Source of the DNA: Aliarcobacter lanthieri
GTDB taxonomy: Bacteria; Campylobacterota; Campylobacteria; Campylobacterales; Arcobacteraceae
Length of the DNA stretch: 64,000 nt
Assembly (NCBI RefSeq): GCF_013201625.1
Contig: NZ_CP053839.1
Coordinates: forward strand, 806,001 to 870,000
Reading direction: 5' to 3'
Part shown: in pieces, positions 1 through 64,000 of the stretch
Numbering within the stretch: position 1 is the first letter of the stretch
Layout: every line of letters starts with the position of its first letter
Notes under the pieces: generated by a model
The model's database searches: none
What the model saw: the letters and a program-made list of their open reading frames with translations, nothing else
Told to the model about the DNA's origin: nothing
Made by a program: the position numbers and the translations under genes

Positions 1-1
1 A

Positions 2-163
2 CCAAGATTGCTTTATGAAACTATTTTAATGCTTATGTATATGGAATATATTTATCCTAGTTCACTAAATTTTGAAATTATAAACTATGATATAACTAAA
101 AGATTTAATAAATGGATTAAAGAAAATAGAATAAAAATAAAACCTATTTGGAATAAATATTAA
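2..163 (+). CDS. C-terminal end of an unknown protein (partial)
   Basis: The frame is open from the left edge and ends at TAA 161-163, giving 53 residues. The tail is rich in Ile, Lys and Asn and ends KIKPIWNKY. No motif is recognisable and the start lies outside the window, so no function is assigned. Codon use matches the neighbours. Confidence 0.55.
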   Translation, partial: PRLLYETILMLMYMEYIYPSSLNFEIINYDITKRFNKWIKENRIKIKPIWNKY

Positions 164-176
164 TAATAATATTTTT

Positions 177-337
177 CAATCAATAATTAGTATTAATTTA
201 AAGTTATATTAAGAATAATTCATTAACATATCATTCACTTTTTGCTAATTAAAATAATAATTATCAAATTGTATTATTTATAGATTCTCCTAAAAATCTA
301 TAAGAAATTTTAATCACAATACAAAAAAGGAATAAAG
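177..337 (+). repeat. Upstream region of TonB receptor 1, copy 1 of a direct repeat
   Basis: This leader and promoter stretch is almost identical to 2680-2840, upstream of the second receptor; both contain CAATAATTAGTATTAATTTA and the same stretch leading to the ATG. It differs by a few substitutions and 1-2 base indels. The AT-rich block around 251-266 (AAAATAATAATTATCA) resembles a loose Fur-box-like sequence, and TATTAT at 272-277 could be a -10 element. Iron regulation is inferred from the gene type and is not proven by the sequence. Confidence 0.75.
279..302 (+). promoter_or_regulatory. 5' UTR hairpin before TonB receptor 1
   Basis: TATAGATT (279-286) pairs with AATCTATA (295-302), an 8-bp stem with loop CTCCTAAA. 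The Shine-Dalgarno sequence AAGGA lies at about 327-331, before ATG 338. The CUCCU loop can pair with 4 bases of it (UCCU with AGGA). The hairpin is kept in the second copy with an A-U to G-U change, so pairing survived the drift. A regulatory role is inferred. Confidence 0.4.
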
Positions 338-2395
338 ATGAAAATCACAATGGCCAGAACTGTTGCTGCAGCTTTATTAGTTGCTAGTAGTAATTTAAGT
401 GCTAATGAGACAACAAAACTTGATGATATTCAAGTTGTAACTACTGCTTCTGGATTTGAGCAAAATATTGCTGATGCAGCTGCTTCAATTTCAGTTATTA
501 CAGCTGAAGAATTAGAAAAAAAATCTTACTCAAATGTAACAGATGCTTTAAAAAATGTACCCGGGATTAATGTTACTGGAAGTGGTGCAAACAAAACTAT
601 ATCTATTAGAGGTCTTGGGCAAGAATATACATTGTTCTTAATTGATGGAAAACCTGCACAAGGTGATGATGCTTATAAAATTAGGGGTGGTTATCCTGGA
701 AGTAAAGTAAATTATATGCCTCCACTTGAAGCAATAGAGAGAATAGAAATTATAAGAGGTCCTGCTTCTGCTCTTTATGGTTCTGATGCAATGGGTGGAG
801 TTATTAATATAATTACAAAAAAACATGCTGATAAAGCAACTGCAAGTATAAGAACAGAGTATATAAAGGGTGCTTCTTCAAATATAGTAAATAATGCTAC
901 ATCAAATACAAGTATGTATGTAAATGTTCCACTTATTGAAAAAACACTATCTTTTCAACTCGATGCTGGGATAATGGATCAAAAAGAGAAGGATAATGCA
1001 GAAAGAACAAAACATATAAGTGGTGCAGATCCTGATTACGAGAGAAAAAATGTTGGAGGTAAATTTATATATACTCCAGATGAACATAATACTATTAGAG
1101 CTGGTTACTCTTATTCTTTACAAGAAACAACACAAAATCCTGGGAAAAGTATGAAAGAAGGAACTCTTAATGCTATGGGTGTTTTTACACCAGGTAGTGT
1201 TAGTCATCAAAAATTTGAAAGAACTAACTATAATTTAGATCATGAATTAAAATATGATAAATTTGCTCTTAATTCTTATGTAACTTATGATAAAGATAAG
1301 AGTATAACACAAAAAAATGAATTTGAAACTCTTATTGGGAATACACAAGGAACATATTTCTTTGATAATAACTCTTTAAGTGTTGGTTTAAATTATAAAA
1401 AAGAAGAAATTAAAACAGATGGACAGCATAATGCTGATAAGGAAACAAAAGAGTCTGAACGATATCAATGGGCACTATTTGCTGAAGATACTTGGCAAGC
1501 TACTGATGCTTTAGCTTTAACTTTAAGTGGAAGATATGATAAAAATGAAGTTTTCGGAAGTAATTTTTCTCCAAAAGCTTATGCAGTTTATAGTTTAACA
1601 GATAATTTAAACTTAAAAGGTGGAATTACTTCTGGATATAAAGCACCTAGCTTAAGAAATTCAGATCCTAGTTATGCTGAAGCTTCAATGGGTGGAGCTA
1701 TGATTGGAAATGCAGATTTAAAACCTGAGAAAAGTATAAACTATGAAGCTGGTCTTGCTTATGATAACCCTGATATTGGATTAGCAGCTAGTTTAATGTT
1801 ATTTCAAATAGATTTTAAAGATAAAATAATGCGTGATCAAAATGATAAATTACCAGGAAGTACATTACCAGGAGATTTTCATTGGAAAGGTCATACTTTC
1901 CCAAATGGAGGTGCAGCAGGATATACTACATACTATAATGTTGATGAAGCAGAGAGTAAAGGTATAGAACTTACAACAAAATATAATATTTTAGATAATT
2001 TAGTGTATAGACATTCTTATACATTTAATGATACAGAGGTAACAAAAGGAAAAGATAAAGGACAAGCTTTTACAGATTCACCAAAACATATGTTTAATGT
2101 TGGACTTGACTGGGATGTAACTTCTAAATTACTATTATGGACACAAGCAAACTATAATGGTAAAACAGGTGGTAATAGAGGAGGGCAACAAGGAAGTATT
2201 GCTACAAAGAAAAAAGCTTATACTGTAGTTGATTTAGGTGGAGTTTATAACTTTGATAAAAAACTTCAATTCTCAGCGGGTGTTTATAATATATCAAATA
2301 AAAAGAATAATAATCCATGGGTAGAACTAAATACAACTGATCAAAGAGATATAGATGGTAGAAGATTTAGTGTTGCTATGAATATGAAATTCTAA
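338..2395 (+). CDS. TonB-dependent outer-membrane receptor (copy 1)
   Basis: A 685-residue outer-membrane receptor, probably for a ferric siderophore or similar chelate, energised by TonB-ExbBD. It shows an N-terminal signal peptide (residues 1 to about 22, ending SNLSA-NE), a TonB-box-like DDIQVVTTAS, a plug domain (about 40-160, with GSDAMGGVINIITKK), then a 22-strand-type barrel with repeated aromatic and Gly strands. It ends in Phe after RRFSVAMNMK, as expected for BAM insertion. The start is ATG 338 with AAAGGA upstream. It is a tandem paralogue of 2841-4997: the signal peptide and last strands are near identical, while the extracellular loops diverge, suggesting different ligands. The substrate cannot be read from the sequence. 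Confidence 0.95.
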   Translation: MKITMARTVAAALLVASSNLSANETTKLDDIQVVTTASGFEQNIADAAASISVITAEELEKKSYSNVTDALKNVPGINVTGSGANKTISIRGLGQEYTLFLIDGKPAQGDDAYKIRGGYPGSKVNYMPPLEAIERIEIIRGPASALYGSDAMGGVINIITKKHADKATASIRTEYIKGASSNIVNNATSNTSMYVNVPLIEKTLSFQLDAGIMDQKEKDNAERTKHISGADPDYERKNVGGKFIYTPDEHNTIRAGYSYSLQETTQNPGKSMKEGTLNAMGVFTPGSVSHQKFERTNYNLDHELKYDKFALNSYVTYDKDKSITQKNEFETLIGNTQGTYFFDNNSLSVGLNYKKEEIKTDGQHNADKETKESERYQWALFAEDTWQATDALALTLSGRYDKNEVFGSNFSPKAYAVYSLTDNLNLKGGITSGYKAPSLRNSDPSYAEASMGGAMIGNADLKPEKSINYEAGLAYDNPDIGLAASLMLFQIDFKDKIMRDQNDKLPGSTLPGDFHWKGHTFPNGGAAGYTTYYNVDEAESKGIELTTKYNILDNLVYRHSYTFNDTEVTKGKDKGQAFTDSPKHMFNVGLDWDVTSKLLLWTQANYNGKTGGNRGGQQGSIATKKKAYTVVDLGGVYNFDKKLQFSAGVYNISNKKNNNPWVELNTTDQRDIDGRRFSVAMNMKF

Positions 2396-2399
2396 GATA

Positions 2400-2472
2400 A
2401 AAGATAATATCTTTATTTTTAGAATTTACAAAATTTATTTTAATTGTAGGTTATTTATAATAACCTGCAATT
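2400..2472 (+). terminator. Terminator region after TonB receptor 1
   Basis: Two hairpins follow the stop. AAAGAT-AAT-ATCTTT (2400-2414) is followed by ATTTTT. A strong 14-bp stem, AATTGTAGGTTATT (2442-2455) with AATAACCTGCAATT (2459-2472), has one G-U pair. The same pair of hairpins recurs after receptor 2. Confidence 0.65.
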
Positions 2473-2600
2473 AATCTCTAGCTTCTATAACTCTTCTTTT
2501 GTAAATATTTTTCATAGTTTTTTGTACTTACACCATTTTATAAATTTATTATTGTTCTTTAATTATTTTTACTAAATTAAGTATATTTTATAAAAATTAA
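2471..2600 (-). pseudogene. Decayed 3' end of the 5073-6020 gene
   Basis: This stretch aligns with the 3' end of the unknown gene at 5073-6020. It begins with the same stop codon and the residues RVIEARD on the minus strand. A 13-bp deletion relative to the intact copy, just upstream of those residues, breaks the frame, and similarity fades by about 2580-2600. It is the scar of the tandem duplication that made the two receptors. From there to 2680 I see only AT-rich sequence with no gene. Confidence 0.7.
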
Positions 2601-2679
2601 CAGTTTAAATAAAGTATTTTAGTTCTTATATATTAAAACAACTAATAAATTTATTAGAATATTTAAACAAAATAATATT

Positions 2680-2840
2680 AATCAATAATTAGTATTAATT
2701 TAAAGTTATATTAAGAATAATTCATTAACATATCATTCACTTTTTGCTAATTAAAATAATAATTATCAAATTGTATCATTTATAGGTTCTCCTAAAATCT
2801 ATAAGAAATTTTAATCACAATAATAAAAAAGGAAAGAAAG
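2680..2840 (+). repeat. Upstream region of TonB receptor 2, copy 2 of a direct repeat
   Basis: This stretch is nearly identical to 177-337. It carries the same AT-rich Fur-box-like block, the same leader hairpin (2781-2788 pairing with 2796-2803, loop CTCCTAA, with one G-U pair) and a strong SD AAAAAAGGAAAG before ATG 2841. Confidence 0.75.
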
Positions 2841-4997
2841 ATGAAAATCACAATGGCTAGAACTGTTGCTGCAGCTTTATTAGTTGCTAGTAGTAATTTA
2901 AGTGCTAATGAAACAACAAAGCTTGATGCTGTACAAGTTGTAACTGCTGGTGGATATGAGCAAAATATTGCTGATGCAGCTGCTTCAATTTCAGTTATTA
3001 CAGCTGAAGAAATAGAAAAAAAATCTTATACAGATGTTACTGATGTTTTAAAAAATGTTCCAGGTGTTTATGTAAATGGTGGTGGTTCAAATCAATCGAT
3101 ATCTATTAGAGGTATGAGTTCAGATTATACTTTATATTTAATTGATGGAAGACCTATGCAAGATAATCAAGCATTTTCTCCAAATGGAAGTCATGCTGGA
3201 AATCCTATTAATTTTTTACCCCCATTAGAAGCTATAGAGAGAATAGAGGTTATTAGAGGTCCAGCTTCATCTTTATATGGTTCAAATGCTATGGGTGGAG
3301 TTATAAATATAATTACTAAAAAACATGCTGATAAAGTAACAGCAAATATAAATGTAGAATATTTAAAAGCTGCTTCATCAAATAAAGTAAATAATGACTC
3401 AAGAAATGTAAGTGCTTTTGTAAATGTACCTTTAGTAGATAATTTGTTATCAGTTCAATTAACAGCAGGGCTTTTAGATACTGATGAGAGTGATTTTAAA
3501 AGTAGTGGAGCTTTGAAAGCCGGTTCTGATCCAGATTATAAAAGACAAAATGTTGGTGGAAAATTTATTTTAACTCCAAATGAACATAATACAATTACAG
3601 CTGGATATACTTATAAAGTTCAAGAAAGAACTTCAAATCCAGGAAAAAGTATAGCTGCAGAAGGTAGTTTTAGAGGTAGTGTTAATAATGGATATAGTGT
3701 AGATGGAAATGGTAATATTTTTGATTCAAGTGGTAGAGCTGTTGGTTGGGATGGTATTCTTTCAATGGGAACGATTACAGGAAAACAAAAGAATTCACCT
3801 TCTTATCAAAAATCAATAAATTATAATTATGACTTAACTCATGAATTAAAATATGATGAATTTTTAGTAAATTCATATTTAACTTATGAAAAATCAGAGA
3901 ACCCTACAAGAGCAAATGCAAGAACTGGAAATGGTATAGAAATGAGTACTGTAACAGCAAATACTCAAGGAACATATTTTTTTGATACAAATTCTTTAAC
4001 TATTGGAGCAAACTATAAAAAAGAAAATCTTGAAGATGGTGCTACAAATGCTATTATGGTTGGAGGAGTAACTGATGATAGTATTACAAAAATGGAAAGA
4101 TATCAATGGGCTTTATTTGCAGAAGATACTTGGAGTGTAACTGATGATTTAGCTTTAACTTTAAGTGGAAGATTTGATAGGAATGAATTTTTTGGAAGTA
4201 ATTTTAGCCCCAAAGCTTATGCTGTTTATAGTTTAACAGATAATTTAAACTTAAAAGGTGGAGTGACAACAGGATATAAAGCACCAAGTTTAAGACAAGC
4301 TGCTCCTGATTTTGCTGGAATTTCTGGTGGAGGTGGAGCTCCTGTTGCTATGGTTGGTAATCCAGATTTAGAACCAGAAAAAAGTAGAAATTATGAGTTG
4401 GGATTTGCTTATGATAATGATGATTTAGGGCTTGCTGGAAGTTTAATGGTATTTCAAACAGATTATAAAAATAAAGTTCAATCAAAAGATGGAACTGATA
4501 TTTTACCTGGAGATACAAAGCAATACTTATACAAAGGTGAATATTATGGTGGAGGAGTTAAATTTTATGAGAATGTTGATAAAGCAGAAATTAAAGGTTT
4601 AGAACTTACAACAGATTGGAATATCTTAGATAATTTAAAATATAGACATTCATATACATATACAGATAGTGAGCAAAAAACTGGTGCAGCAAAAGGAAAA
4701 CCTTTAAATAATATTTCTAAACATATGTTTAATGCTGGATTAGATTTTGATGTAACATCTAAAATATTATTATGGACTCAAGTAAACTATAGGGGAGAAA
4801 CTTCTGGTTCAGGAACTAGTAATAACAAAATACCTTCTTATACTTTTGTTGACTTAGGTGGAGTTTATAAATATGATAAAAACTTAAGCTTTAACGCAGG
4901 TATATATAATGTATCAAATAAAGATGTTACAGATGATGGTAATTCAAATGTTTTAGATGGTAGAAGATTTAGTGTTGCTATGAATATGAAATTCTAA
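2841..4997 (+). CDS. TonB-dependent outer-membrane receptor (copy 2)
   Basis: A 718-residue receptor of the same family as the upstream gene. It shares the signal peptide (MKITMARTVAAALLVASSNL), a TonB-box-like DAVQVVTAGG, the plug (GSNAMGGVINIITKK) and the closing barrel strand with terminal Phe. It is 33 residues longer, mostly in the loop around residues 270-320, which is rich in Gly and Ser. The leader, terminator and downstream flank are also shared with copy 1, so the pair arose by segmental duplication followed by loop divergence. It probably takes up an iron chelate or similar ligand; the ligand is unknown. Confidence 0.95.
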   Translation: MKITMARTVAAALLVASSNLSANETTKLDAVQVVTAGGYEQNIADAAASISVITAEEIEKKSYTDVTDVLKNVPGVYVNGGGSNQSISIRGMSSDYTLYLIDGRPMQDNQAFSPNGSHAGNPINFLPPLEAIERIEVIRGPASSLYGSNAMGGVINIITKKHADKVTANINVEYLKAASSNKVNNDSRNVSAFVNVPLVDNLLSVQLTAGLLDTDESDFKSSGALKAGSDPDYKRQNVGGKFILTPNEHNTITAGYTYKVQERTSNPGKSIAAEGSFRGSVNNGYSVDGNGNIFDSSGRAVGWDGILSMGTITGKQKNSPSYQKSINYNYDLTHELKYDEFLVNSYLTYEKSENPTRANARTGNGIEMSTVTANTQGTYFFDTNSLTIGANYKKENLEDGATNAIMVGGVTDDSITKMERYQWALFAEDTWSVTDDLALTLSGRFDRNEFFGSNFSPKAYAVYSLTDNLNLKGGVTTGYKAPSLRQAAPDFAGISGGGGAPVAMVGNPDLEPEKSRNYELGFAYDNDDLGLAGSLMVFQTDYKNKVQSKDGTDILPGDTKQYLYKGEYYGGGVKFYENVDKAEIKGLELTTDWNILDNLKYRHSYTYTDSEQKTGAAKGKPLNNISKHMFNAGLDFDVTSKILLWTQVNYRGETSGSGTSNNKIPSYTFVDLGGVYKYDKNLSFNAGIYNVSNKDVTDDGNSNVLDGRRFSVAMNMKF

Positions 4998-5001
4998 GAT
5001 A

Positions 5002-5074
5002 AAAGATAATATCTTTATTTTTAGGATTTACAAAATTTATTTTAATTGTAGGTTATTTATAATAACCTGCAATT
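5002..5074 (+). terminator. Terminator region after TonB receptor 2, bidirectional
   Basis: The hairpins match those after copy 1: AAAGAT-AAT-ATCTTT at 5002-5016 followed by ATTTTT, and a 14-bp stem 5044-5057 with 5061-5074. The second stem reaches the stop codon of the converging gene at 5073, so it probably serves both directions. Confidence 0.65.
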
Positions 5075-6020
5075 AATCTCTAGCTTCTATTACTCTTCTT
5101 TGTAACTCTTCTTTTGTAAATATTTTTGATAATTTTTTTATGCTTACCCCATTTGATAAGCTTATGATAATACCTTGATTGTCTTCACTAAATTTAGCAG
5201 ATTTTATAATAGCTTTTATTTTATTTTTAAATTCATCTATAATATATATTTTTCTTCCTACAAAAAGTTCATTTAAAGTTGGTTCTTTAAAATTTCCTAT
5301 TCTATTTCTATTATTATATAGATATTTCCATATTTTTAGCTCTTGCTCATAGTTTAAAAAGTAGTTTGTATAGTCTGAAAAAACTCTATCACCTTTTATA
5401 TAAAACTTCGTTTCAGGGAAAAATCCTTCTATACAGTTGCATAAAAACATATCTTTTTGTTGTTCTTTTATCTTTGAAATACAAAAGTATTTAAACTTTT
5501 TAAGTTTATCAATAAATAATAAATCTTCACTATTTTGATTTTCCAATATAGCAAAGATATTGAAAAGTTCTTTGAAATCATCTTCATTTGAAGCTAGAGT
5601 TTTAAGTACTTTTATACTCAAATTTGTTTCATCTTGTATATCTTTACTTATTTTATATGCTTTGAAATTTGATTTTTTTAAGTCTATTATTTGGATTTGA
5701 TTTTTTGTTTGGTTTAATAAATATATTTTTGAATTATCATTTTTTTCTACTATAAAAATATTGTTTGTATCTATTTGTAAAGTTTTGAATTTTGCTAGGA
5801 TTTGTTTTTTGAAATCAGTAATTTTTTCTTCTATTATACTATATTTAAAATCACCATTTTTTAAAAATTCTATTAGTTCATACTCTATATTAAAATCAAG
5901 ATAACCACTATTTGAATACTCTTTTTTTTGGCTATCAAACTCTAAATCTAAAGATAAAAGATAGTTTTTATGTCTATAAAGCTCTTTTTGATCTTTTATG
6001 ATAAATTTTTTTAAAATCAT
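5073..6020 (-). CDS. Unknown protein, third gene of a flagellar set
   Basis: A 315-residue, Lys/Ile/Asn-rich, probably soluble protein with no signal peptide. I do not recognise a domain. It starts ATG at 6018-6020, 8 bp after the stop of the FlhX gene, so it is probably the last gene of the FliK-like, FlhX, unknown operon. That position hints at a flagellar export or motility role, but nothing in the sequence itself shows one. Its 3' end was copied upstream to 2471-2600 during the receptor duplication. Confidence 0.75.
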   Translation of the reverse strand: MILKKFIIKDQKELYRHKNYLLSLDLEFDSQKKEYSNSGYLDFNIEYELIEFLKNGDFKYSIIEEKITDFKKQILAKFKTLQIDTNNIFIVEKNDNSKIYLLNQTKNQIQIIDLKKSNFKAYKISKDIQDETNLSIKVLKTLASNEDDFKELFNIFAILENQNSEDLLFIDKLKKFKYFCISKIKEQQKDMFLCNCIEGFFPETKFYIKGDRVFSDYTNYFLNYEQELKIWKYLYNNRNRIGNFKEPTLNELFVGRKIYIIDEFKNKIKAIIKSAKFSEDNQGIIISLSNGVSIKKLSKIFTKEELQRRVIEARD

Positions 6021-6028
6021 TTTTTATC

Positions 6029-6307
6029 CTATTTTTTATTTTTATTTGATAAGTCATAAATAAATGCAAAAATTTCTGCAACAGCTTTGTACATTGAACT
6101 TGGTATCTCTTTATCTATATTAATTTGAGATAATAGTTCAACTAAATCTTCATCTTTTTTTATAGGGATATTATTTTCTTTTGCAATTTTTATAATATTG
6201 TTTGCTGTTTCACCTTTTCCTTTTGCAGTAATTTTTGGAGCATTATCTACAGTTTTGTCATATTGTAAAGCTACAGCTTTTTGAATATATTGGCTTTTTT
6301 CTTGCAT
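6029..6307 (-). CDS. flhX: FlhX, FlhB C-terminal-domain-like protein
   Basis: A 92-residue protein resembling only the cytoplasmic C-terminal domain of FlhB, the flagellar type III export switch. Visible FlhB-like stretches are VALQYD, APKITAKGKG and IAKENNIPI, followed by a helix ending in VAEIFAFIYDL. The membrane domain and the NPTH autocleavage motif are absent, as in the FlhX proteins of Campylobacter and Helicobacter, which can partly replace the FlhB C-terminal fragment. It lies 1 bp after the FliK-like gene on the minus strand, a pairing that fits hook-length and substrate-specificity switching. Confidence 0.85.
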   Translation of the reverse strand: MQEKSQYIQKAVALQYDKTVDNAPKITAKGKGETANNIIKIAKENNIPIKKDEDLVELLSQINIDKEIPSSMYKAVAEIFAFIYDLSNKNKK

Positions 6308-6308
6308 A

Positions 6309-7976
6309 CTACGCCTTTATATCAATTCTTGAACTAAAAGAATTATTATTATAGTAATTTTGTTGGTAGATATTTGCTGGTTTTTCTTCTTCTATTTCTT
6401 CATCTTTCATATCAAGTAATTTTATATTTATAGGAATTAAATCAACATTGTTTAATGCTATTTTTAGTTGTTTGATGTTGTCTCTAATTGCTATTTTAAA
6501 ATGTTCTCTTTGAGCATAAATAGTCATATCTATCTTATTTTCATCATAAAGAGAAAGCATCAAATCGACTTTTCCAAAATCTTTTAATGTTAGTTTTATT
6601 TGACAAAAAAATTTATCTTCTTCTTTTTGTTTCATTTCTATAGTTCCATCTTCTAACATTTCCCAAAAAAATGGAATATAAACATAATTTGAATTTGAAA
6701 CAATAGAAGTTAGTTGGTGATAATCTACTTGAGTCATTAAGTTATTTATATTTCTTAAAGTATCTTGAGATTTTACATCAGTTTTATTTATCAATTCATC
6801 TTGCATTTTTAATAAAACTGATTTAAAATCATCATCTAGTTTTATATTTGATTTTAAATTTTGAGTTGGGTTATTTAGTTGTTCTTGTATGATAGTTTCA
6901 ACTTTCTTTATTAAAGTATTAATATGTTCTTGTATTTGGCTATTTTGTGGATTTTGTGAAATTAAACTATCTTTTAGAGCACTTAGAAGAGGGCTAAGAT
7001 TTGTTGTAATATTATTTGAAAAAGTTGATATATTTGTATTTTGTAAAGATGTTTGAGTGTTTTGTAGCGTTATTTCTGATTTTGAAAAAAAATCATTTAT
7101 TTTTAAAAGATTATCTATTATAGGTAAAATATTTTTATTTTGTATCATAGTAGGATTTTGTAATATATCATTTTTTATTTGTACTAAAAGCTCTTTTAGT
7201 TGAGAATTTATATTATTCTTTGTATCTAAAATAGGTTCAGATTGTATAGGATTATTTTGTAATTTTGATTCTATCAATGAACCTTGACTTATAATAGATT
7301 TTAATTCATTTACAAATGTATTTAGATTTTGTGTTTGTGGATTGTTCAAACTATTATTTAAGGATTGTAACGAATTTGTAAGAGTTTTTAGACTATTTTG
7401 TAAATCTGCATTTGTAAAAATAGAATTTGAAAGATTTTTAACAATATTATTTAAAAGCGTATTTATCTCTTTTGTTTGTGGTGTATCAATATTTTTTAAT
7501 AAATTTGATATGTTTTGTAAAATATTCTCAATTTTTGTTGTTAAATTTGAGTTATTAGATAACTTGTTTTCTAAAAATATCCCACTATTTTTTAATTGTT
7601 CTTTTAAATTATTTGCATCAATATCTTTTAAATTTTTTAAAAAATTTTCTAATAATGGCTTGAATTTTTGTAAAGATTCATCATCTTTTATACTATCAAG
7701 TAGATTTGAGATATTTGTTGAAACATTGCCTAAATCTTTGAAAAGATTAGAGTTTTTTAGCATATTTTCTAAAGTAGAGTTTGATTTTGTACCATCTTTT
7801 ATATTATCAAAAACCTCTTTCAAAACTTTTCCTGCATCAATAGTTGTTGTTGAGTTTTTATCTTGTTTTAAAAGATTATTCAATGTCTTATTGTCAGTCT
7901 CTTTTAGTACATCATTTAAGATTTTATTATTATTCGCTAAAAGTATATTTAGTGCTGATCCATTTGATATTAACAT
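6309..7976 (-). CDS. FliK-like flagellar hook-length control protein
   Basis: A 555-residue protein. The first ~400 residues are low-complexity Asn/Leu/Gln/Ser-rich repeats (for example NNLLKQDKNS, SLQSLNNSLNNPQTQN), probably extended helix like the FliK ruler region. The C-terminal ~110 residues (about 430-525) look like the globular Flg_hook domain: IPFFWEMLEDGTIEMKQKEE, then KVDLMLSLYDENKIDMTIYA. It would set hook length and trigger export switching through FlhB or FlhX. It starts ATG at 7974-7976 and heads the minus-strand operon. The call rests on the C-terminal domain and the FlhX neighbour. Confidence 0.75.
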   Translation of the reverse strand: MLISNGSALNILLANNNKILNDVLKETDNKTLNNLLKQDKNSTTTIDAGKVLKEVFDNIKDGTKSNSTLENMLKNSNLFKDLGNVSTNISNLLDSIKDDESLQKFKPLLENFLKNLKDIDANNLKEQLKNSGIFLENKLSNNSNLTTKIENILQNISNLLKNIDTPQTKEINTLLNNIVKNLSNSIFTNADLQNSLKTLTNSLQSLNNSLNNPQTQNLNTFVNELKSIISQGSLIESKLQNNPIQSEPILDTKNNINSQLKELLVQIKNDILQNPTMIQNKNILPIIDNLLKINDFFSKSEITLQNTQTSLQNTNISTFSNNITTNLSPLLSALKDSLISQNPQNSQIQEHINTLIKKVETIIQEQLNNPTQNLKSNIKLDDDFKSVLLKMQDELINKTDVKSQDTLRNINNLMTQVDYHQLTSIVSNSNYVYIPFFWEMLEDGTIEMKQKEEDKFFCQIKLTLKDFGKVDLMLSLYDENKIDMTIYAQREHFKIAIRDNIKQLKIALNNVDLIPINIKLLDMKDEEIEEEKPANIYQQNYYNNNSFSSRIDIKA

Positions 7977-8102
7977 AAGAGATTATAACACAAATGATTA
8001 TAAAAATGTACTATATAAAAAAGTGATTTAATAATGATAAAATTTTTTAAAGATGAAATATTACATAATGTAATGTTTTATATTCTATAAAAAATATTTG
8101 GA

Positions 8103-8108
8103 TATAAT
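8103..8108 (+). promoter_or_regulatory. Candidate -10 element for the ArsC-like gene
   Basis: TATAAT lies 26 bp upstream of ATG 8135 in the divergent gap 7977-8134. Campylobacterota housekeeping promoters usually show a clear -10 and little -35, and none is evident here. SD AAAAAAGG precedes the start. Confidence 0.45.
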
Positions 8109-8134
8109 AAAAGACTTAATAAAAAAGGTGTTTT

Positions 8135-8491
8135 ATGCAAGATATTCAAATTTGGCACAATCAAAGTTGTTCAAAATCAAGAGATGCTATGGATTTGTTG
8201 AATGAAAAAAATATAAAAGTAGAAGTTATAAATTATTTAGAAAATCCACCATCAATTGAAGAATTAAAAGATATATTAAAAAAATTAAATATAAAAGCAA
8301 AAGAGCTTTTAAGAGATAATGAAGAATTATATGTAACTTTGAATCTAAAAGATGAAGATAATGAAGAAAAAATCATTGAAATTATGGTACAAAATCCTAT
8401 TTTAATACAACGCCCAATTATCATAAAAGGACAAAAAGCTGTTATTGCAAGACCAATTGAAAATTTAAAAGAGCTATTGAATGAATTTTGA
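8135..8491 (+). CDS. ArsC-family thioredoxin-fold protein (arsenate reductase-like)
   Basis: A 118-residue protein of the ArsC/Spx family. The key cysteine is Cys12 in the motif NQSCSKSR. The C-terminal half carries ILIQRPIIIKG and VIARPIE, matching the arginine positions that bind arsenate in glutaredoxin-linked ArsC. It may reduce arsenate, but many single-copy relatives have no proven arsenic role, and there is no arsR, arsB or acr3 nearby. Its last bases overlap the next gene, so the two are co-transcribed. Confidence 0.85.
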   Translation: MQDIQIWHNQSCSKSRDAMDLLNEKNIKVEVINYLENPPSIEELKDILKKLNIKAKELLRDNEELYVTLNLKDEDNEEKIIEIMVQNPILIQRPIIIKGQKAVIARPIENLKELLNEF

Positions 8492-8846
8492 ACTCAATGA
8501 AAAACAGCTACGGATAAGATATATAAGAGTTTTAGAAAAGTTTTTTACTAGGACTATTTCTTTATTGAAACTTGAGAATTTTGATAAAGATGTATTTATT
8601 AAAAGAACTTTTAAAAACTATGAAGATATGAATAAAACTCCTAAAGTTGAATTATATACTGATTATTATACAAGTCTTAATCTTTTTATAGAAAAAAGTA
8701 TGAATTTTGTGAAAAATCCAAGTCAAAATTTTGAAGATGAAAGATCAACACTTTTAAAAGACGCAAATTTACTACAAAAAGAGAAAAATAAAAGTAGATA
8801 TAAAAAAGATAAACATAAAAAAGATAGATTTAATGATGGATATTAA
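8481..8846 (+). CDS. Unknown small basic-tailed protein
   Basis: A 121-residue soluble protein with a mixed helical body and a strongly basic tail (KNKSRYKKDKHKKDRF). It overlaps the ArsC-like gene by 11 bp upstream and the RecD-like gene by 14 bp downstream, so it is translationally linked to both. The Lys-rich tail could bind nucleic acid, but that is a guess. I recognise no family. Confidence 0.75.
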   Translation: MNFELNEKQLRIRYIRVLEKFFTRTISLLKLENFDKDVFIKRTFKNYEDMNKTPKVELYTDYYTSLNLFIEKSMNFVKNPSQNFEDERSTLLKDANLLQKEKNKSRYKKDKHKKDRFNDGY

Positions 8847-11166
8847 TGAAGAGAAGAATTATAACTTAAGTGGAGTTCTAAAAAAAGTTCTTTATAAAAA
8901 TGATGAAACAAAGTATGTTATAGCTGTTTTAGAAAATAATCAAAAAATATGTGGGACATATTTTGATGCTGATATTGAAAAAATGGTAGGTGAAGAGATA
9001 CTAATGAGTGGTAACTGGACTACTCATAATAAATATGGAGTTCAATTTGAATTTAATACTTTACAAGTAAAAGAACATGAACTTTTTTTCTTTCTTACAA
9101 AAATTGTAAAAGGGTTTACAAAAAAATTAGCAAATGAAATATTGGATAAGTATAATGAAGATGGATTAATAGAAATTTTAGAAAAAAATCCAAATGAATT
9201 ACTAAAGTTTAAAGGTATAAAAGAAAAAAAATTAAAAAGTATAATTGACTCTTGGCATCAGTTTAAACACTTAAGAGAATTGGGAAGCTTTTTAGGAAAA
9301 TTTGGAGTAACATCAAACTTAATTACAAAAGTTTATGCAACATTTAGTGAAGTTGATAACTTAATAGAAAAAATTAAAAATAATCCATATATATTAATAA
9401 ATATAAAAGGAATAGGGTTTAAAAGAGCAGATGAAATAGCAAAAGCTTTAGGAATTGATCCAAAATCACCTTTTAGAATAAGGGCATGTGTAAATTACAC
9501 TTTAAGAGAGTTTTGTGATAATAATGGAAATTCATCAATAGATAAATTTCATCTATATAAGCTTTTAGATGATAATTTAAGATTTATAAATGAAGAACAT
9601 TTATATGAAGAAGTTATTATTGAGATGCTTGCAAAAGAAGAAGTTTATACAACAAAAGAGAATAGATTAGCCCCTTCGATGTTATATTTTGCAGAAAAAA
9701 ATATTTTAGATTTTTTTAATAGAAGAAAAGATGAAAAGAACAAAAAGATTATTGAATATTTTGATGACTATTTAGAAAAAAAAGAGAAAACTTTAGGTTT
9801 TTCTTTAAGTGATGAACAAAAAAAAGCTGTTGAACTTATAAATAGTGGAGAAAAGACTCTATTTTTAATAGGTTATGCAGGGACAGGGAAATCTACTTCA
9901 AGTAGAGCTATATTAGAACTTCTTGAAGAGACTATGAGTTATGATGATATTATGACTATAGCTTTAAGTGGAATTGCTAGTCAAAGAATAAGCGATACAA
10001 CAGGATATAACTCTTCAACTATTCAAAGTTTACTTGTAAAACATAAAGAGAAAGATTTTTTTCCATATAAGGCTATTTTACTTGATGAAGCTTCTATGGT
10101 AAATTCAGTTACTTTTTATCAGATTATTTCAAAAATCGATGATGATACGATATTTATAATTGTAGGAGATGATGGTCAGCTTCCAGCTATTGGAGCAGGA
10201 AATATATTAGCAGATGCTATCAAATATGAACTTGCACCTATTTGTAAGCTTACAAAAATATATAGACAAAATGAAAATCAAGCAATAGCAGTTATTGCAA
10301 ATGATATAAGAAAAGGTGAATTGCCAAATTATAAAGAAGAATATGAAGATTTTAAATTTGTTGATGTATCTATCTCAAACTATTATTCTATAAAAAACTC
10401 ATTGAGTCAAAATGAGTTTGCAAATTTGAGAGGAGAAAATAGTGAGTATATTTTGAATAATATTCTAAATATTTCTAGTGATTATATACAGCAGTATTAT
10501 GAATATATTAAAAATAAAGATATATCAAAAGCTTTGATTTTATTTCAAGTTATTACTCCTATGAAAGGTGGAATGCTAGGAGTTGAAAACCTAAATATTG
10601 AACTTCAAAGGTTATTTAATCATACAAAAACAAAGAGTTTAAAAATAAAAGAATTTGAGTATAAATTAACAGATAAAGTAATTCATATAAAAAATGAAAA
10701 TATGAAAGCTCAAACTATGAGTATGTATAAAAGCAATTCTACTGAGTATATGGAAAGAAGAGTTTATAATGGACAATTAGGACTTATTATAAAACTTGAT
10801 TTTGATGAACAAAAATGTATAGTTTTATATCCAAATGATGATATGGTAGTTTTTTATGATTTTGATAATATTCAAAATCTTTTATCTTTAGCATATTGTT
10901 TAACTATTCATAAAACACAAGGGATGGAGTATGAAAATGCACTTATTCCTATGAGCTTTTCTCATTATATTATGCATAACACAAAACTATTATATACTGC
11001 AATTACAAGAGCAAAAAAAATGTGTTTTATAGTTGGAGAAGAAGAAGCTTTTAAAAGTGCATGTAAAAAAATAGAAGTAACAATAAGAGAATCTATTATA
11101 AATGATTTAATGAGTAAAAATTTAAAGAGTGTAACTTCAAAAAACATAGAAACAATAACAATTTAA
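8833..11166 (+). CDS. RecD-like (RecD2-type) SF1B DNA helicase
   Basis: A 777-residue 5'-3' helicase. The N-terminal ~300 residues match the RecD2 extension with helix-hairpin-helix-like segments (around KGIKEKKLKSI and INIKGIGFKRADEIAKALGI). The motor core follows: Walker A GYAGTGKST at about residue 347, Walker B LLDEASMV, then VGDDGQLPAIGAG (motif III) and, near the end, LAYCLTIHKTQGMEYE and TAITRAKK (motifs V and VI). RecD2 proteins act in DNA repair without RecB or RecC. Two possible starts, ATG 8833 and ATG 8836, lie side by side; the first is used here. Confidence 0.93.
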   Translation: MMDINEEKNYNLSGVLKKVLYKNDETKYVIAVLENNQKICGTYFDADIEKMVGEEILMSGNWTTHNKYGVQFEFNTLQVKEHELFFFLTKIVKGFTKKLANEILDKYNEDGLIEILEKNPNELLKFKGIKEKKLKSIIDSWHQFKHLRELGSFLGKFGVTSNLITKVYATFSEVDNLIEKIKNNPYILINIKGIGFKRADEIAKALGIDPKSPFRIRACVNYTLREFCDNNGNSSIDKFHLYKLLDDNLRFINEEHLYEEVIIEMLAKEEVYTTKENRLAPSMLYFAEKNILDFFNRRKDEKNKKIIEYFDDYLEKKEKTLGFSLSDEQKKAVELINSGEKTLFLIGYAGTGKSTSSRAILELLEETMSYDDIMTIALSGIASQRISDTTGYNSSTIQSLLVKHKEKDFFPYKAILLDEASMVNSVTFYQIISKIDDDTIFIIVGDDGQLPAIGAGNILADAIKYELAPICKLTKIYRQNENQAIAVIANDIRKGELPNYKEEYEDFKFVDVSISNYYSIKNSLSQNEFANLRGENSEYILNNILNISSDYIQQYYEYIKNKDISKALILFQVITPMKGGMLGVENLNIELQRLFNHTKTKSLKIKEFEYKLTDKVIHIKNENMKAQTMSMYKSNSTEYMERRVYNGQLGLIIKLDFDEQKCIVLYPNDDMVVFYDFDNIQNLLSLAYCLTIHKTQGMEYENALIPMSFSHYIMHNTKLLYTAITRAKKMCFIVGEEEAFKSACKKIEVTIRESIINDLMSKNLKSVTSKNIETITI

Positions 11167-11228
11167 ATAACATAAAAGCAACTTTTTAGTATTATCGACT
11201 TTAAAAAAATTTTAGAGGATTAAATCTT

Positions 11229-12695
11229 ATGATAACTTGGATGCAAAGGCATAAAAAGTGGTTGGTAATTACTATTTGGATTAGTACAATAGCATTTGTT
11301 GGTGCTGGATTTGTTGGCTGGGGTTCTTATAACTATGGCTCAAAAGGTGGAGTTGTAGCAGTTGTGGGAAATAAAGAAATTACAATAGATGAATATAATC
11401 AAGAGTATTCAAAATTATATTCTCAATATGCTCAACTTTTTGGAAATTCATTTAATAAAGAATTAGCAGAGCAATTAAGATTGAGTGATGTTGCATTTTC
11501 TCAACTTTTACAAAAAAATCTTATTATGGCTTATGGAAGTGATTTGGGTTTAATTGTTACTCAAGAAGAGGTAGCAAAAGAGTTAATAAAATATGAAGAG
11601 TTTAAAACTGATGGAAGATTTGATAAAGATAAATATATAAAAATTCTAAATCAAAATAGAATGTCTCCAAAAGAATTTGAAGATAGTATAGAAAGTTCTA
11701 TTTTATTTCAAAAAATTCAAGCACTATTTAATATAGAGCCAATAGCAAATGAGATTGAGAATATTAGTAAATTATTATTTATTGAAGATGATATAACTTA
11801 TAAAATTTTAAATATAGATGATATGAAAGTTACTGCAACTGAAGATGATATAAAAAAGTTTTATGAAGATAATAAAAATTTTTATAAAAGTGAAATTTCT
11901 TATGATTTAGAAATAAAAGAATTGGGTTTAAAATCTGCAAGTTCTACTGAAGAAGAGATACAATCTCACTATGAAAAGTTTAAAAGTGATTATAAATTTG
12001 AAGATGGAAAATTAAAATCTTTTGAAGAAGCAAAAGAACAAGTTATTAAAGATTTAGATGAAAATTTTACAAAAAGAGAAGCTTTAACTTTATATTTAAA
12101 TCTTAAAAAAGGTGAAGATAGTTTTGAGAAAAAAGTTACTTTTGAAGATAGTAAGCTGCCTTTTATAGCTGAAAATATAGAAAGAATTAAAGAAGCTAAG
12201 AATACAGAAATTATAAAACCATTTTTTGAAAATGATAAATTTTATGTAGTGAAATTATCAAAAATAAATCCATCTACTATTTTATCTTATGAAGATGCAA
12301 AAGATAAAGTGCTAATTGATTTAACAAAAGAATTGAAATCTAAAAAACTTGATGAAGTTGCTCAAAACGAATTAAAAGAGTTTAAAGGTATTGATGTAGC
12401 TGGAATTAATCGTGCAAGTGCAGCAAAAATTCAAGGTTTAAATGAAAGAGAAGCTATAGAATTTTTAAATCAACTTTTTGCTAGTTCACAAAAAGAGTCT
12501 GTAATTAGAGTTGGTTCAAAAGCTATACTTTATAGAGTAAATAGTTCAAAAATGGCTAATTATGATAAATCAAAAGATAACTTTATTAAAGATGAAATAA
12601 AACAAGTACAAGAAGCAGATTTAATATCAAATCTTCTTAAAAAACTTGAGAATAGTTTTACAATAAAAACATCTATACAAACTACAAAGGAGTAG
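11229..12695 (+). CDS. PpiD/SurA-type periplasmic chaperone
   Basis: A 488-residue membrane-anchored chaperone. A single N-terminal transmembrane segment (about residues 12-33) is followed by a SurA-N-like helical domain (about 40-180), where TQEEVAKELIKYEEFKTDGR and FDKDKYIKIL match PpiD. A degenerate parvulin-type region and a long C-terminal helical part follow. It would hold newly exported proteins at the periplasmic face of the inner membrane. The order ppiD, ftsA, ftsZ is typical of Campylobacterota. SD AGAGGA precedes ATG 11229. Confidence 0.88.
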   Translation: MITWMQRHKKWLVITIWISTIAFVGAGFVGWGSYNYGSKGGVVAVVGNKEITIDEYNQEYSKLYSQYAQLFGNSFNKELAEQLRLSDVAFSQLLQKNLIMAYGSDLGLIVTQEEVAKELIKYEEFKTDGRFDKDKYIKILNQNRMSPKEFEDSIESSILFQKIQALFNIEPIANEIENISKLLFIEDDITYKILNIDDMKVTATEDDIKKFYEDNKNFYKSEISYDLEIKELGLKSASSTEEEIQSHYEKFKSDYKFEDGKLKSFEEAKEQVIKDLDENFTKREALTLYLNLKKGEDSFEKKVTFEDSKLPFIAENIERIKEAKNTEIIKPFFENDKFYVVKLSKINPSTILSYEDAKDKVLIDLTKELKSKKLDEVAQNELKEFKGIDVAGINRASAAKIQGLNEREAIEFLNQLFASSQKESVIRVGSKAILYRVNSSKMANYDKSKDNFIKDEIKQVQEADLISNLLKKLENSFTIKTSIQTTKE

Positions 12696-12698
12696 TAA

Positions 12699-14090
12699 TT
12701 GAATAATATAAATGATGTATTTTTAACAATAAATATCGGTTCTAGTGCTACAACAGCAGTAATAACTAAACCAAAATATGATTTAGATAATAGTGTTGAA
12801 ATACTAGGTTTTGGTATTCAAGAAAGCATAGGAGTAAATAAAGGTTTAGTTACAAATATTGAAGATATCTCAAGAACTATAAAAGATGCTATCTTAAAAG
12901 CAAAAGAAAGTGTTACAGAAGCTATTGGGACAACTGTTGTATCAATTTCTGGTAATTATACAAAAGGTATCAAAGGAAGTGGTGCAGTAAATATTCCAAA
13001 TGGACTTGTAACAGAATCAGATATTAATCAAGCTATGCAAATGGCACTTTCAAATTCTATAATTCTTCCTGAATATGAAGTTGTACATGTAATTCCATTA
13101 TTTTTTAAAGTTGATGAAGAAGAAGTTGATAATCCAATTTCTATGAATGGAAGTAGACTGGAAGTTTCTGTTTACATTGTAACTGCAAAAAGAAATGCAC
13201 TTATAAATATTAAATCAGCTTTAAAAGTTTTTGGAATTGATGATGTAAGATTTGTTTTAGATTCTTATGCTTCAACTTTAGCTGTTTTAGATGAACAACA
13301 AAAGAAAATTGGAGCAGTTGTAATAAATCTTGGAGCAACGACAACAGAATTTGTATATTTTAAAGGAAACTCTATTATTTATAATGGATTTATCCCTGTT
13401 GGGTCAAAAAATATTACGAATGATTTATCTGTAATGTTACATACTCCTATAACTTCAGCTGAAAAGATAAAAATAGATTATGGTTCTTTAATTAAAGATT
13501 ACTCAGGAAATGGAGATTTAGGACCATCTAAAGTTACAATTCCAAGAATTGATGATGAAGAAAATTTCTCAGAAGTTGCACTTGATTATATTCAAACTAT
13601 AATTCATGCAAGAGTTGAAGAAATAATAGTTTTAGTAAAAAACCAATTAAAAAAGAATGCTTTACTAGATAATATGGGTTCTGGAATAGTATTAACAGGT
13701 GGTATGAGTGAACTTGGTGGTATCAAAGAGCTTACTAAAAAGATTTTTGAAGGAATTCCAGTTTCTATTTCATCTCCAAAAAATCTTCCAAATGCTTTTA
13801 GAGTTAGTTTTGATGAACCAAGTAAATCTACAGTTGTTGGATTGATAATGTTTGCTTTAGGAATAAATAGAGGTTACCAATTAGATTCTAGTAAAAAGCT
13901 TATTCGTCCAATTAGAAAAGGTAAAACTATAGAAAAAATATCAATTTCTACTATAAATAATCAATCTCAACAAGGAAATAATCCAGATATGAGAATTAGT
14001 AGTAATGAAACAATTTTACAACCACTTGATAAAAATAAGAAAAAAGGACTTTGGAGTAGATTTATACAGAAAGCTGAGGAGTGGTTTTAA
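12699..14090 (+). CDS. ftsA: Cell division protein FtsA
   Basis: A 463-residue actin-fold ATPase that tethers FtsZ to the membrane. Visible are the phosphate-1 loop at the N terminus (LTINIGSSATTAVI), the SHS2-like 1C domain, phosphate-2-like VVINLGATTTEFVYFKG, adenosine-binding IVLTGGMSELGG, and a C-terminal amphipathic helix (GLWSRFIQKAEEWF). The start is TTG 12699, supported by SD AAAGGAG at 12686-12692 and the N-terminal homology; no ATG fits. The stop overlaps the ftsZ start (TAATG). Confidence 0.97.
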   Translation: MNNINDVFLTINIGSSATTAVITKPKYDLDNSVEILGFGIQESIGVNKGLVTNIEDISRTIKDAILKAKESVTEAIGTTVVSISGNYTKGIKGSGAVNIPNGLVTESDINQAMQMALSNSIILPEYEVVHVIPLFFKVDEEEVDNPISMNGSRLEVSVYIVTAKRNALINIKSALKVFGIDDVRFVLDSYASTLAVLDEQQKKIGAVVINLGATTTEFVYFKGNSIIYNGFIPVGSKNITNDLSVMLHTPITSAEKIKIDYGSLIKDYSGNGDLGPSKVTIPRIDDEENFSEVALDYIQTIIHARVEEIIVLVKNQLKKNALLDNMGSGIVLTGGMSELGGIKELTKKIFEGIPVSISSPKNLPNAFRVSFDEPSKSTVVGLIMFALGINRGYQLDSSKKLIRPIRKGKTIEKISISTINNQSQQGNNPDMRISSNETILQPLDKNKKKGLWSRFIQKAEEWF

Positions 14091-15238
14091 TGGAAAATAA
14101 TAATTTATTTAGAATAGATGATATTACTGTAACAGAAAAGATGCCTACAAAAGCATTATCAAACAATCTTCCTAAAATAGCAGTTATTGGAGTTGGTGGA
14201 GGTGGTTGTAATATGATCAATCATATGATAGAAGAAGGTACTCATATGATTGATCTGATTGTTGCAAATACAGATTTAAAAGTACTTCATGTATCAAAAG
14301 CTCCAAAAAAAATAGAGTTAGGGCATAGTATTAATAATGGTTTTGGTGCTGGAATGGATCCTGAAGTTGGAAGAAATTCAGCACTAGAAAGTTATGAAGA
14401 AGTAAAAGAGACTTTAAAAGGTGCAGATATCGTTTTTGTTGCTGCTGGTCTTGGAGGTGGTACTGGTACTGGTGCTGCTCCAATAATAGCAAAAGCTGCA
14501 AGAGAAGTAGGAGCTCTAACTGTTTCAGTGGTTACTAAACCATTTAGTTTCGAAGGAAGACAAAGAGCAGGATTAGCAAATCTTGGGCTTGAAGAATTAA
14601 AAAAAGTTAGTGATTCTTTAATTGTTATTTCAAATGATAAACTTATTTCAACAGTTGATGAAAGCCTAGGAATGAGAGATGCTTTCAAAATTGTGGACAA
14701 TATTTTGTATCAAGCTGTAAATGGAATGAGTCAAGTTATTTTAAATCCTGGAAGTGGAGCAGATATTAATGCTGACTTTGCTGATGTTAAAACTATTATG
14801 AAACATAAAGGTATCGCTTTAATGGGAATTGGGAAAGCAAAAGGTGAAGATGCTGCAACTATAGCTTTAGAAAATGCTGTAAATTCTCCTTTATTAGAGA
14901 AAGTTCCAATTGATGGAGCAAAAGGTGTTTTAATTCACTTTACAGTATCTCCAGAAATTTCTCTTTTAGCAATTAGTGATATTATGGGAAAAATCAATGA
15001 AAGATCTGATATTAATGCACAGATTATTTTTGGAACTACTACAGATACAACTTTTGATAGAGATGAAGTAAAAATTACTATTATAGCAACTGGTTTTGAA
15101 GCAAAAAATGATAATAAAGATGAAGAACTAGAAGATGGTAATGATGACTTAGAATCAACAAAAGTTGAATCAACAGAGAGTACTCTTGATACTCCACCAC
15201 TTATGAGAGGATATACTGTTGAATATCCACTTAACTAA
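14090..15238 (+). CDS. ftsZ: Cell division GTPase FtsZ
   Basis: A 382-residue tubulin homologue forming the Z-ring. It shows the nucleotide motif AVIGVGGGGCNM, the tubulin signature GLGGGTGTGAAP and the T7-loop region NADFADVKTIM, with an acidic linker ending in a C-terminal peptide DTPPLMRGYTVEYPLN. The start chosen is ATG 14090 rather than the in-frame GTG 14081, because GAGGAG lies at 14076-14081 and the ATG overlaps the ftsA stop as TAATG, giving tight translational coupling. Confidence 0.97.
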   Translation: MENNNLFRIDDITVTEKMPTKALSNNLPKIAVIGVGGGGCNMINHMIEEGTHMIDLIVANTDLKVLHVSKAPKKIELGHSINNGFGAGMDPEVGRNSALESYEEVKETLKGADIVFVAAGLGGGTGTGAAPIIAKAAREVGALTVSVVTKPFSFEGRQRAGLANLGLEELKKVSDSLIVISNDKLISTVDESLGMRDAFKIVDNILYQAVNGMSQVILNPGSGADINADFADVKTIMKHKGIALMGIGKAKGEDAATIALENAVNSPLLEKVPIDGAKGVLIHFTVSPEISLLAISDIMGKINERSDINAQIIFGTTTDTTFDRDEVKITIIATGFEAKNDNKDEELEDGNDDLESTKVESTESTLDTPPLMRGYTVEYPLN

Positions 15239-15255
15239 GGTTAATCCTTAGTTAA
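15231..15255 (+). terminator. Bidirectional hairpin between ftsZ and the transporter
   Basis: TTAACTAAGG (15231-15240) pairs perfectly with CCTTAGTTAA (15246-15255), loop TTAAT. The stem contains the stop codons of both converging genes (15236-15238 and 15252-15254). There is no clear T-run on either side, so termination strength is uncertain. Confidence 0.6.
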
Positions 15256-16346
15256 ATATCATAGTTTATAGGTTTATTTTTATCATTATCATCCCACTCA
15301 AATATAAAACACATTGGAAGTTTATTGTATTTATGTAATATCTTTCCTGTAAAATATCCTGAAATAAAAATTGAAATAATTGCTAAAAATGAACTAAACG
15401 CTAAAGTTGATAAACCACTAAGACCTTGCCCAACTGTACATCCAATAGCCATAATACCACCAATACCCATCATCGCCCCACCAATCATATTGTACTTTAC
15501 TTTATTTAGATTTTTATTTGCTGTACATCCAAAGCTATATTTTTTATTAAAAAAAGAAGAAATATATGTTCCTATTAAAGCTCCAATTACAATACAAACA
15601 CCCAAAGACAATTCATTTACTTCATAATATGTAAATAATTCTAAAGTTTTTGCACTAGGATAAACAAAGCTAATACTAGTTAATTCAATAGTTCTTTCAA
15701 AACTTTCACTACCAAGATATCCCGTAATAAACCATGCAAAGCTAACTAATAAACCTATTAGTACTCCATCAAATAAAGAGAAAACTCTTTTAATTTTTTT
15801 TATTAAAATTGCTAAGATTACTATTAAAATAGCTAAGACAACAAAGATATTTAATTGGAAATTATCTATGCTTTTTGAAATTTCTATTAAAAATTCATTA
15901 TTTATGAATGGATTAAAAATACCATATAAAATACCTTTTGTTGTTGCATAAGCAAATATTGCTATAAATAGTAGTGTAATTATTGCATTTGAGTCACCTT
16001 GTCCAAATTTTACAATACTTCTACTGCTACAGCCATCTGCAATCATCATTCCACTACCAAAAAGTATCCCACCTAAAATAATAGCAAAATAGTTGATATT
16101 TGATTTAAAATAAGCACTTTGTGTAAGATCAATATTAAAAATACTTACTATAATTGATGTAGAAATAACTGCTACAATCATTGCCATTACAACTGAAGCA
16201 GCTCTTTTTGTTGATTTTATTAAAATATAATCTTTTATTGAACCACTAAAACAAAATTGATTTTTTTGAGCAATTATTCCAAATAAAAGACCAATAATTA
16301 GTCCTAATATATTGACGATTTTATATATTTCTAAATCTTCAAACAT
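15252..16346 (-). CDS. YeeE/YedE-family sulfur-compound transporter
   Basis: A 364-residue inner-membrane protein with about nine or ten hydrophobic segments. Family motifs are the N-terminal IIAQKNQFCFSGSIKDYIL, the central GSGMMIADGCSSRSIVKFGQ and the C-terminal GIGGIMAIGCTVGQGLSGLS, with conserved cysteines in each. The family (TsuA-like) carries thiosulfate or related sulfur species inward. No TusA-like partner is adjacent. Its ATG overlaps the stop of the upstream 86-residue gene by one base, so the two form an operon. Confidence 0.85.
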   Translation of the reverse strand: MFEDLEIYKIVNILGLIIGLLFGIIAQKNQFCFSGSIKDYILIKSTKRAASVVMAMIVAVISTSIIVSIFNIDLTQSAYFKSNINYFAIILGGILFGSGMMIADGCSSRSIVKFGQGDSNAIITLLFIAIFAYATTKGILYGIFNPFINNEFLIEISKSIDNFQLNIFVVLAILIVILAILIKKIKRVFSLFDGVLIGLLVSFAWFITGYLGSESFERTIELTSISFVYPSAKTLELFTYYEVNELSLGVCIVIGALIGTYISSFFNKKYSFGCTANKNLNKVKYNMIGGAMMGIGGIMAIGCTVGQGLSGLSTLAFSSFLAIISIFISGYFTGKILHKYNKLPMCFIFEWDDNDKNKPINYDI

Positions 16347-16606
16347 TATAACTCATCCTCATCTGATCTCATATCTTCTAAATCAAGTAGAATATTATTC
16401 GCTTCTTCTTCACTTAATTTATTTAAAGATATTTGATTTAATGCTTCATCATAGAATTTTTTTATATCTTTGTAATATTCTAATTCTATTTCCAAATCTT
16501 CATCATATTTTTTTTCTAACATTTTTTCTATAGCTTTTATTTCATCATTTACTTCAATAAGAACATCATTTTTTAAAATATCTTCAAGTTCTTGTATTTT
16601 ATTCAT
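16346..16606 (-). CDS. Unknown small acidic protein
   Basis: An 86-residue, acidic, predicted helical protein (ELEDILKNDVLIEV, then a long Glu/Lys-rich helix). I chose ATG at 16604-16606 (MNKIQEL), because AAAAGGAA lies just upstream at a good distance; an in-frame ATG 15 bases earlier has no such site. It overlaps the YeeE/YedE-like gene by one base (TAATG) and may be a partner of it. No family is recognised. Confidence 0.65.
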   Translation of the reverse strand: MNKIQELEDILKNDVLIEVNDEIKAIEKMLEKKYDEDLEIELEYYKDIKKFYDEALNQISLNKLSEEEANNILLDLEDMRSDEDEL

Positions 16607-16775
16607 AAATTTCCTTTTCATAATTTTTATTGATAATTTTATAAAAATTAACTTATATTTATAGATAATCTTCTTAAATATTTATTAAATTATATACTTT
16701 TTGTTACTAAAAGGCTTTTTTATCTTAGTTTTGATAAACTCTTTGGCAAAAAAACTAATAAATTTGGAATATAAT

Positions 16776-17882
16776 TTGAAGATAGAGACAAAAATAGAGA
16801 AATTTAATGAGCCATTATATCTTGAAAGTGGAAGACTTTTAGAAAAATTTGAGATTATTTATGAGACTTATGGAACATTAAATGAAGATAAATCAAATGT
16901 AATTATTATTTGCCATGCACTTTCTGGTAGCCACCATGCAGCTGGACGATATGAAAATGAAGCAAAACCAGGATGGTGGGATAAGTTTATAGGTGATGGA
17001 AAAGCTATTGATACAAAAAAATATTTTGTAATTTGTTCAAATAATATTGGAAGTTCTTATGGTTCAACAAGTCCTATGAGTATTGATCCAGCTACAAAAA
17101 AAGAGTATAGATTAAAATTTCCTGTTTTAACAATATCTGATATTGTTAAAGCACAAATGAAACTTTATGGAAAATTGGGTATTAAAAATGCTATTGCTGT
17201 TATTGGTGGAAGTATGGGAGGAATGCAAACTCTTTGTTATTCAATAGAACATCCAAACTTTGCCAAACACTATATTGCAATGGCAACAACAGCATATACA
17301 AGACCTTGGGTAATTGCTATAAATAAAATAGCACTTGAAGCTATAAGACATGATCCAAATTTTAAAAATGGAAATTATGAAAAAAATGATTTAAAAGCTT
17401 TAGGTTTACCTGGACTTGCAGTTGGAAGAATGGCAGGTCTTATAGCATATCTAAGCCCAGGACTTTTTAATAAAAAATTTGGAAGAGATTATGTACAAAC
17501 AGATGGATTATATGAACTTTTTGGAAGATTTGAGATAGAAAAATATCTTGAATATAATTCATATAGTTTTCCAAAGTTTTTTGATCCTTTATCATATTTG
17601 TATATTTGTAAAACAATAAATATTTTTGATGCAGGAAGAAATAAAGATAAATTAGAAGATAGTTTTTTAAAAATAGAAGGAAAACTTCATCTAATAGCAT
17701 TTAGTGATGATATGTTGTTTTTTCCGAATGAGATGGAAGAAATACGTGATATTATGATAAAAATAGGGAAAAAAGAACAAGTTACATTCAAACTTGTTGA
17801 TAGTTCAAGTGGACATGACTCATTTTTAGTTGAAGTTGAAAAATTTGAAGAACATATAAAAGATATTTTAAAGGAGTATTAA
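16776..17882 (+). CDS. metX: Homoserine O-acetyltransferase MetX
   Basis: About 368 residues of an alpha/beta-hydrolase acyltransferase that activates homoserine for methionine synthesis. It shows CHALSGSHHAAG, the nucleophile elbow VIGGSMGGMQ (Ser), the NNIGSSYGSTSPMS loop and a C-terminal Asp (FSDDMLFFP) and His (SSGHDSFLVE). The frame is open to TTG 16701, but protein similarity begins at KIETKIEKF, so TTG 16776 is preferred. There is no ATG upstream. The stop abuts xseB (TAAATG). Confidence 0.93.
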   Translation: MKIETKIEKFNEPLYLESGRLLEKFEIIYETYGTLNEDKSNVIIICHALSGSHHAAGRYENEAKPGWWDKFIGDGKAIDTKKYFVICSNNIGSSYGSTSPMSIDPATKKEYRLKFPVLTISDIVKAQMKLYGKLGIKNAIAVIGGSMGGMQTLCYSIEHPNFAKHYIAMATTAYTRPWVIAINKIALEAIRHDPNFKNGNYEKNDLKALGLPGLAVGRMAGLIAYLSPGLFNKKFGRDYVQTDGLYELFGRFEIEKYLEYNSYSFPKFFDPLSYLYICKTINIFDAGRNKDKLEDSFLKIEGKLHLIAFSDDMLFFPNEMEEIRDIMIKIGKKEQVTFKLVDSSSGHDSFLVEVEKFEEHIKDILKEY

Positions 17883-18077
17883 ATGGAAGAAAAAGATATA
17901 AATTTTGAAGATAAAATATTAAAAGCAAAAGAGATTTTAGAAAAACTTTCAAATCCACAAATTACACTTAGTGATTCATTAAAACTTTATAAAGATGGAA
18001 TAGGTGAATTAGAAAATGCACAAAAACTTTTAGATGAAGCAAAACTTATTTTTAATACGGTGAATAAAGATGATTGA
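17883..18077 (+). CDS. xseB: Exodeoxyribonuclease VII small subunit XseB
   Basis: A 64-residue helical hairpin protein of the XseB family: FEDKILKAKEILEKLSNPQITLSDSL, then LYKDGIGELENAQKLLDEAKL. It binds the large subunit XseA to form the single-strand exonuclease used in repair; xseA is not in this window. Its start directly follows the metX stop, and its end overlaps nhaA by 8 bp. Confidence 0.9.
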   Translation: MEEKDINFEDKILKAKEILEKLSNPQITLSDSLKLYKDGIGELENAQKLLDEAKLIFNTVNKDD

Positions 18078-19386
18078 AATAGGTGGTAAAATCAAAAAAC
18101 GAAGTAGGGTAATAGATACTTTTATATCAAAAGAGGCTTTAAGTGGACTTCTTTTAATATTTGTTACAGTTTTCGCAATATTTATAGCAAACTCTAATAT
18201 TGGTCCTATGTACTTTGAACTTTGGGATAAAGATTTTGGATTGGCTTTAGGAGGACAAACTATTACTATGCCTCTACGACTTTGGATAAATGATGGTTTG
18301 ATGGCACTATTTTTTCTAATGGTTAGTTTAGAGATAAAAAGAGAGATTTTAATTGGAGAATTAGCTGGAGCTTCTAAAGCATTTTTTCCATTTATTGCAT
18401 CTTTGGGTGGTATGATAGTTCCAGCATTAATTTATATCTATTATAATCCAGATAATATGATAGGATTTGGTATTCCAATGGGAACTGATACTGCCTTTGC
18501 AATAGCCATTTTAATGCTTTTAGGAAGAAGAGTAAATCCTTCAGTAAAACTTTTTTTAGTTACACTTGCAGTAATTGATGATTTAGGTGCTATATTAGTT
18601 GTTGCTTTGATTTATACAAGTGAATTACATTTAGAGTATTTTGTTCACGTAGGAGTAGTTTATTCTTTAATATGGTTATTAAACTATTTTAATGTTAAAA
18701 AACTTTTACCATATTTAATATTAGGTATATTTTTATGGATATACATTCATGAAACTGGAGTTCATGCAACTATTGCTGGTGTTTTATTGGCTTTTGCTAT
18801 TCCTATTAGTTCTAAAATGGATGAAAAAGATTTTATTGATACAACTAAATCTAATCTTTATGATTTTGAATCACATCAAGATGCAAATCCAATTTTAAAT
18901 AATAGACAAATAAATGCTTTAGAAGGGATAGCTTATGGATATGATAGAGTTCAAAATCCACTTATAAGATTAGAACATAATTTACATGGTTTTTCAGCAT
19001 TTTTTGTAATGCCAATATTTGCTTTTTCAAATGCTGGAGTATTACTTGATTTTACAGCTGTTACTCAACATTTGATGATAGTATTAGGTGTAGGATTAGG
19101 TCTTTTAGTTGGAAAACCTTTAGGTATTTTTTCTTTTGTCTATATTGCAACAAAATTTAAACTTATTAAAAAACCATCAAATATATCTTGGTTTGAAATC
19201 TTATCTGTTGGGTTTATCGCTGGGATTGGATTTACAATGTCTATTTTTATAGCAAATTTAGCATTTGATGATGAAGTTATAATCTCTGCAATAAAAATAG
19301 GAATTTTCTTAGCATCTTTTGCAGCAACTGTCATAGGTGTAACTTTAATTATTCTTAAAGATAGATTAAAATATAGAAGCAAATAG
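18070..19386 (+). CDS. nhaA: Na+/H+ antiporter NhaA
   Basis: A 438-residue inner-membrane antiporter with 12 predicted helices. The ion-binding aspartate pair is in LAVIDDLGAILVVALIYT, and GMIVPALIYI, MGTDTAFAIAILMLLGRRV and GIGFTMSIFIANLAF are NhaA signatures. It exports Na+ or Li+ in exchange for protons in pH and salt homeostasis. A hydrophilic insertion of about 60 residues (around 255-310) between helices is longer than in E. coli NhaA but seen in many homologues. Confidence 0.95.
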   Translation: MIEIGGKIKKRSRVIDTFISKEALSGLLLIFVTVFAIFIANSNIGPMYFELWDKDFGLALGGQTITMPLRLWINDGLMALFFLMVSLEIKREILIGELAGASKAFFPFIASLGGMIVPALIYIYYNPDNMIGFGIPMGTDTAFAIAILMLLGRRVNPSVKLFLVTLAVIDDLGAILVVALIYTSELHLEYFVHVGVVYSLIWLLNYFNVKKLLPYLILGIFLWIYIHETGVHATIAGVLLAFAIPISSKMDEKDFIDTTKSNLYDFESHQDANPILNNRQINALEGIAYGYDRVQNPLIRLEHNLHGFSAFFVMPIFAFSNAGVLLDFTAVTQHLMIVLGVGLGLLVGKPLGIFSFVYIATKFKLIKKPSNISWFEILSVGFIAGIGFTMSIFIANLAFDDEVIISAIKIGIFLASFAATVIGVTLIILKDRLKYRSK

Positions 19387-19500
19387 CTTTTATATTTTAA
19401 AATATTCAAAATTTACCCAAATACTACCATAAATTGTAACAAAGGCTTAAGCACTTTTTCGATAAACTTGCCAAATTTTAAATCAGCGAAAGGAAAGTTT

Positions 19501-22500
19501 ATGCCAAAAAGAGAAGATATAAAAAATATTTTACTTATAGGTTCAGGACCAATTGTTATAGGACAAGCGTGTGAGTTTGACTATTCAGGAACACAAGCTA
19601 CTAAAACTTTAAAAGAGCTTGGTTATAGGGTTATTTTGATTAACTCAAATCCAGCAACTATCATGACAGATCCAGAATTTGCTGATAAGACATATATTGA
19701 ACCAATTACAGAAGAAGTTGTTCTAAATATAATTAAAAAAGAGAATATAGATTCTATTCTCCCAACAATGGGTGGACAAACAGCATTAAATGTTGCAACA
19801 TCTATGTATGAGAAAGGTCTTTTAGAAGGTATAAACTTTTTAGGAGTTCATCCAGAAGCTATTAAAAAGGGAGAAGATAGACATCTTTTTTCTGAAGCTA
19901 TGAGAAAAATTGGACTAGATTTACCTAGAAGTGAGAATGCTTATACTTTAGAAGAAGCAGTTAAAGTAGCAAAAGAGATAGGTTTCCCTGTGATTAGTAG
20001 AGCTTCATTTACTCTTGCAGGTGGTGGAAGTGGAGTTGCTTATAATATGGAAGAGTTTAAAGCTTTGGCACAAGCTGGTCTTGATGCTTCACCAATTAAT
20101 GAAATTGAAATTATGGAATCAGTTTTAGGTTGGAAAGAGTATGAAATGGAGATTATCAGAGATACAAATGACAACTGCATTGTTGTTTGTTCTATTGAAA
20201 ATCTTGACCCTATGGGAGTTCATACAGGTGATTCAATAACAATAGCTCCAGCACTTACTCTTACAGACAAAGAGTATGCAGTTATGAGAGAGGCATCTTT
20301 TGCAATTTTAAGAGAAATTGGAGTAAATAGTGGTGGTTCAAATGTACAATTTTCTATGTGCCCAGAAACTGGAAGAATGATTGTAATTGAAATGAATCCT
20401 AGAGTTTCAAGAAGTTCTGCTCTTGCTTCAAAAGCAACTGGTTATCCAATAGCAAAAGTTTCTACACTTTTAGCAGTTGGATTTACACTTGATGAGATTA
20501 CAAACGATATGACAGGAACACTAGCTAGTTTTGAACCAGCAGTTGATTATATTGTTTCTAAAGTTCCAAGATTTACATTTGAAAAATTCCCAAAAGCAAA
20601 TTCTACTTTAACAACATCAATGAAATCTGTTGGTGAAGTTATGTCTATAGGAAGAAATTTTAATGAGTGTATTCAAAAAGCATATTGTTCATTAGAAACT
20701 GGACTTAGTGGATTTGATAGTATTACGACTGATTTAGAGTTAATTAAAAAAGAGATTAGAAGACCAAATGATAAAAGACTTCAATATCTAATGGATGGTA
20801 TGAGACAAGGTTTAACAAATGAAGATATTTTTGAACTTTCAAAAATAGATCCTTGGTTCTTAGCTAAATTTAGAGAACTTTATGAACTAGAACTTGCTAT
20901 GACTCCAGCTATTTTAACTGATGAAGAACTTTTAAGAAAAGTTAAATCAAATGGATTTAGTGATAAATTTATTGCAAATATTATTGGAAAAACTGAAGAA
21001 AATGTATACAATGCAAGAAAAGCTTTAGATATAGATTTTGAGTATAATGAAGTTGATACTTGTGCCGGTGAATTTAAAGCTTTAAATCAATACTTATATT
21101 CAACTACAAATGTTACAAAATTACCAAAAGAGCAAACTCCTAAATCATCTGATAAAAAAGTTATGATTATTGGTGGTGGACCAAATAGAATTGGACAAGG
21201 AATAGAATTTGACTATTGTTGTGTTCATGCTAGTTTCGCTTTAAATGAAATGGGTGTAAAAACTATTATGTATAATTGCAACCCTGAAACTGTTTCAACA
21301 GATTATGATACTTCTGATGTTTTATATTTTGAACCAATTGATTTTGAACATGTAAGAAGTGTTGTAGAAAAAGAGCAACCAGATGGTGTTATCGTACATT
21401 TTGGTGGACAAACACCACTAAAATTAGCAAATGCTTTAACAAAAATTGGAGCAAAAATTATAGGAACAACAGCAGAAGTTATTGATTTAGCAGAAGATAG
21501 AAAAAAATTCTCTGCATTTGTTGAAAATATTGGACTTCTTCAACCAGAAAATGGAACAGCTGTAGAACTTGAAGAAGCTATAAAAATAGCTGAAAAAATA
21601 GGTTATCCTGTTCTTGTAAGACCATCTTTTGTTCTTGGTGGAAGAGGAATGAAAATAGTTTATTCAACTGATGAATTAAAAAAATATATGGATGAAGCAG
21701 TTTCAGTTTCAAATGATGCACCAGTTTTAATTGATAAATTCCTAGATAGAGCAATTGAACTTGATGTTGATTGTATTTGTGATGGAAAAGAAGTTTATAT
21801 TGGTGGAATTATGCAACATATTGAAGAAGCAGGTATTCACTCAGGAGATTCAGCTTGCTCATTACCTCCAATTAGTATAGAAGATAAATGTATAAAAGAA
21901 CTTGAGACAAAAACAAAGGCTATGGCTTTAGGTCTTGGTGTTGTAGGACTTATGAATGTTCAATATGCAATTCACAAAGGAGAAGTTTATTTAATTGAAG
22001 TAAATCCAAGAGCTAGTAGAACTGTGCCATTTGTAAGTAAAGCAACAGGAATTCCTCTTGCAAAAGTAGCTACTAGAGTTATGTGGGGACACAGTTTAAG
22101 AGATGCTTTAAAAGTTTATGATAGAGAGATTGTTTATGAAGATAATGGTGTTTTAAAACCAAAACTTAAAAATCATGTTGCTGTAAAAGAGTCTGTTTTC
22201 CCATTTAATAAACTTGTAGGAGCAGATTTGCTTTTAAGTCCAGAGATGAAATCTACTGGTGAAGTTATGGGAATTGCAGATAATTTTGCTATGGCATTTG
22301 CTAAATCTCAAAGTGCTGCTAAAAACTCTTTACCAAAAAGTGGAAAAGTATTTATTTCTTTATGTGATTTAGATAAAGAGTTTGCCTCAAGTATTGCAAA
22401 AGAATTAAATGAAAATGGATTTAGTATATGTGCAACTGGTGGAACAGAAAAAATTATTTCTGAAGCTGGAATACCTTGTGAAAAAGTATTGAAAGTTAGT

Positions 22501-22743
22501 GAAGGAAGACCAAATATTACAGATCTTTTAACTAATGGTGATATTGCAATGGCAATAAATACAAGTGGTGAACAAGAATTATCAAAAGATGATGGTAAAG
22601 ATATAAGAAGAGCTGTTTTAAGAATGAATGTTCCATATTTTACAACTGTAGCTGCTGCTAATGCTGCAACTGAAGCAATAAAAGAGTTAAAAACTAAAGA
22701 TGTTTCAACTCCAAAATCTATCCAAGAATTTTTAAATTACTAA
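19501..22743 (+). CDS. carB: Carbamoyl-phosphate synthase large chain CarB
   Basis: 1080 residues making carbamoyl phosphate from ammonia, bicarbonate and 2 ATP for pyrimidines and arginine. It has two homologous ATP-grasp halves: the first begins [20 protein letters not shown], the second [22 protein letters not shown]-terminal MGS-like allosteric domain (about 940-1080, [14 protein letters not shown]) follows. The start is ATG 19501 with AAAGGAAAG just upstream; the frame is open 33 bases further to a TTG, but similarity starts at [10 protein letters not shown]. The stop overlaps the next gene (TAATG). Confidence 0.97.
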
Positions 22744-23186
22744 TGGATTCTAGCTTAGTTTATCTAGTACAAACAGATACAACTGTTGGTTTTTCATCTT
22801 CAAATGATGAGAAGCTAACAAAGCTAAAACAAAGAGAAAAATCTAAAAAAATTTTAAATACTGTAAACTCTTTTAAAACATTAAATAGTTTAGCAAGAGT
22901 TCCAAAAAACTTTAGAAAATTAGTACGTAATAGTAAGAAAACTACTTTTATATATCCAAATCTACAATCATTTAGGGTTGTTGATAAATCGTCAAGTTTT
23001 TATGATTTTATAGATAAATTTGATATATCATATTCAACTTCTGCAAATAAAACTGCATGTAGTTTTGAGTATGATTTTGCTTTTACGAACTCAAATGTAA
23101 TAGTTGAAAATAAACTAGGCTTTTTTGAAACAACATCTTCCAAAATATATATTTTAAAAAAAAAGAAGCTAAAACAAATAAGATAG
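22743..23186 (+). CDS. Sua5/YrdC-like protein, short
   Basis: A 147-residue protein that starts like the YrdC/Sua5 fold (LVYLVQTDTTVGFSS, the T-D-T-x-G motif), with later AYST-like and FEYDFAF segments. Full Sua5/YrdC proteins (about 180-350 residues) make the threonylcarbamoyl-AMP used for t6A tRNA modification. This one is shorter and divergent, and the family KRP-type motif is not obvious, so activity is uncertain. It overlaps the carB stop by one base. The stop is followed by the tRNA-Glu promoter. Confidence 0.65.
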   Translation: MDSSLVYLVQTDTTVGFSSSNDEKLTKLKQREKSKKILNTVNSFKTLNSLARVPKNFRKLVRNSKKTTFIYPNLQSFRVVDKSSSFYDFIDKFDISYSTSANKTACSFEYDFAFTNSNVIVENKLGFFETTSSKIYILKKKKLKQIR

Positions 23187-23231
23187 AGATATGTTTTTAT
23201 GATTTTAAGTAGAATAAAACTTAAAATAAAA

Positions 23232-23237
23232 TATAAT
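23232..23237 (+). promoter_or_regulatory. Promoter -10 element of tRNA-Glu
   Basis: TATAAT sits 13 bp before the mature 5' end of the tRNA, placing the start of transcription around 23244. This is a typical compact tRNA promoter. Confidence 0.6.
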
Positions 23238-23250
23238 ACTCCCTCATTAT

Positions 23251-23326
23251 GACCCCGTCGTCTAGTGGCCAAGGACGTTAGGATTTCCTCCTAAACACGT
23301 AAGTTCGAATCTTGCTGGGGTCGCCA
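23251..23326 (+). tRNA. tRNA-Glu (anticodon TTC)
   Basis: A 76-base cloverleaf with encoded CCA. The acceptor GACCCCG pairs with TGGGGTC (one G-T). The D-arm GTC..GAC has the tRNA-Glu-like sequence GTCTAGTGGCCAAGGAC. The anticodon stem is TTAGG/CCTAA with loop ATTTCCT, a 4-base variable region follows, and the T-arm is GTAAG-TTCGAAT-CTTGC. Positions 34-36 read TTC. Position 37 is C, where most bacterial tRNA-Glu have A. The tRNA stands immediately before the polysaccharide locus. Confidence 0.93.
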
Positions 23327-23352
23327 ATTTAAAAGAAAAATAAATTTATTTT

Positions 23353-23358
23353 TATAAT
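23353..23358 (+). promoter_or_regulatory. Candidate -10 element before the Wzz-like gene
   Basis: TATAAT lies about 38 bp before ATG 23396, in the 69-bp gap after the tRNA. If real, it would start the polysaccharide operon. No -35 is obvious. Confidence 0.35.
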
Positions 23359-23395
23359 ATAAACAAATTTTGATATACAAAATACAGGGGAAAAT

Positions 23396-24406
23396 ATGCA
23401 AAATGAAAAATATATACAAGAAGATGAAATAGATTTAAAAGAGTTATTTAAAACTATTTGGAATAAAAAGATTTTTATAGTTATATTTACATCAATTATT
23501 ACAATATTATCTATAGTTTATGTAAGTTTAAAAATACCAATTTATGAGGTAAAATCGGTAGTTAAAATAGGACAAATTGGTGATGCTTTAATAGAAAATA
23601 GCAATATTTTAGAACGAAAACTAAGAGTTATATTTTCTGTAGATGATATGCCTTTTATAACAGAAAAATATGGAATTGTTTCTGATATTTCACTTGTAAA
23701 AAAAGCAGAAAATTTTATAGAAATAACTACACAGGCATTTTCAAATGAAAAGGCTATTGATATAAATAATGAAGTAGTTGATTTTTTACAAACAGATTAT
23801 AAATATAAAATTGATGAATATATTTTAAGAACAAACTTAAATATAAAAAATTTGGAAGAGCAGATTAAATATTTAGAAGATGTAACAAAAATTCAAGTAA
23901 ATGAAAAAATAAATTTTTTAAAAAATGTTGAATTAGTTACAATTGAAAATAAATTGAATTTTAATAAAGAAAAAATGGAACAATATCAAAAAAATATAAA
24001 TGATATAACGAAAAAAAGAAGTTCAAATGATACTCAAAATATGTTATCTGCTATGGAAATACTAAATTATCAAAATTTAATATTGAATCTACAAAATCAA
24101 ATTGAAAATTTAAATAAAGAAAAAGAAAATATACTTTTAGAAAAAATCCCAAATTTAAATAGAGAATTAGAATATAGTATAAAAAATCAATTAGAAGATT
24201 TGAATGATAAGATAGAACTTGAAAAATTAAAACTTATGAATAATATAGCAACAAATAGTGAAATAGTAGGGAATATTTTAATAAATGATTATCCTATCAA
24301 ACCTAGAAAATCTCTTATTGTAGTAGTTGGTTTTGTGACAGGATTTATCTTATCTATATTTTTAGTATTTTTTATAAATTTTATAAATAAGATAAGAAAA
24401 GAATAA
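23396..24406 (+). CDS. Wzz-type polysaccharide chain-length determinant
   Basis: A 336-residue inner-membrane protein. A transmembrane segment near residues 27-47 (IFIVIFTSIITILSIVYVSL), a long periplasmic helical coiled-coil region (about 140-290, rich in Leu, Asn, Lys and Glu) and a second transmembrane segment near 308-330 after the NDYPIKPRKSLIVVVGF motif. This Wzz topology sets O-antigen or capsule chain length together with Wzy. No tyrosine-kinase domain is fused. SD AGGGGAAA precedes ATG 23396. It is the first gene of the locus. Confidence 0.85.
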   Translation: MQNEKYIQEDEIDLKELFKTIWNKKIFIVIFTSIITILSIVYVSLKIPIYEVKSVVKIGQIGDALIENSNILERKLRVIFSVDDMPFITEKYGIVSDISLVKKAENFIEITTQAFSNEKAIDINNEVVDFLQTDYKYKIDEYILRTNLNIKNLEEQIKYLEDVTKIQVNEKINFLKNVELVTIENKLNFNKEKMEQYQKNINDITKKRSSNDTQNMLSAMEILNYQNLILNLQNQIENLNKEKENILLEKIPNLNRELEYSIKNQLEDLNDKIELEKLKLMNNIATNSEIVGNILINDYPIKPRKSLIVVVGFVTGFILSIFLVFFINFINKIRKE

Positions 24407-24458
24407 AAAAGAATTAATATTTATGTGATAATATAAAAAATTTAATATAAGGGAAAAA

Positions 24459-25727
24459 ATGGAAAATAAAATATGTATAATAGGTTTAGGATATGTTGGT
24501 CTTCCTTTAGCTCATGCTTTTTCAAGTAAATATGAAGTAGTTGGTTTTGATATAGATAATTCAAGAATAGAAGAGTTAGAAAGCGCTTTTGATAGAACCT
24601 TAGAATTAGATGAAAATCAGATGAAAGATGCTATAAAAAATGGTATGAAATTTACTATGAATATTGAAGATATAAAGGATTCAAATATTTATATAGTTAC
24701 TGTACCAACACCTATTAAAGATAGTAATGAACCAGATTTAACCCCTATTATAAAATCAACTGAAACTATAGCAAAAGTTTTAAAACAAAATGATATAGTA
24801 ATTTATGAAAGTACTGTTTATCCAGGCGTTACAGAGGAAATTTGTGTTCCTATTTTAGAAAAATTTAGCGACTTGATATTTAATAAAGATTTCTTTTGTG
24901 GATACTCTCCTGAAAGAATAAATCCAGGTGATAAAGAGCATACAGTTACAAAAATACTTAAAATAACATCTGGTTCGACTCCTCAAATAGCTAAAAGAAT
25001 AGATGATTTATATAAAAGTATTATCACTGCTGGAACTCACTTAGCTCCATCAATAAAAGTTGCTGAAGCTGCAAAAGTTATAGAGAATACTCAAAGAGAT
25101 GTAAATATAGCTTTGATAAATGAACTTGCTATGATTTTTGATTTGATGGATATCGATACTAAAGATGTAATTGAAGCAGCTGCTACAAAATGGAATTTTA
25201 TAAAACTTTTCCCAGGTCTAGTAGGAGGGCATTGTATAGGAGTTGATCCATACTATCTTACTCATAAAGCACAAAGTTTAGGATATATGCCAAATTTAAT
25301 TTTAGGTGCAAGACAAGTTAATAATGGTATTAGTAAATATATAGCTGATAAAACTTTAAAATTAATTGTTAGTGAAAATAAAAAATTAAATGGTTCAAAT
25401 ATATTAGTTCTTGGAGCTACATTTAAAGAAAATTGCCCTGATATGAGAAATTCTAAAGTTCTTGATATTATTAGAGAACTTGAAGAGTTTAAATGCAATG
25501 TTGAAGTATATGATTACTGGATTGATGAGAGTGATAAAAAGGTAAAACCTTTGAATTTTTTAGAAGAATTACCATTAAATAGTGAAAGATATGATGCTAT
25601 TATTGTTGCTGTAAATCATGATAAATTTAAAAATATTTCTACAAATGATTATAAAGGAATGTCAAAAGGTACACCTATAATAATGGATGTAAAAGGTATA
25701 GTAGAAGAACCAACTTGGAGATTATAA
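24459..25727 (+). CDS. wbpA: UDP-N-acetylglucosamine 6-dehydrogenase (WbpA/TviB type)
   Basis: A 422-residue nucleotide-sugar dehydrogenase that oxidises UDP-GlcNAc to UDP-GlcNAcA using NAD+. It shows the N-terminal NAD site IIGLGYVGLPLA, then VPTPIKDSNEPDLTPI and ESTVYPGVTEE. The active site LVGGHCIGVDPYYLTHKA has the catalytic Cys, and a C-terminal UDP-binding domain follows with GATFKENCPDMRNSK. Followed directly by WbpB, WbpD and WbpE homologues, it is the first step of UDP-2,3-diacetamido-glucuronate synthesis. SD AAGGGAAAAA precedes ATG 24459. Confidence 0.92.
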   Translation: MENKICIIGLGYVGLPLAHAFSSKYEVVGFDIDNSRIEELESAFDRTLELDENQMKDAIKNGMKFTMNIEDIKDSNIYIVTVPTPIKDSNEPDLTPIIKSTETIAKVLKQNDIVIYESTVYPGVTEEICVPILEKFSDLIFNKDFFCGYSPERINPGDKEHTVTKILKITSGSTPQIAKRIDDLYKSIITAGTHLAPSIKVAEAAKVIENTQRDVNIALINELAMIFDLMDIDTKDVIEAAATKWNFIKLFPGLVGGHCIGVDPYYLTHKAQSLGYMPNLILGARQVNNGISKYIADKTLKLIVSENKKLNGSNILVLGATFKENCPDMRNSKVLDIIRELEEFKCNVEVYDYWIDESDKKVKPLNFLEELPLNSERYDAIIVAVNHDKFKNISTNDYKGMSKGTPIIMDVKGIVEEPTWRL

Positions 25728-25728
25728 A

Positions 25729-26691
25729 ATGGAAAAGATAAATTTTGCACTTATTGGAGCAAGTGGTTATATAGCTCCAAGACATATGAAAGCTATTAAA
25801 GAGACTGGTAATGAGCTTGTAGTTGCTATGGATACTTATGATGGTATTGGAATAATGGATAGTAATTTTCCACAAGCTGATTTTTTTACAGAGTTTGAAA
25901 GATTTAGTTCATTTGTGGATCATTTTAAAAGAAATGGTAATAATATAGATTATGTGGCTATTACTACACCAAATTATTTACATGATAGTCATATTAGATT
26001 TGCTTTAAAAAGTGGTTCAAATGCTATTTGTGAAAAGCCTTTAGTTTTAAATCCAAATCAAATAGATGATTTAAAAATAGTAGAAAAAGAGAGTGGTAAA
26101 AAAGTATATACAATACTACAATTAAGACTTCATGATTCTATAATTGCATTAAAAGAAAAAATATCAAAAGAATTAGAAAAAAATCCATCTAAGGTTTATG
26201 ATATTGATTTAACATATTTAACAAGTCGTGGTAAATGGTACTTTGAATCTTGGAAAGGTGATGAAAAAAAATCAGGAGGAATAGCTTCAAATATTGGAGT
26301 TCACTTTTTTGATATGCTATCTTGGATTTTTGGAGAATTACAAGAAAATATTGTATATATAAAAAATCCTGATGTAAATGCTGGATATATGAAACTTAAA
26401 AATGCAAATGTTAGATGGTTTTTATCTGTAAATTATGATTATATTCCTGAAGAAATAAAAACTACTGGGAAAACTACATTTAGAAGTATCACTGTTGATG
26501 GAGAAGAGTTTGAATTTAGTGAAGGTTTTACGGATCTACATACGAAATCATATAAAGATATTTTAAATGGTGGTGGATTTGGTCTTGATGATGCTAGAAA
26601 TTCAATAGTGATAGTTTCTGATATTAGAAAAATGCAAACGGCTAATTTAGATGAAAAATCTCATCCATTTTGTAAAAAAGTTTTAGGATAA
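25729..26691 (+). CDS. wbpB: UDP-GlcNAcA 3-dehydrogenase (WbpB/WlbA)
   Basis: A 320-residue Gfo/Idh/MocA-family NAD-dependent oxidoreductase. It has an N-terminal Rossmann fold (ALIGASGYIAPRHMKAIKET), the motif AITTPNYLHDSHIRFAL, and AICEKPLVL with the catalytic Lys. It oxidises C3 of UDP-GlcNAcA for the following aminotransferase. The stretch MDTYDGIGIMDSNFPQADFF is typical of WlbA/WbpB rather than other Gfo/Idh enzymes. One base separates it from wbpA; it is part of the wbpABDE block. Confidence 0.9.
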   Translation: MEKINFALIGASGYIAPRHMKAIKETGNELVVAMDTYDGIGIMDSNFPQADFFTEFERFSSFVDHFKRNGNNIDYVAITTPNYLHDSHIRFALKSGSNAICEKPLVLNPNQIDDLKIVEKESGKKVYTILQLRLHDSIIALKEKISKELEKNPSKVYDIDLTYLTSRGKWYFESWKGDEKKSGGIASNIGVHFFDMLSWIFGELQENIVYIKNPDVNAGYMKLKNANVRWFLSVNYDYIPEEIKTTGKTTFRSITVDGEEFEFSEGFTDLHTKSYKDILNGGGFGLDDARNSIVIVSDIRKMQTANLDEKSHPFCKKVLG

Positions 26692-26694
26692 TAT

Positions 26695-27273
26695 ATGGCT
26701 TCTTATTTTGCACATGAGTCGAGTTATATTGATGAAAATGTAATTATAGGGGAAGATACTAAAATTTGGCATTTTTCACATATCTTAAGTGGTTCACATA
26801 TTGGAAGCAATTGTTCATTTGGACAAAACTGTGTAGTCGGTCCAAAAGTAAATATTGGAAATGGTGTAAAAGTTCAAAATAATATTTCTATATATGAAGG
26901 TGTTGAAGTAGAAGATGATGTTTTTTTAGGACCTTCTATGGTATTTACAAATGTTATAAATCCAAGAGCTTTTATAGTACGGAAAGAAGAGTTTAAAAAA
27001 ACAGTTCTGAAAAAAGGCTGTAGTGTTGGAGCAAACGCTACGGTTGTTTGTGGAGTAACTATTGGAGAATATGCACTTATTGGAAGTGGTGCAGTGGTAA
27101 ATAAGGATGTAAAACCTTATGCTCTTATAGTTGGGGTTCCTGCAAAACAAATAGGATGGGTTTCAATGGCTGGAAATACACTAAACTTTGATAAAAGTGG
27201 AATAGCGACTGATAGTTTCGATAATACAAAATATAAAATAGAAAATGATAATTTAATTTTAATAAAAGAGTAA
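26695..27273 (+). CDS. wbpD: N-acetyltransferase making UDP-2,3-diacetamido-glucuronate (WbpD/WlbB)
   Basis: A 192-residue left-handed beta-helix acetyltransferase with hexapeptide repeats from residue 9 to about 150 (VIIGEDTKIWHFSHILSGSH, IGSNCSFGQNCVVG, VTIGEYALIGSGAVV). It acetylates the 3-amino group of UDP-GlcNAc3NA with acetyl-CoA. It lies between the WbpB and WbpE homologues, exactly as in known wbp/wlb clusters. Confidence 0.9.
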   Translation: MASYFAHESSYIDENVIIGEDTKIWHFSHILSGSHIGSNCSFGQNCVVGPKVNIGNGVKVQNNISIYEGVEVEDDVFLGPSMVFTNVINPRAFIVRKEEFKKTVLKKGCSVGANATVVCGVTIGEYALIGSGAVVNKDVKPYALIVGVPAKQIGWVSMAGNTLNFDKSGIATDSFDNTKYKIENDNLILIKE

Positions 27274-27275
27274 AA

Positions 27276-28370
27276 ATGAAGATAGATTTTGCAAATTTAC
27301 AATACCAACATAATCTTTATAAAGAAGAGATAGAAGAAGCTATATTGAAAGTAGCTAGAAATTGTAACTTTATTATGGGAAATGAAGTTCTTGAACTAGA
27401 AAAAAGTTTAGAAGAATTCACAGGTGCAAAATATGCAATAACTTGTAGCAATGGTACAGATGCTTTACTTCTTGCTATGATGGCTCTTGATATAAAACCA
27501 GGAGATGAAATAATCACTACTCCATTTACATTTATAGCAACAGCTGAAACAATAGCCTTCTTAGGTGCAAAACCAGTTTTTGTAGATATTGATGAAAAAA
27601 CATATAATATTGATGTTTCTAAAATCGAAGATAAAATAACTTCTAAAACAAAAGCTATTATTCCTGTATCACTTTATGGACAACCTGCTAATATGGACAA
27701 AATTCAAGAAATAGCTAAAAAATATAATTTAAAAGTAATTATAGATGGTGCGCAAAGCTTTGGTTCTACTTATAATAGAATTACAGATTCTGCACTTGGT
27801 GATATATCAACAACTTCATTCTTCCCTGCAAAACCATTAGGGTGTTATGGAGATGGTGGAGCAGTTTTTACAAACTGTGAGATTTTGGCAAATAAGATTA
27901 AAAGCTTAAGACTTCATGGACAATCAAAAAGATACTATCATCAATATATTGGTATGGGTGGAAGACTTGATACTTTACAAGCATCAGTTTTAAATGTAAA
28001 ACTAAGATATTATAAAAAAGATTTAGAACTAAGACAAGAAGTTGCTTCTAAATACACAAAAGCTTTAAAAAATAAATCTAATATAATACTTCCTTATGTG
28101 GATACTAAATCATCATCAGCTTGGGCACAATATTCAATAAGAGTAAAAAATAGAGATACTTTACAAGAAAAATTAAAAGAAGCTGGAATACCAACAGCAG
28201 TTCATTATCCTATGCCACTACATTTACAAGAGTGTATGAAATATTTAAGATATAAAAAAGGTGATTTCCCTATTTCTGAAATAGTATCAGATGAAATTAT
28301 GAGTTTACCTATGAATCCTTATCTTACTGATGAAGAAATAGAGTATATTGTTGGAAAAATTTATGAATAA
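27276..28370 (+). CDS. wbpE: C3 aminotransferase of the diacetamido-glucuronate pathway (WbpE/WlbC)
   Basis: A 364-residue PLP-dependent DegT/DnrJ/EryC1 aminotransferase. It starts MKIDFANLQYQHNLYKEEIE, has TCSNGTDALLLAMMA, IIDGAQSFGSTYN and the PLP-lysine region SFFPAKPLGCYGDGGAVFT, and ends with the family tail. It transfers an amino group from glutamate to C3 of the WbpB product. Its 3' end overlaps the legB start by 8 bp. Confidence 0.9.
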   Translation: MKIDFANLQYQHNLYKEEIEEAILKVARNCNFIMGNEVLELEKSLEEFTGAKYAITCSNGTDALLLAMMALDIKPGDEIITTPFTFIATAETIAFLGAKPVFVDIDEKTYNIDVSKIEDKITSKTKAIIPVSLYGQPANMDKIQEIAKKYNLKVIIDGAQSFGSTYNRITDSALGDISTTSFFPAKPLGCYGDGGAVFTNCEILANKIKSLRLHGQSKRYYHQYIGMGGRLDTLQASVLNVKLRYYKKDLELRQEVASKYTKALKNKSNIILPYVDTKSSSAWAQYSIRVKNRDTLQEKLKEAGIPTAVHYPMPLHLQECMKYLRYKKGDFPISEIVSDEIMSLPMNPYLTDEEIEYIVGKIYE

Positions 28371-29553
28371 AATACTAAATTTAATAGGACGAACAAAAGA
28401 GCTTTTTCTTGATGATATAAAAAATAAAAAACAAGAACTTTCAGATATAGTTTCATATTCATCTTTTTTAGTTTTAGGTGGTGCTGGTTCTATAGGACAA
28501 GCTGTAACTAAAGAGATATTTAAAAGAAATCCAAAAAAACTTCATGTTATTGATATTTCAGAAAATAATATGGTTGAATTAGTTCGAGATATAAGAAGTA
28601 GTTTTGGATATATTGATGGAGATTTTCAAACTTTTGCACTTGATATTGGAAGTAGCGAATATGATGCATTTATAAAAGCTGATGGAAAATACGATTATGT
28701 ATTAAATCTATCAGCACTTAAACATGTAAGAAGTGAAAAAGATCCATTTACTCTTATGAGAATGATTGAAACAAATATTTTTAATACAGATAAAACTTTA
28801 CAACAATCAATAGAAAATGAGGTTAAAAAATATTTTTGTGTAAGTACAGATAAAGCTGCAAATCCAGTAAATATGATGGGTGCAAGCAAAAGAATAATGG
28901 AAATGTTTGTGATGAAAAAATCAAAACAAATAGATGTTTCTATGGCAAGATTTGCAAATGTAGCTTTTAGTGATGGTTCACTTCTTCATGGATTTGATCA
29001 AAGAATAAAAAAATATCAACCAATAGTTGCTCCAAATGATATAAAAAGATATTTTGTAACTCCTCAAGAAAGTGGTGAACTTTGTCTTATGTCTTGTATT
29101 TTTGGTGAAAATAGAGATATATTTTTCCCAAAATTAAGTGAAAATTTACATCTTATAACATTTTCTGAAATAGCTGTAAAATATCTAAAAAATCTAGGTT
29201 TTGAGCCATATTTATGTAGAGATGAAGATGAAGCTAGAGAATTAGCTAAAACTTTACCACAACAAGGAAAATATCCATGTTTATTCAGTGCTAGTGATAC
29301 AACAGGAGAGAAAGATTTTGAAGAATTTTTTACTGAAAAAGAAGTTTTAGATATGGAAAAATTTGAAAATCTCGGTATCATAAAGAATGAAGCTATTTAT
29401 GATGAAAAACTTCTAAATGAGTTTGAAAATATAATCAAAGCTTATAAACAAAATTTACAATGGAGCAAAGATGATATTGTAAAAGAGTTTTTTAAATTAA
29501 TACCAGATTTTGGACATAAAGAGACTGGTAAATATCTTGATGGAAAGATGTAA
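28363..29553 (+). CDS. legB: LegB-type nucleotide-sugar 4,6-dehydratase
   Basis: About 396 residues of a short-chain dehydrogenase/reductase (Polysacc_synt_2 type) predicted to convert GDP-GlcNAc to the 4-keto-6-deoxy sugar at the start of legionaminic acid synthesis. It shows VLGGAGSIGQAVTKEI (NAD site), LNLSALKHVRSEKDPF and VSTDKAANPVNMMGASKRIME (active site), and no membrane domain, unlike WbpM/PglF. The start is ATG 28363 (MNKILNL), overlapping wbpE; the frame also has a TTG 15 bases earlier. Assignment as LegB rests on family plus the following legC, legI, legG and ptmE genes. Confidence 0.85.
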   Translation: MNKILNLIGRTKELFLDDIKNKKQELSDIVSYSSFLVLGGAGSIGQAVTKEIFKRNPKKLHVIDISENNMVELVRDIRSSFGYIDGDFQTFALDIGSSEYDAFIKADGKYDYVLNLSALKHVRSEKDPFTLMRMIETNIFNTDKTLQQSIENEVKKYFCVSTDKAANPVNMMGASKRIMEMFVMKKSKQIDVSMARFANVAFSDGSLLHGFDQRIKKYQPIVAPNDIKRYFVTPQESGELCLMSCIFGENRDIFFPKLSENLHLITFSEIAVKYLKNLGFEPYLCRDEDEARELAKTLPQQGKYPCLFSASDTTGEKDFEEFFTEKEVLDMEKFENLGIIKNEAIYDEKLLNEFENIIKAYKQNLQWSKDDIVKEFFKLIPDFGHKETGKYLDGKM

Positions 29554-29554
29554 T

Positions 29555-30691
29555 ATGCAAAATATAATAGATTTTATAAAAGAAACTTTTAAGACAAAAG
29601 AGTTTATACCTCTTCATGAGCCACGATTTATTGGAAATGAGAAAAAATATTTAAATGAGTGTATAGATAGTACATTTGTTTCAAGTGTTGGAAAATATGT
29701 TGATAGATTTGAAAAAGAGTTTGCTTCGTATGTTGGAAGTAAATATGCAATAGCAACTGTAAATGGTACAGCTGCACTTCATATATCGCTTATATTAGCT
29801 GATGTAAAAAAAGATGATGAAGTTATAACTCAACCTCTTACTTTTATAGCAACTTGTAATGCAATTAGCTATATTGGAGCAAAACCAATATTTATTGATG
29901 TTGATTTAGATACTTTGGGACTTAGCCCAAATTCACTTAAAAATTTTTTAGAAACAAATTGTGAAATAATAGAGAATATTTGTATAAATAAAACTACAAA
30001 AAAACAAATAAAAGCTTGTGTTCCTATGCATACTTTTGGACACTCTTGTAAAATAGCAGAGATAAAAGAGATTTGTGATAAATGGAATATTACCTTAGTT
30101 GAAGATGCAGCAGAGAGTTTAGGAAGTTTTTATAAAGAAAAACATACTGGAACTTTTGGAAAAATAGCAGCATTTTCTTTTAATGGAAACAAAATCATCA
30201 CAAGTGGTGGTGGTGGAGTTATTGTAACTGATGATGAAATTTTGGCAAAAAGAGCAAAACATATCACAACAACAGCAAAAATTCCTCATCCTTATGAATA
30301 TGTACACGACGAAACAGCATATAATTATCGTCTTCCAAACTTGAATGCTGCACTTTTAGTTGCACAAATGGAAAATTTAGATAAATTTTTAGAAAATAAA
30401 AGAGAGTTAGTACAAATTTATAAAGACTTTTTTGTAAATACAAATATAAAATTTGTAGAAGAACCAAAAAATTCAAAATCAAATTATTGGTTACAAGCTG
30501 TAATCTTTGATGATGTTAAACAAAGAGATGAATTTTTAGAGTTTACAAATAAAAATGGTGTTATGACAAGACCTATTTGGCGACTTATGAATGAATTGGA
30601 AATGTATAAAAATTGTCAAAAAGATGATTTAAAAAATGCAAAATATTTAGAGCAAAGAGTTGTAAATATTCCAAGTTCGGTGATTTTGTAA
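29555..30691 (+). CDS. legC: LegC-type aminotransferase
   Basis: About 378 residues of a PLP-dependent DegT/DnrJ aminotransferase for C4 amination of the LegB product. It shows RFIGNEKKYLNECIDSTFVS, ATVNGTAALHISLILADV, EDAAESLGSFYKEKHTGTFG, and the PLP lysine in FSFNGNKIITSGGGGVIVT. I chose ATG 29555 (MQNIIDFIKE), one base after the legB stop, over the in-frame ATG at 29510 inside legB. Sequence and order (legB, legC, acetyltransferase) match Campylobacter legionaminic acid clusters. Confidence 0.87.
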   Translation: MQNIIDFIKETFKTKEFIPLHEPRFIGNEKKYLNECIDSTFVSSVGKYVDRFEKEFASYVGSKYAIATVNGTAALHISLILADVKKDDEVITQPLTFIATCNAISYIGAKPIFIDVDLDTLGLSPNSLKNFLETNCEIIENICINKTTKKQIKACVPMHTFGHSCKIAEIKEICDKWNITLVEDAAESLGSFYKEKHTGTFGKIAAFSFNGNKIITSGGGGVIVTDDEILAKRAKHITTTAKIPHPYEYVHDETAYNYRLPNLNAALLVAQMENLDKFLENKRELVQIYKDFFVNTNIKFVEEPKNSKSNYWLQAVIFDDVKQRDEFLEFTNKNGVMTRPIWRLMNELEMYKNCQKDDLKNAKYLEQRVVNIPSSVIL

Positions 30692-31308
30692 TGAAAGAAA
30701 AAATTGTTCTTGTTGGTGGTGGTGGACATTGCCATAGTGTTATTGATGTTATTGAACTAGAAAATAAGTATAAAATTATTGGGATAGTTGATACAAAAGA
30801 GAATATTGGAAAAAAAGTTTTAGATTATGAGATAATAGCTTGTGATGATAATTTAGAAGAGCTTTTTAAAACTTGCCAAAATGCAGTTATTACTATTGGA
30901 CAGATAAAATCAAATAGTTTAAGGGTAAATCTTTTTGAAAAACTTAAAAATATAGGTTTTAATTTATCAACTATTATTTCACCACTTGCTTATGTTTCAA
31001 AATACTCTAAAATAGATGAAGGAACAGTTGTTATGCATCATGCTTTGATAAACGCAAATGCAAGAATTGGAAAAAACTGTATCATAAACACAAAAGCTTT
31101 AATTGAACATGATGTAATAGTAGAAGATAATTGTCATATTTCAACAGCAAGTGTAATAAACGGTGGAGTGATTGTAAAAGAAAATACATTTTTTGGGAGT
31201 AATGCGATGAGCAAAGAGTATATACAAATAGGCAAAAATTGCCTTATAGGGGGGGGTACGAGAGTACTTTCAAATCAAGTGAACAATTCAGTAGTGAAAA
31301 ACCATTAA
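30691..31308 (+). CDS. LegH-like N-acetyltransferase containing a G8 tract
   Basis: A 205-residue NeuD/PglD-type acetyltransferase with an N-terminal Rossmann-like domain (IVLVGGGGHCHSVIDVIE) and a left-handed beta-helix (about 105-205). Following LegC, it probably acetylates the 4-amino sugar (LegH step). Eight consecutive G residues at 31249-31256 encode Gly-Gly-Gly near residue 187. One G fewer would hit TGA about 9 codons later; one more would extend the protein to about 31372. The tract is a candidate phase-variation switch. Its ATG overlaps the legC stop (TAATG). Confidence 0.82.
   Translation: MKEKIVLVGGGGHCHSVIDVIELENKYKIIGIVDTKENIGKKVLDYEIIACDDNLEELFKTCQNAVITIGQIKSNSLRVNLFEKLKNIGFNLSTIISPLAYVSKYSKIDEGTVVMHHALINANARIGKNCIINTKALIEHDVIVEDNCHISTASVINGGVIVKENTFFGSNAMSKEYIQIGKNCLIGGGTRVLSNQVNNSVVKNH
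31249..31256 (+). repeat. Homopolymeric G8 tract inside the LegH-like gene
   Basis: Eight G in a row is striking in such AT-rich DNA. It lies about 50 bp before the stop codon and is in the full-length frame as given. Poly-G tracts in surface-glycan genes are the classic slipped-strand phase-variation elements of Campylobacter. Confidence 0.6.
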
Positions 31309-31337
31309 AATTTAAAAAGTTTACAAATAATATTTTT

Positions 31338-31343
31338 TATAAT
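31338..31343 (+). promoter_or_regulatory. Candidate internal promoter (-10) before the second acetyltransferase
   Basis: TATAAT lies in a 61-bp gap, one of the few gaps within this otherwise tightly packed operon, 26 bp before ATG 31364 and 32 bp before ATG 31370. It could keep the later genes expressed if the upstream G tract slips. Confidence 0.35.
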
Positions 31344-31369
31344 CCTTTCTTTTCTACGGAGAAATGGAA

Positions 31370-32029
31370 ATGAAAGGTATTTACATAGTAGGAACTGGTG
31401 GCTTTGCTAGTGAAGTTACAGAATATATTTTAGATAATAACGAATTTGAAATAAAAGGTTATTTTGATATATCTGAAGATGATTATAAAAAACACAATTA
31501 TGAAGCACCATTTCTAGGTAATGAAAATAAGTATAATTTTTCTACAAATGATAATATAGTTATTGCCATAGCAAATTATCACCTAAGAGCAAAAATCTAT
31601 CAAAATTTATCACAAAAACAAGTTAATTTTCCAAAAATAATCCATAAAAGTTGCTTTGTTTCTAAGTCATCACAGCTTGTAGAAGGAGTTATTTTATCTC
31701 CTTTTGTAACTATTACATCTAATTCAAAAATTGGTATAAATTTTCATGCAAATATTTATAGCTATGTTGCACATGATTGTATTATTGGAAATAATGTAAC
31801 ATTTGCACCAAGTGTAAAGTGCAATGGAAATGTAATAATAGAAGATAATGTTTATGTAGGTACAGGAGTAATAATTCATCAAGGAAAACCTAATAAACCT
31901 TTAGTTATTGGTAAAAATTCTGTTATAGCAGCTGGTTCAGTTGTTACAAAAAGTATTTCACAAAATATAACAGTTTTTGGTAACCCTGCTATTGAACTTA
32001 CAAAAGAAAATATGAAAAGGAGATATTAA
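31370..32029 (+). CDS. NeuD-family sugar acyltransferase (second)
   Basis: About 219 residues. It has an N-terminal Rossmann-like domain (KGIYIVGTGGFASEVTEYIL) and a C-terminal left-handed beta-helix with hexapeptide repeats (VEGVILSPFVTITSNSKIG, VYVGTGVIIHQG, IGKNSVIAAGSVVTKSI). It would add an acyl group to an amino or hydroxyl group of a surface sugar. Because the probable LegH precedes it, it may be an alternative N-acyltransferase or a legionaminic O-acetyltransferase. ATG 31370 is preferred over ATG 31364 because the CGGAG SD is 8 bases before the former and only 2 before the latter. Confidence 0.82.
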   Translation: MKGIYIVGTGGFASEVTEYILDNNEFEIKGYFDISEDDYKKHNYEAPFLGNENKYNFSTNDNIVIAIANYHLRAKIYQNLSQKQVNFPKIIHKSCFVSKSSQLVEGVILSPFVTITSNSKIGINFHANIYSYVAHDCIIGNNVTFAPSVKCNGNVIIEDNVYVGTGVIIHQGKPNKPLVIGKNSVIAAGSVVTKSISQNITVFGNPAIELTKENMKRRY

Positions 32030-32030
32030 T

Positions 32031-32462
32031 ATGAATTTATTTTTTAATAATATTTCTATAGAAAATATTAAAATTGGAATGAAAGCTAGTTATTCACAAA
32101 CTATTACAGATGCTGATATAAAATCTTTTGCTGGTGTTAGTGGAGATAGAAATCCAGTACATTTAGATGAAGAATATGCTGAAAACTCTAGATATAAAAA
32201 AAGAATTGCTCATGGAATGATGACAGCTTCATTTTTTTCAGCACTTTTTGGTACGAAAATACCTGGAGTTGGTTGTGTATATGTATCTCAATCACTAAAT
32301 TTTAAAAGACCAGTATATGTTGGAGATACGGTTACAGCTGTTGTTGAAGTTACACAAGTAGATTTATATAAAAATAGAGTATTTTTTAAAACAACTTGCA
32401 AAGTTAAAAATAAAATTGTTACAGATGGAGAAGCTGAAATTTATATTCCAAAAATTAAATAG
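32031..32462 (+). CDS. MaoC-like (R)-specific enoyl-CoA hydratase
   Basis: A 143-residue single hot-dog-fold protein of the MaoC/PhaJ family. The hydratase motif is visible as FAGVSGDRNPVHLDEEYA (Asp-x4-His), followed by RIAHGMMTASFFSALFG. Such enzymes hydrate trans-2-enoyl-CoA to (R)-3-hydroxyacyl-CoA. Placed one base after a sugar acyltransferase, it may supply (R)-3-hydroxybutyryl-CoA for an N-acyl group on the sugar; this is inference, though 3-hydroxybutyryl sugars are known in bacterial surface glycans. Confidence 0.82.
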   Translation: MNLFFNNISIENIKIGMKASYSQTITDADIKSFAGVSGDRNPVHLDEEYAENSRYKKRIAHGMMTASFFSALFGTKIPGVGCVYVSQSLNFKRPVYVGDTVTAVVEVTQVDLYKNRVFFKTTCKVKNKIVTDGEAEIYIPKIK

Positions 32463-32501
32463 TTGTTTTATTGTATTTTAGATAAAATAAAACAATTTTT
32501 T
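32463..32501 (+). terminator. Intrinsic terminator before the macro-domain gene
   Basis: TTGTTTTATT (32463-32472) pairs with AATAAAACAA (32486-32495), directly followed by six T (32496-32501). It separates the legionaminic genes upstream from the darG-like/darT-like pair. It is A-T only, so it may be leaky. Confidence 0.6.
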
Positions 32502-32522
32502 AAACAATAAAAGGAAAATTTA

Positions 32523-33395
32523 GTGATAAGCTATATAAAAGGAAATCTCTTTACATCAAATGCTAAAATACTTGTAAATGCAGTTAATACTGTTGGTATT
32601 ATGGGCAAGGGTATCGCTGCCGATTTTAAAAGAATATATCCAAAAATGTTTGAAGAATATAAGTATCTATGTGAATCAAAAGAGTTAGATATTGGAAATT
32701 TATTTTTATATAAAACACAAAATAAATGGATATTAAATTTTCCTACAAAAAAACATTGGAAAAGCCCTTCAAAGCTTGAATATATAGAAGAAGGATTAAA
32801 AAAGTTAGTTACTCAAGCTAATGAACTACAATTAAATGACATAGCTATGCCAAAACTTGGATGTGGAAATGGTGGTTTAGATTGGGAAACACAAGTAAAA
32901 CCACTTGTAGAAAAATATTTAAAAAAATCTCCTATAAATGTATCTATATATGATTTTGATAAAGATATTATTCCAGAGCATTTAACAAAAAAAGATATAG
33001 AAAAATGGCTTAACTCAAAGCCTAAATCAATTAATTTTTCAATATTTTTTGAAGATTTAAAATCTATTTTTAGAGATAATTTATTATCAAAAGAAATTAT
33101 TTTAAATAATGAAAAATATAATATAGAATATAATGAAAAAGATGAATATTTTATTTTTAAATCAAGATTGAAAAGTTTTATAATTTCAAAAGAAGATTTT
33201 AAAAATATATTTTATACACTCAAAAACTTAGGGAAACTTTGTGAAGCTGATTTATTTAGTGAATTGCAACAATATAAAATAGAAATATTTGAGTTTTTGT
33301 TAAAATTACCTTATATTCTAAAAAATGTAGATAAATTAATTTTAAACTATACTAAAAATTTAGAAGAAGTTGAAATAGTTTATGAACTTAACTAA
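32523..33395 (+). CDS. darG: DarG-like macro-domain protein (predicted antitoxin)
   Basis: A 290-residue protein. Residues 1-150 are a macro domain of the DarG kind: LVNAVNTVGIMGKGIA (16-32, ADP-ribose binding), LNFPTKKHWKSPSKLEYI (71-88) and MPKLGCGNGGLDW (109-121). DarG removes ADP-ribose from thymidine in DNA, reversing DarT. Residues 160-290 are a helical region of no family I recognise; canonical DarG also has a C-terminal DarT-blocking domain. It starts GTG 32523 with SD AAAGGA. It overlaps the darT-like gene by 14 bp. Sugar synthesis needs no such protein, so this is a foreign module in the operon. Confidence 0.82.
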   Translation: MISYIKGNLFTSNAKILVNAVNTVGIMGKGIAADFKRIYPKMFEEYKYLCESKELDIGNLFLYKTQNKWILNFPTKKHWKSPSKLEYIEEGLKKLVTQANELQLNDIAMPKLGCGNGGLDWETQVKPLVEKYLKKSPINVSIYDFDKDIIPEHLTKKDIEKWLNSKPKSINFSIFFEDLKSIFRDNLLSKEIILNNEKYNIEYNEKDEYFIFKSRLKSFIISKEDFKNIFYTLKNLGKLCEADLFSELQQYKIEIFEFLLKLPYILKNVDKLILNYTKNLEEVEIVYELN

Positions 33396-34362
33396 AGAAC
33401 AATTTTTAGATAAATTTCAGGAAAATTTATCTAAACAATTTAACGGAACTCAAAATTGGTGGACAAAATCTTTATTTCACTTTACAGATATAAAAAATGC
33501 TATTTCCATAATAGAAAATGGAAAAATTTATAGTAGAAAAAAAGCAATAGAATTAAATTTGATGGAAAATGACAATGCAAATGATAATGTCATTTTAAAT
33601 ACTTGTGATGAACATAAGCAATTTGCAAGATTATATTTTGGACCAGCAACTCCTACTCAAAAAAACAACGAAGGTATAAAACCAAAAGATAAAATAGTCA
33701 ATAATGCTCATTGTCCAATTCCTATAATGTTTGTTTTTGATTTTAAAAAGATATTTTTACTTCCAAATATTAGATTTACAGATGGTAATTTGGCTACAAA
33801 TCCAAATGTTTATGAAAATATAGAAGATTTAAATAATTTAAATTTTAATTTGATTTATCATAGAAGTTGGCTTCAAAATGATGAAATGAAATCTAAAGTA
33901 ATAAATGCTAGACATTCAGAAGTCATAGTAAAAGATGAACTGTGTTTAGAAAATAATTTAAAATCTATACTGGTAAGATCAAATGCCGAAAAAGAGTTTT
34001 TATTATTTAATTTGAGTGATAAAACAAGAAAGTTGTATCAAGATAAAGTATTTATACAACCATTATCTGGAGTTTTTACAAATGATTGGTTGTATATAGA
34101 TAAAATTTTAGTTCTTTATAATCAGATTGATATTTACTGGCATAAGTGTAATAATTTGCAATGTCAAAATAAATATAAGCTTTATGTAGAACTTAATAAT
34201 TTGGAAGGAACCAACACAAGGTATCTATTGCTTGAAAATTGGTATTTAGAAAACAATTTATTAACAATATCTCTTCCTAGAGAATTTATGTTTTTGTATT
34301 TTAAAATAGATATTTATATAGATGATATTAAAATTTATAGTAATGTTATAAAAGGAGAGTAG
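33382..34362 (+). CDS. darT: DarT-like DNA ADP-ribosyltransferase (predicted toxin)
   Basis: A 326-residue protein whose first ~215 residues match the DarT (DUF4433) fold. SLFHFTDIKNAISIIENGKI carries the NAD-binding His33. ARLYFGPATPTQ (82-93) is the family strand that usually reads FRPRTPTQ; here the second Arg-type positions are Gly and Ala. NARHSEVIV (175-183) carries the presumed catalytic Glu180. Residues ~220-326 form an extra beta-rich C-terminal part not expected in classic DarT. The gene order (antitoxin first) is opposite to canonical darT-darG. NeuB/LegI starts at the base after its stop. Confidence 0.75.
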   Translation: MNLTKEQFLDKFQENLSKQFNGTQNWWTKSLFHFTDIKNAISIIENGKIYSRKKAIELNLMENDNANDNVILNTCDEHKQFARLYFGPATPTQKNNEGIKPKDKIVNNAHCPIPIMFVFDFKKIFLLPNIRFTDGNLATNPNVYENIEDLNNLNFNLIYHRSWLQNDEMKSKVINARHSEVIVKDELCLENNLKSILVRSNAEKEFLLFNLSDKTRKLYQDKVFIQPLSGVFTNDWLYIDKILVLYNQIDIYWHKCNNLQCQNKYKLYVELNNLEGTNTRYLLLENWYLENNLLTISLPREFMFLYFKIDIYIDDIKIYSNVIKGE

Positions 34363-35364
34363 ATGAATAAAGTATTTATAATAGCGGAAGCTGGAGTTAA
34401 TCATAATGGAAGTATTGAATTAGCAAAAAAGCTTATAGATGTAGCAGTTGATAGTGGTGTAGATGCAGTAAAGTTTCAAACATTTAAAACAGAACTTTGC
34501 ATATCAAAAGATGCAAAAAAAGCAGAGTATCAAGTAGAAAATACTGGAAATTCAACTGAAACTCAATTTGAAATGGTAAAAAAACTAGAACTTAGCAAAG
34601 AAATGCATCATGAACTTATTTCTTACTGTAAAACTAAAAATATTATGTTTTTATCTACTCCTTTTGACCACGATAGCATTGAACTTTTGAATAATTTAGG
34701 ACTTGAGATATTTAAAATACCAAGTGGAGAGATTACAAATTTACCGTATTTAAGACATATAGGAAAGCTAAATAAAAAAGTTATACTTTCAACTGGTATG
34801 GCTGATATTGGGGAAATAGAAGATGCTTTAGATGTTTTAATAAATTCAGGAACAAAAAAAGAAAACATCACAGTTTTACATGCAAATACAGAATATCCAA
34901 CACCTATGGAGGATGTTAATCTAAAAGCTATGGTAACGATTGGAAATACATTTGATATAGCTTTGGGATATAGTGATCATACTTTGGGAATAGAAGTTCC
35001 AACAGCAGCTGTTGCTTTGGGAGCAACTGTTATTGAAAAACATTTTACTTTAGATAAAACCATGGAAGGACCAGATCATAAAGCTAGTTTAGAACCAAAT
35101 GAATTAAAAGATATGGTAAAAGCTATAAGAAATATAGAATTAGCTTTGGGGAGTAGTATAAAAAAACCAAGTTCAAGTGAATCAAAAAACAAACCAATAG
35201 CTAGAAAATCAATAGTTGCAAAAACAGATATAAAAAAAGGTGAAATTTTAAGTGAAAATAGTCTTGCAATAAAAAGACCAGGAAATGGTATAAGCCCTAT
35301 GCGATGGGATGAAATATTAGGAACGGTTGCAACTAAAGATTATAAAGAAGATGAATTGATATGA
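34363..35364 (+). CDS. legI: Legionaminic acid synthase (NeuB family, LegI)
   Basis: A 333-residue NeuB-family enzyme that condenses phosphoenolpyruvate with a 2,4-diacetamido-trideoxy-mannose to give legionaminic acid. It shows IIAEAGVNHNGS, the barrel motif DAVKFQTFK, GYSDHTLG, and EKHFTLDKTMEGPDHKAS, followed by a C-terminal antifreeze-like SAF domain (from about 275: RKSIVAKTDIKKGEILSENS). The pathway context favours legionaminic over neuraminic or pseudaminic acid. ATG 34363 follows the darT-like stop directly, and its SD GGAGAG lies inside darT. It overlaps legG by 4 bp (ATGA). Confidence 0.9.
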   Translation: MNKVFIIAEAGVNHNGSIELAKKLIDVAVDSGVDAVKFQTFKTELCISKDAKKAEYQVENTGNSTETQFEMVKKLELSKEMHHELISYCKTKNIMFLSTPFDHDSIELLNNLGLEIFKIPSGEITNLPYLRHIGKLNKKVILSTGMADIGEIEDALDVLINSGTKKENITVLHANTEYPTPMEDVNLKAMVTIGNTFDIALGYSDHTLGIEVPTAAVALGATVIEKHFTLDKTMEGPDHKASLEPNELKDMVKAIRNIELALGSSIKKPSSSESKNKPIARKSIVAKTDIKKGEILSENSLAIKRPGNGISPMRWDEILGTVATKDYKEDELI

Positions 35365-36515
35365 AGATTTGTGTAGTAACAGGAACAAGAGCTGAATATG
35401 GATTACTTTATTGGCTTATAAAAGAGATTCAATCTGATAAAGATTTAGAACTTCAGCTTATAGTTACAGGTATGCACCTAAGTCCTGAGTTTGGATTAAC
35501 TTATAAAGAAATAGAAAAAGAATTCAAAATAAATAAGAAAATAGAGATGCTTTTATCTTCTGATACTTCAGTTGGTATTTCAAAATCTATGGGTTTAGCT
35601 CAAATATCTTTTTCAGAAGCTTATGATGAACTAAAGCCAGATGTTGTAGTTGTTTTAGGTGATAGATATGAGATATTTAGTGCAACAAGTGCTGCTATGA
35701 TTTCAAGAATACCAATAGCTCATTTACATGGTGGAGAGACAACAGAAGGTGCATTTGATGAATCAATAAGACATAGCATTACAAAAATGAGTCACTTGCA
35801 CTTTGTAGCTACACAAGAGTATAAAAATAGAGTAATTCAATTAGGAGAAAATCCTTCTAGAGTTTTTAATGTAGGTGGAATGGGTATTGAAAATATAAAA
35901 AGATTAGAACTCTTGTCTAAAGATGAATTTGAGAAATCTATTGATTTTAAATTAAATAAGAAAAATATCTTAGTTACCTTTCATCCTGTAACTTTAGAGA
36001 ACTCAACAGCAAAAGAGCAATTTTCTGAATTGTTAGATGCAATTGATGAATTAGAAGATACAAATATAATCTTTACAAAAGCAAATAGCGATACAGATGG
36101 AAGAGTTATAAACTCTATGATAGATGAATATGTAGCTAAGAATAATACTAAATCAGTTTGTTTTACCTCTTTAGGACAATTAAGATACCTAAGTGCTTTG
36201 CAATATGTAGATGTAATGGTAGGAAATAGCTCAAGCGGATTAGCAGAAGCCCCAAGCTTTAAAATAGGGACAATAAATATAGGAGATAGACAAAAAGGAA
36301 GAATAAAAGCTTCTAGTGTGATAGATTGTGAAGCAACTAAAGATTTTATTTTAGAAGCATTTAATAAATTAAATTCAAAAGAGTTTCAAGAGAGTTTAAA
36401 AGAGACAATAAATCCATATGGAGATGGATGTGCAAGTAAGAAGATAATAGAAGTGATTAAAAATACAAATTTAGAAGATATATTAAAAAAATCTTTTTTT
36501 GATTTAAGAGGTTAA
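35361..36515 (+). CDS. legG: Hydrolysing NDP-sugar 2-epimerase (NeuC/LegG)
   Basis: A 384-residue GT-B-fold enzyme that inverts C2 and cleaves off the nucleotide to give the free mannose-type precursor. It shows CVVTGTRAEYGLLYWLI, VVVLGDRYEIFSATSAAM, HLHGGETTEGAFDESIRH, VTFHPVTLEN and VMVGNSSSGLAEAP. The SIRHSI-type residues and the hydrolysing-type N terminus distinguish it from non-hydrolysing WecB/WbpI. It couples to legI (ATGA overlap) and lies 1 bp before ptmE. Confidence 0.92.
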   Translation: MKICVVTGTRAEYGLLYWLIKEIQSDKDLELQLIVTGMHLSPEFGLTYKEIEKEFKINKKIEMLLSSDTSVGISKSMGLAQISFSEAYDELKPDVVVVLGDRYEIFSATSAAMISRIPIAHLHGGETTEGAFDESIRHSITKMSHLHFVATQEYKNRVIQLGENPSRVFNVGGMGIENIKRLELLSKDEFEKSIDFKLNKKNILVTFHPVTLENSTAKEQFSELLDAIDELEDTNIIFTKANSDTDGRVINSMIDEYVAKNNTKSVCFTSLGQLRYLSALQYVDVMVGNSSSGLAEAPSFKIGTINIGDRQKGRIKASSVIDCEATKDFILEAFNKLNSKEFQESLKETINPYGDGCASKKIIEVIKNTNLEDILKKSFFDLRG

Positions 36516-36516
36516 A

Positions 36517-37563
36517 ATGAAAAATATAGAAAACATAAAATTAAGAGAAAATTCAACAATAAAAGAAGCTTTAGAAATAATTGATAAAGGTTCTATGCAA
36601 ATAGCTTTGGTTGTAGATAAAAATGATAAATTAGTTGGGACTTTAACAGACGGAGACATTAGAAGAGGTCTTTTAAAAGGTTTTGATTTAAATAGTTCTA
36701 TTGAAGATATTATTTTTAAAAAACCTACTATCGCAACAATAAGTGATACAAAAGAAGATATTTTAAAACTTGCTTTGAGTAAAAAACTTCATCAAATTCC
36801 AATCATAGATGAAAATAATAGATTGGTAGGCATTAAAGAAATAGATGAACTTATAAAACCAAAAAATAAGACAAATAAAGTGGTTCTTATGGTAGGAGGA
36901 CTTGGTACCAGACTTAGACCTCTTACAGAAACTACTCCAAAGCCTATGTTAAAAGTAGGAAACAAGCCAATACTTCAAACCATTGTAGAAAAATTTGCAG
37001 AGTATGGATATACAAATATTATAATGTGTGTAAACTATAAATCTCATATTATTCAAGATTATTTTGGAGATGGAAGTGATTTTGGCGTAAATATAGAGTA
37101 TGTTTTAGAAGAGCAAAGAATGGGAACTGCTGGAGCTTTGAGTTTACTAAAAGAAAAACCAACAGAACCATTTTTTGTGATGAATGGAGATCTTCTTACA
37201 AATGTAAATTTTGAGCATTTACATAACTATCATATTGCAACAAATTCCATTGGAACAATGTGTGTTCGAGAATATGATTTTCAAGTACCTTATGGAGTTG
37301 TAAATATAAAAGATAGCAAAATATTATCTATAGAAGAAAAACCTATTCATAAGTTTTTTGTAAGTGCTGGTATTTATATGTTGTCAGAGAAAGTTTTAGA
37401 ATATATACCACAAAATCAGTTTTATGATATGCCAACACTATTTGAAAAGCTTATAAGTTTAAATGAAAATACGATATCATTTCCACTCAGAGAGTATTGG
37501 CTTGATATAGGAAGAATAGAAGAATATGAAAAAGCTAATGAAGAGTATAGTGAGGTTTTTTAA
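36517..37563 (+). CDS. ptmE: PtmE-type glucosamine-1-phosphate guanylyltransferase with CBS pair
   Basis: A 348-residue fusion: two CBS domains (about 1-115, ALVVDKNDKLVGTLTDGDIR and QIPIIDENNRLVGI) followed by a nucleotidyltransferase domain (VVLMVGGLGTRLRPLTETTPK, MNGDLLTNVNFEHL). This arrangement is that of Campylobacter PtmE, which makes GDP-glucosamine and routes legionaminic acid through GDP-linked intermediates. PtmF/PtmA and PgmL partners, which make glucosamine phosphate, are not visible in this window. Confidence 0.88.
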   Translation: MKNIENIKLRENSTIKEALEIIDKGSMQIALVVDKNDKLVGTLTDGDIRRGLLKGFDLNSSIEDIIFKKPTIATISDTKEDILKLALSKKLHQIPIIDENNRLVGIKEIDELIKPKNKTNKVVLMVGGLGTRLRPLTETTPKPMLKVGNKPILQTIVEKFAEYGYTNIIMCVNYKSHIIQDYFGDGSDFGVNIEYVLEEQRMGTAGALSLLKEKPTEPFFVMNGDLLTNVNFEHLHNYHIATNSIGTMCVREYDFQVPYGVVNIKDSKILSIEEKPIHKFFVSAGIYMLSEKVLEYIPQNQFYDMPTLFEKLISLNENTISFPLREYWLDIGRIEEYEKANEEYSEVF

Positions 37564-37586
37564 TAAATATTTATGAAAGGTAGAAA

Positions 37587-38966
37587 ATGAATTTCAATTT
37601 TAGTATAGAAAATCTAGGAAATATAAAAAAAGCCAATTTTGAAATAAAACCTTTGACTATTATTGCTGGAGAAAATGGAAGTGGTAAAAGTTTCACTACA
37701 AAGAGCCTTTATTGTTTACTAGATGCCTTAAACAAAGATTATCTATTTGATTATATACAATCAAATATAAATGGTATAAAAAGAGCGATATTTTTCTATG
37801 AATCAGAACTTTTAAACAAATCTAAAAAAGATATAAATTTTATAGAAAATTTTCAAGAGAAATATTTGAATTTTTTTGATTTTATTCAAGATGAACTTCA
37901 AAAGTTAAATTTAGAGCAACAAGAGAAAATGTTACAAAATTTCTCTTTAGAATTAAAGCAACACTATAAACAATTAAAAGAATATTTTGAAGAACAAAGT
38001 TCTTTAAAAAAGTTTCAAAGAGTAAGTGAACATACAGATAATATTTTAACATCATATAGTAATATAATACAATTTGAAAGTAATTTTAAATATATAATCT
38101 CTGAACAAATAGAAAAGAATTTAAAATCAAACTTTCAAAAGAACTTTCAAATATCAAATATAGAAACACTCATACAAAAAGATGAAAAGGTAAAATCAAT
38201 AGATTTAAAAATAGATAGTATAGGAAATGTACTTATAAAAGATAAACAGTATATAGATTTTTCTTTCAAATCAAAAGGTATTGTCCAGATACAAAATTTA
38301 AAAAATATAGTATATATAGATTCCCCTGCATATTTAAAAGTGAGAAAAGGGCTTGAAAGTAGATATAGAGGATTACTGGGAATAAAAATAGAAGATGAAA
38401 AATATTTAAAAGGCTATCCATTATATTTAGAAAGATTATATGATTTTTTAGATAAAAGATATTTATATGAACCAGACTTTAAAAACTTAAGTGAAGAACT
38501 TCAGAAACTTATGAATGGAAAACTAAATATTACAAAATCTGGAGAAATAGAATATTTAGATGAAAAAAATAATTCTATGCCATTATCTCTTACTGCTATG
38601 GGAATTACCAATATTGGGCTTATAGATTTGTTACTTAGAAATAATATTATAAATAAGGGTTCTTTTCTTATTATGGATGAACCAGAAGCACATCTACACC
38701 CAAAATGGCAAGTTGCACTTATAGATATACTTTATAAGGTTGCACAAGCTGGAGCAAATATAATAATAGCAACTCATAGTATAGATATGATAAAAGCTGT
38801 AGAATTACTTATAAAAAAAGATGAAAAAGCAAAAGATTTAATAGCTATAAATAAAATGCCATATAATGAAAGTTTTAGCAAATTAAAAGAAGAAGAAAAA
38901 ATAGAAGAGATTTTAAGTGATCTAAGTTCTCCTTTCTATGATATGTATATTAGGGGACTTAGTTGA
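37587..38966 (+). CDS. AAA/ABC-type ATPase of a two-gene module
   Basis: A 459-residue SMC-like/AAA_21-type ATPase. Walker A is IIAGENGSGKSFTTKSLYCL (residues ~25-44). A long charged coiled-coil-like insertion (about 75-215) follows. Signature-like SLTAMGITNIGLIDLLL, Walker B SFLIMDEPEAHLHPKW and the His switch IIIATHSIDMIKAVE close the core. Such ATPases occur in many phage-defence pairs (PtuA, AriA and OLD-like types), but I cannot match it to a named one. It overlaps its partner by 4 bp (TTGA) and lies between ptmE and ptmG, with no evident glycan role. Confidence 0.85.
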   Translation: MNFNFSIENLGNIKKANFEIKPLTIIAGENGSGKSFTTKSLYCLLDALNKDYLFDYIQSNINGIKRAIFFYESELLNKSKKDINFIENFQEKYLNFFDFIQDELQKLNLEQQEKMLQNFSLELKQHYKQLKEYFEEQSSLKKFQRVSEHTDNILTSYSNIIQFESNFKYIISEQIEKNLKSNFQKNFQISNIETLIQKDEKVKSIDLKIDSIGNVLIKDKQYIDFSFKSKGIVQIQNLKNIVYIDSPAYLKVRKGLESRYRGLLGIKIEDEKYLKGYPLYLERLYDFLDKRYLYEPDFKNLSEELQKLMNGKLNITKSGEIEYLDEKNNSMPLSLTAMGITNIGLIDLLLRNNIINKGSFLIMDEPEAHLHPKWQVALIDILYKVAQAGANIIIATHSIDMIKAVELLIKKDEKAKDLIAINKMPYNESFSKLKEEEKIEEILSDLSSPFYDMYIRGLS

Positions 38967-39499
38967 ATATCTTAAAATATAGAGAATTTATAGATACAGA
39001 ATGTTCAAATAATCAACAAATAAAACTAGATAAAAAAGCTATAAAAATTGATGGAAATAATAGTTTAAAAATGACTATAGGTTGTGGAGATTTAAAATCT
39101 TGTGATTATTTAAGATATAAAAAAGATAAGATATTACTTATAGAAATATCTGATTTGAAAAAACAATTTACTGATATTTGTTCAAAAACTGAATTATTGT
39201 CAAAAGATACAAAAAAACAATTAGGAAAAATTTTAACAAAAAAAATAGACCCACGAAATATAATTAGAGATGAGACAAGATCAAAATATCTTGAAACAAT
39301 AAATATATTAAATGAATTGACTTCATATGTTAAATTTAATATGAAAAAATCAAAAATATTTATAATAGCAATTTGTTCAAATAATATCTCAGATACTATT
39401 GCTTTACAGTATTTAGAAAGAGATTTAAAAATAAGTTTAAATAATTTTGTAAAAGATGTAAGAGTAATATTAGCAAATGATTTAGAAAAATTTATTTAA
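38963..39499 (+). CDS. Small partner of the ATPase, possible PD-(D/E)XK-like fold
   Basis: A 178-residue soluble protein starting with TTG 38963, coupled to the ATPase by a 4-bp overlap. Residues 45-68 (KSCDYLRYKKDKILLIEISD, then LKKQ) resemble the C-D...E-x-K pattern of many uncharacterised PD-(D/E)XK nuclease-like proteins: Asp48, Glu61 and a nearby Lys66 or Lys67. The exact ExK is E-I-S, so catalysis is uncertain. A middle KKQLGKILTKKIDPRNIIRD and a hydrophobic strand IFIIAICSNN follow. No family is recognised. Confidence 0.7.
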   Translation: MNILKYREFIDTECSNNQQIKLDKKAIKIDGNNSLKMTIGCGDLKSCDYLRYKKDKILLIEISDLKKQFTDICSKTELLSKDTKKQLGKILTKKIDPRNIIRDETRSKYLETINILNELTSYVKFNMKKSKIFIIAICSNNISDTIALQYLERDLKISLNNFVKDVRVILANDLEKFI

Positions 39500-39523
39500 A
39501 TTAAATATTGAGGAGAATTAAAT

Positions 39524-40636
39524 ATGAAATATTGTACTAGATGTGTTATGCCTGATACAAGACCAGGTATTACTTTTGATGAAAATGGTGTTTGTGCCGC
39601 TTGTCAATCATATGAAAATAGAAAAAATGTAGATTATGAAAAAAGGTGGCAAGAATTAGAAATACTTTGTAAGAAATATAGAGGTATGAATGGACCAAAT
39701 GGTTATGATTGTATGATAGCTGTATCAGGAGGTAAAGATAGTCATTTCCAAGTATATATTATGAAAGAAAAAATGGGAATGAATCCTCTTCTTGTTTCAG
39801 TTGAAGATAATTTTCCTATGACAAATGCAGGAGTACATAATCTAAAAAATATATCAGAATCTTTTGGTTGTGATTTAATATCAATGAAACCAAATATTCA
39901 AGCTCAAAAAAAGATTGGAAAATATACTTTTGAGAAATATGGTAAACCAACATATTTTATAGATAGATATATTTATACTTATCCTTTACATATGGCAGTA
40001 AAATTTAATACTCCACTTCTAGTTTATGGTGAAAATGTAGCTTATGAATATGGTGGAGCGGGTGCTATTGAAACATATTCCTCAAAAGATCAAATAAACA
40101 ATGGGGTAGGGAGTGGAATCCCAACAAAAGAGCTTTTAGATATTGGTATTGAAGAAAAAAATTTAAACTTCTTTGAGCCACCACATCAAAATGATATAGA
40201 TAAACTAGATCCAATTTATCTTAGTTATTTCTTAGAATGGAGTAGTTTTGATAACTACCAAATCGCAAAAAAATATGGATTCCATGATTTAACTCATGAA
40301 TGGACTAGAACACACCATGTAGAACAATTTGACCAAGTAGATACTCCTGCATATTTAGTTCACTCTTGGATGAAATACCCAAAATTTGGACATGCTTCAG
40401 CAACAGATTATAGTGCAAGAATGGTAAGATATGGAATGCTAACTAGAGATGAAGCCATAGAACTTGTAAAAAAACATGACCATGATTTAGATCCAAGAAG
40501 TGTAAGAGAATTTTGTCAATTCTTTGGATATAGTGAAAAAGAGTTTTGGAAAATTATAGATAGTCATTATAATAAAGATATTTTTGAGCAAAAAAATAAT
40601 ATTTCTTGGCAAATTAAAAATCCAATTTGGAAATAA
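39524..40636 (+). CDS. N-acetyl sugar amidotransferase, PtmG/PseA-like
   Basis: A 370-residue enzyme of the PP-loop ATPase superfamily. It shows zinc-type cysteines at the N terminus (YCTRCVMPDTRPGI, GVCAACQSYE), the ATP-binding motif MIAVSGGKDSHFQ, and a late HEWTRTHHVEQFDQVD segment. Relatives convert an N-acetyl to an acetamidino group on legionaminic (PtmG), pseudaminic (PseA) or uronic acids (WbpG). Its place before legF suggests action on legionaminic acid. It has no HisH/HisF of its own next to it; one such pair lies at 43981-45352. SD GAGGAG precedes ATG 39524. Confidence 0.85.
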   Translation: MKYCTRCVMPDTRPGITFDENGVCAACQSYENRKNVDYEKRWQELEILCKKYRGMNGPNGYDCMIAVSGGKDSHFQVYIMKEKMGMNPLLVSVEDNFPMTNAGVHNLKNISESFGCDLISMKPNIQAQKKIGKYTFEKYGKPTYFIDRYIYTYPLHMAVKFNTPLLVYGENVAYEYGGAGAIETYSSKDQINNGVGSGIPTKELLDIGIEEKNLNFFEPPHQNDIDKLDPIYLSYFLEWSSFDNYQIAKKYGFHDLTHEWTRTHHVEQFDQVDTPAYLVHSWMKYPKFGHASATDYSARMVRYGMLTRDEAIELVKKHDHDLDPRSVREFCQFFGYSEKEFWKIIDSHYNKDIFEQKNNISWQIKNPIWK

Positions 40637-40646
40637 AATACAGCTT

Positions 40647-41345
40647 ATGTATAAAAATAAAACTTTTTTAGCCATTGTTCCAGCTCGTGGAGGGAGTAAA
40701 AGACTTCCACGAAAAAATATACTTGATTTATGTGGTAAGCCATTGATTGCACATACTATTGAGGCTGGATTGAAAAGTAATTATATAGATAAATTAGTTG
40801 TAAGCAGTGATGATAATGAGATACTTGAAATTTCAAGAAAATTTGGTGCCGAAACTATAAAAAGACCAGATGAATTAGCAAGTGATGTAGCTACAACATT
40901 TGATGCTATAAAACATACAATAGAAAATTTTGAGAAATATGATTATGTAGTTTTACTTCAACCTACAAGCCCACTTAGAAATGAAAAACATATAGATGAA
41001 GCTATAGAACTTTTAGAAATTAAAAATGCAGATGCAATTATAAGTGTTTGTGAAATGGATCATAGTCCTCTATGGAGTAATACTTTACCACAAGATGGAA
41101 GTATGAAAGGATTTTTAAGAGATGAAGTTTTAAATAAAAGAAGTCAAGATTTAGAAAAATATTATAGATTGAATGGTGCTATATATATTTGTAAAACAGA
41201 GAAACTGCTTGAAAATAAAAGTTTTTTATTAAGAAATAATATTTTTTCATATATTATGGATAGAGAAAGTTCTATTGATATTGATGAAGAGATTGATTTT
41301 AAGATAGCTGAAGTAATAGCTAAAATGAGTAAAATTGATAATTAG
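40647..41345 (+). CDS. legF: CMP-legionaminic acid synthetase (LegF/NeuA family)
   Basis: About 232 residues of a CMP-nonulosonate cytidylyltransferase. It shows AIVPARGGSKRLPRKNI, KLVVSSDDNEILEISRKFGA, VVLLQPTSPLRNEKHI, and a C-terminal DRESSIDIDEEIDFKIAE. It activates the nonulosonic acid made by LegI with CTP. The start is ATG 40647 (MYKNKTF); the frame is open further 5' inside the previous gene, but similarity begins here. No strong SD is seen. Confidence 0.9.
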   Translation: MYKNKTFLAIVPARGGSKRLPRKNILDLCGKPLIAHTIEAGLKSNYIDKLVVSSDDNEILEISRKFGAETIKRPDELASDVATTFDAIKHTIENFEKYDYVVLLQPTSPLRNEKHIDEAIELLEIKNADAIISVCEMDHSPLWSNTLPQDGSMKGFLRDEVLNKRSQDLEKYYRLNGAIYICKTEKLLENKSFLLRNNIFSYIMDRESSIDIDEEIDFKIAEVIAKMSKIDN

Positions 41346-42594
41346 AAATAGTATAATATTTATTTTTTTTGAATTAATAAATAAATCTATTCCTTTTTTA
41401 TTGTTACCTATATTAACTAGATTTCTAACCCCAGATGATTATGGAATAATAGCTTCTTTTACTGCACTCGTTTCTTTTTTAGCTATTTTTATAGGATTAA
41501 GTGGTCATGGTGCTATTGATGCTAATTTTTTTAGATTAGAAAAAAATAAGTTAGGTATTTATATAGCAAATGTTTTAATCATTTTACTTTTGACAACATT
41601 CTTAAGTTTAGTATCCGTATTACTATTTTCAGATTTTATAGAAAGTAAATTATATATTTCATTAGAATGGCAGATTTTAGGCATTATTGTAGCACTTGGT
41701 CAATTTATCACTTTAATAAATTTATCACTATGGGTAATAGAACAAAGACCATTACAATTTGGTATATATCAATTTCTACAGACAATTTTAATTACAGTAA
41801 TTTCTATAATATTAATTATTGGATATTCTTATAATTGGCAAGGGCAAATTATTGGTATAATTATAGGAACTTTACTATTTTCTTTTTTTTCTTTGATTAT
41901 TCTCTTTAAAAGAGGTTATATGAATCTAAAGATAGATAAATTATATATAAAAGATTTTTTAAAATTTGGTATTCCTATGGTCCCTCATCAATTAAGTGCA
42001 TGGCTAAGAACTCAAGGTGATAAATTTATAATAATTTCTATCTTAGGAAGTGCTACAACTGGATTATTCTCAGTAGGACAACAAATGGGTTTAGTCATGA
42101 GTATTTTGATGAGTTCTTTAAATAAGGCACTTTACCCAATACTATTCCAAATTTTAAGTAATGAAATGACAAAGAATTCAAAAAATAAATTAGTAAAGAT
42201 TTCATATTTATTATTTCTTTTAATAGCATTTATTGGATTTATTTTAATGATTTTATTGCAATTACTATATCCATATTTTTTAGGAAAAGAATTTCAAAAT
42301 TCTTTATTTTTAACACAACTTATAGTCCTTGGATTTATATTAGAAGGATTTTATTATGTTGTAGTCAATTATATTTTTTATTTTAAAAAAACTGCTAGTT
42401 TAGCTAAAATAACATTTTTTGTTTCTATAATACACATTATAATGAGTTTTTTATTTGTTAAATTATTTGGGATTAATGGAGTAGGTTATGCACTAATAAT
42501 TTCAGGTATAATTCAGTTTATTTTAATTTGGTATCTAAGCAATAAAATTTATTCTATGCCATGGTTTAGTTTTTGGAGAAAAGATGAAATTTGA
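41335..42594 (+). CDS. Wzx-type lipid-linked repeat-unit flippase
   Basis: A 419-residue inner-membrane protein with about 12 hydrophobic helices, of the MATE-like polysaccharide flippase family. The N-terminal LPILTRFLTPDDYGIIASF and the internal FGIPMVPHQLSAWLRTQGDKFIIISI are typical of Wzx. It would flip undecaprenyl-linked repeat units to the periplasm for Wzy. The start appears to be TTG 41335, 11 bp inside legF; no ATG fits. Its end overlaps the next gene by 11 bp. Confidence 0.88.
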   Translation: MIIRNSIIFIFFELINKSIPFLLLPILTRFLTPDDYGIIASFTALVSFLAIFIGLSGHGAIDANFFRLEKNKLGIYIANVLIILLLTTFLSLVSVLLFSDFIESKLYISLEWQILGIIVALGQFITLINLSLWVIEQRPLQFGIYQFLQTILITVISIILIIGYSYNWQGQIIGIIIGTLLFSFFSLIILFKRGYMNLKIDKLYIKDFLKFGIPMVPHQLSAWLRTQGDKFIIISILGSATTGLFSVGQQMGLVMSILMSSLNKALYPILFQILSNEMTKNSKNKLVKISYLLFLLIAFIGFILMILLQLLYPYFLGKEFQNSLFLTQLIVLGFILEGFYYVVVNYIFYFKKTASLAKITFFVSIIHIIMSFLFVKLFGINGVGYALIISGIIQFILIWYLSNKIYSMPWFSFWRKDEI

Positions 42595-43984
42595 TGAAAT
42601 ATTAGAAAATTTAGAGAGTGATGGAAAGATTTTAGATTTTAGATTTTCAAATACACAAATCCCTATGTATTTAATGATAAGATTTATGTTGATACAATCA
42701 CTTATTAATAAAGAATTTAATCTATCAAATCCTCATGTAAAAGTAAATAAAAAATCACTTAAAGAAATTTTTAAATATATTTATTATACTTTAAAATCAA
42801 ATCTATATTTTGCACCAAAAAAAGATATTTATATATTTAGTTCAGGAATAGTAAATAAATTTGAAAATAAAAAATATACAAATAGATTATATGATGAATT
42901 TTATCAATTATTTAAAGATAAAACGCAGATTATTGAATCATCAGTTAAATTATCATATCTTCTTCCTAAAAAAGAAAAAATTTATTTTAGAGATTTAATT
43001 GATATTATAATTATTTTGTGTTCTAAAACTAAGAAGTTAAAAAAAGATGAAATTGATGAAATTGATATATTTCTTGAATACTTGAAAAACAAAGAAATAT
43101 TCAATTATGATAATAGTATTTTTAGTGATATTAAAAAAACATTAATAAAAATAAGAAAAAGAATGAGTATTTCTTTTTTGATATATAGACAATTTTTAAA
43201 AATAAAAAAACCAAGAGTTATAATAGTAGAAGATGCCCATTATTTTGGACATTTAGCTTTATTATTGGAAGCTAAAAAATTAGGTATAAAAACAGTAGAA
43301 TATCAACATGGCTATGTTGGACTTTCTCATCCATCTTATAATTATCACAAAAGTATTTTTGATAATATAAAAACTTATTTACCTGAATATTTTTTAACAC
43401 ATGGTAATTATTGGAATGAAGTTACAAGAACTCCATCACATAAAGTTCAGATTGGTTTGGCTGATTTATCAAATAAAATTGATAAAATAAGAATAACTGA
43501 AAAAATATCAAATAAAATTTTATTTATATCAGGTGGAACAGTATTTGAAGAATTAAATCAACTCATAGAAAAGAGTTTAATAGCATTAAAAGCTTTGGAT
43601 TATGAAATATTATTAAGACCACATCCATCAGAAATTCCTGAAATTGAAATAAGATATTTAAATCTTATTAAAAAAGGTGTTAAAATTGATACTTCAAATT
43701 TATATGATACTTTACAAAATGTCGAAGTTGTAGTTGGAATGGAAGTAAGTACAGTTTTATATGAGGCTGTATGTTTTATAAATAAAGTGTATATGATGAA
43801 CACTAATTATACAAATTTTTATGAACCAAAATCTGCTTTTATATCATTTAATGATGATTTAGAGTTGGTAAAAAGTATAAAAGAATCAAAAGTTTTAGAG
43901 AAAGATATTAATTATTTTTGGAATAGTGATTGGAAGCAAAATTATATAAATTTTATAGAAAATACAATAGGAATTTTAAAATGA
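42584..43984 (+). CDS. Probable GT-B-type glycosyltransferase of unknown family
   Basis: A 466-residue soluble protein. The C-terminal half resembles capsule-type GT-B enzymes: VIIVEDAHYFGHLALLLEA, EYQHGYVGLSHPSYNY, LRPHPSEIPEIEIRYL and VVVGMEVSTVLYEAV, the last like the Kdo/sialyl/glycerophosphotransferase superfamily. The N-terminal ~200 residues are helical and charged and I do not recognise them. Directly after wzx and before the amidotransferase helpers, it could be the transferase for legionaminic acid, which otherwise has no assigned transferase here; that is inference. Confidence 0.65.
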   Translation: MKFDEILENLESDGKILDFRFSNTQIPMYLMIRFMLIQSLINKEFNLSNPHVKVNKKSLKEIFKYIYYTLKSNLYFAPKKDIYIFSSGIVNKFENKKYTNRLYDEFYQLFKDKTQIIESSVKLSYLLPKKEKIYFRDLIDIIIILCSKTKKLKKDEIDEIDIFLEYLKNKEIFNYDNSIFSDIKKTLIKIRKRMSISFLIYRQFLKIKKPRVIIVEDAHYFGHLALLLEAKKLGIKTVEYQHGYVGLSHPSYNYHKSIFDNIKTYLPEYFLTHGNYWNEVTRTPSHKVQIGLADLSNKIDKIRITEKISNKILFISGGTVFEELNQLIEKSLIALKALDYEILLRPHPSEIPEIEIRYLNLIKKGVKIDTSNLYDTLQNVEVVVGMEVSTVLYEAVCFINKVYMMNTNYTNFYEPKSAFISFNDDLELVKSIKESKVLEKDINYFWNSDWKQNYINFIENTIGILK

Positions 43985-44586
43985 TAGTAGTTATAGATTA
44001 TGGAATGGGAAATCTTGGCTCAATTGCTAACATGATTAAAAAAGTTGGATATAAATGCTTAATAACTTCTGATTTAGAAGAGATAAAAAAAGCAAATAAA
44101 CTTGTACTCCCTGGTGTTGGCTCATTTGATAATGGTATGATAAATCTTGAAAGATTAGGAATAGTAGAAGTTTTGAATCAAAAAGTATTAGTAGAAAAAA
44201 CTCCTATTTTGGGTATTTGTCTAGGTATGCAGCTTATGACAAAAAATAGTGAGGAAGGTACTTTACCTGGACTTGGATGGATAGATGCTAGTACAAAAAA
44301 ATTTATGAGTGATAATTTTAAAATTCCTCATATGGGGTGGAATATTATAAAACATAAAAAGGAATCTAAGATTTTTGATGATTTAAACAATGAAAAAAGA
44401 TTTTATTTTGTACATAGTTATTTTGTAAATTGTAATGATGAAAATGATGTACTGACATATACAAACTATATTCAAGAGTTTGTTTCCTCATTTGAAAAAG
44501 ATAACATTATTGGAGTTCAATTTCATCCAGAAAAAAGTCATAAATTTGGTATGTGTTTAATCAAAAACTTTGTGGAGAATATTTAA
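43981..44586 (+). CDS. hisH: HisH-like glutaminase for sugar amidotransferase
   Basis: A 201-residue class I glutamine amidotransferase with a complete triad: Cys80 in LGICLGMQLM, His182 and Glu184 in QFHPEKSH. In surface-glycan loci HisH2/HisF2 deliver ammonia to a WbpG-type enzyme rather than making histidine. The start is ATG 43981 (MIVVIDYGMG), overlapping the previous stop as ATGA. It is followed by hisF and wbpG homologues, the same trio as in Pseudomonas O-antigen clusters. Confidence 0.9.
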   Translation: MIVVIDYGMGNLGSIANMIKKVGYKCLITSDLEEIKKANKLVLPGVGSFDNGMINLERLGIVEVLNQKVLVEKTPILGICLGMQLMTKNSEEGTLPGLGWIDASTKKFMSDNFKIPHMGWNIIKHKKESKIFDDLNNEKRFYFVHSYFVNCNDENDVLTYTNYIQEFVSSFEKDNIIGVQFHPEKSHKFGMCLIKNFVENI

Positions 44587-44587
44587 A

Positions 44588-45352
44588 ATGCTTAAAACAA
44601 GAGTTATACCAATTCTATTGATGAAAAATGGTGGATTATATAAGGGAATACAATTTAAAAAACATAAGTATGTAGGAGATCCTATAAATACTGTTAAAAT
44701 TTTTAATGATAAAGAAGTTGATGAATTAGTAATTTTTGATATTGAAGCTTCTAAATTAAATAAACCTATTGATTTTGAACTATTAGAAAATATAGCAAGT
44801 GAAGCCTTTATGCCAATTGCATATGGTGGAGGGATTAAAACTTTAGAAGATGTTCAAAAACTTTTTAGTTTAGGAATAGAAAAAATTGTTTTAAATACAT
44901 CTGCAATTGAAAAATTTGATTTAGTTAAGAAGTTAGTAAGTTTATATGGTTCTCAAAGTATAGTTTTTTGTTTAGACATAAAAAAATCTTTTTTTGGTAA
45001 GTATATAGCCTATTCATATTCTGGAAGTAAAAAAGTAAAAATTTTTCCAGTTGAACTAGCTAAAAAAATGCAAAATTTAGGAATAGGAGAACTCATTATA
45101 AATTCAATTGATAATGATGGTATGATGAAAGGATATGATCTGGAAATTATAGAGAAAATTACAACACAATTAGTTATACCAGTAATAGCGTGTGGAGGAG
45201 CTGGCAATTTAGAAGATTTTGTAAAAGCAAAAAGTAGTGGGGCACATGGTTGTGCTGCTGGTAGTATGTTTGTTTATAATGGAATACATAAAGCAGTATT
45301 AATTTCATACCCTAAATATGAAAAATTATGTCAATTATTTAAGGAGAATTAA
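44588..45352 (+). CDS. hisF: HisF-like ammonia-channel subunit lacking Asp11
   Basis: A 254-residue (beta/alpha)8 barrel of the HisF family (VGDPINTVKIFNDKEVDEL, AYGGGIKTLEDV, IACGGAGNLEDF). The cyclase residue Asp11 (CLDV in true HisF) is Leu here (RVIPILLMKNGG), while Asp130 remains (FCLDIKK). Loss of Asp11 argues against histidine synthesis and for a role as ammonia conduit and partner of WbpG. ATG 44588 is chosen for its match to HisF N termini, just after the hisH stop. Confidence 0.9.
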   Translation: MLKTRVIPILLMKNGGLYKGIQFKKHKYVGDPINTVKIFNDKEVDELVIFDIEASKLNKPIDFELLENIASEAFMPIAYGGGIKTLEDVQKLFSLGIEKIVLNTSAIEKFDLVKKLVSLYGSQSIVFCLDIKKSFFGKYIAYSYSGSKKVKIFPVELAKKMQNLGIGELIINSIDNDGMMKGYDLEIIEKITTQLVIPVIACGGAGNLEDFVKAKSSGAHGCAAGSMFVYNGIHKAVLISYPKYEKLCQLFKEN

Positions 45353-45354
45353 AT

Positions 45355-46464
45355 TTGGAATATAAACAATGTAAAAGATGTGTTATGGATACAACTGCAC
45401 AAGATATAGTTTTTGATGTAAGTGGAAATTGTAACTATTGTAATGATTTTATTGAAAAGTTAAAACAACCAGTATTTAAGATAAATCTTTCTTTAGAAAA
45501 TTTTGTAGAAAAAATTAAAAAAGATGGAAAAAATAAACAATATGATTGTATTGTTGGAGTAAGTGGTGGAGTGGATAGCTCTTATGCATTAGTTAAAGTT
45601 AAAGAATTAGGGCTAAGACCTTTAGCTGTTCATATGGATAATGGATGGAATAGTGAATTGGCAACAAATAATATTCATAATTTAATTGATAAGTTAGGAA
45701 TAGACTTATATACTCATGTCATTGATTGGAATGAATATAAAGGTTTAATGCAAGCATTTTTTGATGCAGATGTTATAGATATAGAGTTATTATATGATAA
45801 TGCAATGTTAGCAGTAAATTATAAAATGGCTGCAAAATATGGAATTAAATATATATTATCTGGTTCTAATACATCAACAGAAGGTATGTATATACCAAGA
45901 AATTGGAATTGGTTTAAAAAAGATAAATTTAATATTAAGAAGATAGCTTCTACAAAAAATATAAAATTAAAAACTTTTCCATCATTTGGAACATTAGATT
46001 TTGTTTATCAAGAATTTGTAAAAGGTATAAAATGGATACCATTTTTAGATTATTTACCATATTATGATAAAAATGAAACATTAGAACTCTTACAAAAAGA
46101 TTTTTCATATAAACCTTATCCATATAAACATTATGAATCTGTATTTACTAGGTTTTACCAAGGGTATCTTCTTCCTAAAAAATTTAATGTAGATAAAAGG
46201 AAAGTACATCTTTCTACATTAATAATATCAAACCAAATGTCAAGAGATGAGGCAATAAAACAATTAGAAAAAATTCCTTATGCATCAGAACAAGAATTAA
46301 GTAATGATATTGAATATTTTTTAAAAAAAATGCAATGGTCGCAAAAAGATTTAGATGATTATATTAGTAGAAGTGAAAAATCACATTTGATGTATGGAAG
46401 TGAAAAATGGCTATGGGATATTTTGCATAAAGTACATAATATAATTTTTGGGAGAAAATCATAA
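45355..46464 (+). CDS. wbpG: N-acetyl sugar amidotransferase, WbpG-like
   Basis: A 369-residue PP-loop enzyme: paired cysteines CKRCVMDTTAQDI and GNCNYCNDF, ATP motif [18 protein letters not shown], and a core with SGSNTSTEGMYIPRNWNW. It would convert an N-acetyl group, probably on the diacetamido-uronic acid made by WbpABED, into acetamidino, using ammonia from the adjacent HisH/HisF. The start is TTG 45355 with SD AAGGAG 8 bases upstream. Its stop (TAA 46462-46464) overlaps the likely ATA start of the next gene. Confidence 0.88.
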   Translation: MEYKQCKRCVMDTTAQDIVFDVSGNCNYCNDFIEKLKQPVFKINLSLENFVEKIKKDGKNKQYDCIVGVSGGVDSSYALVKVKELGLRPLAVHMDNGWNSELATNNIHNLIDKLGIDLYTHVIDWNEYKGLMQAFFDADVIDIELLYDNAMLAVNYKMAAKYGIKYILSGSNTSTEGMYIPRNWNWFKKDKFNIKKIASTKNIKLKTFPSFGTLDFVYQEFVKGIKWIPFLDYLPYYDKNETLELLQKDFSYKPYPYKHYESVFTRFYQGYLLPKKFNVDKRKVHLSTLIISNQMSRDEAIKQLEKIPYASEQELSNDIEYFLKKMQWSQKDLDDYISRSEKSHLMYGSEKWLWDILHKVHNIIFGRKS

Positions 46465-47540
46465 AAAAAATATATATTGTAATTCCATCTAGTGGAATAG
46501 GTGGAGCTGAGCGAAGATTTATAGATATTTTTATAGGTTTAGTAGAAAAAGGGTATCCTGTGTTTTTGGTTATACCTAAATTTTTATATCCAAAATTATT
46601 CAAAAATATTTCAAAGGATTACTCTAAAAATATTTTTTTACTTGATATGAATAAATGGTCTTTTATTAGATTTATCTATCAATATGGAATATTCTTTATT
46701 AAAAATGCTAAGCCTAGTGATCATTTTCATTATCCATTAAATCCTTTGTTTATATTTCATTTATTTAATAGTACAAGTTATAGTATTTCTTTATGTCATA
46801 GTAGTGATTTACCTAGTTTTAAATCTAGAAGTGGAGGTTTGTTTCTCCAAAGATTAAGTATGAAATGGGCTAAAAATATAGATATTTTAAATAAAAGTTT
46901 ATTTAATATTTTTGCACATTCCTTTCCGAAATATATTTCAAAAACAAGTGTTACCCCAGGTGGTACATATATTAGAAAACAAGATATTAAACAAGATATT
47001 AAAAAAGATAAATTTATTTTTCTTTCTAGGTTAGCTTATGGTAAAGGAGTTGAAACATTTATAAAATTATTACCACAAATAGATTCATATGTAAAAAATA
47101 AATATTCTTTGGCTATATCATTTTATATATTTGGAGATGGTATCTTAAAGCAATTTGTGAAAGAACAAGTTGACTATCTTAAACAAAGTGGTATAGATAT
47201 AAATTATGGTGGATTTGTTACTGCTGAAACTGTACTTCCAAATACAAAATGTATTTTTTCCATGCAAGATGCAACAAATTATCCATCTAGAGTTATTGCT
47301 GAAGGGTTGTCTTATGGCTGTAATGTTATAGCTTCAGATACAGGAGATACAAGAGAATTTGGAGAACTTAAAGGATTATTTTATTATTCAACAATTGATG
47401 AATTATTTAGAGCAATAGATAATATTATAATGGATGAATTTAATATAAATGATATAATTGATTCAGCAATAGTAAGGTTTTCTTCTGAAAGTTATATTAA
47501 TTATTTTTATAGGGTTTTTAATGAAAACAATTATAAGTAG
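46461..47540 (+). CDS. GT4-family glycosyltransferase with probable ATA start
   Basis: About 359 residues. The N-terminal Rossmann strand and donor-loop motif (KKIYIVIPSSGIGGAERRF) are encoded upstream of the first conventional start, GTG 46560. Reading back, the only sensible initiation site is ATA 46461, with GGGAGAAAA just before it. The C-terminal half is GT4-like: FLSRLAYGKGVETFI, FGDGILKQFV, SMQDATNYPSRVIAEGLSYG. ATG to ATA would also turn an ATGA overlap into ATAA, the present wbpG stop. Either ATA is used or the gene has lost its start. Acceptor and sugar are unknown. Confidence 0.75.
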   Translation: MKKIYIVIPSSGIGGAERRFIDIFIGLVEKGYPVFLVIPKFLYPKLFKNISKDYSKNIFLLDMNKWSFIRFIYQYGIFFIKNAKPSDHFHYPLNPLFIFHLFNSTSYSISLCHSSDLPSFKSRSGGLFLQRLSMKWAKNIDILNKSLFNIFAHSFPKYISKTSVTPGGTYIRKQDIKQDIKKDKFIFLSRLAYGKGVETFIKLLPQIDSYVKNKYSLAISFYIFGDGILKQFVKEQVDYLKQSGIDINYGGFVTAETVLPNTKCIFSMQDATNYPSRVIAEGLSYGCNVIASDTGDTREFGELKGLFYYSTIDELFRAIDNIIMDEFNINDIIDSAIVRFSSESYINYFYRVFNENNYK

Positions 47541-48558
47541 AAGTAAAAGTTTGCTTTTATTGTTTTTTGTATTATTGGTAAGTCTTTTAATTATATTATC
47601 TAGTAATATAGAAAAATGGCACATAGATGGTAGTATATATTGGATAGCTTCTGATGCTCCAGTTTATTATAATGCTTTAGAGATATTTACTTTAGAAGAA
47701 TTTTTTAATAATTGGGATTGGTTTATAAATTTATCTTTAGTTTTTAATGTACAGCTGATTGGAAACATAACATTATATTTAATAATAGTAATGTTTTTAT
47801 GTTTACTAGTTGTCAAATATTCTTTAAAATTTATTAAACCAAAATATAAATTGTTTTACTTATTGTTATTGCTAATTTTTCCATATGCAAATATTACATT
47901 TTTTTCTATCAATAAAGAAGTTTTTATGTTTTATTCAGTTGTTTTATTCAGTTGTTATTATTTGAATAAATCTATTCAAATTTTATTATTTTCATTATTA
48001 TTAGCCTTTAGTGCACGTTCATACTTAATGATAAGCCTTATTTTGATGTTGTTTATTTTCCCAGTAAGATATAAACCAAGATGGAGTTTACTTTTATTGA
48101 CAATGATTTGTCTTTCTATATTACCTTTTGTATTATCAAAATTAGTAGGATTCTCAACTGATTTTATTGATGGTGAAATAGGTGGAATGGCTATTCTCTT
48201 TTCTTCTTTAATTAGAGAAGGATTATATATGATAGTGTATCCTTTTAAATATTTAATTTTGATGCTTTCAAAAACATATCAGGGCTTTAATGTTGGCTTT
48301 AATTTTAACAATAGACCACAAGATTTACATGAATTTTTTGTATCATTTTTATCTTTTTTAGTTTTTTGTTATTCATTGTACATATATATATTTAAAAGAA
48401 AATTTACAGATACTAGATTTTTCTATTTAGCATTATTCTCTCCTATATTATTACAATTTTCTGATATTTTTCATTGGAGATATAGTGCTTTTGTATATGT
48501 TTTTTTTGTTTTTTATATTATAAGTTATAAAAATGGATTAAGATATTATTTAAAATAA
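47521..48558 (+). CDS. Probable O-antigen polymerase (Wzy-like)
   Basis: A 345-residue, very hydrophobic inner-membrane protein with about nine or ten helices and a soluble loop near residues 200-260 (FSTDFIDGEIGG, QGFNVGFNFNNRPQDLHEFF). Sequence families of Wzy are too divergent for recognition by eye. The call rests on the membrane topology, its place among wzx, wzz and glycosyltransferase genes, and the lack of another candidate. ATG 47521 lies inside the end of the preceding gene (20-bp overlap). Confidence 0.65.
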   Translation: MKTIISRSKSLLLLFFVLLVSLLIILSSNIEKWHIDGSIYWIASDAPVYYNALEIFTLEEFFNNWDWFINLSLVFNVQLIGNITLYLIIVMFLCLLVVKYSLKFIKPKYKLFYLLLLLIFPYANITFFSINKEVFMFYSVVLFSCYYLNKSIQILLFSLLLAFSARSYLMISLILMLFIFPVRYKPRWSLLLLTMICLSILPFVLSKLVGFSTDFIDGEIGGMAILFSSLIREGLYMIVYPFKYLILMLSKTYQGFNVGFNFNNRPQDLHEFFVSFLSFLVFCYSLYIYIFKRKFTDTRFFYLALFSPILLQFSDIFHWRYSAFVYVFFVFYIISYKNGLRYYLK

Positions 48559-48591
48559 GTAATATCATAAAAAATAAATAAGGGATTTTAA

Positions 48592-48951
48592 ATGAATAAA
48601 TCTTATAGAAAAGAACTTGATGGATTAAGGGCAATTGCAGTTTTATCTGTAATTATTTATCATGCTGAATTGACATTTCATGGGTTTTCATTATTACCAG
48701 GTGGTTTTTTAGGTGTAGATATATTTTTTGTATTATCTGGATTTTTAATTACGGGTATTTTAATTGATAATATAGTAAGACAACACCTTGATGGATTAAA
48801 TGTAACATATGTAGATTTGAATGAAAAAATGTGTAAAGATGGTAAGTGTCTTACCTTTAATAAAAATGGTGCTTTATATAATGACGGTTCACATTTATCA
48901 TATTATGGTGCTCAATTATTTATTGATGACATTATAAAAGTTTTAAAATAA
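48592..48951 (+). pseudogene. Internally deleted acyltransferase-3/SGNH gene (OafA-like remnant)
   Basis: 119 residues joining two ends of a much longer protein. Residues 4-60 are the start of an acyltransferase-3 domain ([40 protein letters not shown]). Residues ~66-119 match the end of the SGNH domain usually fused to it ([29 protein letters not shown]). The middle, normally about 500 residues, is gone in frame, around 48775-48790. The product lacks most membrane helices and the SGNH Ser, so O-acetyl transfer is not expected. SD AAGGGA precedes ATG 48592. Confidence 0.8.
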
Positions 48952-48970
48952 TATAAAAGGTTTAATTTTA

Positions 48971-49906
48971 ATGAAAAATATTTTAGTAACTGGTTCTCTA
49001 GGATTTATAGCCTCACATTTGATAGAAGAACTTTTTAAAGATGAAAACAATTATATTGTGGGGATAGATAATTTTTATAGTGGTACTAAAGAAAATTTAG
49101 ATTTTATAAGATCTATAGATAATAAAAATAAATTTGAATTTATAGAAGCAGATATTAGAAATTTTGAACAAATTAATAGAATTATCAGAGGAAAGAATAT
49201 AGAACAAATTTATCATCTTGCTGCTATTGTATCTGTACAAGAATCAATACAAAATCCTCTTTTATCAAATGAAGTAAATGTAAAAGGTACATTAAATATT
49301 TTAGAATCAGCAAGATTAAATAGTGTGAAAAGAGTTGTTTTTTCAAGTAGTGCTGCTGTTTATGGAGATGATCCAACTCAGCCCAAAAATGAAAATTCTA
49401 TACTTAAACCAATTTCACCTTATGGATATGAAAAACTTATGGGTGAGCAGTATATGAAATTATATAGTGAACTTTATGGTTTAGAAACAGTTTCTTTAAG
49501 GTATTTTAATGTTTATGGTGAAAGGCAAAGTGCTACAAATGATTATAGTGGTGTAATCTCTATTTTTGAAAAAAAGTTTAAAGATAATGAAAAACCAAAT
49601 ATTTATGGAGATGGTGAACAGTATAGAGATTTTGTATATGTAAAAGATGTAGTGAAAGCAAATATAAAAGCTATGAATACTCCAAATATTTCAGGAGAAG
49701 TTTTTTGTGTAGGAACATCTAAAAAGGTATCAATAAATGATTTAGTAAGTATATTGAATTATAAATATTCTAAAAATATAAAAGCTAACTATTTAGAAGA
49801 TAGAAATGGAGATATAAAAGAATCTATTTGTGATAATAAAAAAATAAAAAAATATTTAGAAATAAATGAATTTATTGAGTTTGATCAAGGAATTAAAAAA
49901 TTATGA
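48971..49906 (+). CDS. NAD-dependent sugar-nucleotide epimerase (GalE/WbpP type)
   Basis: A 311-residue SDR epimerase: NILVTGSLGFIASHLIEEL (NAD), HLAAIVSVQESIQNPLLSNE, VFSSSAAVYGDDP, the Tyr-Lys pair in PYGYEKLMGEQYM, and RYFNVYGERQ. Likely a C4 epimerase on UDP-GlcNAc, UDP-Glc or their uronic acids; the substrate cannot be fixed by eye. SD AAAAGG precedes ATG 48971. It overlaps the next gene by 4 bp (ATGA). Confidence 0.85.
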   Translation: MKNILVTGSLGFIASHLIEELFKDENNYIVGIDNFYSGTKENLDFIRSIDNKNKFEFIEADIRNFEQINRIIRGKNIEQIYHLAAIVSVQESIQNPLLSNEVNVKGTLNILESARLNSVKRVVFSSSAAVYGDDPTQPKNENSILKPISPYGYEKLMGEQYMKLYSELYGLETVSLRYFNVYGERQSATNDYSGVISIFEKKFKDNEKPNIYGDGEQYRDFVYVKDVVKANIKAMNTPNISGEVFCVGTSKKVSINDLVSILNYKYSKNIKANYLEDRNGDIKESICDNKKIKKYLEINEFIEFDQGIKKL

Positions 49907-50940
49907 AAAATATTTTATTTATGGTGACAAAATCCCAAAATGGTGGAGCTCAAAAATGGACAAAAGAACAAATTGAAATCTGTACAAATGATTTTAATTG
50001 TTTTTTAGCAACTGATGAAGATGGATGGCTTTCCCTAAATGTGCAAGTTCAAGATAAATTTTTAAATAAATTAATATATAAAAGATTTTCTTTTTCTTAT
50101 TTATTGCTTTTAAACAAATTTATAAAATATAATAATATAAATTTAATAATTGCAAGTTCTGCAAATGCAGGAATTTATTCAAGATTAATTAAATTATTAA
50201 ATAAAAAAATAAAAGTTATATATGTAAGTCATGGTTGGTCTTCTATTTATAATGGGGGGAAATTAGCTTTTCTATATACTTTTATTGAAAGACAACTTTC
50301 AAAAATTAGTGATTCAATTCTTTGTATCTCAAAAAAAGATTTTCAGAATGCAAAAGATATTATAAAAATCAATGATAATAAATTAAAGTGGATCACGAAT
50401 AAAATATATTCTATAAAAAATAGAGAAATTTTAAAAAAACAAAATGAAAAAATAAAGTTATTAACTGTTGCTAGATTAGAAACTCCTAAAAGAGTTGATT
50501 TATTAATAGAAGCAACAAAATCTTTAGATAATCTTGAGTTACATATTGTAGGTGATGGTTCACAAAGAAATTATTTGGAGTCAATAAAACATAAAAATGT
50601 AATTTTTTATGGAGAAATAGATGGATTTAATGATTTTAAAAATTATGATATTTTTGCTTTGATTTCAGATAGTGAAGGTTTGCCATTATCTGCTTTAGAA
50701 GCTATGAGTTCAAAATTACCAATTATTTTGAGTGATGTTGGAGGATGTTTTGAACTTATTGATGAAAATGGAATTTTGGTTAAGAATGATATTGATGAAA
50801 TAAATAGAGCAATAGTTAATTGTATTTTAAATAAAAAGATATTTGCAAATAACTCAATCGAATTATTTAACAATATATATAATTTAGAACTTAACAAACA
50901 TATTTATTTTGATTATTATAAGGAAATAATAAATGCTTAA
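49903..50940 (+). CDS. GT4-family glycosyltransferase
   Basis: A 345-residue GT-B enzyme: FMVTKSQNGGAQKWTKEQIE (donor-loop GGAQ), VIYVSHGWSSIYNGGKLAFL, and the C-terminal half LLTVARLETPKRVDLLIEA, HIVGDGSQRNYLE, ALISDSEGLPLSALEAMSSKLP with the E-x7-E type nucleotide site. A G6 run at 50254-50259 falls inside the gene. It probably adds one sugar to the repeat unit; which one is unknown. Confidence 0.87.
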   Translation: MKNILFMVTKSQNGGAQKWTKEQIEICTNDFNCFLATDEDGWLSLNVQVQDKFLNKLIYKRFSFSYLLLLNKFIKYNNINLIIASSANAGIYSRLIKLLNKKIKVIYVSHGWSSIYNGGKLAFLYTFIERQLSKISDSILCISKKDFQNAKDIIKINDNKLKWITNKIYSIKNREILKKQNEKIKLLTVARLETPKRVDLLIEATKSLDNLELHIVGDGSQRNYLESIKHKNVIFYGEIDGFNDFKNYDIFALISDSEGLPLSALEAMSSKLPIILSDVGGCFELIDENGILVKNDIDEINRAIVNCILNKKIFANNSIELFNNIYNLELNKHIYFDYYKEIINA

Positions 50941-51793
50941 AAATCTTTTAATTTCAGGAGTTAATGGATACCTTGGGAGTGGGTTTATAAAGCAATACAA
51001 AAGTAAATATAAATTTAAAAGTTTCTCATTATTAAATCAAAAAATGGAAGATATTAATTTTGAAAATATTGATAAAGTTTTACACTGTGCTGCACTAGTT
51101 CATCAAAAAGTAGAACATCCTCATGAAAAATATCATGAAGTAAATGTAGAGTATCCAGTAAAACTTGCAAAACTAGCAAAACAAAATGGAGTGAAACAAT
51201 TTGTTTTTATAAGTACTATTGCAGTTTATGGAGAAGATAAAGAAAAATTAGATGAAAATACAGTTTGCAATCCAATCACACCTTATGGAAAAAGTAAACT
51301 AGAAGCTGAAAAGCAATTATTAGAATTAAATGATGATAGTTTTATAGTAAGTATTATAAGACCTCCTATGATTTATGGTAAGAATGCTCCAGGGAATATA
51401 GATAGTTTAGTAAAACTTGTAAAAAAAGTATCTATTATTCCACTTGGAAAAATAAAAAATAAAAGAAGTTTTATATCTATACAAAATCTTTTACATATTA
51501 TAGATGAAGTTATAACTCAAGAAAAAAAAGGAATATTTTTAGCTTCAGATGATGAACCACTTAGTACTTCAAGACTTATAGAACTAATAGCAAGAAATTT
51601 AGGTAAAAAAATATATTTAATAAAAATTCCATTTTTTGAACGTTTATTAAAGCTTGTAAAACCATCATTTCATAAAAGACTTTATGGAAGTTTGGAAGTA
51701 GACAATACTATCACAAAAGAAAAATTAAATCTTAAAAATCCATATAGTACAGAAGATGGAATAAGATTGATGATAGAAGGAGAAAAGATTTGA
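50933..51793 (+). CDS. SDR sugar-nucleotide reductase/epimerase (WbpV-like)
   Basis: A 286-residue SDR enzyme: NLLISGVNGYLGSGFIKQYK, VLHCAALVHQKVEHP, FVFISTIAVYGED, catalytic Tyr-Lys in PYGKSKLEAEKQL, and IIRPPMIYGKNAPGN. Its place directly before a WbpL-type transferase and near WbpM matches the WbpV position, where the enzyme reduces the WbpM product to UDP-QuiNAc or UDP-FucNAc, the first sugar. It starts inside the previous gene and overlaps the next by 4 bp. Confidence 0.82.
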   Translation: MLKNLLISGVNGYLGSGFIKQYKSKYKFKSFSLLNQKMEDINFENIDKVLHCAALVHQKVEHPHEKYHEVNVEYPVKLAKLAKQNGVKQFVFISTIAVYGEDKEKLDENTVCNPITPYGKSKLEAEKQLLELNDDSFIVSIIRPPMIYGKNAPGNIDSLVKLVKKVSIIPLGKIKNKRSFISIQNLLHIIDEVITQEKKGIFLASDDEPLSTSRLIELIARNLGKKIYLIKIPFFERLLKLVKPSFHKRLYGSLEVDNTITKEKLNLKNPYSTEDGIRLMIEGEKI

Positions 51794-52752
51794 TTTACAT
51801 AGTTTTATTTTTTATATCTTTTTTTCTTACATATTTTATAAAAAACTATATGATAAAAAAATCACTTGTCGCAAGTGTAAATGAAAGAAGTTCTCACACA
51901 ATTCCAACTCCTCATGGTGGAGGAATAGCACTTGCTATTACTTGGTTTATAGGATTGTTTTATCTTTATTTTTCAAATCAAATAGATATAAATCTATTTT
52001 ATGCTTTACTTTTTGGAGCAGTTATTTCCATAGTTAGTTTTTTTGATGATATTTATGAACTAAGTCCAAAATTAAGACTTTTAGTTCAAGCTATTGTTGC
52101 TATTGGAGGATTGTATTTTTTAGGTGGATTTGAAACTTTAACTTTAGGTATTCTTGATATACAAAATCTAATTTTTACAAATATTTTTGCTTTTTTTCTT
52201 ATCATTTGGTTTATAAATCTTTATAACTTTTTAGATGGGATAAATGGTTATGCTGGAAGCGAGTCGATTTTTTTAGCTCTTGCTGGATTTATTTTATTTA
52301 GTGGAAATCACTTCTTAGTTTTAGCTGTTGCAGTTTTAGGATTTTTATATTGGAATTGGAATAAGGCTAAAATATTTATGGGAGATGTTGGAAGTACACT
52401 TTTAGGATATAATATAGCTATTTTTACTATATATTATGCAAATCAAGAACCAACAAATTTTTGGATCTGGATTATTCTATTTGGTATTTACTGGTTTGAT
52501 GCAACTTTAACATTGATAAGAAGAAAACTAAATAAAGAAAAATTATCACAAGCACATAAAAAACATGCTTATCAAAGATTAACTCAAAGTGGTTGGAGTC
52601 ACTATAAAGTTACAAATTATTCTATAGGATTAAATTTAGTTCTATTTTCTATAGTTTATTTTATATCAAATATTTTTATAGCTTTTATAATATCTTTAAT
52701 AATTTTAGCTTTAAGTATGAAATTTGTAGATAATAAAAAAAGATTTGAATAA
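51790..52752 (+). CDS. wbpL: Initiating sugar-phosphate transferase (WbpL/WecA family)
   Basis: A 320-residue polytopic enzyme with about ten transmembrane helices. It carries SHTIPTPHGGGIALAI, the Asp pair SFFDDIYELSPKLRLL, NLYNFLDGINGYAGSE, and the late KIFMGDVGSTLLGY and HAYQRLTQSGWSH loop. It transfers a sugar-1-phosphate (likely QuiNAc or FucNAc type) to undecaprenyl phosphate, starting repeat-unit synthesis. It starts at TTG 51790 with SD AAGGAG. It overlaps wbpV-like upstream by 4 bp and the next gene by 1 bp. Confidence 0.9.
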   Translation: MIYIVLFFISFFLTYFIKNYMIKKSLVASVNERSSHTIPTPHGGGIALAITWFIGLFYLYFSNQIDINLFYALLFGAVISIVSFFDDIYELSPKLRLLVQAIVAIGGLYFLGGFETLTLGILDIQNLIFTNIFAFFLIIWFINLYNFLDGINGYAGSESIFLALAGFILFSGNHFLVLAVAVLGFLYWNWNKAKIFMGDVGSTLLGYNIAIFTIYYANQEPTNFWIWIILFGIYWFDATLTLIRRKLNKEKLSQAHKKHAYQRLTQSGWSHYKVTNYSIGLNLVLFSIVYFISNIFIAFIISLIILALSMKFVDNKKRFE

Positions 52753-53324
52753 TGAACTATAAAATACTTGAAATTCCAGAGCTTATTCTTTGTGAACCAA
52801 ACGTTCATGAAGACAATCGTGGTTTTGTTTTTGAATCATTTAAAAAAGGGAGTTTTAATAACTTTTTAGGATTTAATGTAGATTTTTGTCAAGATAATAT
52901 TTCTTATAGTAAATATGGAGTTATAAGAGGACTTCACACAAATACTTTAGATTATGCTCAATCAAAATTTGTAAGTGTGCTAAAAGGTAAAATTTTAGAT
53001 GTTGCAGTTGATTTTAGAATTGGAAGTCCAACTTTTGGTAAATTTATAAGTATAGAGTTAAATAGTAAAGAAAATAAACAACTTTTTATTCCTAAAGGTT
53101 TTTTACATGGATTTTCAGTTTTAAGTGAAGATGCTTTAGTTATGATAAAAATTGATAGATATTTTGCACAAGGCGAGAGTATTGGAGTAAGATATGATGA
53201 TAGAGACTTAAATATAGACTGGAAAGTTGAAAAAAAATCAATTATTATTTCTGAAGCTGATAAACAATTATCAAATTTTAAAGATGTAAACTCACCATTT
53301 ATTTATGGTAAAAATTATTATTAG
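52752..53324 (+). CDS. RmlC-like dTDP-sugar 3,5-epimerase (orphan)
   Basis: A 190-residue cupin of the dTDP-4-dehydrorhamnose 3,5-epimerase family: EDNRGFVFESFKKGSFNNFL, GVIRGLHTN (the catalytic His), LDVAVDFRIGSPTFGKFISI, LFIPKGFLHGFSVLSEDA. The usual YKTTDYY-like stretch is IKIDRYF, so one conserved Tyr is Ile. There are no rmlA, rmlB or rmlD genes in the window. It may act on another 4-keto sugar, for example a WbpM product, or be a relic. It is coupled to wbpL by TAATG. Confidence 0.8.
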   Translation: MNYKILEIPELILCEPNVHEDNRGFVFESFKKGSFNNFLGFNVDFCQDNISYSKYGVIRGLHTNTLDYAQSKFVSVLKGKILDVAVDFRIGSPTFGKFISIELNSKENKQLFIPKGFLHGFSVLSEDALVMIKIDRYFAQGESIGVRYDDRDLNIDWKVEKKSIIISEADKQLSNFKDVNSPFIYGKNYY

Positions 53325-53333
53325 AAGGTAAAA

Positions 53334-55076
53334 ATGAATTATTTAGGGGATAAAAGATTCTTAGGAATTGTAGTAAATATTTGTATATCTATATTTTCTT
53401 TATATTTAGTGACTTTTTTAATACACAAAGAAGTATTATTAATAGCTTTAGGTACGATAATTATAACTAGGATTATATTTTCATTCTTACTTTTTGATGA
53501 CTATAAACTTTCTTGGTCAAAAGCTTCTACAAAAACAGGATTGATGAAAATCATTCTAGCAGTGATTAGTTTTACCATATATACTCCTATTTTATACTAT
53601 TTTTATAATATTTCTTTTAATATTTTATTTATTGATTTGATTTTTTATACATTTATTACAAATATTTTAGTATATGTTTATAAATATTATCACTCTATAA
53701 AAGGAAATAAAAAAACAAAAAGATTAGTTATATATGGAGCAGGAAAAGCTGGACTTCAACTTCAAAGAGAGTTTTTAAATAGTGAATATAAATTGGTTTG
53801 TTTTATAGATGATGATGAGATATTACACCATAGAAGTATAGATGCTATTTCTATATACTCAAAAGAGAAATATGATTCTCATTTTGAAAATGAAAAATTT
53901 GATTTGATGATTATTGCTATGCCATCAGCATCTCAAGAACAAATTAAAATAATATATGAATCGATGCAAAGTAAATTTGACAAAATTAAGATTTTACCTT
54001 CAATGAATAATATTCTAAAAAAGGAAGAGTTTACAAAGCAGCTTAAAGATATTGGTGTTGAAGATTTATTAGCAAGATATCCAAAAGATTTAGACAAGAA
54101 TGCTATTCAAAATTTCATAAAAGATAAAGTAGTTCTTATAACTGGAGCTGGTGGAAGTATAGGAAGTGAAATAGCAAGACAATGTAAAGCTTATGGTGCA
54201 AAACAATTATTACTTGTAGAACATAGTGAATTTAATCTTTATTCTATCATTGAAGAATTAAGAGATAAAAATGTCATTCCTCTTATGCAAAGTGTTAGAG
54301 ACTTAAAAACTTTAGAAAAAACTTTTGACAAATATAAACCACAAATAGTTATTCATGCAGCTGCATATAAACATGTACCTTTAGTTGAACACAATATACT
54401 AGAAGGTATTACAAATAATATAATTGGGACAAAGAATTGTATAGATTTATCTATAAAATATGATGTTAAGAAATTTGTTCTTATATCAACAGATAAAGCT
54501 GTTCGTCCTACAAATGTTATGGGTACAACAAAAAGAATTTGTGAACTTTATGCTCAAAATGTAGAATCAAAAAATACTGAGATTGTAGCAGTTAGATTTG
54601 GAAATGTTTTAGGTAGTAGCGGAAGTGTTATCCCAAAATTTAAATCTCAAATAGAAAAAGGTGGACCAATAACTGTAACTCATCCAGACATAACAAGATA
54701 TTTTATGCTTATTCCAGAAGCTTGTGAACTTGTACTTCAAGCTGCAAGTATTGGAAAAGGTGGAGAAATATTTATTTTAGACATGGGAGAACCTATAAAA
54801 ATAGTTGATTTAGCTAAAAAGATGATTGAATTAAGTGGAAGAAGTGAGATTAAAATAGAGTTTTGTGGATTACGAGTAGGGGAAAAATTATATGAAGAAC
54901 TACTTATAAATGACAGTGATACGAAAACACAATATGAATCTATTACTGTTGCAAGTCCTACAAAATTTGATATAAATGAATTAAATAAAAAAATAGATGA
55001 ATTAATTGTTTGTGAAGATAAATTAGAAAAACTAAAAGAGATTGTTCCAGAGTTTGAACATAAATTGAATTCTTGA
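53334..55076 (+). CDS. wbpM: Membrane-anchored UDP-GlcNAc 4,6-dehydratase (WbpM/PglF family)
   Basis: 580 residues. About four N-terminal transmembrane helices (1-115) are followed by a CoA-binding-like Rossmann domain (VIYGAGKAGLQLQREFLNS) and the SDR core (VLITGAGGSIGSEIARQCKA, HAAAYKHVPLVEHN, LISTDKAVRPTNVMGTTKRI). It converts UDP-GlcNAc to the 4-keto-6-deoxy sugar used for QuiNAc, FucNAc or bacillosamine. Full length for the family. It is the last gene of the polysaccharide block. SD AGAAGG precedes ATG 53334. Confidence 0.92.
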   Translation: MNYLGDKRFLGIVVNICISIFSLYLVTFLIHKEVLLIALGTIIITRIIFSFLLFDDYKLSWSKASTKTGLMKIILAVISFTIYTPILYYFYNISFNILFIDLIFYTFITNILVYVYKYYHSIKGNKKTKRLVIYGAGKAGLQLQREFLNSEYKLVCFIDDDEILHHRSIDAISIYSKEKYDSHFENEKFDLMIIAMPSASQEQIKIIYESMQSKFDKIKILPSMNNILKKEEFTKQLKDIGVEDLLARYPKDLDKNAIQNFIKDKVVLITGAGGSIGSEIARQCKAYGAKQLLLVEHSEFNLYSIIEELRDKNVIPLMQSVRDLKTLEKTFDKYKPQIVIHAAAYKHVPLVEHNILEGITNNIIGTKNCIDLSIKYDVKKFVLISTDKAVRPTNVMGTTKRICELYAQNVESKNTEIVAVRFGNVLGSSGSVIPKFKSQIEKGGPITVTHPDITRYFMLIPEACELVLQAASIGKGGEIFILDMGEPIKIVDLAKKMIELSGRSEIKIEFCGLRVGEKLYEELLINDSDTKTQYESITVASPTKFDINELNKKIDELIVCEDKLEKLKEIVPEFEHKLNS

Positions 55077-55112
55077 ATATCTACTTTTAGTTTAAATTAA
55101 TTTTAAGAAATG

Positions 55113-55118
55113 TATAAT
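55113..55118 (+). promoter_or_regulatory. Candidate -10 element before the 55144 gene
   Basis: TATAAT lies 26 bp before ATG 55144, in the gap after wbpM, with SD AAGGAG following. It implies that the next gene is not part of the glycan operon. Confidence 0.45.
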
Positions 55119-55143
55119 TAGTATAAATAAATAAGGAGTAATT

Positions 55144-55773
55144 ATGCAAGTTTCAAGTAGTACAAACCATGCTTTAAATGCTTTCCAACAAAATGCAAGT
55201 TCAAAGGCAGAAAATATACAAAATAGTCAAGTTCCAAAACAAAATGAACAAGAAAAATCTGTAGATGAAATAATCAACAATTCAGCAACAAAAGTTGCTA
55301 TATCTATGAATGCACAATATATTTTATTTGAAATGAATGCAGCTAAAATGACAAAAGATAATACTTTTGGACAATTAACAGCTACAAAAGCACAACAAGG
55401 TGTTTTAGACTTTTTAGGTGGTACTGGTAAAATAGACAATATGACTCTAGCTGATATTGGATATAAAGGAAAACCAATTTTAGAATTGACTAAAGAAGAA
55501 GCAACTGATTTAGTTGGTGAAAATGGTTTCTTTGGTATAAAACAGACTTCAGATAGAGTTTCTGGTTTTGCTATAGGTATAGCTGGAGATAATTTAGATA
55601 ATCTTGCAAAAGTTAGAGAAGGAATAGTAAAAGGTTTTGAAGAAGCTGAAAAAATGTTTGGTGGACAACTTCCTGAAATTTCATATAAAACTCAAGAAAG
55701 AACTTTAGCTTTAATAGATGCTAAAATAGAAGCTTTAAAAAATCCACAATCTCAAAAAACTGAACAAGAATAA
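55144..55773 (+). CDS. Unknown protein with possible DUF5610-like C terminus
   Basis: A 209-residue, soluble, Gln/Asn/Ser-rich protein without a signal peptide. The start (QVSSSTNHALNAFQQNASS) resembles unstructured N termini of flagellar or exported proteins. The C-terminal part (FAIGIAGDNLDNLAKVREGI, VKGFEEAEKMFGGQLPEIS) resembles the DUF5610 pattern. No function is known to me; some relatives carry a doubtful hydrogenase-4 label. It is a single gene between its own promoter and a terminator. Confidence 0.75.
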   Translation: MQVSSSTNHALNAFQQNASSKAENIQNSQVPKQNEQEKSVDEIINNSATKVAISMNAQYILFEMNAAKMTKDNTFGQLTATKAQQGVLDFLGGTGKIDNMTLADIGYKGKPILELTKEEATDLVGENGFFGIKQTSDRVSGFAIGIAGDNLDNLAKVREGIVKGFEEAEKMFGGQLPEISYKTQERTLALIDAKIEALKNPQSQKTEQE

Positions 55774-55783
55774 AATTATAAAT

Positions 55784-55816
55784 AAGATTGAGAATTTCTT
55801 CTCAATCTTTTGTTTT
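55784..55816 (+). terminator. Intrinsic terminator, shared by converging genes
   Basis: AAGATTGAGAA (55784-55794) pairs with TTCTCAATCTT (55799-55809), loop TTTC, followed by TTGTTTT. It sits between the 55144 gene and the converging oxidoreductase. Confidence 0.8.
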
Positions 55817-56408
55817 ATGATTTTACATCGTGAACAACAGCAACTTTTCCACTCCATTGAGTAAAAATATCGCAAGCAACTTTTGTCCCATCACCACTTG
55901 CGCAAGCAAACATTGTAGGAACTCCACTAGCAAGTCCTGCTACATATAAATTTGGTGCAATAATATTGTTTTTATTTTCTAAATAAATTAGATTTGGTTT
56001 TGGAACAAAAATATTATCTTTCACAACAACACCATCAACCTCAATATCAAATTTATGTAAACCTGTAGCAAGTACTACTATTTCAGCTTCAAAAGTATTG
56101 TTTTCTGTTGATACTGTAAAACTATTACCATTTTTTACTATTTTTGTAGCTTTTTCTTCTTTTAGTTCAATAGAAGAATAGTTTTTAATTTGCTCTTTTA
56201 ATTTAACTAATAAATCAACACCATTTATACCAAACTCAACACCAGCAACATTACAATATTTTCCAACATTTAAATCACTTTTATTGTCATCTAAAATTAG
56301 ATACTTTCTATCTTTTGCCCAATCAAACTTATCATTTGCACTACCTAAATTTAGAGCACAACCAAATCCAGCAGCACCAGCTCCAATAATAATTACATCA
56401 TATTTCAT
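55815..56408 (-). CDS. Small FAD/NAD(P)-dependent oxidoreductase
   Basis: A 197-residue flavoprotein of the thioredoxin-reductase-like superfamily, but much shorter (usual ~310). It has the FAD motif VIIGAGAAGFGCALNLG, a middle VVLATGLHKFDIEVDG, and the late FAD segment NLYVAGLASGVPTMFACASG. The NADPH domain and the CxxC redox pair of true thioredoxin reductase are absent. The substrate is unknown. It starts ATG at 56406-56408 with GAAAGG upstream. Confidence 0.75.
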   Translation of the reverse strand: MKYDVIIIGAGAAGFGCALNLGSANDKFDWAKDRKYLILDDNKSDLNVGKYCNVAGVEFGINGVDLLVKLKEQIKNYSSIELKEEKATKIVKNGNSFTVSTENNTFEAEIVVLATGLHKFDIEVDGVVVKDNIFVPKPNLIYLENKNNIIAPNLYVAGLASGVPTMFACASGDGTKVACDIFTQWSGKVAVVHDVKS

Positions 56409-56465
56409 AATCTATCCTTTCAAATTTAAAATGACATTCTATCAAATGCTTTATAAAAATAATAC

Positions 56466-57167
56466 TTATTCTTCTATCCATTTTGAGATGTGCTTTGCTA
56501 AATCTTCTGGAAACTCTAAAGGTATATTATGGCTTGTTCCAAATCTTTTTAATAGATTTATATTGTGTTTCTCATTTTCTAGCTTTTTTAAGCTTATTTG
56601 ATCTAATAACCTATCATCATTACTATAAAACATATAGATTGGAATATTTAAATTTCTTAAATTTTCAAATAAATCAATTCTATTAAAAGTACTTGCTAGT
56701 TGAGTTAAAAATACTTCTTTACCTAAATCATTAAACATATCTATAATAGTTTGAAGTAAATCATCATCATTTTGATTTTGAACTTCCACTAAACTAATAG
56801 CTTTTTTTCTATCTAATCCAAATTCATCAGAGTTTTTAAAAGCTTCTATTTTTAACTCTCTTCTTGCTAATTCTTCTTTTGAAGTAGTTCCTGGAGTTGC
56901 TGAAACTGTAAACAATCTAGCAACTTTATTTGGAAATTTACAAGTAAAATATGAAGCTATATAACCTCCTAATGAAAATCCTAAAATATTTATTTTCTCT
57001 TCTTTAAATTCTTTATTTAATATATTTACAATTTCATCAAAATCTGTAGAATTTGGAATAGCTGTATGAACTATATCAAACTTATTTTCCAAAAGTGGTA
57101 TTACTCTTTTCCAAAGTCTAATATCAGTCATAAGTCCTGGAATAAAATATATTTTTTCTTTTTTCAT
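56466..57167 (-). CDS. Alpha/beta hydrolase
   Basis: A 233-residue serine hydrolase. It has an oxyanion-type N terminus (IYFIPGLMTDIRLWKRVI), nucleophile elbow LGFSLGGYIA (Ser), an acid in FYSNDDRLL, and a His in GTSHNIPLE. It resembles short BioH/MenH-like esterases; the substrate is unknown and no biotin or menaquinone genes are adjacent. SD AAGGAGAG precedes its ATG. It is transcribed divergently from the 57306 gene. Confidence 0.82.
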   Translation of the reverse strand: MKKEKIYFIPGLMTDIRLWKRVIPLLENKFDIVHTAIPNSTDFDEIVNILNKEFKEEKINILGFSLGGYIASYFTCKFPNKVARLFTVSATPGTTSKEELARRELKIEAFKNSDEFGLDRKKAISLVEVQNQNDDDLLQTIIDMFNDLGKEVFLTQLASTFNRIDLFENLRNLNIPIYMFYSNDDRLLDQISLKKLENEKHNINLLKRFGTSHNIPLEFPEDLAKHISKWIEE

Positions 57168-57275
57168 ACTCTCTCCTTTTATAAAAGTTCTATTCTATAT
57201 AAACTCATCTTATAAGTCTATATATGAGTTTATTATAATAAGTTTTACTTATTTATATTAAATTAAGTTATCTTA

Positions 57276-57281
57276 TATAAT
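57276..57281 (+). promoter_or_regulatory. Candidate -10 element before the DUF2892-like gene
   Basis: TATAAT lies 25 bp before ATG 57306 in the divergent gap 57168-57305; SD AAGGAG follows. Confidence 0.45.
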
Positions 57282-57305
57282 AATTTCAAAAATAAGGAGT
57301 TCAAT

Positions 57306-57500
57306 ATGAATAAATTTGATAAAATTAGAGCATTTTGTAGACCATTTAGAGTAATTTTAGGAATTGTTTTAATTGCAGTTGGTTTTTTTACAGGGATTAT
57401 ATGGTTTTATTTAGGGATTATTCCGTTAGTTGTGGGGCTTATAGATTTTTGTCCAGTATGTATTATAAGTAAAAAATGTACACCAAAATTTAAAGAGTAA
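57306..57500 (+). CDS. Small membrane protein, DUF2892/YgaP-type
   Basis: A 64-residue protein with two hydrophobic segments (FRVILGIVLIAVGFFTG and IIWFYLGIIPLVVGLIDFC) separated by a short turn, then a Cys-containing tail CPVCIISKKC. This matches the DUF2892 membrane module found alone or fused to rhodanese (YgaP). A sulfur-related role is possible but not shown. Confidence 0.8.
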   Translation: MNKFDKIRAFCRPFRVILGIVLIAVGFFTGIIWFYLGIIPLVVGLIDFCPVCIISKKCTPKFKE

Positions 57501-57520
57501 GTAAAATCTTACTCTTTAAA
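57489..57520 (+). terminator. Bidirectional terminator
   Basis: TTTAAAGAGTAAG (57489-57501) pairs with CTTACTCTTTAAA (57508-57520), loop TAAAAT. It holds the end of the DUF2892-like gene and the stop of the converging peptidase gene, and is followed by TTTTAT on the plus strand. Confidence 0.75.
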
Positions 57521-58807
57521 TTTTATAATAATCATTCCACTAAAGTTATTACCATCGTAGAATTCAACTCTATAAGTTTGTTTATTGTTGTCTATAGAAA
57601 AACTGTCAACTATATCTGATCTTTTTAATAAAATTTCATCTTCACTATCAATTCCATGTTTACTAAATCCTATAACATTTACTCTAAAATTACTTTTTAA
57701 TATTTTAAAATTATTTTTTACTTCAATAGTATTTGTAAATTTAGTATCAACTATTTCACCATCAACTTCAACTTTTATATCTTCATTTGAACTTTTTAAA
57801 TCAAAATATTGTGGAGAAAGTGTAGTAACTAGTATATTGCCTACATAAATATGATATGAGCCATTTACAAATTTTACATTTGCTAAAGAGTGTTCAAATT
57901 CAAGATTATTGTCATTTTTCTTCATAGGAACAAATCTTAGAATTTTTCTAATATCATTTAAATCAAGTTTTATATTGTTATTAATATTTACTGTTCCAAA
58001 ATCAAAAATTAGTTTTTTTACTTCTTCATAGTTATTTAAATCAAAATTTCTCTCAAATTCTATATCCATAATATTCATGAATTCTTCAATAGATTTTAGT
58101 TGATAAACTACTTTTTCTGTCAAATCAGTGATATTTTTACTTGTTTCTATAGCAAATGCTGGTTTATTATTTGTAACTGCAAAAAAAGTCAAAGATAGTT
58201 GTTGTTGTTCATCTTTGTATTGTGTTTCAGTATTTTTAACACCAAAATAGTGATAATCTTTAAAAAGTTTATTATCATTTAGTCTTGATATAACAGTTGA
58301 AGCTATCTCATCTAAGTTTCCAAATTTTTCTAATGAATGTATCTTTTCTTGATCAATTATTGTAGCTTGTCCCCATGCTCTTGGATTGAAGATTGCATTT
58401 TCATAAGTTTGTCTATAAAACCCATGCCCATCGTGTAAATTTAATACTAAATCAACTTGCTTATCTAAGATTAAATCTTTTATTTTTTGAACATTTTTTA
58501 AGTCAGGATCATCTTGTGAAATTGTACTAAACTTTCTATTCATATCTTTATAGATACCTCTTTGATTTGCAATCATACTATCTATGTTTACACTAGGTGC
58601 TATCCAAAGACTACCTTTTTTTATATTGTAATATTTTTCTAAAAATGCAGGTGCAAAGTAACCACCTGGTTCATCACCATGAATTCCCCCAATTATTAAA
58701 AGAGTGTGATTTTTATCAGTTCCTTCTTTTTTATAAAGAGTAAAATCTTTATTACTTACAGCATAAATATTTGATATTAAAAATAGAATAATAAAAAGAA
58801 ATCTCAT
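57509..58807 (-). CDS. Csd4/Pgp1-like M14 carboxypeptidase (cell shape)
   Basis: A 432-residue periplasmic zinc peptidase with a signal peptide (1 to about 16). The M14 domain shows IGGIHGDEPGG (His43, Glu46), NLHDGHGF (His125) and FAIETSKN (Glu221, catalytic). Two beta-rich domains follow (about 245-432). Length and the three-domain layout match H. pylori Csd4 and C. jejuni Pgp1, which trim peptidoglycan tripeptides to dipeptides and give helical shape. The first ligand is His here, whereas Csd4 carries Gln at that position. A strong SD AGGAGG precedes the ATG. Confidence 0.88.
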   Translation of the reverse strand: MRFLFIILFLISNIYAVSNKDFTLYKKEGTDKNHTLLIIGGIHGDEPGGYFAPAFLEKYYNIKKGSLWIAPSVNIDSMIANQRGIYKDMNRKFSTISQDDPDLKNVQKIKDLILDKQVDLVLNLHDGHGFYRQTYENAIFNPRAWGQATIIDQEKIHSLEKFGNLDEIASTVISRLNDNKLFKDYHYFGVKNTETQYKDEQQQLSLTFFAVTNNKPAFAIETSKNITDLTEKVVYQLKSIEEFMNIMDIEFERNFDLNNYEEVKKLIFDFGTVNINNNIKLDLNDIRKILRFVPMKKNDNNLEFEHSLANVKFVNGSYHIYVGNILVTTLSPQYFDLKSSNEDIKVEVDGEIVDTKFTNTIEVKNNFKILKSNFRVNVIGFSKHGIDSEDEILLKRSDIVDSFSIDNNKQTYRVEFYDGNNFSGMIIIKFKE

Positions 58808-58968
58808 ATTCCTCCTAAACGTTTATAGAGTTATTTAAAAATGGTTTGTATAATATCAAAATAGTTTTTAGATATGAATTAAGATTATAGTATATTTAGT
58901 TTCTATATTTAAGTACAAATTCACTATATTAAAATCTTAATAAATAAAAAATATGGATAAATATAATA

Positions 58969-60669
58969 ATGAATAAAAATAATAAAAAAACTATAGAAAC
59001 ATTTGATGAACTTAGTAATTTAAGTGATTACTCTTTTGTAAATAAACTAAATAGTGATCCTGATGCAAAATATAATGAAGATAATAAATTTCCAAGAGAA
59101 GTTTTTAGTGGACATTATGTTCCTGTAAGTCCAACTGCTATAAAAGACCCAATATATATTTCTCACAGCATTAATTTTTTTAAAGAATTAGGTTTTAGTG
59201 AAGAATTAATAAATTCTGATGATTTTATCAAACTATTTTCAGGTGATATGGAAAATATTTCTAATTTAAAGCAAAATAAGGGGTGGGCAACTGGATATGC
59301 TCTTTCTATTTATGGAACAGAATACTATGCACAATGCCCTTTTAAAACAGGAAATGGATATGGTGATGGTAGAGCTATTTCAGTTTTTGAAGCAGTTATA
59401 AATGAAAAAAGATGGGAATTTCAACTAAAAGGTGCAGGAAGAACACCATACTGTAGAGGTGCTGATGGAAGAGCAGTTTTAAGATCAAGTGTAAGAGAGT
59501 TTTTAGCTCAAGAACACATGCACGCACTTGGAGTTCCAACATCAAGGTCTTTAACTTTATTTACATCTAAAAAAGAGCAAGTAACTAGACCTTGGTTTAT
59601 GGATAATTCGTATTCAAAAGACCCTGAAGTTATGATAGAAGAAGATGTTGCAATTACAACAAGAGTTGCATCTTCATTTTTGCGTGTTGGACAAATAGAA
59701 CTTTTTGGAAGACGAGCTAGAAAAAATGAACATAGAAATGCTTTAAAAGAGTTAGAAATGATTGTTTTGTATTTGATTGAAAGAGAATATGCTGAAGAAA
59801 TCAATCAAGATTTAAGCTTGGAAGAAAAGATAATATTGCTTGCAAAAGAGTTTCAAAATCGTCTTACTTCACTAGTAGCTAACTGGATAAGAGTTGGATA
59901 TTGTCAAGGAAATTTTAACAGTGATAATTGTGCATCTGGTGGTTTTACTCTTGATTATGGACCATTTGGATTTATAGAGATGTTTGAGCCAAAATATCAA
60001 TCTTGGACTGGTGGAGGAATGCACTTTTCATTTTTCAATCAGCCAGTTGCTGCACAAAAAAACTTTAAATCATTTTGTAGTGCTTTAAAACCACTACTTA
60101 GTTCAAATAAAGAAGCTTTAGAAGAACTTGAAAAAATAGAAAATAACTTTAGCAAAGTTATGCAAGAAAAAATACAAAATATGTGGGCTAGTAAACTTGG
60201 ACTTAATAAGTTTGATATTGAGTTGTTTGAAGAACTTATAAATCTTATGATAGATACTAAAGTTGACTATACTATATTTTTTAGAGAGTTAACAAATATT
60301 CCTGATGATATTAGTAACCTTGAAAAAAGCTTTTATGAAAATTTGAAAGATGAAAATATCAAAATAAGATGGAATAGTTGGTTAGAAAAGTGGAAATCAC
60401 AAATAAATGTAAATGATGAAGAATCAAAACAAAAACTTTCAAAGCAAATGAAACTTATAAATCCAAAATATACTTTAAGAGAATGGCATCTAGTTTTGGC
60501 ATACCAAGAAGCACAAAATGGAAATTATCAACCAGTAAATGAACTACAAGAGATAATGACAAAACCATACGAAGAACAAACTAAAGAGATAGAAGAGAAA
60601 TATTATACAAAAAAACCAACAGATTTTTTTGGAATAGCTGGTATTTCACATGTTAGTTGTTCGTCGTAG
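58969..60669 (+). CDS. selO: SelO-type protein adenylyltransferase (YdiU family)
   Basis: A 566-residue pseudokinase-fold enzyme that transfers AMP to proteins. It shows [60 protein letters not shown], and [18 protein letters not shown] (metal-binding). It ends in SCSS, where the Cys occupies the place of selenocysteine in animal SelO. Somewhat longer than E. coli YdiU (about 480). It stands alone after a gap with no clear operon partner. The SD is weak (GGAT). Confidence 0.92.
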
Positions 60670-60672
60670 GTA

Positions 60673-60694
60673 TTCCCAATCTAGAGCTTGGGAA
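60673..60694 (+). repeat. REP-like palindrome after selO
   Basis: TTCCCAA (60673-60679) pairs with TTGGGAA (60688-60694), continuing ACGAAAAAAA. The core GCTTGGGAACGA resembles short palindromic repeats spread in many bacterial genomes. It may also act as the selO terminator, since an A/T-rich run follows. Confidence 0.5.
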
Positions 60695-60710
60695 CGAAAA
60701 AAATTAAGAT

Positions 60711-61118
60711 TTATTCATAAATTATTTTTATCGGATTTAGCCAACCAAATTCATTTTTTGTTTTAATTTCTTTTCCATTTATTTTATGATGAATTATTAT
60801 ATTTTTATTGTCTATCCAAGTTATATTAGGTGCGACTTCAGCAGGGCGTCCTCTTATAGAAAGAATACTTTCATCTTTATTATCAAGTTGTTTATCATAA
60901 TCTAAGATAGAAATATGTGTACTCCAAGTTGTTGTTGCTCCACAATCTCTTTCATATATGACTACTTTTTTAGTTTTATCAGGAGAAAAATATTCTTTAA
61001 AAATGGAATTTGCACATAAATCAGGTATATTATTTAAAACCAAATATACAATACCAAAAAATGCAACAATTATAAATCCAAATATAATTACTATTATTTT
61101 AAATATTTTTTTTATCAT
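60711..61118 (-). CDS. Small membrane-anchored protein, DUF5412-like
   Basis: 135 residues with one N-terminal transmembrane segment (about 5-29, IFKIIVIIFGFIIVAFFGIV) and a periplasmic domain containing SPDKTKKVVIYERDCGATTT and WSTHISILDYDKQL. This ERDCGATT pattern is that of DUF5412-type proteins, function unknown. The next gene upstream (61143-61856) is a secreted LprI-like protein, so the two may belong together in the envelope. Confidence 0.75.
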   Translation of the reverse strand: MIKKIFKIIVIIFGFIIVAFFGIVYLVLNNIPDLCANSIFKEYFSPDKTKKVVIYERDCGATTTWSTHISILDYDKQLDNKDESILSIRGRPAEVAPNITWIDNKNIIIHHKINGKEIKTKNEFGWLNPIKIIYE

Positions 61119-61142
61119 TTTGTACTTTCAATTTAAGTAAAT

Positions 61143-61856
61143 TTAGCCACCATAACAATTTTGTTCTAAAAATTTTATAAGCTCAAATTCATTTTCTATA
61201 ATCGGCTCTTCAATTCCAAATACACTTGCCATATTATAACAAGCAAATACTTTTACCTCTTTTTCTTCTTTTTTTGCAGTGCATATAGCACCATATCCAA
61301 CATTTATTGTTCCAGCTTTTGTCCACCACTTAACATTACACTCTTTTAAATCATATTGGGAAGTACTCTTAAATATTTCTTTAAAACTTTCTGTTTCTCG
61401 TACATAGCTAAATTTTTTTGCATAATCTAAATAACTTTCAAAACTTTCATTAAACCCTTTTATAAATTCCAAATGACTTTTCTCTTTAAAAAAAGGTTTT
61501 TCCTTATAAAATAGGGCATAATCGTAGAATTTATCTTCTTTAATTAATAAATTGCCTAAATAATCTATCCTTTCTAAATAATTTTTTTCGATACAACCTA
61601 TTGTTTTACAATCATCTCTTTTTTTTAACCACTTTTTTTGACTTTGTTTTAAATGATTATTTAGATTTAATTCATAAGCTTTTTTATAGAGTTTTGCAAG
61701 AGTGTTATCAAGTAAAGATAATTTTTCATCAGCACATATATAGCTTTTTACTGTTTCTTTTTTTATATCTGAGCAATCAAAACTTGGATTAAATTGTTCA
61801 TTTGCAATTAAAATATTAAAAAGGATAAATAATTTAATTAATATAAATTTTTTTAT
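61143..61856 (-). CDS. Secreted LprI/DUF1311-like protein with probable ATA start
   Basis: About 237 residues if read from ATA 61856-61854. The first ~20 residues (KKFILIKLFILFNILIANE) form a signal peptide. The next part contains LSLLDNTLAKLYKKAYEL and LKQSQKKWLKKRDDCKTIGC, the DUF1311/LprI (lysozyme-inhibitor-like) pattern with Cys. The rest ends CYGG. The frame is open with no stop from 61143 to 61883. The only conventional start is a TTG at 61472, which would drop the signal peptide and the LprI domain. GAGGG lies 7 bases before the ATA. The function is inferred. Confidence 0.65.
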   Translation of the reverse strand: MKKFILIKLFILFNILIANEQFNPSFDCSDIKKETVKSYICADEKLSLLDNTLAKLYKKAYELNLNNHLKQSQKKWLKKRDDCKTIGCIEKNYLERIDYLGNLLIKEDKFYDYALFYKEKPFFKEKSHLEFIKGFNESFESYLDYAKKFSYVRETESFKEIFKSTSQYDLKECNVKWWTKAGTINVGYGAICTAKKEEKEVKVFACYNMASVFGIEEPIIENEFELIKFLEQNCYGG

Positions 61857-61879
61857 AGCATATCCCTCTATTTTTTGAT

Positions 61880-62266
61880 TTATTTATAAAATTTTAACAT
61901 AATAAATGAAGATAAAAAAGAGAATAAAATCCATAAAATAATAAATAATGTTAAACTCTTTGATAATTCAATAAAGTACACAATAAAATAGCAAATAAAA
62001 CTAATTAAAAGGGAAATTATTATTAAACTTTTAATATTGTTTTTTGTTAAATTATAATTTTTATTTATTATAAAATATGCAAATGATATTGATATTGCAG
62101 AAATTAAAGAACCTATTGCATTAATCATTAGTGAAAGCATAAATGTACCAATACAACCAAATTTTGGATCACACTTTCCAAAAATAAAAAACAAAATAGC
62201 ATAATACAGAGATATTGGAATTAAAATTGTAAAAAAACAAAGAAAGAAGACTTTTATAAAATTCAT
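61880..62266 (-). CDS. Unknown small inner-membrane protein
   Basis: About 128 residues with four hydrophobic helices (VFFLCFFTILIPISLYYAIL, LSLMINAIGSLISAISISF, SLIIISLLISFICYFIVYF, FIILWILFSFLSSFIMLKF). No family is recognised. I chose ATG at 62264-62266 (MNFIKVF) because GGAG lies 6 bases before it; a TTG 12 bases earlier is less likely. It ends 23 bp before the LprI-like gene's ATA, so both are probably one transcript. Confidence 0.6.
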   Translation of the reverse strand: MNFIKVFFLCFFTILIPISLYYAILFFIFGKCDPKFGCIGTFMLSLMINAIGSLISAISISFAYFIINKNYNLTKNNIKSLIIISLLISFICYFIVYFIELSKSLTLFIILWILFSFLSSFIMLKFYK

Positions 62267-62276
62267 TAAATTCTCC

Positions 62277-62403
62277 AATAGAGCTTTAGATTTTTGTTTT
62301 AGGCGAAGAGTTTAAAAATTAGCAAGGAAGTTTACTTTTTGTAAACGACTGAAGCTAATTTTTATAAAACGATGAAGTATCAAGCAAAAAGATAATGCTC
62401 TAT
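62277..62403 (+). repeat. Long imperfect palindrome before guaA 3' end
   Basis: The whole gap is an imperfect inverted repeat of about 125 bp. The outer arms share AATAGAGC/GCTCTATT, the inner arms AAAAATTAGC (62314-62323) and GCTAATTTTT (62354-62363), and the core is GTTTAC-TTTTT-GTAAAC (62330-62346). It resembles a small non-coding repeat (MITE- or REP-like) and could serve as terminator for guaA. Confidence 0.6.
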
Positions 62404-62404
62404 T

Positions 62405-63940
62405 TTATTCCCACTCAATAGTTGCTGGCGGTTTTGATGAAATATCATAAACTACTCTATTGATTCCATCAACTTCATTTATTATTCTTCTTGAAATAGT
62501 TTCAAGTATATCATGCGGAATATGTGCAAAAGTTGCTGTCATACCATCTGTTGCATCTACTATTCTTACACAAACTGTATTATCATAAGTTCTATTGTCT
62601 CCCATAACACCAACAGATTTTACATTTAGTAAAACTGTAAATGCTTGCCAAGTTTTTTCATAGTAACCAGTTGAATGTAAAACATCTAGTAATATAACAT
62701 CAGCACGTCTTAGTAAATCTAAATCAGGTTTATTTACATCTCCCATAACTCTTATAGCAAGTCCAGGACCAGGGAATGGATGTCTGTTTATCATATTTCT
62801 TGGAAGTCCAAGCTCAAGACCAAGTTCTCTAACTTCATCTTTAAAAATCTCTCTTAAAGGTTCAACAAGTTCAAATTTCATCCAATCTGGAAGCCCACCA
62901 ACATTGTGGTGAGATTTTATAGTCTTACTTGGACCTTTAACTGAAACAGATTCTATAACGTCTGTATATAAAGTTCCTTGTGCTAAGAACTCAACTCCAG
63001 AGTGCTTTTTAGCTTCTTTATCAAATACTTCAATAAATGTTTCTCCAATAATTTTTCTTTTTCTTTCAGGATCAGTAACACCTGTAAGTTTTGTTAAAAA
63101 TTGCTCACTTGCATCAACTGTTATTAAATCTATTCCTCTTGATTTGAAGATAGTTTCAACTTGTTCTCTTTCATTTGCTCTTAAAAGACCATTATCAACA
63201 AATACTGGAATTACTTGATTTCCAATAGCTTCAAATAAAAGTGTTGCTACAACAGAACTATCAACTCCACCTGAAACAGCACATAAAACTTTTTTATTTC
63301 CAACTTTATCTTGGATTTGTTTTATTTGCTCTTTTGCAAAACTTCCCATATTCCAAGTACTTTCGCAACCACAAATATATTTTGCAAAGTTTTTTAGAAG
63401 TTTGCTTCCTTCTTCAGAGTGATAAACTTCTGGATGAAACTGGAAAGCATAAATATTTCTATTTGTATCTGCTATTGCTGCATAAGGAGAGTTTTCACTT
63501 GTTGCTATTTTTTCAAAACCTTGTGGAATTGATTCAACTCTATCTCCATGACTCATCCAAACTGTTTGCCCATTTGGAGTATCTTTAAATATTGGATTTT
63601 CTCCAACAAAATCTAATTTAGCTTTTCCATATTCGTGGCTTGATGCTGGAACTACACTTCCTCCAAAATGTTGAGCAATTAGTTGCATACCATAACAAAT
63701 TCCTAAAATAGGTAAACCTAAATCAAAAATTGTAGTATCAGGATGATAAGAATCAACAGCATAAACTGAAGCTGGACCACCTGAAAGGATAATTCCTTTT
63801 GGAGTTCTTGCCATAATTTCACCAATTGGCTCACTATAAGGAACAATTTCAGAGTAAACTCCACTTTCTCTTAGCTTCCTAGCAATAATTTGTGTGTATT
63901 GACTACCGAAATCTAACACTACTATTGGTACATGTTTCAT
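62405..63940 (-). CDS. guaA: GMP synthase (glutamine-hydrolysing) GuaA
   Basis: 511 residues converting XMP to GMP. The N-terminal glutaminase shows [10 protein letters not shown] (Cys) and [13 protein letters not shown] (His, Glu). The PP-loop synthetase is [20 protein letters not shown]. The C-terminal dimerisation domain ends [10 protein letters not shown]. Full length and well conserved. It starts ATG at 63938-63940 with AAAGG upstream. The last 60 bases of the window are its upstream region, with no other gene seen. Confidence 0.97.
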
Positions 63941-64000
63941 ATAAATTTAACCTTTCTTTTACACTTTTTAATCGTGTATTTTATCTAAAAACTCTTTTTA

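Follow-up and report, generated by a model that had tools for sequence, protein, structure and literature searches.

The closest described counterpart of the locus studied here is WonAB of V. cholerae, which consists of an OLD-type ABC ATPase and a PD-(D/E)xK partner, both of them required (PMC12137116). Its defence is abolished by the substitutions K34A, R182A, E300A or H333A in WonA or K71A in WonB, and it acts abortively, by growth arrest with translation shut-down (PMC12137116). Overproduced WonB is toxic, but only together with active WonA, which according to the authors rules out simple sequestration; they also assigned WonAB to a broader class, "OLD-ABC ATPase + novel REase", noting a similarity to PD-T4-4 (PMC12137116). 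PD-T4-4 (PMC9519451) itself joins an AAA_15 ATPase to a nuclease partner, and HEC-02 is a candidate two-gene system listed in PADLOC. ATPases of the same general kind are found in Septu/retron PtuAB, where the ATPase fold is alike and the partner PtuB is an HNH protein, and in PARIS, where AriA is related and the partner AriB is a DUF4435/TOPRIM protein.

The whole stretch of DNA analysed (64,000 nucleotides from Aliarcobacter lanthieri, called the window below) carries two intact open reading frames on the same strand, an ATPase gene (gene A) followed by the gene of a small protein (gene B), whose features are listed in Table 1. An earlier note, made from the sequence alone, had described the lengths of both proteins, their overlap and their motifs, all of which are confirmed, and had proposed a possibly undescribed defence module. 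We consider it likely, on the evidence assembled below, that the pair is a horizontally acquired two-gene anti-phage module composed of an OLD-type ABC ATPase and a partner with a putative restriction-endonuclease fold. The defence role put forward in the note is very probable, but "undescribed" is only partly right, because the architecture has been published (PMC12137116) and the more loosely similar HEC-02 and PD-T4-4 are present in PADLOC; yet the small protein is left uncalled by Pfam and PADLOC, and its clade differs at residue S63.

Compared with WonAB by published description and not by sequence, the pair in the window shows the same gene order, A then B, and the same combination of an OLD-type ABC ATPase with a small PD-(D/E)xK-like partner; in both ATPases the Walker A lysine is K34. 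The distance from the catalytic glutamate to the H-loop histidine is 32 residues in gene A and 33 in WonA (E300/H333; PMC12137116). The partners differ more: lysine K71 is essential in WonB, whereas gene B has a serine at the E-x-K position, and WonB is a protein of about 16 kDa, whereas gene B encodes 178 residues with an insert after E61. The published wonA qPCR primer had no match in the viral contigs. We therefore filed the pair as a divergent variant of the OLD-ABC ATPase + novel REase class and not as WonAB itself, because the lysine of (D/E)xK is absent from gene B and WonAB is known here by description only.

Table 1. Positions in the window of the two genes, their motifs and the two junctions
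Feature	Position	Strand	Evidence
Gene A, OLD/PtuA-type ABC ATPase, 459 aa, ATG start	37587..38966	+	PF13175, PF13304, PADLOC, PDB profile, Foldseek
Gene B, PD-(D/E)XK-like partner, 178 aa, TTG start	38963..39499	+	Partner-family profile matches, fold model, phrog_34018
4-bp overlap TTGA, gene A stop / gene B start	38963..38966	+	58/68 related pairs overlap too
Walker A GENGSGKS (K34), gene A residues 28-35	37668..37691	+	G28, N30, G33 and K34 invariant in 28 relatives
ABC-signature-like SLTAMG, gene A	38586..38603	+	Invariant in four clade members
Walker B / D-loop LIMDEPEAHLHP (catalytic E365), gene A residues 361-372	38667..38702	+	Motif position
H-loop ATHS (H397), gene A residues 395-398	38769..38780	+	E-to-H distance
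Gene B D30, family motif "FD"	39050..39052	+	Column D in 52/53 partners
Gene B D48, putative metal-ligand Asp, SCDY (residues 46-49)	39104..39106	+	Column D in 51/53
Gene B E61, putative catalytic Glu of (D/E)xK, IEIS (residues 60-63)	39143..39145	+	Column E in 52/53
Gene B S63, replaces E-x-K lysine	39149..39151	+	Column K in 46/53
Gene B K108, second invariant lysine, long helix 97-120	39284..39286	+	Column K in 52/53; helix from AlphaFold model
Left junction, ptmE stop to gene A	37564..37586	+	ptmE directly abuts ptmG in L033, L034
Right junction with ptmG's own ribosome-binding site GGAGAATTAAAT	39500..39523	+	Same motif before ptmG in L033, L034

Gene A clearly matches PF13175 (67.7 bits against a cut-off of 32.1, E = 1.9e-18) and PF13304 (59.3 bits against a cut-off of 27, E = 8.8e-16), with a weak SMC_N similarity in addition, and its best PADLOC models are HEC-02A (E = 3.1e-29), NsnB and PD-T4-4_A (E = 4.1e-25), with AriA matching as well (E = 3.3e-21). 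The closest PDB chains to the profile of the ATPase family are OLD, retron/Septu PtuA and PARIS AriA, and the top Foldseek matches of the AlphaFold model are PtuA chains (E = 5e-9). All three motifs expected of an OLD-type ABC ATPase, Walker A, Walker B and H-loop, are present; D364-E367 and L370-P372 are invariant in 28 relatives, the E-to-H distance falls within the family range of 32-33, and SLTAMG may be read as the ABC signature motif. A clear match to a known non-defence family would have counted against the earlier note; the known families matched are defence families (HEC-02A, PD-T4-4_A).

The small protein is a different matter. Gene B receives no family assignment in Pfam or NCBIfam and no reliable call in PADLOC; low-scoring matches to IL13, transaminase and ORC6 in Pfam, NCBIfam and PDB were taken as chance. 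Among the partners of the known systems, several HEC-02B models match a few of 49 partners of related ATPases (best E = 8.4e-7) and gene B at just E = 0.011, which is unreliable, and PD-T4-4_B matches neither gene B (E <= 1) nor any of the 49 partners (E <= 0.01). No HNH, DUF4435 or TOPRIM match of gene B was found in Pfam or PADLOC, in agreement with the earlier note, which had set the pair apart from the known ATPase-nuclease systems on this ground.

An alignment of the canonical partners revealed an invariant aspartate (SxDA), the invariant glutamate and lysine of E-x-K and a second invariant lysine in the next helix, together with the aspartate of an "FD" motif conserved at 98%. When gene B is aligned with 52 partners of related ATPases (53 rows), its residues D30, D48, E61 and K108 fall on these conserved columns, the SxDA of the family being SCDY in gene B. 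An alignment of four rows had put D48 in a wrong column; deeper alignments place it on the family aspartate. Both the aspartate and the glutamate of PD-(D/E)xK are therefore present in gene B (D48, E61), and the guess of the earlier note that these two residues mark a PD-(D/E)XK-like protein holds beyond chance (D 51/53, E 52/53), since nearly all partners keep D...D...E-x-K and the helix lysine. It was mistaken about the nearby lysines, among which the catalytic one is not to be found: S63 stands in its column, and the second family lysine, K108, is kept.

The serine is not peculiar to the window. It occurs at the E-x-K lysine position in L011, L143, L144 and the distant L036 as well, and four of the five members of the window clade have it; the fifth (L012), which is also the poorest match to the family, has another residue there, has lost K108 and has a poorly aligned D48. 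One reading of these changes is that the module is the same but gene B is nuclease-dead, a nucleic-acid-binding or regulatory subunit, with the effect coming from the ATPase or from changed chemistry. Speaking for it are the replacement of the lysine by serine in four of the five members and the further losses in L012; against it, D30, D48, E61 and K108 are retained in four members that share only about 35% identity in the small protein, and relocation of the lysine is established for PD-(D/E)XK enzymes. We regard this reading as rather unlikely. That four members still share D48, E61, S63 and K108 despite this divergence speaks against decay and for an active site that has been kept, possibly in altered form; K108 is the best candidate for taking over the role of the E-x-K lysine. 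It is possible, if somewhat short of an even chance, that the clade is distinct in kind, defined by a conserved serine (E-x-S-[D/N]), with catalysis moved to K108 or with other chemistry or another substrate, and that it represents a separate phage-borne type (phrog_34018) that detectors miss. A conserved E-x-S active site of this sort offers a natural test of effector cutting and of its control by the ATPase.

The relationship of gene B to the canonical partners was also assessed by profile. The partner HMM gives gene B a modest 12.3 bits (E = 0.0057) in a set of 1,074 ORFs, where it outranks every non-family ORF (next E = 0.068); the best of 2,000 shuffled versions of gene B reached 11.4 bits. 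The similarity is therefore not due to chance. When the clade profile is compared with the canonical partner profile, the two align over residues 24-121 (Prob 86, E = 4.7e-6). Among the PHROGs, phrog_34018 matches gene B (E = 5.6e-12) and phrog_25533 matches 18 of the 49 partners, so both types occur in phage or prophage sets; the two PHROGs are listed as of unknown function. Within the order, matches to phrog_34018 are limited to the window clade (window, G354, G468). Weak matches of gene B in G038, G066, G068, G073 and G162 (E = 7e-4 to 7e-3) lie in longer open frames (239-609 aa) and are probably chance, G038 being the one inspected.

The AlphaFold2 model of gene B, built from 49 sequences, is of moderate quality (pLDDT 75, pTM 0.71) and contains strands at residues 26-28, 49-53 and 56-62, a long helix at 97-120 and a strand at 131-138, an order compatible with the restriction-endonuclease core. 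Its best PDB match in Foldseek is the Can2 nuclease (prob 0.96), which at E = 0.02 is suggestive and not significant, as are the lower matches to R.BspD6I, Mus81, HamA, Card1 and a Holliday-junction enzyme; no match fell below E = 0.02, and nothing significant was found among viral models. The earlier note had named an unrelated fold as grounds for giving up its proposal. Such a fold did not appear, though the support for the expected one is weak (Can2, E = 0.02).

The pair belongs to a broad family. In the order and the phylum searched, the closest pairs are those of G462 (ATPase identity 52%), G354 (48%), G468 (42%) and G321 (38-39%), each with its partner directly downstream of the ATPase; in G354, G321 and G468 the neighbouring genes have no connection with glycans. 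In the ATPase tree, which leaves out the later found G468 and G462, the window, G354 and G321 form a clade with 100/100 support. Of 399 genomes from the order, 5 have the window clade; orthologous pairs are spread over four further families of the order but occur in few genomes. More distant pairs occur in G015, G101, G039, G214, G326 and G291, and in G301 with a broken partner frame. Three genomes of the order carry a pair directly before glyQ (L024:7105-8806, L025:1042-2503 and L026:240-1265), a recurrent insertion site where purE precedes the pair in two cases and where L026 has an intact ATPase beside a broken partner frame.

Searches with the two single proteins found no relatives in GTDB contigs, plasmids or phages. 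An alignment-based search did find them, and the pair is present in most of 79 GTDB loci (several phyla, including archaea) and of 26 viral contigs. With the canonical-partner profile, a recognisable partner of ~180-210 aa was located directly downstream in 73 of 82 distinct ATPase relatives; the other nine include the window, L012, one duplicate and cut or divergent loci. Overlap of the two genes was seen in 58 of 68 measured pairs. The co-occurrence across genomes that the earlier note had asked for is thus strict, with a co-conserved partner adjacent and downstream. A search of the viral contigs with the ATPases of the clade gave no close member.

The setting of the relatives points to mobile elements and to defence. 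A P2-like prophage of E. coli 600468 has a related pair situated between its genes for the replication endonuclease gpA and the portal gpQ, and homologues of both flank a pair in 12 of the 26 viral contigs. The gpA-gpQ interval is the hotspot that in P2 contains old and tin and that in prophages of E. coli contains further defence systems against phages (PMC9122126). The E. coli version occurs in 8 of 5,426 genomes; the relative at L147:12001-13936, in the tin/old position, is annotated merely as "AAA family ATPase" and "hypothetical protein". Another related pair (L149:3001-4966) fills much of a 5.9-kb mobilizable Klebsiella plasmid. The ATPase-plus-REase class is widespread, having turned up in the searches made here in several bacterial phyla, in archaea, in prophages and on plasmids, but it is poorly detected, its small partner lacking a reliable call by Pfam or PADLOC. 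This distribution makes a housekeeping role in DNA repair, as a RecF/SMC-like pair, very improbable: the RecF/SMC-type ATPase fold and the weak SMC_N similarity would suit it, but the pair is very patchy within the order, close operons of the same genus are without it, and its relatives travel in prophages and plasmids.

By analogy with these relatives, from which defence, sensing, dimerisation and the abortive outcome are all taken over, gene A would probably dimerise through its ATP sites and serve as sensor of infection and as licence for gene B. Once licensed, gene B would act as an effector of PD-(D/E)XK-like type, aborting the infection by cleaving nucleic acid or by arresting growth in some other way. 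A toxin-antitoxin-like pair, with gene B as a growth inhibitor curbed by gene A in the service of maintenance and not of defence, has in its favour the two overlapping genes on mobile elements, the related pair on the small Klebsiella plasmid and the toxicity of overproduced WonB (PMC12137116), but that toxicity requires active WonA (PMC12137116), and we hold such an arrangement to be improbable.

The pair stands in a glycan operon of the legionaminic/sialic-acid type, with NeuB-, NeuC-, nucleotidyltransferase- (ptmE-like), WbuX-type amidotransferase- (ptmG-like) and PseF-like genes. In two genomes of the same genus, G030 and G007 (L033 and L034), the pair is absent between ptmE and ptmG, which are separated by a spacer of ~25 nt; ptmG is about 93% identical to that of the window and is preceded by the same ribosome-binding site. 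The G+C content is 23.6% in the ATPase gene and 18.8% in the small gene, against 27.9 and 29.6% in ptmE and ptmG. That the pair might be a genuine component of the glycan pathway is suggested by its place between the ptmE-like and WbuX/PtmG-like genes and by a distant pair in G015 that also lies beside glycan genes, but we find this scarcely credible, as ptmE and ptmG are adjacent without the pair in G030 and G007 and the other orthologous pairs adjoin unrelated genes. The pair is therefore foreign to the glycan operon, as the earlier note had maintained, because the flanking genes meet without it in two same-genus genomes and the closest pairs are found elsewhere. The region shows no terminator-like site, and the pair is therefore probably transcribed as cargo of the glycan operon.

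The G015 pair, from another species of the genus, is of the canonical E-x-K type and lies inside a glycan locus (L021:9573-11385), where it adjoins a PseF-like gene. In the window, a DarTG-like pair at 32523-34362, upstream of neuB in the same operon, is a second defence module there (DarG macrodomain, PADLOC E = 4.9e-63; DarT, PF14487, E = 2.7e-23), and it is missing at the corresponding place in L033 and L034. Defence modules can thus ride as cargo of surface-glycan operons, two of them here, outside the reach of searches for defence islands. A second NeuD/PglB-type acetyltransferase gene and a small MaoC/HadB-like dehydratase gene (31364-32462) adjoin the DarTG pair; neuB comes straight after the first NeuD-type gene in L033 and L034.
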